From a virus, in IMG/VR virus record IMGVR_UViG_3300000115_000082, positions 1-36,561 of that record: DNA of 36,561 nucleotides. One strand, 5' to 3'. The notes under the pieces were generated by a model. The model was not told the DNA's origin and did no database searches. It saw only the letters and a list, made by a program, of their open reading frames with translations. Shown here piece after piece: positions 1-36,561 of this stretch. The position numbers and the translations under genes are program-made. Within the stretch, counting starts at the first letter, position 1. Every line of letters begins with the position of its first letter.

Positions 1-198
1 TCTAAGTAACCGCCACATAAAGTTATCCTTCATAGTGCCTACTGACATGAAGACGTTGTTGAGCTTTTTCACAACGTCTTCATTTATTTGTTTACCTTGT
101 AGGACGACTTTTAGGTCTTGTATTAGAGACTCTAGTTCGCCTCTTTCGTCTTCGGACAGTGCAGTAAGCTGCTTCTCAATTGTATCTTTTGCTTTCAT
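1..198 (-). CDS. Hypothetical protein, 5' part only (runs off the window)
   Basis: An open frame of 66 codons starts with ATG at 198-196 and continues past base 1, so only the N-terminus is visible. It begins MKAKDTIEKQLTALSEDERG and is rich in charged residues, probably helical; I do not recognise a family. Its ATG overlaps the TGA stop of the upstream helicase gene in an ATGA arrangement (195-198), so the two genes are probably co-transcribed and translationally coupled. The coding sequence contains a perfect 13-bp inverted repeat at 47-83. No function is proposed. Confidence 0.7.
   Translation of the reverse strand, partial: MKAKDTIEKQLTALSEDERGELESLIQDLKVVLQGKQINEDVVKKLNNVFMSVGTMKDNFMWRLLR
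47..83. repeat. Perfect 13-bp inverted repeat, 11-nt spacer
   Basis: Bases 47-59 and 71-83 are exact reverse complements, separated by bases 60-70. The repeat lies inside the partial minus-strand gene, so it would form a hairpin in that mRNA. It is not followed by a T-run in the direction of transcription, so it is not a standard terminator. Confidence 0.8.
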
Positions 199-1565
199 AG
201 TAGGTTGACCGTGTGGCCCTCTTTTTCGTAGTGCCGCTTACGGGCTCTAGAATGCTCTCTAAGGTACTTTTCTTTATCCATGAAGTCGTACACATAAACT
301 ACGTCCTTCGTGTGGTGACGCCTTAGAGCGCGTCCTAGAGCCTGTAGTGTGGCGATCTCGGACTTCATTCCTCTTGCATTGATGAAATGGGTAATTTCTT
401 CAATGTTAACTCCGGTTTGTAATATCTTAGTTCCAATGAGAACGCTAGATCCTCTAGCGTCTCTGAATCTAGATATACTTGAATACCTTTCTTCGATTGA
501 ATTGGCTCCTTCAAGAAACTGGCATCCTTCTCCAAATAGGTTTTCCAAGGTTCTTCCGTGATCAAGTGATTTGGTAAGAACAAGGATACGGGCGTTTTTG
601 TGTTTTTTTCTGATGTCATCTACGATCTCCTTAATTATTTCGTTTCTTTTTTCATTGTATACGATATACTCATCGTATACATCCAAGTAGCTCATGTCCT
701 CATCCAGCCCACTAGCATCGTAACTTCTATCTATTAACTGAATGATTGGTTTTGTTAGTTTGCCATCCTCAACAAGGCTGGCTGTGTCCACTACTTCTAG
801 AACCTCCCCTAAGGCCCCTTCTAGGTTGTAGCGGCGTATAGGGTCACTCGGAGGCGTAGCGGTGAATCCGAAACGGTAGAGAGCCTTAGGGAAGCTCTGA
901 ATGGCTGCTAGTGTCGTCTTCCCGTTAGAAAACTCATGGCACTCGTCCACCATGAGGACTTCTGCTTCTTCGAGGTGTGTGTCAAGTATTCGTTCAATAC
1001 TCTGAACAGTACATAGCATGATATCGCCCTGAACAAAACCTTCGCCATAGCAAAGACCAATATTATCAAAGCCGCAAGCTTTAGTAAAAAAATCATAGGT
1101 TTGCGTTAATAGCTGTTTAGCGTTGAATAGGATAATCATCTTCCTTCCTTCTAGTGCTTTGACTAGGCCAGCCATAATCAAAGTTTTTCCTGAGCCAGTA
1201 GGAGATTTGATTATCCCTCTCCTAACACCTAAGCCCTTTTCTATAAGCTCCTTTTGGTAATCGTAAAAAGAAAATCCTGGGATTTCCGGCTTTTCTTCGA
1301 TTTTGTCACCCTCTTTTAGGGTCAACATTATTGAAGGGGTACAAGAAATCTTCTTTAAATCTGCGACTAACCTAGATAACAGTCCAGTACGGAAAACACC
1401 AGTCTTGGATATAAACCTTGTCTTTCCGTCCCACTGGCGTCTTTTATAGGCGGGGGAGTATTCAACGCCAGGAGCTTTAAAAGAATATAGATCCACCAGA
1501 GCCTTTAGTAGGTCTGGGTTATCTGTCTTTATAATGCTTTTTTGAACTCCTACTAGTATATCCAT
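195..1565 (-). CDS. uvsW: UvsW-like superfamily 2 DNA/RNA helicase
   Basis: Predicted ATP-dependent helicase of 456 residues. Visible motifs are Walker A PTGSGKT (about 122-128), the DECH box (207-210), TATP motif III (235-238) and motif VI QALGRALRR (408-416). The N-terminal part has a SFKAPGVEYSPAYKRRQWDG stretch (28-47) like the small DNA-binding domain of T4 UvsW. The length is close to T4 UvsW (about 500). In T4 this enzyme unwinds R-loops and branched recombination intermediates and helps switch from origin-dependent to recombination-dependent replication; the same role is inferred here. ATG start at 1565 without a strong ribosome binding site. It is divergent from the gp26-like gene across 33 bp and overlaps the next minus-strand gene by ATGA. 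Confidence 0.85.
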   Translation of the reverse strand: MDILVGVQKSIIKTDNPDLLKALVDLYSFKAPGVEYSPAYKRRQWDGKTRFISKTGVFRTGLLSRLVADLKKISCTPSIMLTLKEGDKIEEKPEIPGFSFYDYQKELIEKGLGVRRGIIKSPTGSGKTLIMAGLVKALEGRKMIILFNAKQLLTQTYDFFTKACGFDNIGLCYGEGFVQGDIMLCTVQSIERILDTHLEEAEVLMVDECHEFSNGKTTLAAIQSFPKALYRFGFTATPPSDPIRRYNLEGALGEVLEVVDTASLVEDGKLTKPIIQLIDRSYDASGLDEDMSYLDVYDEYIVYNEKRNEIIKEIVDDIRKKHKNARILVLTKSLDHGRTLENLFGEGCQFLEGANSIEERYSSISRFRDARGSSVLIGTKILQTGVNIEEITHFINARGMKSEIATLQALGRALRRHHTKDVVYVYDFMDKEKYLREHSRARKRHYEKEGHTVNLL

Positions 1566-1598
1566 TGTACTATTATAGTATAATAAGGAGTTTTTATT
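1566..1598. promoter_or_regulatory. Divergent intergenic region with AT-rich dyad and ribosome binding site
   Basis: These 33 bp separate the helicase (minus) from the gp26-like gene (plus). They contain a 6-bp dyad with a 1-nt centre (1568-1580) and TATAAT-like hexamers on both strands (plus 1579-1584, minus 1577-1572). AAGGAG at 1585-1590 sits 8 nt before the ATG at 1599 and is a good ribosome binding site. The hexamers are so close to the start codons that transcripts from them would have almost no leader, so the promoter reading is tentative; the ribosome binding site is solid. Confidence 0.35.
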
Positions 1599-2315
1599 AT
1601 GGAAAAAAAAGAAGACATTATTAATGAAATATTGAAAAATATTCCTACAGAAACAACTGTAAAGGTAGACCTTCCTTCAGAGTGCAAAGTTTACAATATT
1701 GATGAATCGAGCTATATTACTCTTCGTCCTATGACGTTTGAGGATGAAAAAAGTTTGATTGGTACTCAGGGAGAGGATCCAGTTAACTTATTACTAGAGA
1801 GGTGCCTCGAAGGAGTAAAGGTTATGGACCTTATTCCATTGGACAAGTTATATTTAATAATGAAGCTTAGGGAAATATCTTACGGGGATGACTACGATAC
1901 AGTTCTTATTTGTGATCATTGCAAGACAGAAAACCCAACTAAAGTAAAATTATCTAGTTTAAACGTAAACCCGGTTCCTGATGAGTTCTCAGATCCGATA
2001 ACTATATTTTTGCCGACTATAAAAAAAGAAGCAAAAATTAGGTTACCTAGGGTACGAGATGAAAAAAATATGAGCGATCCAGAGACCCTGGCTAATCAAC
2101 TTTGGAGATTCGTTCAAGAGATTGACGGACACACAGATAAATCTATCATAGCTCCAGTAGTAGATAAACTACCTTTAGTAGATATAAAAACAATCATAAA
2201 AGCGTTTGAGACAGATTACGGGGTTGATACAAAGGTAAAACTTAAGTGCAAAAACTGTGGGGGGGTATCCATTATTGAGCTACCAATAACCTCAAATTTT
2301 TTCGGAGTGAGCTAG
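1599..2315 (+). CDS. gp26-like baseplate hub assembly protein (zero-frame product)
   Basis: A 238-residue protein resembling the T4 gp26 type of hub-assembly factor (T4 gp26 is about 208 residues). The N-terminal half has the MTFEDEKSLIG and LEGVKVMDLIPLDKLYLIMK type of region seen in phage tail chaperones. Two CX2C pairs (C105/C108 and C217/C220) could form a zinc site. Strong ribosome binding site AAGGAG 8 nt upstream. The gene ends at TAG 2313-2315, but the last codons before the stop contain a T_TTT_TTC slippery heptamer (2297-2303), and the -1 frame stays open to 2485. The protein probably acts in the cytoplasm during hub and tape-measure assembly. The assignment rests on recognition of the family pattern, not on a search. 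Confidence 0.65.
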   Translation: MEKKEDIINEILKNIPTETTVKVDLPSECKVYNIDESSYITLRPMTFEDEKSLIGTQGEDPVNLLLERCLEGVKVMDLIPLDKLYLIMKLREISYGDDYDTVLICDHCKTENPTKVKLSSLNVNPVPDEFSDPITIFLPTIKKEAKIRLPRVRDEKNMSDPETLANQLWRFVQEIDGHTDKSIIAPVVDKLPLVDIKTIIKAFETDYGVDTKVKLKCKNCGGVSIIELPITSNFFGVS

Positions 2316-2485
2316 ATCAAGTAATTGATTTAGATTCTCTACTCTTAGAAGCCTATATATTGGTAAAGCGGGCTAGGTTTAGTTATTCGGATGTAAAGAC
2401 TATGACTCGCACAGAAAGAACAGTTTTTCTAAAGCTGCTCAAAGACGACTTCGAGAGGGAAGCAGATGCAATTAAACGGAAATAG
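1599..2485 (+). CDS. Candidate -1 frameshift fusion of the gp26-like protein (295 aa)
   Basis: Predicted long form made by a -1 slip at 2297-2303: residues 1-235 of the gp26-like protein, then 60 residues from the -1 frame (codons from 2303, stop TAG 2483-2485). The extension starts RSELDQVIDLDS and ends in a charged helix with MTRTERTVFLKLLKDD. The -1 frame opens only at 2279, after a TGA, and has no ATG or GTG until the ATG at 2402, which would leave a 27-residue peptide; a TTG lies about 20 codons into the extension. A conserved-looking 60-residue frame without its own start, continuing an upstream gene at a perfect heptamer, is the signature of programmed frameshifting in tail-assembly chaperones such as lambda G/GT. 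The next gene starts at 2466, inside this extension. The fusion is inferred. Confidence 0.6.
2297..2344 (+). promoter_or_regulatory. Putative -1 ribosomal frameshift signal: slippery heptamer plus bulged hairpin
   Basis: In the zero frame, T_TTT_TTC spans 2297-2303 and fits X_XXY_YYZ. Downstream, 2312-2318 pairs with 2327-2333 (7 pairs, one G-U, 8-nt loop), starting 8 nt after the heptamer, a usual spacer length. Outside it, 2305-2311 can pair with 2337-2344 with one bulged base (2340), giving a longer two-part stem. The zero-frame stop lies inside the inner stem. Confidence 0.65.
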
Positions 2486-3416
2486 CGTAGTAGATAGAAA
2501 TAATAGACCAACGGTACTTCAGAAAGTAGGTCTTAGGGCCTTCTTTATTAACGATGGGGTTTATGTAGATCCTTACGAAATCAGCGCAGTCACCGTCTTT
2601 GACAAGTCTGCTAACTTCACACCTAGCACTATATTAGATGACAATTTAATTGCCGCAGATATAGACTCAAGTATCGTTCGTATGAACTTTGCTCCTTCGG
2701 GTGTAGGTGAGGGGAGAACGGGGGAAGATCCTACTAGCTACAACCCTGGATCTGATATAGCATCAACAAGTGCGGTGTATCGTGTCAAAGAGGGGGAATA
2801 TATTGTAGTTCTTGATGGAACTCAAAATACCAGTGGGGTTTATAACCTGAACGGATCCTCTGTAGTGGTCGCCAATACCGCCAGTGGAGTAAAGGATTAC
2901 ATTGATGTTTGGACCGTTAAGCTTGCAGAGGGCTCAACATACCAGTCATTAGTTAACGATTTCCATCTTTACGATGATACGTTCTTTGTGGTTACCGAGC
3001 CACTACTACTAACAGCGAGCAACAAACTAGTTAATAAACATGTTACTTTAGGATCGAAAGAGAATCTTAAGGTAGCCACGGAAATTACCATAAATAATAA
3101 AACTATCGACAGCCTTGTAACCGATCTATTTAGAAACTCAGCCATCATAAATTCTCAGATGAAGATTGAGAAGTTGAACGAAGGGACAGAGACGTTACCC
3201 GCCCATGTAGAAGTTTCTGGGTATTCAGATACTAGTGCCTTGATTGACATTACATCGGACAATACAATGGTACTAAACTTTGACACTACCACCTTAGCCA
3301 CTCATGCTAATGTAGCAGACTTCGGAGGGCTAGTAGGGCAATACAGGCTAACTGTTAAGTACAATCTTCTTAACGAGCTTATAGTTACTCCACCCTTATA
3401 CTTCACAATAAGTTGA
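2466..3416 (+). CDS. Hypothetical protein, probable virion/tail component
   Basis: A 316-residue protein with no family I can name. It is rich in Ser, Thr, Val and Asp with alternating hydrophobic residues, as in beta-rich phage structural proteins, and has no signal peptide or membrane segment. The ATG at 2466 lies 20 bp inside the -1 extension of the gp26-like gene and follows a purine-rich GAGAGGGA at 2453-2460, so translation is probably coupled to the upstream frame. The 3' end overlaps the convergent primase gene by 14 bp (3403-3416). Position between a hub-assembly factor and the tail genes suggests a tail role (inference only). Confidence 0.7.
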   Translation: MQLNGNSVVDRNNRPTVLQKVGLRAFFINDGVYVDPYEISAVTVFDKSANFTPSTILDDNLIAADIDSSIVRMNFAPSGVGEGRTGEDPTSYNPGSDIASTSAVYRVKEGEYIVVLDGTQNTSGVYNLNGSSVVVANTASGVKDYIDVWTVKLAEGSTYQSLVNDFHLYDDTFFVVTEPLLLTASNKLVNKHVTLGSKENLKVATEITINNKTIDSLVTDLFRNSAIINSQMKIEKLNEGTETLPAHVEVSGYSDTSALIDITSDNTMVLNFDTTTLATHANVADFGGLVGQYRLTVKYNLLNELIVTPPLYFTIS

Positions 3417-4398
3417 CCTGATTATGCATACGATACTGAAAGTCGTATAGTTGTAGATTATCGTCTAAGTGATGAACGAGGTCCACTCCATTTTGGTGGG
3501 CCTCATTCCAATCCTTGTAACCTGATGGTGGCTTGCACACAAAGAACTCGTCCATCAGGCGCTCCTTTCTTAGATTATCAAACGCCTCAAATCCACGCTC
3601 CCCAGCAGTATCGTTATCAAAGGCTAAGACGATATCTCCGTCAAAGGTAGCAAGCATCTCAGCTTGCCTAGGGCTCACGATGTTCTTCATGGTGGCCGTG
3701 GCGTTAATACCCTGTAGCTGGAATGAGATGGCGTCCAGAGGCCCCTCACAGACGACTAGCATATCGTGGTCGTCGTAGTAAGGGTAGAGGACATCGGACG
3801 ACTTAGGGGCGATCTCAGTGGACGGGTTTAGATACTTCGGCTGCTGATCACCTATGGCGCGAGCCTGAAAGTAAAACACGATGCCGTCCCGTATGAAAGG
3901 AATGATAATCCTATTGGCGAACTTACCCTCCTTGCACAGGAAGTATTGAGCCTTCTTTTCTTCGGTCTCATTAAACAGCTTGCGTTCATAGAGGATAGAC
4001 CATGCCGTGAGAACGTCAGGGTCTTCAGAGAACCCAGATGCTATGTTAAGCGGAATAAGCTTGCTGGTATCTAGCTCAAGCTTCTTCTCCTCAGGCATAA
4101 CGCTTATTGGAACAGGCTTACCTAAGTAAGCAAAGTTTTTAATGATAAGTTCTTTCTGGGCTCGGAAATAAGGAACCCCCTGTAAGTGCGAGTACAGGCT
4201 AACAAAGTTTCCATTCCTTCCCGTCTTGAAGCACTGCCAGAGCCCGCTATCTACATTGACCGAGCAATGCTTTTTGTAGTCATTCCTTATAAAAGGAGAC
4301 TCCATGATAAATTCACGATCATTAGGTGATAAACGTCCAATATCCGAGAAATTCTTGGTAAGGAACTCTCTAATAAACTGAGGTGAAATCATGTTCAT
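3403..4398 (-). CDS. DnaG-type DNA primase (Toprim), T4 gp61-like length
   Basis: A 331-residue primase, close to the 342 of T4 gp61, that would make RNA primers for lagging-strand synthesis. The Toprim core is clear: E218 in VCEGPLDA and D261/D263 in AFDNDTAGERG, plus a DWNE motif near 296-299. The N-terminal 30-75 region has the layout of a CHC2 zinc-binding domain (SPFIRND, HCSVN, WQCFKTGRNGNFVSL) but most metal ligands appear lost: the usual CPFH is SPFI and the usual CFGCG is CFKTG. The gene is on the opposite strand to the tail genes and its ATG (4398-4396; a second in-frame ATG at 4392-4390) overlaps the start of the divergent nuclease gene. Its end overlaps the upstream plus-strand gene by 14 bp. 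Confidence 0.85.
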   Translation of the reverse strand: MNMISPQFIREFLTKNFSDIGRLSPNDREFIMESPFIRNDYKKHCSVNVDSGLWQCFKTGRNGNFVSLYSHLQGVPYFRAQKELIIKNFAYLGKPVPISVMPEEKKLELDTSKLIPLNIASGFSEDPDVLTAWSILYERKLFNETEEKKAQYFLCKEGKFANRIIIPFIRDGIVFYFQARAIGDQQPKYLNPSTEIAPKSSDVLYPYYDDHDMLVVCEGPLDAISFQLQGINATATMKNIVSPRQAEMLATFDGDIVLAFDNDTAGERGFEAFDNLRKERLMDEFFVCKPPSGYKDWNEAHQNGVDLVHHLDDNLQLYDFQYRMHNQVNLL

Positions 4399-5179
4399 AA
4401 ATACTATATCCGAATCAAAGTATCAAACTTTTAAACAATGCCAATTGAAATACTGCTTCCGCTATGTAGACAGGCTACCAGAGCCCGCTGAATCCAATAC
4501 TGAAGCCCTACACTTCGGATCCTATATCCACAAGGTCCTAGAGGACGGCGTAGAAGCCAAGACTCAAGACGAGATGGAGCAGATTGCTGAAGGAGTAAAG
4601 GGCACATGGAATATATCAAAGAAGTATGAAGGCAAAGATTCAATCTGTTTCCGTAACTTTCTTGAGTTCAACGCTGGTCTTGAAGGCAGTATAGCCACGG
4701 AGCTTGTGTTCCAGGTCCCCGTAAAGGAGGACATTACACTCAACGGGGTGATCGACCGAGTAATTAAAGGTAAGGATGGGGGCTACTTAGTAATTGACTA
4801 CAAGACCTCTAAGAGGGAGAAGAGTAAAGTAGACCTCTACCAAGACTCACAGTTGAAGGGTTATGTGTATGCGATTAGTAAGTTGTATGAGGTCCCGATA
4901 AAGAATATCGTGGCTGCACATTACTACCCCCTGACTAATAACTTCGTACACGTTCAATATAGTGTACCGCAAATCAACGCACATGTCAAGAACATTGTTG
5001 ATGAGGTCTGGAGAATCAGAAAGAAAAAGAAGCCGGAACTTAAGCCTAGTAGAAATGAGTTCTGCAACTGGTGTGCATACAAAGGTCTATGCCCCGAATA
5101 TAATGACCCCCAAACCTGCACAAAGAAGTTTGAGGAATTAAAGTCTAAGAAGAAAGCTTCTTCAAAGAGCCGTAAATAA
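4391..5179 (+). CDS. PD-(D/E)XK nuclease of the RecB/Cas4 type with Fe-S cysteines
   Basis: A 262-residue nuclease. Motifs in order: an N-terminal SKYQTFKQC (C17), GSYIH (H47), GVIDR (D122), the catalytic VIDYKTSK (D136, K138), and a QLKGYVYA helix (Q154, Y158). A C-terminal CX2CX5C (C225, C228, C234) with C17 would bind a 4Fe-4S cluster as in Cas4 and AddB nucleases. It probably resects or processes DNA ends in phage replication or recombination. No CRISPR repeats or other cas genes are present, so it is not a Cas4. GAGGTGA at 4380-4386 is a strong ribosome binding site 4 nt before the ATG. The tail is lysine/serine-rich. Its end overlaps a convergent small gene by 35 bp. Confidence 0.85.
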   Translation: MFINTISESKYQTFKQCQLKYCFRYVDRLPEPAESNTEALHFGSYIHKVLEDGVEAKTQDEMEQIAEGVKGTWNISKKYEGKDSICFRNFLEFNAGLEGSIATELVFQVPVKEDITLNGVIDRVIKGKDGGYLVIDYKTSKREKSKVDLYQDSQLKGYVYAISKLYEVPIKNIVAAHYYPLTNNFVHVQYSVPQINAHVKNIVDEVWRIRKKKKPELKPSRNEFCNWCAYKGLCPEYNDPQTCTKKFEELKSKKKASSKSRK

Positions 5180-5444
5180 ACGGGCTATAAATTTCAATTT
5201 CGATAGTAGAGAAGAAGTTAAGTACCTGTTCCTTTGAGTATTTACACTTTTTAGTAAGATAATTATAAAGCATTTCTTTTTTTATAGGCTTCTGTCTATT
5301 CATGGAGTCAAGAAGCTTTAACTGGAAATGCTTTATAAATTTTTCACTATACTTATGTCTCCACTTTTCGGTAAAGGCATTACTCAAGGTGTGATTTATT
5401 AAATCAAGGAAGTCTACTATCTCTATGTCTATGTTTTTGTTCAA
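5145..5444 (-). CDS. Small hypothetical protein; possibly a gp33-like late transcription coactivator
   Basis: A 99-residue lysine-rich protein with a TTG start at 5444-5442; AGGT six nt upstream supports this start, and no better ATG exists. The C-terminal part (KYSKEQVLNFFSTIEIEIYS, then PFIYGSLKKL) has the hydrophobic spacing I associate with T4 gp33-family coactivators, which link the late sigma factor, clamp and RNA polymerase. That similarity is by eye and weak. Otherwise it is unrecognised. It converges on the nuclease gene (35-bp overlap) and fills a stretch (5180-5444) that has no plus-strand gene, which supports it being real. Confidence 0.55.
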   Translation of the reverse strand: MNKNIDIEIVDFLDLINHTLSNAFTEKWRHKYSEKFIKHFQLKLLDSMNRQKPIKKEMLYNYLTKKCKYSKEQVLNFFSTIEIEIYSPFIYGSLKKLSS

Positions 5445-5479
5445 TGTTTAACCTATATACTAATATATAAGAGTATCAA
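5445..5479. promoter_or_regulatory. AT-rich divergent intergenic region, possible promoters
   Basis: This 35-bp gap between divergent genes is nearly all A/T, with overlapping TATA-type stretches on both strands (about 5454-5470). It carries a GAG-type ribosome binding site for the plus gene (5469-5473) and AGGT (minus strand, around 5453-5450) for the minus gene. It is the only place from which a long plus-strand tail operon starting at 5480 could begin without reading through the nuclease gene. No exact T4 late-promoter sequence is present. Confidence 0.3.
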
Positions 5480-5824
5480 ATGAGGTTTTTTTCCCAACAA
5501 TTAAAGGTATTATTTTCTTCTCTGCAAGTCTCTAATAATCGGAGAATACAGATGGTCCCTAAGTCTAGGGCGGGAATTAACCCAGGAGATTTAGTTTTCT
5601 TTAAATACCGCTATGGAGGATGGACTGCTGTTCTAGTAGTATCTCCAGTCATGAAAGATGCGAAAACAGGTAACAGATTGTTTACTGGATTCAAAGTACC
5701 TTTGGAAGATGAATATACGCCGGAATCATTAACAAGCCTATATAAAAACAAGGAGCTTCCTAAAGAAAACTATAGAACGTATATATTAAATAGAATTAAA
5801 AGCCCCATAAGAAGGATTAAATAA
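5480..5824 (+). CDS. Hypothetical small basic protein with SH3-like segment
   Basis: A 114-residue basic protein. The middle (about 33-72) reads GINPGDLVFFKYRYGGWTAV and continues with a hydrophobic strand and TGNRLFTGFKV, which suggests a small SH3-like beta barrel (inference). I do not recognise the family. ATG at 5480 is used because AAGAG lies just upstream; an in-frame ATG at 5552 (residue 25) is an alternative that would begin just before the barrel. It is the first gene of the plus-strand tail run and its TAA overlaps the next ATG (TAATG), so it is likely co-expressed with the tape measure. Confidence 0.65.
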   Translation: MRFFSQQLKVLFSSLQVSNNRRIQMVPKSRAGINPGDLVFFKYRYGGWTAVLVVSPVMKDAKTGNRLFTGFKVPLEDEYTPESLTSLYKNKELPKENYRTYILNRIKSPIRRIK

Positions 5825-7449
5825 TGCCACTAACCACTGCAATAAATACTTTAACTACCACTATAGGAAAAGCTATAGGTAGAATTGAGGGTGTTTTAGC
5901 AACTAGTGATAAAGCTCAACAAGCAAGTTTAGTATTAGGAAAATCTTTAGACGGCACTAGAGCATCCCTAGGTGCGGATCTAAGACAGCTAAACGGTACA
6001 ATAGGGCAAAGACTTCAAGCTGGTATAGCTACTTTGAATGTGGGCCTACAGGGAAATGTACAGGGAATTTTAAAGCTTCTAAATGAGCAACAGCTTCTAG
6101 GACAGAATTTCAAAGCTACGGCAAGAACTTTTGCTAAACTTGAGGCAACTCTAGGATTTTCTAGATCAGAGACTGTATCTTTAGCAGAGGTTCTTGTAGA
6201 AACAAAAGAACAGTACGCAGTTAGTACAGATAAGTTAGTAAGCGTAGTTGATTCCTTAAGTAAGAATATGCCCCTACTTAAGGAGGCAGGACTTCAAAAA
6301 TTACCGGAAATAGCGGCAAAGTTAGCAGGGAAGGTCCCAGCCTTGCAGGACGAACTAAAACAGTTTTTTGGTTTCTTTTCTTCTGCTTCTATGGACACCT
6401 TTTCTAAGTTAGCCATCCTACAGCAACCTATGGTTAGGGAGCAGATAGCAGCAAATCCTGGTCAAGGCGAAGCTATACTTGAGAATTTCTTTAAAGATTC
6501 CGCCAAACAAATTAGGGCTCTTACTCCAGCAACGAAAGACTTTGTAGGATCCTTTAGTGTTGCTACAACGGCGCTTGGTGACACGGCAGGAATAATACTG
6601 AGTATCGCTGATACGTTAGAAAAGGGTAGAGAAAAAACCTCAGAAATGAACAAGGGTTTATTCACTGAACAACTAAAAGTCTTAAAAGATAATTTCTTGC
6701 AGCCGCTAGACAGTGTTATTTCACAAGTTGTCTTCCCTTCATTGTTAAAAATTGGAGCTGCTTTAGGAGAGACGTTCACACCTGTTGTCTTAGGCGTATC
6801 TGAATCTTTAAATATTTTCTTCCAAAACATATTTGTTGACGGGAAGACATTCTCCAACACTATAAAAAAAATATCAGGTATTATAGTGGTTGCTGCTGAT
6901 TTATTTGTAACTGTCTTTAATTTGGGGGCAAGCATCTTTCAAAGAGTTTATAATAATTTAACTGGAATAACGATAGCCGCTAAGTACATCATAGGTGCAT
7001 TCAATATTCTTCTTTCTGTATCGGCTTTTCTAATCAGGGGATTCACCTCCCTCGTGGGCTTGCTTGGGGGAGGGGAAGCAGATCGACCTGAACTAAATAT
7101 ACCTGAACTAAAATCATTCAGTTCTATTTTAGATGAGCAAAGAAAGAACGGAAGGAACCAACAAACAACTGTAGACTTATTATCAGCGTCCTTAGGGGAG
7201 CTATCACAAATAAAAGATAATACCACTGAAGCTATAGACATACCAGACAGGCCAGAAGTTCCTGATCGACTAATAAGTTCTCTTCGTATACTAGATGAAA
7301 CAGTAGCTAAGATGATGGGTAGAGCATATAGAGATCCGCAACTTGATGAATTGATTGAGGTAAATGCTGCAACCGCAGTAGCCACCACTAGGTTACTAGC
7401 CGAAAATCCCGGCACCCCCATGTATGCGTCTCCGTATTTAAATGATTGA
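5824..7449 (+). CDS. Probable tail tape-measure / hub protein (gp29-like position)
   Basis: A 541-residue, mostly helical protein with Ala, Leu, Ser and Gln-rich repeats of heptad type in the first 110 residues and two strongly hydrophobic stretches (about 350-372 and 388-416), as in tape-measure proteins. At about 1.5 Angstrom per helical residue it would set a tail near 80 nm, if it spans the tube. T4 gp29 (590 residues) has the same role and sits just before the tube-initiator genes, as here. A strong AAGAAGGA-type ribosome binding site precedes the ATG, which overlaps the previous stop. No peptidase or lysozyme domain is visible. The call rests on composition, length and position. Confidence 0.6.
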   Translation: MPLTTAINTLTTTIGKAIGRIEGVLATSDKAQQASLVLGKSLDGTRASLGADLRQLNGTIGQRLQAGIATLNVGLQGNVQGILKLLNEQQLLGQNFKATARTFAKLEATLGFSRSETVSLAEVLVETKEQYAVSTDKLVSVVDSLSKNMPLLKEAGLQKLPEIAAKLAGKVPALQDELKQFFGFFSSASMDTFSKLAILQQPMVREQIAANPGQGEAILENFFKDSAKQIRALTPATKDFVGSFSVATTALGDTAGIILSIADTLEKGREKTSEMNKGLFTEQLKVLKDNFLQPLDSVISQVVFPSLLKIGAALGETFTPVVLGVSESLNIFFQNIFVDGKTFSNTIKKISGIIVVAADLFVTVFNLGASIFQRVYNNLTGITIAAKYIIGAFNILLSVSAFLIRGFTSLVGLLGGGEADRPELNIPELKSFSSILDEQRKNGRNQQTTVDLLSASLGELSQIKDNTTEAIDIPDRPEVPDRLISSLRILDETVAKMMGRAYRDPQLDELIEVNAATAVATTRLLAENPGTPMYASPYLND

Positions 7450-7452
7450 TCC

Positions 7453-8385
7453 ATGAAGAAAATTAGAGAGAGAAAGTTAGAAGATAGATCAAAACTCATT
7501 TTTGAGTTTCCTAAACAAAATAAAGGAAAATATGTAGTAACACTTCCTTTTTTTGAAAATATAAGTATTACGGAAAGGAAGAAAGCAAATTACAAAAAGT
7601 ATAATTTGCTTTCCAGATCCAGTCAGTTGTACACTTACTTGGGCTCGGATTCAAGAAAGTTTTCTTTAGAGTTTAGTATATCTTTTCCTCATATTTTAGA
7701 AGAGTATGGACCTCAAGTAAAACAGAATTTTTTACGTTTTGTAGATTATGAAAACCAGGAGCTATTGAAAAGGTATTTTGAAAAAGATTTTGTGGATTCA
7801 TTGAATATATCTTTAAGGGGAGAAGGTTCTTTAGTAGCTAAGGCAGGGGAGGCCAGAGCTAAGTTTAAAGAATCTCTGCAAACCAATCCGTTTACTAACG
7901 ATGCATTAGAGGGTGTTTTGGGATTTTTAACTGGTCCGACAGACCTAGCTCTTCGTGGAGTGCAAGCATTAGGTCTCCCAAGTTTATTCGGTAATGGCGC
8001 TACACCGGAGTCAATAGAAAAAGATAGTCTTTTAGATGTTATTTTGTATTGGACAGGTATAATTAGATCTAGTGTAACTAATAACTCAGAAAACCCTGTA
8101 TATGGTCCGCCCATAGTTAGAGTGAATCATGGTATTTTATTTAGAAACATACCTTGTATATGCACAGACTACTCTTTAGAGCCAGTTGAAGAAGCTGGGT
8201 ATGACGTAGGAACATTAATGCCTAGAAGAATACGATACTCGATGAATTTAGAGGAAATACGAGCGGGAGATTTTGGTAAGTTTAACGGATACTCTAGTGA
8301 GCAAGTAAAGAGAGATAATTTAGTTGGCTGGGAAGGGGTAGTTGAAGATAGGTACAACAGTATGGAACCTGGAGACGGTGTGTAA
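7453..8385 (+). CDS. Baseplate tail-tube initiator protein, gp48/gp54-like
   Basis: A 310-residue protein. The C-terminal part (about 220-275) has the pattern FRNIPCICTDYSLEPVEEAG, then YDVGTLMPRRIRYSMNLEEI, typical of tube-like beta-barrel proteins that cap the hub and start tube polymerisation (T4 gp48 and gp54). The middle (about 130-200) is a less conserved insertion with Gly/Leu-rich helices. It follows the tape measure by 3 nt and overlaps the gp53-like gene by TAATG, matching the usual tape-measure then tube-initiator order. It could instead be a LysM-associated tail protein; whether it is closer to gp48 or gp54 cannot be told. Confidence 0.6.
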   Translation: MKKIRERKLEDRSKLIFEFPKQNKGKYVVTLPFFENISITERKKANYKKYNLLSRSSQLYTYLGSDSRKFSLEFSISFPHILEEYGPQVKQNFLRFVDYENQELLKRYFEKDFVDSLNISLRGEGSLVAKAGEARAKFKESLQTNPFTNDALEGVLGFLTGPTDLALRGVQALGLPSLFGNGATPESIEKDSLLDVILYWTGIIRSSVTNNSENPVYGPPIVRVNHGILFRNIPCICTDYSLEPVEEAGYDVGTLMPRRIRYSMNLEEIRAGDFGKFNGYSSEQVKRDNLVGWEGVVEDRYNSMEPGDGV

Positions 8386-8690
8386 TGGCTTATTTAGGAA
8401 AAAATAGAGGCCCTTACTCAACGGATTACAATGTTTTTAGGCACAGAAATACTAACGTAACCACTACTCTTCATTGTAGAGAGCATGACCGTATTATTAA
8501 AAATTTAAATAACTCTTATGATTATCAGGTGGGGTATGTACCTCCTGGTTTTGAGCACAGACCTGATTTAATATCTAATGTTTTTTACGGTACACCTGAC
8601 AAGTGGTGGCTCTTGATGCAGGTAAATAATATTGCAGATCCCTTCGAGGGTTTCAATGTTAATGATAGGATTTTCATACCTAAGCCATGA
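8385..8690 (+). CDS. Baseplate wedge protein, gp53-like with LysM-like fold
   Basis: A 101-residue protein with the characteristic core RPDLISNVFYGTPDKWWLLM followed by NNIADPFEGFNVNDRIFIP (about 59-99), as in gp53-type wedge subunits with a LysM-like domain. T4 gp53 is longer (196), so this is a short form comparable to those of many other contractile tails. It would join wedges around the hub. TAATG overlap with the gene before and ATGA overlap with the hub gene after point to tight co-translation. Confidence 0.75.
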   Translation: MAYLGKNRGPYSTDYNVFRHRNTNVTTTLHCREHDRIIKNLNNSYDYQVGYVPPGFEHRPDLISNVFYGTPDKWWLLMQVNNIADPFEGFNVNDRIFIPKP

Positions 8691-11476
8691 CACAAGTCGC
8701 AACAGTAAATGTATTACTTGGTTCAAATAAGCAATCTATGCTTGCTTATTTAGATGGACTTAATTCTCCATCGCCAAAAAACAACTTTAGTGACATAGTG
8801 TTTTTTAGTAATAAGGGTAATGCAAATTTTATATCTTTTGAGCATAATTTTCTAGGTGAAAACCCTAAAATGGTTCTGAAGTTTATTGATCCACAAGGAG
8901 AGTTTGAAACTAGTTATTTGTCCACGGGATCAATCTATAGCTCTTTGGTACAAATAGCTAATAAATTATCTTTTGATGTAACTTCTGATCCTAAAGATTC
9001 AAAAGAATCAACATCTGCTTTACCAAAAACAAAAAAAGAGTATGTTAATCTATTAACAAGCAAAAGCCTTTATCGTCCTATTTACATTATGTACGGGTCT
9101 GGGGATGACCCCACAGCATGGTCAGATGTGCATAGAGTAGTTGTTCACGGACTGTCCTTCGAGCCGGATAAAGGAAGAGAATTTACTATGGTAATGCAGG
9201 GTTTAGAGAAAAATTTAAATCCTATTAACAAAGTTACTATGGAAGGTACGAGTATCAATGTAAATAAATTTTACTCAGTTGAAGCGAGAGGCCAGTCATC
9301 TCCAATTGATTTTGATTCAGATAACGCATATTCGGCTCCAAATTCAGAATTTACTCCAATTGATTATCATTTATTAATTACAGATACCATCTCAGACTAC
9401 CTAAAAAAGTGTTCTAATGGAGCAAATGTTATTGTTTTGCTTCCTGATATGAACAAAGTATTAGGTGATAGAATAGCCCAAAGCAAGTTAGATACTGGGC
9501 AAGGAATAAGCCGGGCAGGACAACTTAGAGATCAAGTTCGTAGTATTTTAAGTGAAATAGGGATTGATATATTAGTACAGTTTGACCATAAATATATACC
9601 CGACAATATTCCAGGACAACTTTCTCCTCTACTAGAGCAGAAAGGCAAACAAACTAAAAACCTTACTGATGAATTTTATTTCAAGATCTATCAGCATAAG
9701 GCAGAGATTAAAAGCAACTCTTTTGGCTTGAGGGAAGATGATTTTATAACCCCGTTAAAAACAATTGTAAGAGCAGCTAATATTCAAGGAATAAAAACAT
9801 ATGTTATAGATCCCATAGCTTATAGTGAAACAAATGTTTTACTTAATGATTTTTGGGGAGCAGAAAAAAATAAAAGTAGATATCTGTTTAATGGATATGA
9901 CCCCTTCGACTCAAATAAGCCAACGCTTGTGTTTGGTGATGATGGAATGATAAACACTCTTCTAATGCCTAGAGAAGGGCAAGAAGCGTTTCCTAAAGAA
10001 CTTATTCATCCTTTTATCGCAGACGATTTACTAAGAACAGAGTATACCCAGGAAGTAAAAAAATTAGCTACAGACCTGCGGGAAGGATCTAGCTTTGGAG
10101 ACATTAGCTATGTTCCAGATGTGTTTCAGTATACAGATAATGTTTTAACTGAAGAAGAAATAAAACTAGTGCAAAAAAATAATATACCTGTACTTCGACA
10201 TAATACAAAAAACCCTAACGTCCTAAGTATAAAACAAAATGATGACTCTCCGGCGTATTTAGCTGAGATGAATTTTGCTTTTAAAAAGCAACAAAATAGA
10301 GTAGCTGCTTTAGTTGCAGAAGGAGGAAAGGTAGTAACTAGGATTTCGGATTTCCCTATTACAACTCCAGAAGAATTAAAAGAAGCAATCGCTACTGCTA
10401 TGTATTCTAACTATGGCCCAATAATAACTAGAGAGGAAATAATAAGTAGTATTATTGACAGAGTACCTAAAAATTCTGATAGTAATAAATTACTTTTTCC
10501 TCGCATCGCTGAGATATCAAGAAACCAAGATAATCCTGAAAATAGTATCCTTTCTGAGATTGAAGGATATATATCATATTTTATTGATGCTTTGAGTGAT
10601 AGGAAGTGTTTAGATCTATTAATACCTCAAGAAATTAATGCCGATCCTGCTTTAATTCTTAATCAAATAGCAAATCAACTATCAAAAAAAGTTACAACTC
10701 TTAGAGTCAGCACGCTTCCTTTATACGCCATCTCTAGTTATACGCAGTTCCTTGGGTCTCCTATATTAGTGTTTTCACAAGATCCCCCAATGCAAGGACA
10801 AGTATACCCAAGAAGGAGTCAACTGAACAGTTACTTAACAGGAACTTATAGGATTATAGGATTTAAACATGTGCTTTCTGACACAAAGGCTGAGACAGAG
10901 TTTATCTTAGCAAAAGCAAAATTCCAATCTCCACTCCCGGAATTAATGCGGGGCGAGGACCTTGAAAGTGAATCTCAACCTTACATGATTGGTACTGAAG
11001 GTAAGTCTAAAGATGGCACTAATAACTTTTTTCCCTTAGACGGCGTTTCTTTGGAAATTCCCGGCCCGGAGGAGTTTGTGGTTATCACCGAATCAAATGA
11101 TCTACGGGATAAAAAGAACACGGTCTTGAATGAGAATTTTAATAAATCACGGGAAAATGTTGATGGTTATAATTACGGCACGGTTTCTTTTGATGAGTTA
11201 TCTGAAATTGATATAATGATTCTTATTGCTGAAGGATCTCTCCCAGAGGAAGCACTGACTTCGCGCCGATTATCTAATGCTAATGCCGCAGCTAATAAGA
11301 AATTATTTAGTAATCAACCTTTAGATTTTTTCTATAATATTCAGTTGCCTCAGATTTTCCCTACACTGTTTCCTTATAATCCTGATTTTTGGGAAAAATA
11401 CGATAATATGAATCCTGTAGAATCTTTCACAGGAATTCTTGATGTTAATACCGGCTCAGGTCCTAGAGATAATTAA
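8687..11476 (+). CDS. Baseplate hub protein, gp27-like, enlarged
   Basis: A 929-residue protein directly upstream of the gp5-like spike, the place of the hub (T4 gp27, 391 residues; also P2 gpD and VgrG N-terminus). Residues about 40-70 and 129-173 (YRPIYIMYGSGDD, HRVVVHGLSFEPDKGREFTM) look like the beta-barrel hub domains. A second beta domain near 678-760 (PLYAISSYTQFLGSPILVFS, later GTYRIIGFKHVLSD) is like the region that docks on the spike. Residues 770-929 are an extra, poorly conserved tail. It would form a trimer linking tube, wedges and spike. No enzymatic motif seen. An ATGA overlap links it to gp53, and a 10-bp hairpin lies at codons 13-22. Confidence 0.7.
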   Translation: MTQVATVNVLLGSNKQSMLAYLDGLNSPSPKNNFSDIVFFSNKGNANFISFEHNFLGENPKMVLKFIDPQGEFETSYLSTGSIYSSLVQIANKLSFDVTSDPKDSKESTSALPKTKKEYVNLLTSKSLYRPIYIMYGSGDDPTAWSDVHRVVVHGLSFEPDKGREFTMVMQGLEKNLNPINKVTMEGTSINVNKFYSVEARGQSSPIDFDSDNAYSAPNSEFTPIDYHLLITDTISDYLKKCSNGANVIVLLPDMNKVLGDRIAQSKLDTGQGISRAGQLRDQVRSILSEIGIDILVQFDHKYIPDNIPGQLSPLLEQKGKQTKNLTDEFYFKIYQHKAEIKSNSFGLREDDFITPLKTIVRAANIQGIKTYVIDPIAYSETNVLLNDFWGAEKNKSRYLFNGYDPFDSNKPTLVFGDDGMINTLLMPREGQEAFPKELIHPFIADDLLRTEYTQEVKKLATDLREGSSFGDISYVPDVFQYTDNVLTEEEIKLVQKNNIPVLRHNTKNPNVLSIKQNDDSPAYLAEMNFAFKKQQNRVAALVAEGGKVVTRISDFPITTPEELKEAIATAMYSNYGPIITREEIISSIIDRVPKNSDSNKLLFPRIAEISRNQDNPENSILSEIEGYISYFIDALSDRKCLDLLIPQEINADPALILNQIANQLSKKVTTLRVSTLPLYAISSYTQFLGSPILVFSQDPPMQGQVYPRRSQLNSYLTGTYRIIGFKHVLSDTKAETEFILAKAKFQSPLPELMRGEDLESESQPYMIGTEGKSKDGTNNFFPLDGVSLEIPGPEEFVVITESNDLRDKKNTVLNENFNKSRENVDGYNYGTVSFDELSEIDIMILIAEGSLPEEALTSRRLSNANAAANKKLFSNQPLDFFYNIQLPQIFPTLFPYNPDFWEKYDNMNPVESFTGILDVNTGSGPRDN
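8725..8751 (+). repeat. Perfect 10-bp inverted repeat, 7-nt loop, near the hub gene start
   Basis: Bases 8725-8734 and 8742-8751 are exact reverse complements around a 7-nt loop. The hairpin begins 38 nt after the hub gene's A of ATG, beyond the initiating ribosome footprint. The arms are AT-rich, so stability is moderate. Confidence 0.7.
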
Positions 11477-11482
11477 AATATT

Positions 11483-12646
11483 ATGTTTCCAATAATTAGA
11501 ACAGCGGAAGTAAAAGAAAGAACTTCACAAAATGGAGTAGGTACTTTTTTAGCAATTCTTGATAACGACAAGAAAAGAGAATTAAGAATAATTAATTATG
11601 TAAGTCCTTATGCTAGTAAAGACAAAGCAGGAATGGTCGCCGTCCCCGAATTAGGAACCACTATACTGGTGTGTAGACCAGCGGGCTCGCAAGAATGGTT
11701 CTATTTAGGCTCTACATTCCTCCCAGAACGTGTACCAGCAAGCAGCGAAGTGGAAGGAGGTTCTCCTATAGCAGACAACATTGGTAAAGTCGTACCACCA
11801 ATCCAACGAGTAGCCCCAACACTGTATTCAGTCGGGGATGTACCCAGTCAGGTTGTGTTAAAGGGTCCATACGGTCAAGGTCTAGAAATTAACTCACAGA
11901 GCGACGGAGAGACTTTAGTAAATGTAACTACAAAGTTAACGTCTGAGGGGAAGGGTTTAGAGATAAAAGATAGCCCTGGGCAGGATAGCGTGTCACTTAC
12001 GACGGGAAATAATGCCTCAATAACTTTAACGTCAAACCCGCAAAATAACCCGGACAAACCTGCATCTACAATACAGATTGAGTCAAATGGACCACAAACT
12101 CATATTTGCAAGTTTTCTGATTTAGACCTTAGAGTTGCGTCTGGTGGAAGAGAGTTAAATGTAATCAACAAAGCAACTGGGGCACAGTGGGGAGCGTTTC
12201 AGCACAGTAACCCGATTCAGCCTTGTGGTAATGTTAACATTCAAAGTGATTGGGGAGACGTTAATATAATGTCTAAATCTCCTCTGATTGGTAGGATTTT
12301 TATTGAGACGGTTTCCACGGCAGGAACTACTCAACTAATTCAGTTGGCGACCAACGGAGTAGATGGCACTATTGTCCTTAAAGGAACTAGAATACTTTTA
12401 GACGCTCAAGATACAATAGAGATGCAAGCGGGCGGCGGCGTCTATATAAATACAACAAAACTAGACGTAACCACTGTTAATGGTATGAACTTAGAGTCTG
12501 CTAGGGGGGATATTACGATTGAGCCTGGGGCAGGAAATGTGAGTCTAGCCCCAGGTACGCCCCTAGCCCAACTCCCTCCAAATATTCCTTCAAGAACTAG
12601 AGGGCCAGAAAACAGTAATGATTACGCATTTAGAGGAGTAGAGTAA
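11483..12646 (+). CDS. Baseplate central spike protein, gp5-like, without lysozyme domain
   Basis: A 387-residue protein. Residues 1-90 form an OB-fold like gp5/VgrG N-terminal domains (KAGMVAVPELGTTILVCRPA, then EWFYLGSTF). The C-terminal half (about 245-355) is a run of short beta strands with NVNIQSDWGDVNIM, GTIVLKGTRILLDAQDTIEM and later DITIEPGAGNVSLAP, as in the triple-stranded beta-helix that forms the needle. T4 gp5 (575 residues) has a lysozyme between these parts; here only about 150 residues link them and no lysozyme signature is seen. A separate tip protein (gp5.4/PAAR) was not found in the window. It starts 6 nt after the hub gene. Confidence 0.8.
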   Translation: MFPIIRTAEVKERTSQNGVGTFLAILDNDKKRELRIINYVSPYASKDKAGMVAVPELGTTILVCRPAGSQEWFYLGSTFLPERVPASSEVEGGSPIADNIGKVVPPIQRVAPTLYSVGDVPSQVVLKGPYGQGLEINSQSDGETLVNVTTKLTSEGKGLEIKDSPGQDSVSLTTGNNASITLTSNPQNNPDKPASTIQIESNGPQTHICKFSDLDLRVASGGRELNVINKATGAQWGAFQHSNPIQPCGNVNIQSDWGDVNIMSKSPLIGRIFIETVSTAGTTQLIQLATNGVDGTIVLKGTRILLDAQDTIEMQAGGGVYINTTKLDVTTVNGMNLESARGDITIEPGAGNVSLAPGTPLAQLPPNIPSRTRGPENSNDYAFRGVE

Positions 12647-12647
12647 T

Positions 12648-15317
12648 ATGGGATTTGATGTAAATACATTTCTTACGGCACAGGGTAACTCAGGTAATGC
12701 CATTAATTCTTTGGGAATGGCTTATGGCGTGCCTAGCTGTATGCTTAATTTAGCCAATGGGGCATTGAGTCTTTTGCCTAGTCCTGTACTAGTTTCTATG
12801 AACCTCGCCGCCGCGCAAGGAAAAGCAGCAGCTAACGAGGTAGTTTCAAAACTTTTTAGAATTATTCAACTTGATTTGGGTATTGTTACTTTCGATACAG
12901 AGACGGGAACTTTCCAATTTGGTGTGGATGATGGTTGGTTAGGAATTCAAGGCGCAAATGGTTTAGGAGAAATTTTATCTTTGATAAATGGTTTGGCTTC
13001 TTTTGGGGCGCAAATATATCAGAACGTAAACGCAGCAATAGATCAGGTAGAATCTATTGTTGATTGCGTAGGGTCTTTTGGGGACTACCTGAAAGCAAAG
13101 GATCCGGGGTATGCTGCGGACACATTATCTCCAGAGGAGCGCCAACAGCAAATAGAAGATGCTTATGCAGGAAGCATAGCTGCTGCTAGTACAGCGACTC
13201 AGTTTATTTCTGAGGTTGATGCTTTTCAAAAAAGAATAAACAGTATACTCAGACAAAGAAAAGATGACCCTTCACTAGAGCCGGTGTTTAAAGATGACGC
13301 AGAGTTTAACTTAACAGGTTTAAATACGTCTGCTTCTTTGGACCCAGGTTTGTCAGAAGAAAAAACCTTCCGTCTCACGTTCGGCCCACCACAAACTACC
13401 AAAGGTCAATACATACTAACTCAGGACGGACTTTATTATGATTCTCAATCAGGTGGTTTAGATCCAGTTTTAACTAGCATCTCCGGTGTGGTTCCTACTG
13501 GGGATCGTTGGACGTATGACTATGATCCTAACCTAGGAGGAAAAGGCGAGCAGGTAAGTATTAACTCTTTAAACAAGTTTAGTGATAATATCTTTGATAT
13601 TGATAGGATTGATGATAGTCTAGGATTACAGGAATATTACAATCAAGACCACTTCCTAAAAGTAGTAAAGCAGCAAAGAGATAAACTAATATTTGATTTA
13701 TCTTCCGACATGCAATCATATATTAATCAGTTTGGAGAAGAGTCTTCTATAGTTTTAAATCAAAAACAACTAATAATATCTGAATTGGCAAACCAGAACA
13801 ACAAGATAAATAGGAGAAAGAAACAAATTGAAGTCGCTGTGAAGGCACCTAAGATATATGGGGGAGCGAAAGCAAAATCATTCTTACCGGGAGAAGTTCC
13901 TATAAATGATTTTTCTTATTTAGCCGATTATAACTTGCTTGTAGATTTGGAAAAACAAAAAGCTTTAGTATTTCAACAAGCAGAAGTAGAGGGCATTGTT
14001 CTACCTCTAAATCCTAAGTTTGTAAAATCAAGTTCCAAAGCGGAATCCATAAGCTACCAGCACCTTAATATTCCTCCAGTAGGAAAGGGAAGTATAGTTT
14101 ATAGTCCATCATCAACGGATAATGTGGGTGGATCGGTCCTTTCTCTTACAGACAATATTGTCACCGAAGGATTATTCTCAATCTATAACTTTTTAGAAAC
14201 TACTTTAGAGCTTCCTTCTTCTGTAAATTATCAAACCACTAATTGTGCCACAGAAAATACATATAACAATGCTCAACTTGTGGGCTCATCTAGAAAAAAT
14301 ATATTTTTATCCGGCTTAGGCATCCCATACCTAGAAGGTATAGTAAAAAACAAAGATACTGATACCGCCGCAGCCTCGGCACTAGGAAGTTTTGTTCGCT
14401 TGCCTGACACAAAAGAGTATCAAAATTTAACTTATTCCCCTTCTGGGTTCTCTATGGAGTGTTGGGTTCACGTTCCAAATATAACGGATGCTGAAACGGG
14501 TTGGTTAAGTGGTGGAGCTTCATCCCTTACAAAGGTTCTTTTGGCGTCTGAGAATGTAGGTATTAAAAACACTTATACTAATGTTGATCGTTTTGGTAAC
14601 CCAAGAGATTTGGACTTCTTACCTAACAATAGAGGCGAGCAGTTGGTTCGAGGCTTGCTTTGTGGATTTACTAGAGACAGGAGAATCACACAAAACAACA
14701 CAGGATACAGTAACGATAATGCTTTGAATGATCCTGTGTCTTCTCTTAGCTTCTTTATTGCTCCGACAATATCTAGAGATGCATCTTCTGCCTCCTTTAT
14801 AAACAATGATGATTGTGTAAATACAGAGTCTTTTCTTAAGATGAAAGTAGACTTATCTTCTAGTAAGTTTAGTGAGGTATCTAATAAGTTTGTATTGGTT
14901 GGTCTTACTTTCGATCCTGAGAATGACGAGGTAAAAATGTATGCAGATGGAGATCTAGTTTCCACTTCAGCGTTATCCGTGGTTTTTGGTATTGAAAAAA
15001 ACCAAAGCATGAGCATTCCTAATTTCAAACAAATAAATAGTTTTGAGTATGCGCCTAACAGCGTAGATGGACCACAAGTCCTTAAGGATGGACCTAAGCT
15101 TAATTCTTTTTACACCCCTTGGATTTTAGGGGGCGGATATACTGATGGGATGTATAGGTTTGGAAACTTCCTAGGCGGCGGGGATAGGAGTGGAATTACA
15201 AGTGGTCTTCGTGGACATGTAGGAAGCTTAAAATTTTACTCTAGAGCACTAGATATAAAAGAAATGACAAAGAACTTTAACGCCCAAAAAGGCTTCTTTA
15301 AAACTATTAGAATGTAA
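12648..15317 (+). CDS. Virion protein with C-terminal LamG/concanavalin-like domain
   Basis: An 889-residue protein. Residues 1-200 are helical and Ala/Gly-rich, and 330-430 are charged helices of coiled-coil type. From about 590 to the end it reads as a LamG-type carbohydrate-binding jelly roll: SGFSMECWVHVPN near 598, FVLVGLTFDPENDEVKMYAD then LVSTSAL near 748, and RGHVGSLKFYSRALDIKEM near 862, the usual final LamG motif. Such domains bind glycans, so the protein may contact host or environmental polysaccharide, or serve only structurally. It sits between spike and gp25 genes. AGAGGAG is a strong ribosome binding site. The N-terminal function is unknown. Confidence 0.7.
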   Translation: MGFDVNTFLTAQGNSGNAINSLGMAYGVPSCMLNLANGALSLLPSPVLVSMNLAAAQGKAAANEVVSKLFRIIQLDLGIVTFDTETGTFQFGVDDGWLGIQGANGLGEILSLINGLASFGAQIYQNVNAAIDQVESIVDCVGSFGDYLKAKDPGYAADTLSPEERQQQIEDAYAGSIAAASTATQFISEVDAFQKRINSILRQRKDDPSLEPVFKDDAEFNLTGLNTSASLDPGLSEEKTFRLTFGPPQTTKGQYILTQDGLYYDSQSGGLDPVLTSISGVVPTGDRWTYDYDPNLGGKGEQVSINSLNKFSDNIFDIDRIDDSLGLQEYYNQDHFLKVVKQQRDKLIFDLSSDMQSYINQFGEESSIVLNQKQLIISELANQNNKINRRKKQIEVAVKAPKIYGGAKAKSFLPGEVPINDFSYLADYNLLVDLEKQKALVFQQAEVEGIVLPLNPKFVKSSSKAESISYQHLNIPPVGKGSIVYSPSSTDNVGGSVLSLTDNIVTEGLFSIYNFLETTLELPSSVNYQTTNCATENTYNNAQLVGSSRKNIFLSGLGIPYLEGIVKNKDTDTAAASALGSFVRLPDTKEYQNLTYSPSGFSMECWVHVPNITDAETGWLSGGASSLTKVLLASENVGIKNTYTNVDRFGNPRDLDFLPNNRGEQLVRGLLCGFTRDRRITQNNTGYSNDNALNDPVSSLSFFIAPTISRDASSASFINNDDCVNTESFLKMKVDLSSSKFSEVSNKFVLVGLTFDPENDEVKMYADGDLVSTSALSVVFGIEKNQSMSIPNFKQINSFEYAPNSVDGPQVLKDGPKLNSFYTPWILGGGYTDGMYRFGNFLGGGDRSGITSGLRGHVGSLKFYSRALDIKEMTKNFNAQKGFFKTIRM

Positions 15318-15778
15318 TGAATGATACTGTATCCAGGTTCGGAGAAAGACCAACTAAATATGAAGAATCTGCTCCTAGAGCAAAGCGTCAAGATATTTTT
15401 GGTTTAAACTTTCCTTTAGGCTTAAGGAAAGATTCTGGAGGTTTATTTAAAAAGAGCTCTGGTAGGCCAATGATCAAGCAGGCTATTACACAACTTATTA
15501 GGACTGAAAAAGGAGAGCGTATAATGTTACCTAATTTTGGGTGTACATTAAGAAAGTATTTATTTCAACCGATTACTCAAGATCTTTTTTTTGACATAAA
15601 ACAAAATATAACTCAATCTTTTAATGATTATATTGTGGGAGCTACTTTGCGTAAAGTAGCTATTTATGAAACAGGCGAGTACGACTCTGCTGGGGGTAAT
15701 CAATTAAGGGTAATTTTATCCGTAACTTTGGATAGTGATGACCTAGAAGTCTTTGATATTGAGGCAAAAATAAAATGA
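15317..15778 (+). CDS. 25: Baseplate wedge protein gp25
   Basis: A 153-residue protein of the GPW/gp25 family (T4 gp25 is 132). The core is clear: AITQLIRTEKGERIMLPNFG followed by CTLRKYLFQP (about 56-85), with the EKGER motif typical of the family. Residues 1-45 are an N-terminal extension. gp25 joins the core wedge bundle and helps start sheath assembly. It overlaps the LamG gene by TAATG and the gp6-like gene by ATGA. Confidence 0.88.
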   Translation: MNDTVSRFGERPTKYEESAPRAKRQDIFGLNFPLGLRKDSGGLFKKSSGRPMIKQAITQLIRTEKGERIMLPNFGCTLRKYLFQPITQDLFFDIKQNITQSFNDYIVGATLRKVAIYETGEYDSAGGNQLRVILSVTLDSDDLEVFDIEAKIK

Positions 15779-17370
15779 ACTTTTCTGGAACGGTATCTTC
15801 CGACTTTATGAAATTAGCCCCACTGGCGTTAAATCGAAGAGCGGATTTAATAAACTTTGCGGCTACAGATTTTCTTACACTCCGAGATTCTTTGATTGAT
15901 TATGTCAAAGCAGCATTTCCTGAGGACTATAACTATTTTGTGGAGTCCGACTTAGGGATGATGTTCATTGAGTTAGCAGCGTATATGGGAGCAGTGATGT
16001 CCATGAAAGCTGATATGTTAGCCAATGAAAATTACATAGCTACTGCAAGACAGCGAGAAAGCGTTAAAAAATTGTTACAGTTAATTGGTATTAGAATGCG
16101 AGGTCCTCTTTCTTCTGCCGCCGACGTTCAGTTAACTTTTGTTGAAGATTTTACTACTGTAGATGAAATTTTAATCCCACCATCACAGAGGGTTGTAAGC
16201 CTGTTGTCTCCTGAGGATGGCGCTCAGGTGTCCTACACGCTCTATAAGGTTGTTAACGGTCTAGTTGATCAAGCCAATAGAAATGTGTCCATAGCCTTGT
16301 CTCCTACGTCTGAAGGCAAGGGGGACAATAAAAATATTTTTGATAATTTAGTAATTCAAGAAGGCTCTTTAGTTGTTCAGGCAGGGGAGTTTTCTCCCAC
16401 GCAAAACCAAAAATCAATAGCTCTTACGGATGGTCCTGTAGTAGAGGGGAGTATAGAAGTTTTTGTAACTTCACAGCAAGAGGAAACTTTAGGAGCTTAC
16501 TCTGAAGTTGATAGTATTTACTTCGCTTCAGGATCTTCTGATAAAATATTTGAAGTAGTATTTGATCAAGAATATAACGCTACGCTTGTTTTTGGCACTG
16601 GCGTAGCAGGTGTATCTCCTCCGTCTAACGCTTCTTTCACAGTATCTTATAGAGTTGGTGGAGGCACTAGGGGAAACCTAGAAAAAGAGGCTGTTACTGC
16701 GAACATTACGGCAGCTAGTGGGTCGAACACTTACGCAGCATCTTTAATAAACACTTCCAAGGCAACCGGGGGAGCTAATGCTGAAACAATTAGTCGTGCT
16801 AAAAAGTATGCACCCTTAACCTTTAGAAGACAGGATAGGTTAGTTACGTTAACCGATTATTCCTCCTTTGCAAACACATTCATAAGCACTTTCGGCACTG
16901 TGGGTAAAGCAACAGCCGCTACGAGGAATGCTTACTCCTCAGCTAATACCATTGATATTTATATTCTTGAAAAAGCGGGAGACTTCCAATTACAAAGAGC
17001 TACTAGTAACTTTAAAACACAGTTGCTAGTTGAGATGAATAAAAAGAAAATGATGACGGATGATATTGTCATTGTTGACGGTCTCATACGGACTCTGGAT
17101 CTTGTATGTACAGTACAAGTAGACTTAGAGCAAAAGCAAAACGAAGAATCTATAAAGGCCAGAGTTAGGGACAGAATATTAAATTACTTAAGTGTAGATA
17201 ATATGGAATTTGGAGAAGGGCTAAGGGTGTCTGATTTAAACCGTCAAATTTTTGAGGTTGATCAAGTTAGATTCTCTACATTGGATAATGTAAACCAGAA
17301 TCTTAGCGTAGATTTTAATGAGATTATTCAGCTAAATAACCTAACTATCAATGTAGACTACTTAGATTAA
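15775..17370 (+). CDS. 6: Baseplate wedge protein gp6 (baseplate J-like)
   Basis: A 531-residue protein of the gp6/baseplate J type (T4 gp6 is 660). Visible regions are the N-terminal helix with DLGMMFIELAAYMGAVMSMK and NENYIATARQRESVKKLLQL (about 62-100), the YRVGGGTRGNL motif (about 290-300), and the later RLVTLTDYSSFANTF region (about 360). It forms dimers that make the ring around the hub. Gene order gp25-gp6-gp7 is the conserved wedge order. Overlaps with both neighbours indicate co-translation. Confidence 0.85.
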   Translation: MNFSGTVSSDFMKLAPLALNRRADLINFAATDFLTLRDSLIDYVKAAFPEDYNYFVESDLGMMFIELAAYMGAVMSMKADMLANENYIATARQRESVKKLLQLIGIRMRGPLSSAADVQLTFVEDFTTVDEILIPPSQRVVSLLSPEDGAQVSYTLYKVVNGLVDQANRNVSIALSPTSEGKGDNKNIFDNLVIQEGSLVVQAGEFSPTQNQKSIALTDGPVVEGSIEVFVTSQQEETLGAYSEVDSIYFASGSSDKIFEVVFDQEYNATLVFGTGVAGVSPPSNASFTVSYRVGGGTRGNLEKEAVTANITAASGSNTYAASLINTSKATGGANAETISRAKKYAPLTFRRQDRLVTLTDYSSFANTFISTFGTVGKATAATRNAYSSANTIDIYILEKAGDFQLQRATSNFKTQLLVEMNKKKMMTDDIVIVDGLIRTLDLVCTVQVDLEQKQNEESIKARVRDRILNYLSVDNMEFGEGLRVSDLNRQIFEVDQVRFSTLDNVNQNLSVDFNEIIQLNNLTINVDYLD

Positions 17371-20300
17371 TGTTAGAAAATAATCCATACAACCAAGACA
17401 TTAGAAAATATAGCAAATCTAATTTTGTAGATATGCTTGAGCTAATTACCCCCGCGCTGTACGCAGAAGAAGATATTTCGCTTAACGGTCTTGAGGTTAA
17501 TCCTTTAACACAAATAATCAATAGCCACGTTTCTATAGCTGAGAACATATCTACAGTCTTACCTTTGTCTTCAGTAAGCACAGATCTCGGTAGCTTGTCA
17601 GGTATTTGCTCCTTCTTTGTAAAGCAAAATGAATTAACTAAAGTTAGCACCGAAGGCTTTTTTGAGGATATTCTTTATCCACTAAACCAAAGTTACTCAG
17701 AGTTTGATGTAAGCTCAAGCTATGTAAACTATCTATCTTCCAACTTTTTACCGAAGATTATTCCCCCAGGCCCCACAACGCCAGGGACGATTGAAGATAA
17801 TATTTCAGAGCTTTCCGCGCTTACTCAAGATGCTACTGCAAGTAGTATCCATAACTATTTAATAGATAGCTTAGGCTGGTTTTATTTTTTAAACACCTCT
17901 TCTTTAGGTGGTCTAAATTACGATCCATCCTCTTTTGTGCTTGAGAGTCTATCTAAACTTTATACTGGATATGAGTTGAACACTGTAGATGGCATCAAAG
18001 GATTAACTGAGTTTGTTTGGAAGAATTTAGAAACTTGTTCTTTTGGTAACTACATCCCTAAAACGTATTTGTCGGGCACAGAAACTTATACCAGCGGCAC
18101 ACAAAATTTAGATAAATTAAAAACATTGGTAGATGTTTTATATTCTCCTTTACAAGTTGATAAACAAGATTTCAGGGTAGATACTGCTTTTAATAACTTT
18201 ATTGATGCTGGAATAAAGTTAGAGGATACTATATCAAAAGGGCCTCTCAGAAAATTCTTAACAGCTTTAGGTTTCAACTTTGCTGATACCACGAATGAAG
18301 TAGAAAAAATAAAGTATTTATACGATATAGAAAATACTGACCCAGAGAACTTAAAGTACATCGCAGACCTCATAGGATTTAAACTAAGAGGAAACAAGTC
18401 TGAAAAATGGCGTCATCAACTTAGAGTAGCAGTAGACATTTATAAAAAAACCGGGACCCAACAGGCGCTAAGGTCTGCTCTGAACGCTTTGGTAGTTAAC
18501 AGTATTTTATCTATTGAAGGAAATATAATCCCCCTTTGGGAGAGCTACATTCCCCACTTAATTTGGTACTCGTTAGGCACAGCATCACCTTATTTTAGAG
18601 ATCTAACTACCTGGACGCAAAAAACAGCTAAGGATAGTGGCGTGTTTGAGTATAGCACTAGTAGCCTTGAGGAGAATATAAAACTAGTCACAGATACTAT
18701 TCTTCTAGATTTAGCCGGAGCATTCCCAGAAAACTTTAAATCCTTTGGTCAAAAAATGCCCATACCTAGATTCTATTACTTAAATAGAGACGGTACAAAA
18801 GGTAAGCTATACACAGTTCTAGGGTCTCCTGATATGAAGCCTTGGCACGGACACACAATCAAAGCGGGTGGGTTCGAGATTCTCAAAAGAAGAGCATTCC
18901 AAAAAGGTGAAATAGAACTTTGGGAAACAGCCCGTGGACCAGGGCCTTTTGGTGAAGGTGTTTATATGGCTGGACTAAACCATAACACCGATCCAGGCGT
19001 TGATGATGTTTATCTTCTTTTTGAAGGGGATCCTGAATTTCTGTTTAATTACAGGAAAAAAGTAAATTACCCTATTCCTCCTTTCGAAGAAGTAAAATAT
19101 TATCGGGATTCTTCTGTTACACAACCTATGGTAGACCTTTTGGTTGACCGGCTTAAGTGTTTCGGTGTTGACAATACGTTTGCAAATAAGGTAGGGCAGT
19201 ACATTTCAGACAATGCAGTAACTGACTCCACTACTATAGGATCATTAAATGAGTTTTTAATGTTTTTTGATTCTGTTCAACATCCCCCTAATTATGATGA
19301 TGTAATCTTTAGCATTTCAGATTACGAAAAAAACCTACTTAGCTTATGGAATGGGAAGTCTTCTCACATATACATCGACTTTGATTCATCCAGCTTTGAT
19401 TTTAGAAAATCTAATTTAGAAGCTGACTCAAAATATGCGTTGTACGAAACTTCTAGAATAGCTCAAGAGTATACTCCTGCCCACACAATGCCTAGGGTTA
19501 ATCTTAATGCTAGTGCAGAAGACGAATACTTGGCTTCTAGCGTGGAGTTCTTATACGCTGCTTTAGACCATGCGGATACTCGCGCTAATTATAGCTCTGG
19601 TACGGTTTTAGGAAACTCAGTCATTAGCGGAGTAATCTTGGAAGGAGCTAGAACTAGGGAGGGTTTCTTAACTTTCAGTAGGGAGGATGCTAATTCGCAG
19701 CTAAGCTCCGCGTATAACAACTTCGATCCTCCACCTCTTCCTCCCGCCTCAACCAATAGATACATAATTGCTCACGACTTATCTTCTAATACTATTGAAG
19801 ACACTAAACAAATCGTTATAGATAAAAGAGCGACTAGATTACAGAGACCTTACTTGCATGTTGGAAGTGTTCTTCTAAATGGCAAAAACGAGGGAGGTTA
19901 TGTTACTAGAGCTTGGAGGTTAGGTCCTGCGGAAAACGACCCGGAGTATGTGGACCCTTCCTCCAGTATGCCACCTTATCCACCTTACTCTCAATTCTTA
20001 GCAACAATCACGAATGCAAAAGATAGATTTTGGGTTAGCACATCAGGACAACCTTTTCCAACAGAAATAGCTGCTATAGGTATGTCTTCGATTGCAACGG
20101 ACAATTACGGAGGCGTCGGATCAGACTTACTTTTTCAAAATTGTAAGTTACTTCCTTCCCCACTCAACTGGGATAGAGATAGTAGACAATACCATACCCA
20201 AAATGCTTCTGGTTACGGTGGAATGTCTTCTATAGATAAGCTAAGGGATGAATCAATAATTTTCCCCGCAGCAAACGGCAACAATAATCAAGTTCTTTTC

Positions 20301-23300
20301 GGCCAACAAAGATTAAAAGGTAATGAAGCAAAACATTTTAATCTACGGAGGTACACCGGAGAAATGATTGTTGGCTTAGCTAAAGAGGACGAATATGATC
20401 CTTCAGTTTTATTCTCCGGGCCTATTACCGAATCCTCTGGATTTTACTTTGGAGCAAAATTAGATAGTGCTGGTCGTGTTACAGACATTGTTAGAGATGG
20501 GACCGGAGTATCAGGATTTAATTTTACCTTTGGAGATGGATTCAATGTTCCATCTAACGCTATTAGGTATGGTATTTACGAGTCGAACTATCCATATGTA
20601 ATTACTTCTAATGATTTTGGCGTTACTTGGAAACTTTGTGCTATTGGAGATAGATCAGTAGACACGGTAGATGTTCCTGAGGATGAGCCACAACAGCATT
20701 ATAGAATGTTGATAAAAAATCTAGACGCCACTGGAGCAACAATACCTTATAATGAGGATCCACGTTCTTTTCAATATGCAGGTATTACTAAAGGTTCCCA
20801 ATGGACTTCAAACACATTTAAACAGGTTAAGAACGGAGAAATATATTTCCACCATACTCGCCCAGGGGATTACATCTGGAGAAATATAGAAGTTGACGGA
20901 AGGAACCCTAATGAGCGACTGCAACCTTGGGGACCAGTGCAGGATTTCGTTCTCAACGATTCGTTAAAGTGGGGAACTAGAGGCTACTCTCTATCTGCAA
21001 GATCTTTCTATGACTGTGATTGGTCTAACATTAAAAGAGAACACTGTGCATATGTCGCTACAAACGGCCCTGTTCGAGTTGAGGGCTGCACAGCTTCTGC
21101 TATAGGCTCTCAAGGACTTCAGGTATCTTATCGTAGCAGCCCGTATGGAGGCTCGCGACAGGATGAGGGCATATATCAATATCCTACGGGGGACAACTCC
21201 CCGTGGCAGAACTCGGTAACACACACTATTAGAGATTCCCATTATGTTGATTGCGGCTTTGAAGGAGATCGACCAGGGTTTACTTGGACTTTCTTTAGCC
21301 CAGGAAGCTCACGCTACCCTGCAACAATCAAAATTCAAGATTCAACAATCGCAGAAAAATTCCCTAGGCCGATTGCTGCGGGTACTTCGGACCTCGAAGG
21401 AGGATTATCTCTAAAAAGTCTTGTCTTGGCGGGAAGAAACCAAGGGACGCAGTATGATATTTACAACGTACCGGATTCTTCCGCAGCATCACCTCCAACG
21501 GCGGGGTCCCCTGGAGCCTATAAAGATCAGTTTGTAAGAGTCCCTTCTCTGAGCGCAACCTACAGATGGAACGAGGAAACACAAGACTGGGACAACTTCG
21601 GTGACATTACAGGTAATATAACTAAAGAGCTTCGCGTCCAAAACACGGCTATACATACAGTAAAGCAGGGGTCCTCAGGCCACATATCTATTAGGGGCGT
21701 GGATGAAATTTATTTTGAGCACTGTGCATTCATTTACGATCCTGAAGATCCTAACTGGCAAATTCAGGATTACAAAATTGCGATTGATACAGAAAACTTT
21801 GACGCTTCTGGAAGAAGCGAGTTAACTCTTACGCCTTCGGGTGCTTCCGAGCTTAGCGCAATGCAAAGCAGGTACTTAACTCTTAAGAATTGTATCGCTG
21901 TTCTTCCTCCAAATTGCCCGGCTGCTAGAGTTATTTTCAGAGTAAATAGAACAACAAAGAGGGGTGAGCTTGATGGAGCCGGAAACCCGGACCAAGACAA
22001 CTCGCCTGTGTTTACTTATGAACTTAATGCAACAAACAATTTAAATAGAGTAATTAGGTTCGATTTAACTACCTTAGATCCTTCTGGTGGAAGCGCGCAA
22101 ACGCCAGCAATCCTTGAAGATCGCGCATATGATGTTCTCCTTGACGGCGATTACCCTACGGCAGCTAGTGGAAGTGGTGGTGAAACTATTGCTCCCCCAA
22201 TAACTGACCCTCCAGGAACAATACAAGGTGCCTACCCTTCTGACGAGGCGACGGATATTTCTATAAATGTAAACTGCGCTTGGGCTCCTACCTTAAATGC
22301 ATCAGGTTATGACGTTGCCTTCGGGGAGGGTTCCTTACCCGAAGAGTTCGCAGTTGAAAATATAACTACTCCCTTCTTTGACCCAGCGGTAGCGATCCCA
22401 GGGGGCCTTAGTTATGACACTGTTTACTATTGGAAAGTTGATACTAAGAATTCAGTAGGATCGACTGTGGGAGATACGTTAACATTTACAACGGAAAGCG
22501 CACCTCCTCCTGCACCAGGGCAGGCTACTAATTTGTTACCAACTAACGGAGCTACAGGGGTTTCTCTTACTCAATCATGCTCTTGGGATGCTGCAACAAA
22601 CGCTAGTTCTTATGATGTTTACTTTGGGTCAGTAGCGTCCCCTACTATTCAATCTTCGGAGCAAGCGGACACCTCGTTTTCTCCTGATCCATTATCGTAT
22701 AGCGAAACTTACTACTGGAGAATTGACCCTAGGGGTTCGGGTGGAGTAACTACTGGGTCAGTAATTAGCTTCACTACAGAGGACGATCCTGGAACTATTG
22801 TAGACCCCCCCGATGAGGTTACTGAAGGTTCCCCAAACAATTTTGAAGTATCTTCTACTAACCCAGTTATATTAAATTGGACAGCACCGGGAAATGACCC
22901 CTCAGGGTTTGATGTTTTTTTTGGAACAACCCCTGGAGCATTAGTTCAAATAGAGACTGACGTAACAAACACAACAACAGAAACTTCTTCCTTAAGCGCA
23001 GGAACACTTTATTACTGGGATGTTACTGCGAAGAATTCTGCTGGTAGCACACCTATGGCGAGTGAGTTTTCTTTTTCCACTATTCCTGCGCCGTCGTCAG
23101 TAACCGAGGGTCAGCCGAATAATATGACGGTTGTTCCAACGAACCCTATACTATCTTGGATAGGTGTATCGGGGGCTACTAACTATGATGTTTACTTAGG
23201 CCAAAGCTTGGGTACACTTTTTGAATCTCCAGTGGCTACTAATGTTGAAAGCTTATCCTACCGCCCAGGAACACTACAAGCGAACTCACAATATTATTGG

Positions 23301-25355
23301 AGTATTGTTTCAAAAAATACATTTGGTGAAACGGGAATGGAAGGCGGCACATCCCAGGGAAATGAAGAAGGAGGGGAACCAACAGAAGATCCAGGCGAAG
23401 GATACTTCAGTTTCCTTACTTCGGAACTACCTCCTTCCGAGATACTTAGGAATGATCTTAGGCGAAGAAACTTTAGATATCTTCTTCCTGAGTTTGGATA
23501 TTACGACAGGACAGGGTTTAATGGTCCGGTAACTTACGACCCTTCAGTGTTAGAAATGTCTCTACTCAGTTCCTTAGGAGAGTTAACTTTAGGTTATGCT
23601 GCTTCTTCGGGAAAATTTTTCCCAATAGAAGACCACACTAACATATCTGGAGTATGGGATATTTGTGAAAACTTAACTTCCCCTAATTCTTTCTCTGGAG
23701 TGGATACTAGTAATACGTTCCCTTATCGAGGAGTGGACTCAACTATTTTTTCTATGGAACGATATGTTGATCGAGGGCAAACGCCCGAAATTATCACAAC
23801 CATGCATTCTCTGATGGAGAATAAGGCCAGGGCGTTCGCCCAGAGTAACATAGATGCTTCGCCTTCCTCTTTCCAAATTGATTCTTACTGGAAAGATCAA
23901 GTTCAAAGCTACGCTAATTCATCAATTGCTAGTGGCTATGTCATAAATTCGTACTCGGATTATGAAAACTTCAGTTTCGGTAGAGATATGCAGAAAGTAT
24001 TTAAAAATTACTCTGTAGATTTTTATAGGCATAGCTTAGGGCCGAACATGAGGGAAAAAACGGGGGCTAATATTTTCTCTCATATTTTTGGTAAAGGGTT
24101 ATTTAACTGCGACTTTGAAGTTCCTGGGGAGAACGCGGAGTCCTTTATTTCTACTAACCTTCGATCCTACCAACCAATTAATAACACTAGTATTTGGCTT
24201 CAAGATGCGCCAGGAACAACGATAGCCAGCGGTATTGATGATACAGTTGTTCCTCTTATTGGGACTTATACCTCAGGACAGTCTTTTGATTTTAGAAACG
24301 CAACTATTTTAAGTGGAGTAGAGTTTTGCGACATATCTGGAGCGCCTAGCAGAAATCAATTCCAAGTTATTAATTTAGACGCATCTACTCAAGTTAAGGG
24401 TTTAGAAAATTACTTTACAGGTAATCCAATAATTAAATGTAAATCTGTTGGCGGATTGCCCAGGATTCGTTTTGATGTTTCTTCCTACGGAGATAATCCT
24501 AATAAGCTACTTCCAGAACATAAGTTTAAGATAAACTTAAAAGCTTTAGTTGCTGACGAAAGTAATCCTGAGTTTGGTGGAGGTCAGGTAGGGATATGGA
24601 TCCACACTGAACCTGAGGAAGGGTTGATGTGGTCTTGGACCGCTGAGAGGAAATGGACTCCAACAAGAATTCAAGATTTGAGCATTGATCAAGTTACAAA
24701 AAAGTTATCAAATATCTTTAACCTACAATTAAAAGAACCAGATACAGATAGAAAGTATTGTTTAGCTTCTATAAATTCTCCTGGATTTATTAAAAACGAA
24801 ACTTTAAGTAATTTAAGGTCAGAGTTTTTTGAAGACCTGTCTGTAGAGTTTGATACTAGAAACTTCTCCATATACAATAACTTAGAGTATAAGAAAATAA
24901 TTAACAAAAATGATGAGCAATATAAACTAACTGATCAGGTACATAAAGATAGAAATTATATTGTTGAAGTGTTCTTTGTTCCAAATAATAATTATTCAAA
25001 GTACCTTTTAATAGATTCTATTGGCCTACATGACAATACTTTACGCTATCAAGCTGCTTTACCCACAGGTTTGGGTGTGCCTACAAAGGGCATCCCTCTT
25101 CGTCCTTTTGTAAAAGAATTTAGATACGAGTTAAATAAAGATGAATTAGCTAAAACTCTAAAGTTCTATAATGGAATGATAGGACAACGTGCAGGGGAAA
25201 ACACTACTCCTCTGGCCTCAAGGGATGCAAATATCACACAGGATATTATGGGTCCGTATGGGGGCAGTAGGATTAACTACCGACTGAGCCCTGAATGGAT
25301 TAATCATACTGATGGCCTGAACGGAAATTATACAGAAGTGGAGTTCGATAACTGA
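17370..25355 (+). CDS. 7: Giant gp7-like baseplate wedge protein with beta-helix and FnIII-like insertions
   Basis: A 2661-residue protein, over twice T4 gp7 (1032). Residues about 316-375 match the tail protein I/gp7 core (DPENLKYIADLIGFKLRG, then KKTGTQQALRSALNAL). Residues about 1130-1500 have the repeated short strands and Asn/Asp turns of a right-handed beta-helix (for example PVRVEGCTASAIGSQGLQVS). About 1611-2020 hold four tandem fibronectin III-like units, each with a YDVYFG-type strand and a YYWKVDTKNSVG-type strand. Residues 2020-2661 resume a baseplate-like domain ending LSPEWINHTDGLNGNYTEVE. It probably forms the outer wedge arm, with the inserts exposed at the rim as glycan-contact or spacer domains (inference). 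No frameshift is seen along the length. TAATG overlap with gp6. Confidence 0.75.
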   Translation: MLENNPYNQDIRKYSKSNFVDMLELITPALYAEEDISLNGLEVNPLTQIINSHVSIAENISTVLPLSSVSTDLGSLSGICSFFVKQNELTKVSTEGFFEDILYPLNQSYSEFDVSSSYVNYLSSNFLPKIIPPGPTTPGTIEDNISELSALTQDATASSIHNYLIDSLGWFYFLNTSSLGGLNYDPSSFVLESLSKLYTGYELNTVDGIKGLTEFVWKNLETCSFGNYIPKTYLSGTETYTSGTQNLDKLKTLVDVLYSPLQVDKQDFRVDTAFNNFIDAGIKLEDTISKGPLRKFLTALGFNFADTTNEVEKIKYLYDIENTDPENLKYIADLIGFKLRGNKSEKWRHQLRVAVDIYKKTGTQQALRSALNALVVNSILSIEGNIIPLWESYIPHLIWYSLGTASPYFRDLTTWTQKTAKDSGVFEYSTSSLEENIKLVTDTILLDLAGAFPENFKSFGQKMPIPRFYYLNRDGTKGKLYTVLGSPDMKPWHGHTIKAGGFEILKRRAFQKGEIELWETARGPGPFGEGVYMAGLNHNTDPGVDDVYLLFEGDPEFLFNYRKKVNYPIPPFEEVKYYRDSSVTQPMVDLLVDRLKCFGVDNTFANKVGQYISDNAVTDSTTIGSLNEFLMFFDSVQHPPNYDDVIFSISDYEKNLLSLWNGKSSHIYIDFDSSSFDFRKSNLEADSKYALYETSRIAQEYTPAHTMPRVNLNASAEDEYLASSVEFLYAALDHADTRANYSSGTVLGNSVISGVILEGARTREGFLTFSREDANSQLSSAYNNFDPPPLPPASTNRYIIAHDLSSNTIEDTKQIVIDKRATRLQRPYLHVGSVLLNGKNEGGYVTRAWRLGPAENDPEYVDPSSSMPPYPPYSQFLATITNAKDRFWVSTSGQPFPTEIAAIGMSSIATDNYGGVGSDLLFQNCKLLPSPLNWDRDSRQYHTQNASGYGGMSSIDKLRDESIIFPAANGNNNQVLFGQQRLKGNEAKHFNLRRYTGEMIVGLAKEDEYDPSVLFSGPITESSGFYFGAKLDSAGRVTDIVRDGTGVSGFNFTFGDGFNVPSNAIRYGIYESNYPYVITSNDFGVTWKLCAIGDRSVDTVDVPEDEPQQHYRMLIKNLDATGATIPYNEDPRSFQYAGITKGSQWTSNTFKQVKNGEIYFHHTRPGDYIWRNIEVDGRNPNERLQPWGPVQDFVLNDSLKWGTRGYSLSARSFYDCDWSNIKREHCAYVATNGPVRVEGCTASAIGSQGLQVSYRSSPYGGSRQDEGIYQYPTGDNSPWQNSVTHTIRDSHYVDCGFEGDRPGFTWTFFSPGSSRYPATIKIQDSTIAEKFPRPIAAGTSDLEGGLSLKSLVLAGRNQGTQYDIYNVPDSSAASPPTAGSPGAYKDQFVRVPSLSATYRWNEETQDWDNFGDITGNITKELRVQNTAIHTVKQGSSGHISIRGVDEIYFEHCAFIYDPEDPNWQIQDYKIAIDTENFDASGRSELTLTPSGASELSAMQSRYLTLKNCIAVLPPNCPAARVIFRVNRTTKRGELDGAGNPDQDNSPVFTYELNATNNLNRVIRFDLTTLDPSGGSAQTPAILEDRAYDVLLDGDYPTAASGSGGETIAPPITDPPGTIQGAYPSDEATDISINVNCAWAPTLNASGYDVAFGEGSLPEEFAVENITTPFFDPAVAIPGGLSYDTVYYWKVDTKNSVGSTVGDTLTFTTESAPPPAPGQATNLLPTNGATGVSLTQSCSWDAATNASSYDVYFGSVASPTIQSSEQADTSFSPDPLSYSETYYWRIDPRGSGGVTTGSVISFTTEDDPGTIVDPPDEVTEGSPNNFEVSSTNPVILNWTAPGNDPSGFDVFFGTTPGALVQIETDVTNTTTETSSLSAGTLYYWDVTAKNSAGSTPMASEFSFSTIPAPSSVTEGQPNNMTVVPTNPILSWIGVSGATNYDVYLGQSLGTLFESPVATNVESLSYRPGTLQANSQYYWSIVSKNTFGETGMEGGTSQGNEEGGEPTEDPGEGYFSFLTSELPPSEILRNDLRRRNFRYLLPEFGYYDRTGFNGPVTYDPSVLEMSLLSSLGELTLGYAASSGKFFPIEDHTNISGVWDICENLTSPNSFSGVDTSNTFPYRGVDSTIFSMERYVDRGQTPEIITTMHSLMENKARAFAQSNIDASPSSFQIDSYWKDQVQSYANSSIASGYVINSYSDYENFSFGRDMQKVFKNYSVDFYRHSLGPNMREKTGANIFSHIFGKGLFNCDFEVPGENAESFISTNLRSYQPINNTSIWLQDAPGTTIASGIDDTVVPLIGTYTSGQSFDFRNATILSGVEFCDISGAPSRNQFQVINLDASTQVKGLENYFTGNPIIKCKSVGGLPRIRFDVSSYGDNPNKLLPEHKFKINLKALVADESNPEFGGGQVGIWIHTEPEEGLMWSWTAERKWTPTRIQDLSIDQVTKKLSNIFNLQLKEPDTDRKYCLASINSPGFIKNETLSNLRSEFFEDLSVEFDTRNFSIYNNLEYKKIINKNDEQYKLTDQVHKDRNYIVEVFFVPNNNYSKYLLIDSIGLHDNTLRYQAALPTGLGVPTKGIPLRPFVKEFRYELNKDELAKTLKFYNGMIGQRAGENTTPLASRDANITQDIMGPYGGSRINYRLSPEWINHTDGLNGNYTEVEFDN
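22200..23430 (+). repeat. Four tandem fibronectin III-like coding repeats
   Basis: Inside the gp7-like gene, four units of about 90 codons begin near 22230, 22530, 22825 and 23105. Each has a YDV(A/Y/F)(F/L)G-type strand and a (Y)YYW(K/R/D/S) strand followed by KNS-type turns. The DNA is diverged, so the duplication is old or the units were acquired separately. Confidence 0.7.
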
Positions 25356-26410
25356 TGAAAGGAGAAGTGGAAGTTTGGGGAGGAGGTAAGCTATTACTTA
25401 AACAAAGTAATATGCTTACTGATGGTGCAGGTAAGCTCCTTGCGGACATAATGACTGTTTCTCCTTCTCTAAGAACTATTGAAGATGTAGCTACCTCTTC
25501 AATTTTAGATGCATCAAACTATACAATACAAGCAATATCCTTTGGTACAGGATCAGATGCTTTTAGATCCAACGGGCACGTTTGGAACGGACAAAAAAAC
25601 AGTATTTGGTCTGCTAATGCCTTCCCAGAGATTGGGTTGGGGCAGAAAGGAAACGTAGCTCTTCTAACGTCTAATAGGTTTGATGGAGATATAACTACAG
25701 TAGATCAGCCTTCTGATCCTGGATTGCCTTCTTCACCTAATCCAACAAGAAGTGATTTAGAAGAAAATACTAATGTGAATGCTAATATTGCTGGAGTAGA
25801 CGTAAGTTCTGTCTTTCCAGGAAACGGCCAGTTAGTTAATTTCTTCCCTTCCGCGATAGCTTCTTCTATGACAGAGGATACCGTGTATAGCGGCACTGTA
25901 AACACAGGAAAAATATCGACGATACTAGGGGCTTTTCCAGAAGGCAGTAGCGTAAGCACTTACTACAAGAATAGGGTTATTTACTTTGAGAAAACTTCTT
26001 CTGGGTTATCGGTTGAGACAGAAGGTAGCTACTTTAATGAAGCCAGTTCGATGGATGTGTCAGGATTTGTTAACGTAGTCTCTGGGTTAGACTCTAGAGA
26101 AGGGGTAACCGTGTCCTCTGATGCCGACTTCTCTTCTAATGGTGTTGTGGAGTATGCTGTTACATTATCTAAATCGGATGTACTGTTTGCTCACGCATAC
26201 GGAGGCATATATCATTTAGGTCTTTGGGCAATAGATATGAACGCTTCTCTCCTGAATGGAAATACCCCGCCTTTTCCGTTTAGTGTACTAAATAATCCTA
26301 GAAAGTATAGATTGTTTTGTAGAAAAGGGACATCAGTAGACCTTACAAAAATAGATAATGTTACCCTGTACGAAGATTTAACAATAAAGTGGAGACTGCG
26401 CTTCTTATGA
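25355..26410 (+). CDS. Probable baseplate/fibre structural protein, paralogue of next gene
   Basis: A 351-residue protein, unrecognised by name. It opens with a beta segment MKGEVEVWGGGKLLLKQSN followed by MLTDGAGKLLADIM and ends ...LYEDLTIKWRLRFL. The next protein opens and ends the same way (HLTIIKKMNSGEEEVLL..., ...FSLIFRWTINF), so the two look like paralogues. SFGTGSDAF near 62-70 recalls the small beta-sandwich proteins of phage rims. Position right after gp7 is that of gp8 in T4 (334 residues), so a gp8-like role is possible but not shown. GGAG at 25340-25343 precedes the ATG (TGATG overlap with gp7). Confidence 0.6.
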   Translation: MKGEVEVWGGGKLLLKQSNMLTDGAGKLLADIMTVSPSLRTIEDVATSSILDASNYTIQAISFGTGSDAFRSNGHVWNGQKNSIWSANAFPEIGLGQKGNVALLTSNRFDGDITTVDQPSDPGLPSSPNPTRSDLEENTNVNANIAGVDVSSVFPGNGQLVNFFPSAIASSMTEDTVYSGTVNTGKISTILGAFPEGSSVSTYYKNRVIYFEKTSSGLSVETEGSYFNEASSMDVSGFVNVVSGLDSREGVTVSSDADFSSNGVVEYAVTLSKSDVLFAHAYGGIYHLGLWAIDMNASLLNGNTPPFPFSVLNNPRKYRLFCRKGTSVDLTKIDNVTLYEDLTIKWRLRFL

Positions 26411-27012
26411 AAAATTTTACTGAGGACTTAGGTATTAACGGACACCTAACCATTATAAAGAAAATGAATAGTGGTGAGGAAGAAGTTCTTCTTGACGACC
26501 CTAACATAATTGTGTCTGGAATGGGCGTAGGATTATCTTACTTATTTACAGCCTCTGGGTCAAACAACATAGTCGATTATCAAATACAAAAATTTCAACT
26601 AGGGATTTCCGGTCCTCCAGCAGGGGGTGTCACTAGTGGCATTAATGAGCTTTCCGGTTCTTTAACATCTGTTGATGAGTATGGACTGGGAAGTAATTTA
26701 GCTATATTTCAAGGACAGCAGTTAGTAGGTGATTCCGTGGCTAATCAACGAGTTTTCGCTGAAATTCCTGTGAGTAAAATTACTAGGATAAATGAAAACT
26801 CTGTTCGCTACACTTTAGTTGTTGATGAAGAGGCAGCTAATAATATCCAAAGAGAGGGGATAGATCGTGGTATAAATGAAATAGGTATGTTCCTTAAGAA
26901 CCCTACAGGGTACGCAGCAGACCGACCGATTCTAGTTTGTTACAGAACATTTAGTGACATAGTAAAAACTAATGATTTTAGTTTAATTTTTAGATGGACA
27001 ATAAACTTCTGA
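26407..27012 (+). CDS. Probable baseplate/fibre structural protein, small paralogue
   Basis: A 201-residue protein from ATG 26407, which overlaps the previous TGA as ATGA. An in-frame GTG at 26389 would add six residues; the ATG is preferred because of the coupling overlap. Like the previous protein it has an opening beta hairpin with an LLDDPNIIVSGMG stretch and an ending FSLIFRWTINF. The middle has GINEIGMFLKNPTGY, a motif type seen in tail fibre and collar proteins. It lacks the extended middle of the 351-residue protein. Function unknown beyond probable virion attachment. Confidence 0.6.
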   Translation: MKNFTEDLGINGHLTIIKKMNSGEEEVLLDDPNIIVSGMGVGLSYLFTASGSNNIVDYQIQKFQLGISGPPAGGVTSGINELSGSLTSVDEYGLGSNLAIFQGQQLVGDSVANQRVFAEIPVSKITRINENSVRYTLVVDEEAANNIQREGIDRGINEIGMFLKNPTGYAADRPILVCYRTFSDIVKTNDFSLIFRWTINF

Positions 27013-27013
27013 T

Positions 27014-30000
27014 ATGGCTTTCAACCCAAACGATATTTATACAAGTAGTGGCAGCGTCATGCTATTTAACTCTTGGACACCTTATGTCTCCAAGTTTGAC
27101 ACCAGCACATTTTACAATTGGGAGCAAGATAATGTCCCTCTTTACGATTTAGAAGAAAGGACTTATGAGCTTTGGGAACAAGGTGGATACGCTACTTCGG
27201 CGGGGGTCCCTGGTCTTGCATTGACCGTTTCTGCTGATGCCTCACCTGAGCATTTTGCTGAGAACTCCAACTTATTTGTTGATCTAAGTTCTGCTATCGC
27301 GGCTATACCAAAAGTTATTAGCTTTCCTGTACTAGTTGAAGTCGGAAACTTTGCGGATATAGGCCCTCTTGAGCTTCACAACTTTAGGATAGAAGAAGAA
27401 GGGTCAATAGAAATCATAAATAGGTGCTTCGCTAGAACTTTCAATGCTTCGGCAGATGTGAGGACAGCGGCAGAACCCTCGGTAGCTAACTACTTTAGTC
27501 TTCCCACACAAATTAGCTCCCTTGATCTAAGCAATACAATAAATGATTCTGAATGTGTACATTTGGGAGCTAACGTATTTGTTGGGGGAGGCGCTGATTC
27601 CAGACTTACCAAAGTAAATTCTGTATTCTTTCCTTCCCACACCGCAAGAAAGACTGCGCTCGCTGTGACTCTAGAAGACGGTAACTTTATAACCAATACG
27701 GAAAATGAGTTTGCCCCTAATGTATTCGAGAACCAAACTACAGACCAAACTATGTTGGGTTTGGATATTAGCTCTATAGATACTAACGGAGGCGAATACT
27801 TAAAACGATCTGTAGCTAATACAGGTACTAAAATCTCTGGAAATGTTTATGGAAATACTTGTACTAAGATAAGTGTGAAGAATTGTGATGGCCCAATTTA
27901 CATTAGAAATTTCTTCGTAGATTCCGCTAAACAGCACACCGCAGGTATTGAGGTCCATAACTCTAAAGTATTAATAGAGAATTGTGTGGCTATGCGGGCG
28001 CAGGAAGCCGGATTTAGATTTGTAAATTCTGAAGTAACATTATCCAGAGCAGCCTTTTCTTACAGAAACTATAAAATAGATTCCTTTGATGCATCAAGTA
28101 GAGAGCCTGAATTAGGCACGGGATTCCACTTAATCAACAGTGATGTATTGGTGAGTTCCTTGTCAGTTTCAGCCCTGTCTTCAGTAGGAGACTTTGGTGC
28201 TCAAGGTCGAGATGCTACAGTGGTAGCGTCAAGAAATACAAGAGGGTTTGTTTTAGAAAACTCAAAGCTAAGAGGCGGGGTAAAACGGAGCGCCCCCTCT
28301 GACGGCGCTACTGGCGGCGTTGTTTGTTCCGAGTTAAACACCAGCGCAGGAATTGTTTTAAACAATTCCTACATTGATCTAAAAGGATTGGTTGATGTTT
28401 ACGGAAATAATGTCGGAGTAAAGTCCAACAATTCATTATTAAAGTTTGAGAATTTAACTGTAGAAGGTAATCAAAGTGAGGGTGTAGCAAGCCAAAAGTC
28501 TACCTTCCATTATGATTCGGATCAGATTCAAGAGTCTGTCGTTAGAAGACAACTAGATCTTTCTGCAAACTCCGTTCACCTAGATCTAGATGGGGGCAGC
28601 ACGTTCGATTTTACTCTTAAAGATCTAGTTCCAAGTTCTTATGGAAACTCTTTCTTCCGTCAAGCGTTTGGCACTGGAGCAGCCCTAAAAATAAGTAATA
28701 ATTCCAACTTGGATCTTTTGAAAGCTTACATTGATGTAACGAATGCCGTAAGCACAGGGGGTAGTTTTGGTAAAGCGGTTAAAACTACAAACGGTTCAAC
28801 TGCCGTATTTACTGGCGCAGGAAACGGAGCAACATTTATCCTCGGCCCCGTAGACTACGCTACCCAAAGGACTATGGCAGGCGTATGTGCTGATAAAAAT
28901 TCTTCCGTAAGCTTTCATGGACCCACTGCGATAGCTCAATTCGGCGTAGATGTTCTAGCTAAAAACAATTCAGTTATGAATTTTGAGCCTAGAAATATTG
29001 ATGGGGGATATACACCCGATATAGCATCTTTCGATCTTAGCTCTGCGGAAAATCATACAAGTGTAGAACTTCACGCAACTAGATCTTGCTTAGTAGCACA
29101 AAGAAACAGTACCATAAACATAAAAAATCTAGGTAATTATCCGGCTAATTGGACTACGACACTTAGCGGGTCACAGATTCTATCCGATACACCGGAAAGC
29201 AATTATAATTTAGTAAATGCGGTCGCGCTATCAGCAGGGTCTATGCAGTTTTATTCTAACCCACAAAACGAAGTTGCCATTACTGCTGCTGGTAGCACTA
29301 CTATTCCCTCTTATGTAGTGCCATTAACACCCAAAACTTTAGACAGAACTAATCTCTTACTAGTAAAAGATGGAGGATTCCAAGCGCCGGACTATCCTTT
29401 TAGGCAAACTGTCTCGCTGGGAGGTATGTGTCTTAGGGCTTTGGAAGATAGTGTGGTAAATGTTAATAACGTACATTTCCCTGTTCCTCCTAATGCTAGT
29501 CCAGCAGATGGACTTTACTTCGATTCTGCTGGGGATGAATGTAACCAATTCAACATTTGGAACATAGCCGATAGCTCTAGATTGAAGGCTTCCTTTGTTT
29601 CTTTAAGTGGGACTCACCCGATTAATTGTGAACAGCACGGACCAAGCGCCATATACATGTCGTCTAATGACACAGTATTTGCTTCTGGTGCTCCTATGGG
29701 TACTCCAGACACAGGGTCGCTTAGTATTTTAGATGCCTTTGGTGCGGGTAGCTCTGTTTGGACTGTGCCTTCTGGGGTTGATGTAAACTCGGACTTCGAT
29801 AGGTTCTATCCTGTTTCTGGGCCAGTAGGCCCAGAAACAGGTAAAGCTCTAAGCCAAGCTGGAATTAACGTGAATGGTACGAAGAGCTATGAGTTTGGGG
29901 TCTCAGGCGCGTTTAATAACAGAGGGTCATTCCGATTATACTGGTCTCCAAAATCCAGTGCTAGGCTTCTACAAAGTGACTATACGGGGGGAGAAGGAGA

Positions 30001-30412
30001 TTTCTCCGGTGTAGTTGGGGCAGCGTATCAAGTATTTGCACAGGGTTACAATTGTTCTGGTCCTTTATCAGCTATTGTGCCTACCGGATATGAAAATGCT
30101 AGTTCTATAGCCCCAGACTTATTAAAATTAAGTTACGATAGTAATGGAGATGGAGTTTATGATCAGCTATGGACTTCTGGATTTTATTACTGCTCAGAGA
30201 TGCTAGAAGAGAACCCAACGCAATGCATCTTGGAGGAATCAGCCGCAGATATGTTTGCAAACGCTAGAAATGCTAGTGTAGGTCTTGCCGGTAGACCAAG
30301 AAAAACAACTATCTACAGCGAGAGGAATCAACGAAATGCTGAATTTTACTCAGGGGACTACATAAGAGGATTTAAATCAGCTTTGATATTTGATCTAGAG
30401 AGGGACAACTAA
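27014..30412 (+). CDS. Tail fibre/tailspike-like protein with long right-handed beta-helix
   Basis: A 1132-residue protein. Residues 34-43 read YNWEQDNVPL, a motif shared with the N-terminus of the next protein, and probably attach it to the virion. Residues about 100-750 are a long series of short strands with Asn-rich turns (for example HNSKVLIENCVAMRAQEAGF near 315; NNSYIDLKGL near 450), the sequence style of pectin-lyase-like beta-helices. The rest is a C-terminal beta-rich part with SGPVGPETGK and DSNGDGVYDQLW (a possible Ca-binding loop). It could bind or degrade surface polysaccharide; no catalytic residues can be assigned. It starts 1 nt after the previous stop and contains two strong inverted repeats. 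Confidence 0.7.
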   Translation: MAFNPNDIYTSSGSVMLFNSWTPYVSKFDTSTFYNWEQDNVPLYDLEERTYELWEQGGYATSAGVPGLALTVSADASPEHFAENSNLFVDLSSAIAAIPKVISFPVLVEVGNFADIGPLELHNFRIEEEGSIEIINRCFARTFNASADVRTAAEPSVANYFSLPTQISSLDLSNTINDSECVHLGANVFVGGGADSRLTKVNSVFFPSHTARKTALAVTLEDGNFITNTENEFAPNVFENQTTDQTMLGLDISSIDTNGGEYLKRSVANTGTKISGNVYGNTCTKISVKNCDGPIYIRNFFVDSAKQHTAGIEVHNSKVLIENCVAMRAQEAGFRFVNSEVTLSRAAFSYRNYKIDSFDASSREPELGTGFHLINSDVLVSSLSVSALSSVGDFGAQGRDATVVASRNTRGFVLENSKLRGGVKRSAPSDGATGGVVCSELNTSAGIVLNNSYIDLKGLVDVYGNNVGVKSNNSLLKFENLTVEGNQSEGVASQKSTFHYDSDQIQESVVRRQLDLSANSVHLDLDGGSTFDFTLKDLVPSSYGNSFFRQAFGTGAALKISNNSNLDLLKAYIDVTNAVSTGGSFGKAVKTTNGSTAVFTGAGNGATFILGPVDYATQRTMAGVCADKNSSVSFHGPTAIAQFGVDVLAKNNSVMNFEPRNIDGGYTPDIASFDLSSAENHTSVELHATRSCLVAQRNSTINIKNLGNYPANWTTTLSGSQILSDTPESNYNLVNAVALSAGSMQFYSNPQNEVAITAAGSTTIPSYVVPLTPKTLDRTNLLLVKDGGFQAPDYPFRQTVSLGGMCLRALEDSVVNVNNVHFPVPPNASPADGLYFDSAGDECNQFNIWNIADSSRLKASFVSLSGTHPINCEQHGPSAIYMSSNDTVFASGAPMGTPDTGSLSILDAFGAGSSVWTVPSGVDVNSDFDRFYPVSGPVGPETGKALSQAGINVNGTKSYEFGVSGAFNNRGSFRLYWSPKSSARLLQSDYTGGEGDFSGVVGAAYQVFAQGYNCSGPLSAIVPTGYENASSIAPDLLKLSYDSNGDGVYDQLWTSGFYYCSEMLEENPTQCILEESAADMFANARNASVGLAGRPRKTTIYSERNQRNAEFYSGDYIRGFKSALIFDLERDN
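28348..28370 (+). repeat. Near-perfect palindrome, 11-bp arms around one base
   Basis: Bases 28348-28358 and 28360-28370 are exact reverse complements around T28359. The site lies in the beta-helix part of the fibre gene (coding around IVLNNS). AT-rich centre; no function assigned. Confidence 0.75.
29810..29841 (+). repeat. Perfect 14-bp inverted repeat with 4-nt loop in the fibre gene
   Basis: Bases 29810-29823 and 29828-29841 are exact reverse complements around AGTA. With nine G/C pairs of fourteen it is the strongest hairpin noticed in the window. It codes for part of PVSGPVGPETGK near residue 933-943. No T-run follows, so a simple intrinsic terminator is unlikely. Confidence 0.85.
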
Positions 30413-33033
30413 TGGCCGAACAACAATTCAACGAGAGCGTTTATAAGTTTACTGATCCAGTTAGATTTTTCAAGTCTAACGACCCTTACTATTTTGAGGT
30501 AGATAACATACCTTTAAAACAATTACAGGAGAATATTCTGTGGCTTAAGGATCAAATTAGAAGAGAGGTTATAACCATCAGCGGAGTTAAAAGATTTGAC
30601 ATTGATGAGCTTCGTCCTTATTCTAATGGAGAAGATAGAATTGTAAGAGTAAAACCTGGACGTTATACTGCCAGAGTAAACGATGCCTCTACAAAAAGAC
30701 CTTTAGCTTACCTTAATCAGGTGTTAGGTTTGGCTGTGGGTGAGTTTGATACATATGAAGCAGCGTTGCCTAATCCCGGAACAATGTTTTCTCCTAGTGA
30801 AGGGGCAGCTAACGCTTTACTAGAAGACGCCTTGACATCATTTAAAACAAAGGTAGCAGAGCGTTCTCTTGGGATGAATGGTTTAGGGGAAAGGTCATTT
30901 ACTTGGCCTATGGTCCAACCTAACAGACCTGTTGACAATACTGGTGTCACCGTATCAACTCAAATTGATTCTGGTGCTTTGGGTTACGAAAGCCCAGGCA
31001 CGGGACGAGCTTCAAGTTTAGTTCCAATGATTATTACTGAGGCTTACGTTTGGGCAAAGTCTCTTAATTCTTCGTCTGACCGACTTCTTCTTACTACTTA
31101 CGATTTTAGCGATCCTATTAATGGATTTGCTTTGATGCCAAAAACTGAGAGTTTCTTTGTAAGAGCTTGGAGGGGCATAGCTAGAACCGCTATTGTAGAT
31201 ATTGCTGAAGAAATATCTATAGATGTCCCTAGCTTTGACCCAACAGACTTTAATTACATTGACCAAGCTGGCGTTGAGGTAGAAGTTCCTGGTGTAGTTA
31301 GCAGAATAGACATGGTATTCATTTACAGTAAACCTGTGGATGTTAGCTCCACAACCATACTTAAGGGATCTGGAAAAGAAACTATCACTAGACCTACTTT
31401 AGGCATTGTTCGAGGGGCGGGAATCAAAGCTAATTTCCAAGAGACCACGGATTATGAAGAACAATACATTCAAAGCACTGGAGATGATCATAAAATTATG
31501 GCATCTCCCGGCGATACGGAAAACGAAAACATCGGCTTTCGGTCAGCTTTAGAAAACGATATTGCCTTTGATGTTCGAGGAAGCTTCCCATCACCAGATG
31601 ATCTTCTCAATATAGCTCCTTTACTTTCTAATCAATTAGAAAATGACGCCTTTGAACTTGTTGGGCAGTCTATTCTACCTGTAGCCTATGTTTGGGTGAC
31701 AGACAATTCTGAAGTTGTAGCAGCTACGGACGTTATAGATATTCGACCGTTGTTTAGGACCGCCGAGCTTTCTTATAACGAGCGAGCAGGTATTGCCGCC
31801 GCGCTGCCTCAACTTTCTTTAGCTAATCCTGTAGTAGGTAAAGCTCAAATGCAGTATGCGCTAAGAGAGCAGTACAACGAGATAAACGGTAGACTGCTTT
31901 CTATAGAATCTGGAGGCGGTGGAGGCGGCGGCGGTGGAGGAGGAGGAGGACTTCGAACAGCCGCCGCTGGCTATGTGTTTGGTGGATACAACTTTGGGCC
32001 GGAAGGCGCTCTGTACGATTATTATAGAAAAGAATTTGCAGCGGACCCGAACCCAAATAATGATACAGAACTGGCAATCAAAGCTAAAATTAATGAAAGG
32101 TATGGTTTTCTGAATACGTCTTTTGATATTCCAGCATACCCCGATTGGGATTTGTCAGAGTGGGCTATACTGAATCCGGGTCTAGATCAAGTAGGTCGCT
32201 ACCCGAACGACTATATTAATACTTTTCACAATGAGTGGGGACCGTTTTTGGAATGGCCTGCTGCGCTAACCAACGAGTATCCAGATGAAGCGATTGTAGC
32301 GGGGTCTTATAACAATTTTGTTGCACCAGATGGGACAGACGGGGCTGGTGGTGTACCTACTAGGTGTATTACTTTTAGTAACACAACTTCTCCGGGGCCG
32401 TACCCGGTCGGTGTTTCTTCTCCTAGAGTAAACTTTAGTTATATTAAAAAAAGAATTAAATTTGACAGGTCGCAATATCCTCAAATGGTAGATTACTCAG
32501 TTGATTTAGAATTTATGAATTGCATCCCTCAAATGTCTGGGGCCAGAGGAGCCCCTCAATACGGTCTTTTCGGAGCCACAGGAAACACAGACCTTGGGGA
32601 GGCAGGAAGATACATTGGAAATTGGGTTGAGAAAGGGACGGACTATTTCATAATTTATGTTGCGTTTGCCACTCACGATACCGCTCAAGAATATATAGAA
32701 GGATTTTCGTATCCGCTTGTCCCTGCTCCGCATAGTTATACTCCTCCCGGTAGGACAACGCCAGTAACGGTTAGTGAGCGTGGAGGTGAAAGATTCAGCG
32801 CATTTTTAACTATGACAGAAGATATATTAAGGTCTAACCCTGCGCCGTTCGGGCAGAGAATTGAAAATAACGCAGCTAACTTTTATGAGGGTTACCTTGG
32901 AAACCCCCGAGTGGGCAAATGCACTTACCCTACTGTAACTTGGAAGCTTAATTGTGTTCTGGCTGAGGGTTCTTCTTACTTCTACGGAAACTTAAATTCT
33001 ACTGACCCAGTAATCCAACTTAACTCTAATTAA
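30412..33033 (+). CDS. Baseplate-attached structural protein with poly-glycine linker and C-terminal adhesin-like domain
   Basis: An 873-residue protein. Residues 26-47 (YYFEVDNIPLKQLQENILWL) form the attachment motif shared with the upstream fibre protein. Residues 50-490 are a mixed domain with KPGRYTARVND and a Val/Ile-rich region ending in helices (ALREQYNEINGRLLSIES). A run of 13 glycines (501-513) then separates it from residues 514-873, a Tyr/Asn/Pro/Gly-rich region that reads like a receptor-binding tip (SYFYGNLNSTDPVIQL at the end). Poly-Gly tracts also occur in gp38-type adhesins, but the role here is inferred. A good GAGAGGGA ribosome binding site; TAATG overlap with the fibre gene. 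Confidence 0.65.
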   Translation: MAEQQFNESVYKFTDPVRFFKSNDPYYFEVDNIPLKQLQENILWLKDQIRREVITISGVKRFDIDELRPYSNGEDRIVRVKPGRYTARVNDASTKRPLAYLNQVLGLAVGEFDTYEAALPNPGTMFSPSEGAANALLEDALTSFKTKVAERSLGMNGLGERSFTWPMVQPNRPVDNTGVTVSTQIDSGALGYESPGTGRASSLVPMIITEAYVWAKSLNSSSDRLLLTTYDFSDPINGFALMPKTESFFVRAWRGIARTAIVDIAEEISIDVPSFDPTDFNYIDQAGVEVEVPGVVSRIDMVFIYSKPVDVSSTTILKGSGKETITRPTLGIVRGAGIKANFQETTDYEEQYIQSTGDDHKIMASPGDTENENIGFRSALENDIAFDVRGSFPSPDDLLNIAPLLSNQLENDAFELVGQSILPVAYVWVTDNSEVVAATDVIDIRPLFRTAELSYNERAGIAAALPQLSLANPVVGKAQMQYALREQYNEINGRLLSIESGGGGGGGGGGGGGLRTAAAGYVFGGYNFGPEGALYDYYRKEFAADPNPNNDTELAIKAKINERYGFLNTSFDIPAYPDWDLSEWAILNPGLDQVGRYPNDYINTFHNEWGPFLEWPAALTNEYPDEAIVAGSYNNFVAPDGTDGAGGVPTRCITFSNTTSPGPYPVGVSSPRVNFSYIKKRIKFDRSQYPQMVDYSVDLEFMNCIPQMSGARGAPQYGLFGATGNTDLGEAGRYIGNWVEKGTDYFIIYVAFATHDTAQEYIEGFSYPLVPAPHSYTPPGRTTPVTVSERGGERFSAFLTMTEDILRSNPAPFGQRIENNAANFYEGYLGNPRVGKCTYPTVTWKLNCVLAEGSSYFYGNLNSTDPVIQLNSN
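31912..31950 (+). repeat. Thirteen-glycine codon tract (GGN repeat)
   Basis: Thirteen consecutive Gly codons, mixed GGA, GGC and GGT, code for residues 501-513. The run of GGA codons at its 3' end (31936-31950) is a short trinucleotide repeat that could change length by slippage in frame. Confidence 0.9.
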
Positions 33034-33035
33034 AA

Positions 33036-36000
33036 ATGACCGTAAACACCTTTGGTTGCGGGGAGTTCCTACCGGGAAGAGGCCCGTTTAATTTTCCTGA
33101 TTTCGTCGATGGGGGAAATGTTAACGAGGGTGATCCTCCTGGTCCTGATCCACCAGGAACGTCTACCGATGCTGATCCATTTGGAGGACCTATTGTAGTT
33201 GGTGAGGGTCCTCCAAACCCCGGCCCCCAGCCGCGTCCCGTCCCTCCAGGTCCTCCTGGTACAGTTGAGGAAGATCCCCTTCCGCCAGAAATTAATTTTT
33301 GCCGGTGTATTATTATTACTGAAGGTTCGCCCGGAGAACCACAAACCAATTCTCAAGGGGATACTGTTTACCAGTTGATTTTTGAACAAACGTGTAAAAA
33401 GTTACCTAGTGATACGCCGAATCCAAACGGGGCTAAACTTGATAAAGCTGTTCAAGAGTTACAGGCATTATATCCTGGAGGTGTAGCAACTTTTCCTAAC
33501 GGAAAAGGATTTACAGACTGTAATACAAACCCACCTGGAGTCCCCATCCGTTGCGGAGGTCAGTGTGATGCTATAGAATTAATATACACAGTTCCAGGTA
33601 AACCTGTTCCCCCTTATAATGATCCTGAACCCAGGCCAAGGACTCCGGGTGGGGGGCCACCAACCGCTACAATAAATAAGTGTGTTTATGTAGGCGCGGA
33701 ACCACTTAAGACCTTTGTATCAGATACACCGCAAGGAGTAACTTACTCTTTAAGCTTTACACAAAAATGTAAACAGTTTCCCATAGGAACTCCAAACCCA
33801 AACACCGCAAGGTTAACCAGTTGGATAACGGCTAACTATCCTCCTCCTTCTGTTGTAACAATTGAGGGGGCTGGGTATGAAGATTGCCCAGGGGGTACTT
33901 GTGATCCCATACTGGGTACTTTATTTATTCCTAGGGATATTACCAACGAAGGAGATCCAGTGCCTCTGGATCCTACAGGACCGCCGTTTAGGCCCTTACC
34001 AGACCAAGACCCTTTTGGCCCATCACCCTTACCGGGTAATAATATAGACGCCACCTCTATTGGCGAGTTACCCGAGGGTCCAGGAGCAACAGGAGTTCCA
34101 GACAATAGAGGTGGGCCAGGAGGAACTTATATTGGTGAGTTTCCTGAGGGTCCAGGAGCAACAGGAGTTCCAGACAATAGAGGTGGGCCGGGAGGAACTT
34201 ATATTGGCGAGTTTCCTGATGCTTCAAGCCTTAATCCTAGATTTCCTGGGGAGGGGGCTACTAATTTCTCTGTTAACTTTGAAAAGATTTCTCCAAAAAA
34301 AGTAGGACTTTTAATAGATGAATTTGAAACGGTAGACTTGTCTGACCCAATTTTATCAAATTATATATTAAGTAAAAGGCCCTCTGGGTTTGAGGATGAA
34401 GAAATATTCTTTAACGACACTCCGAAAAAATCCGTAAAGGTTATAAATACTAGTAAGATTACAGACATATTTTCTAGGTATATTGATGACAACTTTCTTT
34501 ACATGTTGGAAAATCAATACCTCTTTGGTGACTGGGATAGTTCTAGGGCAGGATCTATCACTATAGAAAGTGTGTACAACAACCTAAATCTAGAAACAAA
34601 AGATATATTATCTAAAATAATAAACTACGACCGATCTCCTTTAAGTAAAGTTCAAATTTTTGGTTTGATTGGTAGTCGTATTTTAGATGGTACTGTAAAA
34701 AATATAAATAAGGCTGCACTTATAAGACTTCAAAGAGCTAGTTCCGAAGAAAAACCTCTTCAAATAACTAGAAGTAAATCGTCTATAGTCAATGAAACAG
34801 TTGCTTTAGGTTTAGTGGAAAAAAACTATTACTCCTTAGAGCCTTCTTCTTACTCTGGTCGGGCGGCGGAAACTATGAAAAATAGAAAAACTTTATCTAG
34901 TGATATTGATCGCTACATAGAAGTTTCTGTAGGGGGAGTGACGCAAAGATATTATGTTAACGACGATGACACATTCGTAGATAGAAGTACGTTGGCATTG
35001 AAAGATGGAGAATATTTTGACATAACTATTGGCGGTGAAATTACTCGTCTTTATTCAAAATCAGAAAAAGACCACGCTTACTTAGTGCCAGAAAAAACAA
35101 AACAAATAGCTCTTAATATCCTAGGTGGAGACATAGCGAGAACACTTACAGTAAGTGGTGATCCAAAAGGTATAGAGTTAGATTACTCACTATCATCTCC
35201 TAGACAAGATATATACTTTTTGAGTTGTGTTCTAAGCTCTATTTCTACTGCCCCTAATACGCAGGGGAATAGGCATATAAAGAATACTACTGCTAGATAT
35301 GAAAATGTTAGTTTACAGGATATAGATGAAATAAATGAGTACATTAAGTATAAAGAAAATCATCAAACATTTATTTTAGATGACGAAGATTTAATTTTAG
35401 ATTACGTTGAAAGAAGCAACCAATTATTTTTGAGTCAAAATGATATCCTAGTTGATTCACCAAAAGAAAATAAAACTTTACCTTTGCTGACTAGACAAAT
35501 ACCTTGGTACATTCTTTTGTACCCAACTAATAACCCAGAAAATAACCCATTCAATGTAAAGTCTCAGATAGTTAATATTACACCTTCGTCTAACTTAGTT
35601 GGAGCGAGTGTAACTAGACAACTAAGAACAAGAACTAGTATAAATCCTAAGTTTAGAAATACTACAGGCCAATTTATAAGCACGGATCTTGTTGGTAGAG
35701 AGGGTAGAGATGTTTACCAACAAGAAACAAACCAAGCTAGGATAAATAAGCTTAATCTAAATAACATAAATATTAAATCCGGCTACTTAAATAATAATAA
35801 AAATATAATAGCAGCCGAGGAATACACTCCTGCAAGAAAAAAAACTGGATTACGCCTACTCGCAGAAATAGTTACCGAGATTGATAATAATTATCTTCTT
35901 GGGTTGAATGGGATAGGTAAATCCATAACTGAATTTGATGTTCTAAGTAGATTAAACTTTAATCAGTTCAATACGCTATCTAGGCTAGAGAATTTTCAAG

Positions 36001-36251
36001 CTATAAAAAACTCTATCTTTAACGGAATGATATCCGATGTAAAAGTTACTCCAGGAACTAAGTATGCTGATTCAAAATTAGCCGTTAGAAAGACGCAGTT
36101 AGTTAGAAGAAAGTCTACAGCCCCAAAACAAGATCAATATCCTGAAATTAAATCTACCAATTCTAATAGATCAATTCAGCCACCTACTACCGAAGACCCT
36201 CCCAGGTTTGTGAGTTATCAACCTCCTTCACAACCAACAGCATTCCCATAA
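33036..36251 (+). CDS. Large Pro/Gly-rich virion protein with duplicated Cys domains; function unknown
   Basis: A 1071-residue protein. Residues 1-85 are Pro/Gly-rich. Two similar domains follow: 86-187 with Cys 89, 91, 120, 162, 173, 177, and 213-299 with Cys 216, 245, 284, 289. Both share a TPNPN motif after a CK pair and a late DC...CD. Two 24-residue Gly-rich units (347-394) come next. From about 410 to 1071 the composition changes to Asn, Lys, Ile and Ser-rich, helix plus strand, without recognised family; the tail ends in Pro/Gln. No signal peptide. The ATG at 33036 has no clear ribosome binding site, so translation may be coupled to the stop 2 nt upstream. Possibly a fibre or decoration protein (inference from neighbours). 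Confidence 0.6.
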   Translation: MTVNTFGCGEFLPGRGPFNFPDFVDGGNVNEGDPPGPDPPGTSTDADPFGGPIVVGEGPPNPGPQPRPVPPGPPGTVEEDPLPPEINFCRCIIITEGSPGEPQTNSQGDTVYQLIFEQTCKKLPSDTPNPNGAKLDKAVQELQALYPGGVATFPNGKGFTDCNTNPPGVPIRCGGQCDAIELIYTVPGKPVPPYNDPEPRPRTPGGGPPTATINKCVYVGAEPLKTFVSDTPQGVTYSLSFTQKCKQFPIGTPNPNTARLTSWITANYPPPSVVTIEGAGYEDCPGGTCDPILGTLFIPRDITNEGDPVPLDPTGPPFRPLPDQDPFGPSPLPGNNIDATSIGELPEGPGATGVPDNRGGPGGTYIGEFPEGPGATGVPDNRGGPGGTYIGEFPDASSLNPRFPGEGATNFSVNFEKISPKKVGLLIDEFETVDLSDPILSNYILSKRPSGFEDEEIFFNDTPKKSVKVINTSKITDIFSRYIDDNFLYMLENQYLFGDWDSSRAGSITIESVYNNLNLETKDILSKIINYDRSPLSKVQIFGLIGSRILDGTVKNINKAALIRLQRASSEEKPLQITRSKSSIVNETVALGLVEKNYYSLEPSSYSGRAAETMKNRKTLSSDIDRYIEVSVGGVTQRYYVNDDDTFVDRSTLALKDGEYFDITIGGEITRLYSKSEKDHAYLVPEKTKQIALNILGGDIARTLTVSGDPKGIELDYSLSSPRQDIYFLSCVLSSISTAPNTQGNRHIKNTTARYENVSLQDIDEINEYIKYKENHQTFILDDEDLILDYVERSNQLFLSQNDILVDSPKENKTLPLLTRQIPWYILLYPTNNPENNPFNVKSQIVNITPSSNLVGASVTRQLRTRTSINPKFRNTTGQFISTDLVGREGRDVYQQETNQARINKLNLNNINIKSGYLNNNKNIIAAEEYTPARKKTGLRLLAEIVTEIDNNYLLGLNGIGKSITEFDVLSRLNFNQFNTLSRLENFQAIKNSIFNGMISDVKVTPGTKYADSKLAVRKTQLVRRKSTAPKQDQYPEIKSTNSNRSIQPPTTEDPPRFVSYQPPSQPTAFP
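33180..33217 (+). repeat. Perfect 11-bp inverted repeat, 16-nt loop
   Basis: Bases 33180-33190 and 33207-33217 are exact reverse complements. They lie in the Pro/Gly-coding start of the last large gene, where CC- and GG-rich codons raise the chance of such pairing. Confidence 0.7.
34074..34217 (+). repeat. Two 72-bp tandem repeats (24 residues each)
   Basis: 34074-34145 and 34146-34217 differ at only two noticed bases, both silent. Each unit encodes EGPGATGVPDNRGG then PGGTYIGEFP. The 8 codons before the first unit (ending SIGELP) look like a worn third copy of the unit's end. The near identity means a recent duplication, or copy-number change still active. Confidence 0.9.
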
Positions 36252-36338
36252 CATTTTTTAAAACAAAAAACTTTTGTTGCGCGTAGCTTACTAAATAACC
36301 TAGAGATGAAAATCTTAATCTTTTAACAGGATATAATT
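36252..36338 (+). promoter_or_regulatory. Intergenic region: weak hairpin, possible late promoter, ribosome binding site
   Basis: This 87-bp gap is the longest non-coding stretch in the window. A 7-bp inverted repeat (36262-36268 with 36272-36278) has only one G/C pair and no T-run after it, so it is at best a weak terminator. ACTAAATA at 36290-36297 matches the T4 late-promoter core TATAAATA at six of eight places. AGGA at 36328-36331 is a good ribosome binding site for the next ATG. A separate transcript for the next gene is plausible. Confidence 0.35.
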
Positions 36339-36561
36339 ATGGATCACATGAAATTAACTGACGAATTACGTCAACAGCTTATGGAAGCTGCCGTCTGGAA
36401 GGATACTGAAATTGCTGCTCGCCTTGACGAGTCTGGTGAGGTTGCTGAGGTCGAGGAGACTGAAGAGCTTGAAGAGAAAAAATCTTGCGGACCTAAGGGT
36501 AAAGCCAAGAAGGCTATGTACGCTCACACCGAAGTCGAAGATGGTGAGGACGCTGAGGAGC
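36339..36561 (+). CDS. Acidic protein, 5' part only; possibly prohead core/scaffold
   Basis: An open frame of at least 74 codons starts at ATG 36339 and runs off the window. It begins MDHMKLTDELRQQLMEAAVW and continues with a Glu-rich stretch (about 33-48), a short basic patch (KSCGPKGKAKKA) and more acid residues. Small acidic proteins of this kind occur as prohead core or scaffold parts in T4-like phages (gp67/gp68/gp22), which fits a change from tail to head genes, but no family is recognised. AGGA stands 7 nt before the start. Codon use (GAG, GCT, GTC, CGC, ACC) differs from the AT-ending codons of the tail genes, as expected for a highly expressed protein. Confidence 0.65.
   Translation, partial: MDHMKLTDELRQQLMEAAVWKDTEIAARLDESGEVAEVEETEELEEKKSCGPKGKAKKAMYAHTEVEDGEDAEE

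Follow-up and report, generated by a model that had tools for sequence, protein, structure and literature searches.

Organization of the gp26-type locus

The DNA analysed here (hereafter the window) is a stretch of 36,561 nucleotides, positions 1–36,561 of IMGVR_UViG_3300000115_000082, a virus record in IMG/VR. It contains a T4-like tail module with baseplate genes of gp53-, gp25- and gp6-type, and a UvsW-type helicase gene. A 2661-codon ORF at 17370–25355, flanked by the gp6-type gene and more tail genes, gave weak matches to Tail_P2_I and fibronectin type III.

A gene of gp26-type (Table 1) lies between genes for the UvsW-like helicase and for a 316-aa protein that belongs to no family. The sequence AAGGAG is found upstream of it at 1585–1590, and its 238 codons end with AAT TTT TTC GGA GTG AGC TAG. 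The product matches the PF12322 T4_baseplate profile (E 2.2e-20, 73.7 bits, curated cut-off 24.5) and the phrog_150 baseplate hub family (E 1.6e-24). An AF2 model of the product (pLDDT 87.7) has the SP-15 baseplate hub as its top Foldseek match (E 1e-18). Relatives of solved structure were found by sequence neither for the gp26-type part nor for the extension described below.

Table 1. Features of the gp26-type gene and its surroundings (window coordinates)
Feature	Position	Strand	Basis or remark
gp26-type gene, 238-aa zero-frame product (putative TAC-N)	1599..2315	+	Pfam PF12322, phrog_150
Slippery heptamer T_TTT_TTC	2297..2303	+	sequence; 64/64 clade; 79/79 cyanophage-type loci
Zero-frame TAG stop, three codons past heptamer	2313..2315	+	sequence
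−1 extension, 60 residues, gp51-like C-terminal domain of the predicted fusion (TAC-NC)	2303..2485	+	conservation, Ka/Ks, gp51 homology
Window-specific hairpin, possible stimulator, this form not conserved	2304..2345	+	−15.4 kcal/mol fold
GAAGCCTATATA, frozen synonymous sites within extension	2348..2359	+	codon counts vs usage
Next gene, 316 aa, no family	2466..3416	+	overlaps extension end by 20 nt

The −1 frame is open in the window from 2279 to a TAG at 2483–2485. Its first ATG is located at 2402; a TTG is present at 2360 and there is no GTG. A shift at the heptamer would produce a fusion of 235 + 60 = 295 residues. A sequence-only reading of this DNA had proposed programmed −1 frameshifting here, pointing to the zero-frame T_TTT_TTC, to a −1 frame free of ATG and GTG before 2402 and to a 295-residue fusion with a 60-residue extension. 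All of these were borne out; the TTG at 2360 had gone unmentioned.

The heptamer and the −1 frame are conserved in relatives

A scan of IMG/VR yielded 63 related loci with gp26 identity of 39–88%, so that the clade together with the window comprises 64 sequences, 46 of which were retained after dereplication. T_TTT_TT[C/T] is present in the same phase in 63/63 relatives, 3–8 codons ahead of the gp26 stop, and the −1 frame continues past that stop for 52–62 codons in every one of them. TTTTTT in the heptamer phase within the last 12 codons was found in 64/64 gp26 genes vs 0/325 of the remaining ORFs with a length of 100 aa or more from these 64 sequences. Since it was found in every relative checked, we consider the heptamer signal real. 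The conservation across homologues that the sequence-only reading had proposed as a check, of the heptamer, the missing start and the −1 frame, is thus present. Loss of the heptamer with the frame kept, which that reading had named as evidence against itself, does not occur among the 64 sequences.

The codons of the heptamer were examined in the 46 dereplicated members. The codon ahead of the two Phe codons is AAT, GAT, AGT or GGT and ends in T in 46/46, while the first Phe codon is TTT in 46/46. From codon usage the chance of a constant T ending is about 3e-9 with sequences treated as independent, a value that, like the other codon-usage probabilities given here, ignores shared ancestry and is only indicative.

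Frame breaks beside homopolymer runs are frequent errors of assembly, and the two frames could formerly have been one gene, now split by such an error or decayed to a pseudogene. The identical break recurs in isolate genomes and in 79 cyanophage-type loci, as well as in 63 further contigs that come from many metagenomes. Sequencing error is therefore refuted, and we regard the probability of this explanation as negligible.

The −1 frame lacks a consistent start and is selected as a protein

The downstream frame could alternatively be an ordinary separate gene, gp51, whose translation is coupled to that of gp26 and starts within gp26 or immediately behind it, with the T run being incidental. 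Cyanophage gp51 is indeed annotated as a gene of its own, whose ATG, close to the stop of gp26, is kept in 73/79 loci, and the window itself offers the TTG at 2360 and the ATG at 2402. However, the window's clade shows no consistent start ahead of the conserved domain, and in several members a usable start is missing altogether. The extension of L060 contains no ATG, GTG or TTG anywhere, which already disfavours a separate gene, and those of L046, L062 and L064 lack ATG. In most other members the first ATG is situated 35 codons past the slip codon and within the conserved domain; initiation there would remove the conserved LLLEAYILV region, so an independent start would cut the domain. A stop codon of the −1 frame sits immediately 5′ of the heptamer in seven relatives (L049, L053–L056, L059 and L061), and entry from gp26 is therefore open only at the heptamer. 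Further, the third positions of the heptamer are frozen though codon usage would permit variation, and in T4-type phages the fusion exists as a single gene. A separately started gp51 is thus very unlikely in our estimate. A downstream frame with its own start and ribosome binding site, also listed in the sequence-only reading as contrary evidence, was not seen in the clade.

The median Ka/Ks is 0.18 for the extension vs 0.12 for gp26, values indicating that the extension evolves as a protein, under protein-level selection. As in lambda G/GT, then, the −1 ORF is conserved as a protein (Ka/Ks 0.18) and, according to the survey of start codons, lacks a start of its own.

The extension is related to gp51

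The extension of the window, used alone as a single sequence, matched phrog_634, the baseplate hub assembly catalyst family (gp51), with E 0.008. Profile–profile comparison with hhalign, which the sequence-only reading had suggested, gave a match to cyanophage gp51 with E 3e-7 and prob 93 over 56 columns. AF2 predicts a helical domain (pLDDT 88). P-HM1 Gp51 was among the viral Foldseek matches of this model, with prob 0.99 and E 0.085; another was a protein annotated as a tail assembly chaperone, with prob 0.87 and E 0.49. No viral match fell below E 0.001, and no solved structure was matched by fold. A 293-residue phage protein, A0A6J7X6V4, matches both the extension model and the gp26 model in Foldseek and, on these models, looks like a natural in-frame fusion. 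Judged by sequence comparison, the extension is a homologue of gp51.

In T4 itself, gp51 consists of a T4_baseplate domain (residues 1–201, E 4e-52) followed by a C-terminus that belongs to phrog_634; the extension profile matched the tail of T4 gp51, taken as a single sequence, weakly (E 0.032, prob 1.6). Since T4 gp51 is composed of a gp26-like domain and a gp51 tail, T4 carries the short and the long forms as two genes. By their domain content, the short form corresponds to T4 gp26 and the long form to T4 gp51, the two being encoded by paralogous genes. T4 gp26 and the short form of the window are homologous, and the tail of T4 gp51 is of the same kind as the extension; the difference is that in T4 the two forms come from separate genes on opposite strands, whereas the window has a single gene with a frameshift. 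Klebsiella phage KP15 has the two-gene arrangement of T4. Both gene 51 of T4 (L072, 4480–5229) and that of KP15 (L164, 1501–2244) encode a gp26-like domain with a gp51 tail.

Slip sites in cyanophages and other phages

The gp26–gp51 region of cyanophages (Kyanoviridae) has the same heptamer, phase and −1 frame as the window and a homologous extension. T_TTT_TTC was present in 79/79 readable cyanophage-type loci (33 after dereplication), at a fixed position three codons before the stop, counted from the first Phe codon. In contrast to the window's clade, where none is found, the cyanophage extension usually has an ATG just past the gp26 stop, five codons past the slip codon (73/79 loci). With this ATG kept, a free gp51 is possible in these phages. 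In one cyanophage-type locus (L150, 3211–3399) the usual ATG of gp51 is replaced by CTG with the heptamer and the frame intact, which argues for frameshifting in cyanophages too.

The codon composition of the site bears on whether the fusion might arise when RNA polymerase slips along the T run, and not on the ribosome. Polymerases are able to slip on sequences such as runs of 6–8 T; most members, however, have six T, and the T_TTT_TTN phase is exact in every case. Moreover, the site of cyanophage-type loci invariably has TTC as its last Phe codon, even though 76% of their Phe codons are TTT. This favours slippage of tandem tRNAs over slippage of the polymerase. With TTT at about 75% of Phe codons and independence assumed, the binomial tail for TTC at the last Phe is 4e-14 in the window's clade (35/46) and 6e-21 in cyanophage clusters (33/33). 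The preference for TTC keeps the T run short, whereas polymerase slippage would favour longer runs. We thus judge slippage by the polymerase to be most improbable.

T_TTT_TT[C/T] was also identified in Melnitz-3, Ochrobactrum phage OC, DLP6, Ps15, Aeromonas phage 65 and Rhizobium phage IC12, and no start was found ahead of the conserved part of the extension in Melnitz-3, OC and Aeromonas phage 65. The corresponding site reads T_TTT_TTG in N34 and T_TTT_TTA in XG4; in Vibrio phage K448 the heptamer is absent. Three gp51 or hypothetical genes in GenBank (L155, 2250–2393; L157, 2256–2396; L160, 2292–2372) seem to have been cut short in the annotators' search for an internal start; the conserved frame starts at the slip site of gp26.

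In SP-15, LIS04, L154 and Streptococcus phage GXN1, an extension in the +1 frame was likened to gp51 by eye and by position, with no family match found. The gp26-type gene of SP-15 and LIS04 occupies the same place as lambda G/GT, with tail tube and tape-measure-type genes on either side. The SP-15-type extension is a possible +1 frameshift counterpart. Extensions in the +1 frame after gp26 were recorded in L066 (4114–4437), L067 (4135–4443), L068 (4138–4506) and L154 (downstream of 3230), and the motif CC[CA]GATT[CT] is common to SP-15-type phages of Bacillus, Listeria and Streptococcus, just before the stop.

RNA downstream of the heptamer

The sequence-only reading had also pointed to a hairpin just after the heptamer. 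Such a hairpin is present in the window: 2304–2320 pairs within 2325–2345, with −15.4 kcal/mol and a z of −3.2 for the 45-nt stretch. It starts 0–1 nt past the heptamer; the spacing between slippery heptamers and their stimulators is usually 5–9 nt. The hairpin did not hold up as a conserved element. RNAalifold with 30 relatives predicted 0 pairs at this region, and for the hairpin of the window 68% of cells were paired, with no covariation. As a conserved stimulator it was rejected. An alternative stem, CTAGAAGAAG/CTTCTTCTAG, situated 8 nt past the heptamer, which is an ideal spacing, had 84% of cells paired and covariation not above that of shuffles. Compared with a synonymous-codon null, fold stability reached p<0.05 in 8/46 sequences, a mild enrichment only. 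A stimulator of the frameshift is likely.

Across 46 relatives with gp26 identity down to 39%, synonymous positions stay frozen over some 60 nt and relax abruptly after GAAGCCTATATA. The codons of this element are GAA in 39/39, GCC in 41/44, TAT in 44/46 and ATA in 43/43 cases vs usage of 62, 21, 67 and 29%, respectively. The possibility that GAAGCCTATATA is a late promoter was considered and rejected: CCTATATA occurs only 1–4 times per 57–77 kb contig and is therefore not a general promoter. The freezing, unexplained by coding or by a general promoter, is possibly part of the frameshift signal.

A probable frameshifted tail assembly chaperone in T4-like phages

The heptamer is universal in the clade, the −1 frame is under selection, starts are missing or would truncate the domain, and the extension is homologous to gp51. 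For these reasons the proposal that the gp26 −1 fusion is the T4-side equivalent of lambda G/GT is strongly supported. On the sequence evidence, the gene very probably encodes the tail assembly chaperone (TAC) of a T4-like contractile tail, made as TAC-N and, via −1 frameshifting, as TAC-NC. Points that weigh against this reading are that no conserved RNA stimulator emerged, that most cyanophage gp51 frames have an ATG, that the extension of SP-15-type phages is in the +1 frame, that Vibrio phage K448 has no heptamer, and that the match to the tail of T4 gp51 is weak. Most ribosomes would stop after 238 codons and yield an abundant short form, gp26 or TAC-N. A minority would slip back one base, with two tRNA-Phe slipping in tandem on U_UUU_UUC, bypass the TAG and add 60 residues to give the 295-residue gp26–gp51 fusion, TAC-NC, as a minor long form. 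By analogy with lambda gpG and gpGT, the short form may coat the tape-measure protein and the long form may recruit tube subunits via the added helical domain. We infer the slippage itself and its low rate, the stimulator and the binding partners of both forms.

The frameshift of the lambda gpG/gpGT tail assembly chaperone was reportedly described by Xu, Hendrix and Duda, and PMC5009743 reviews it. The likeness to lambda consists in a short form with a rare −1 long form, a slippery heptamer placed shortly before the short ORF ends and a tail-module gene. The differences are that T_TTT_TTC is used in the window and another heptamer in lambda, that the gp26 family has zinc-ribbon-like cysteine pairs, and that the downstream neighbour is the tape-measure gene in lambda but is not recognised as a tape measure in the window.

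The G–T frameshift was earlier described as conserved and widespread in long-tailed phages "except T4" (PMC5009743). Vladimirov, Gautam and Davidson (2022; Virology 566:9), as cited in PMC10885494 and PMC12846349, identified TAC genes of T4-like phages, and the title of that paper argues for another mechanism. According to the PRFect paper (PMC10885494, after Vladimirov et al. 2022), some T4-like phages have a short gene and a fusion gene in place of the frameshift, and PMC12846349, citing the same work, gives polyT slippery sequences as known in TAC-N genes of T4-like phages. The remark of the sequence-only reading that no case was described in the gp26 family must accordingly be withdrawn as far as these second-hand accounts go. 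The TAC of Vandenendeviridae/Andersonviridae (phage Adele, PMC12846349) likewise has a polyT slip site near the end of TAC-N and a −1 extension of more than 200 bp, but this is a myovirus lineage different from that of the window. A frameshifted TAC is thus already known in other long-tailed phages and, at second hand, in some T4-like ones. What may be new is the frozen stretch of RNA, the +1 variant of SP-15-type phages and the clade in which gp51 lacks any start.

For records of Melnitz-3, phage OC and Aeromonas phage 65, in which gp51 was missed, truncated or called a free gene, the annotation is hereby corrected. A tentative scenario, which we do not hold with confidence, is that frameshifting was ancestral for gp26/gp51 across the T4 superfamily. 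It would have been kept as −1 in cyanophages, the Aeromonas phage 65 lineage and the window's clade, would have become a +1 shift in SP-15-like phages of Firmicutes, and in T4 itself would have given way to a duplicated short gene and a fused gene; the signal of the window's clade would include a new RNA element ending some 60 nt downstream at GAAGCCTATATA. As conservation indicates, many T4 relatives use a frameshift, and the two-gene arrangement of T4 is probably a derived exception.
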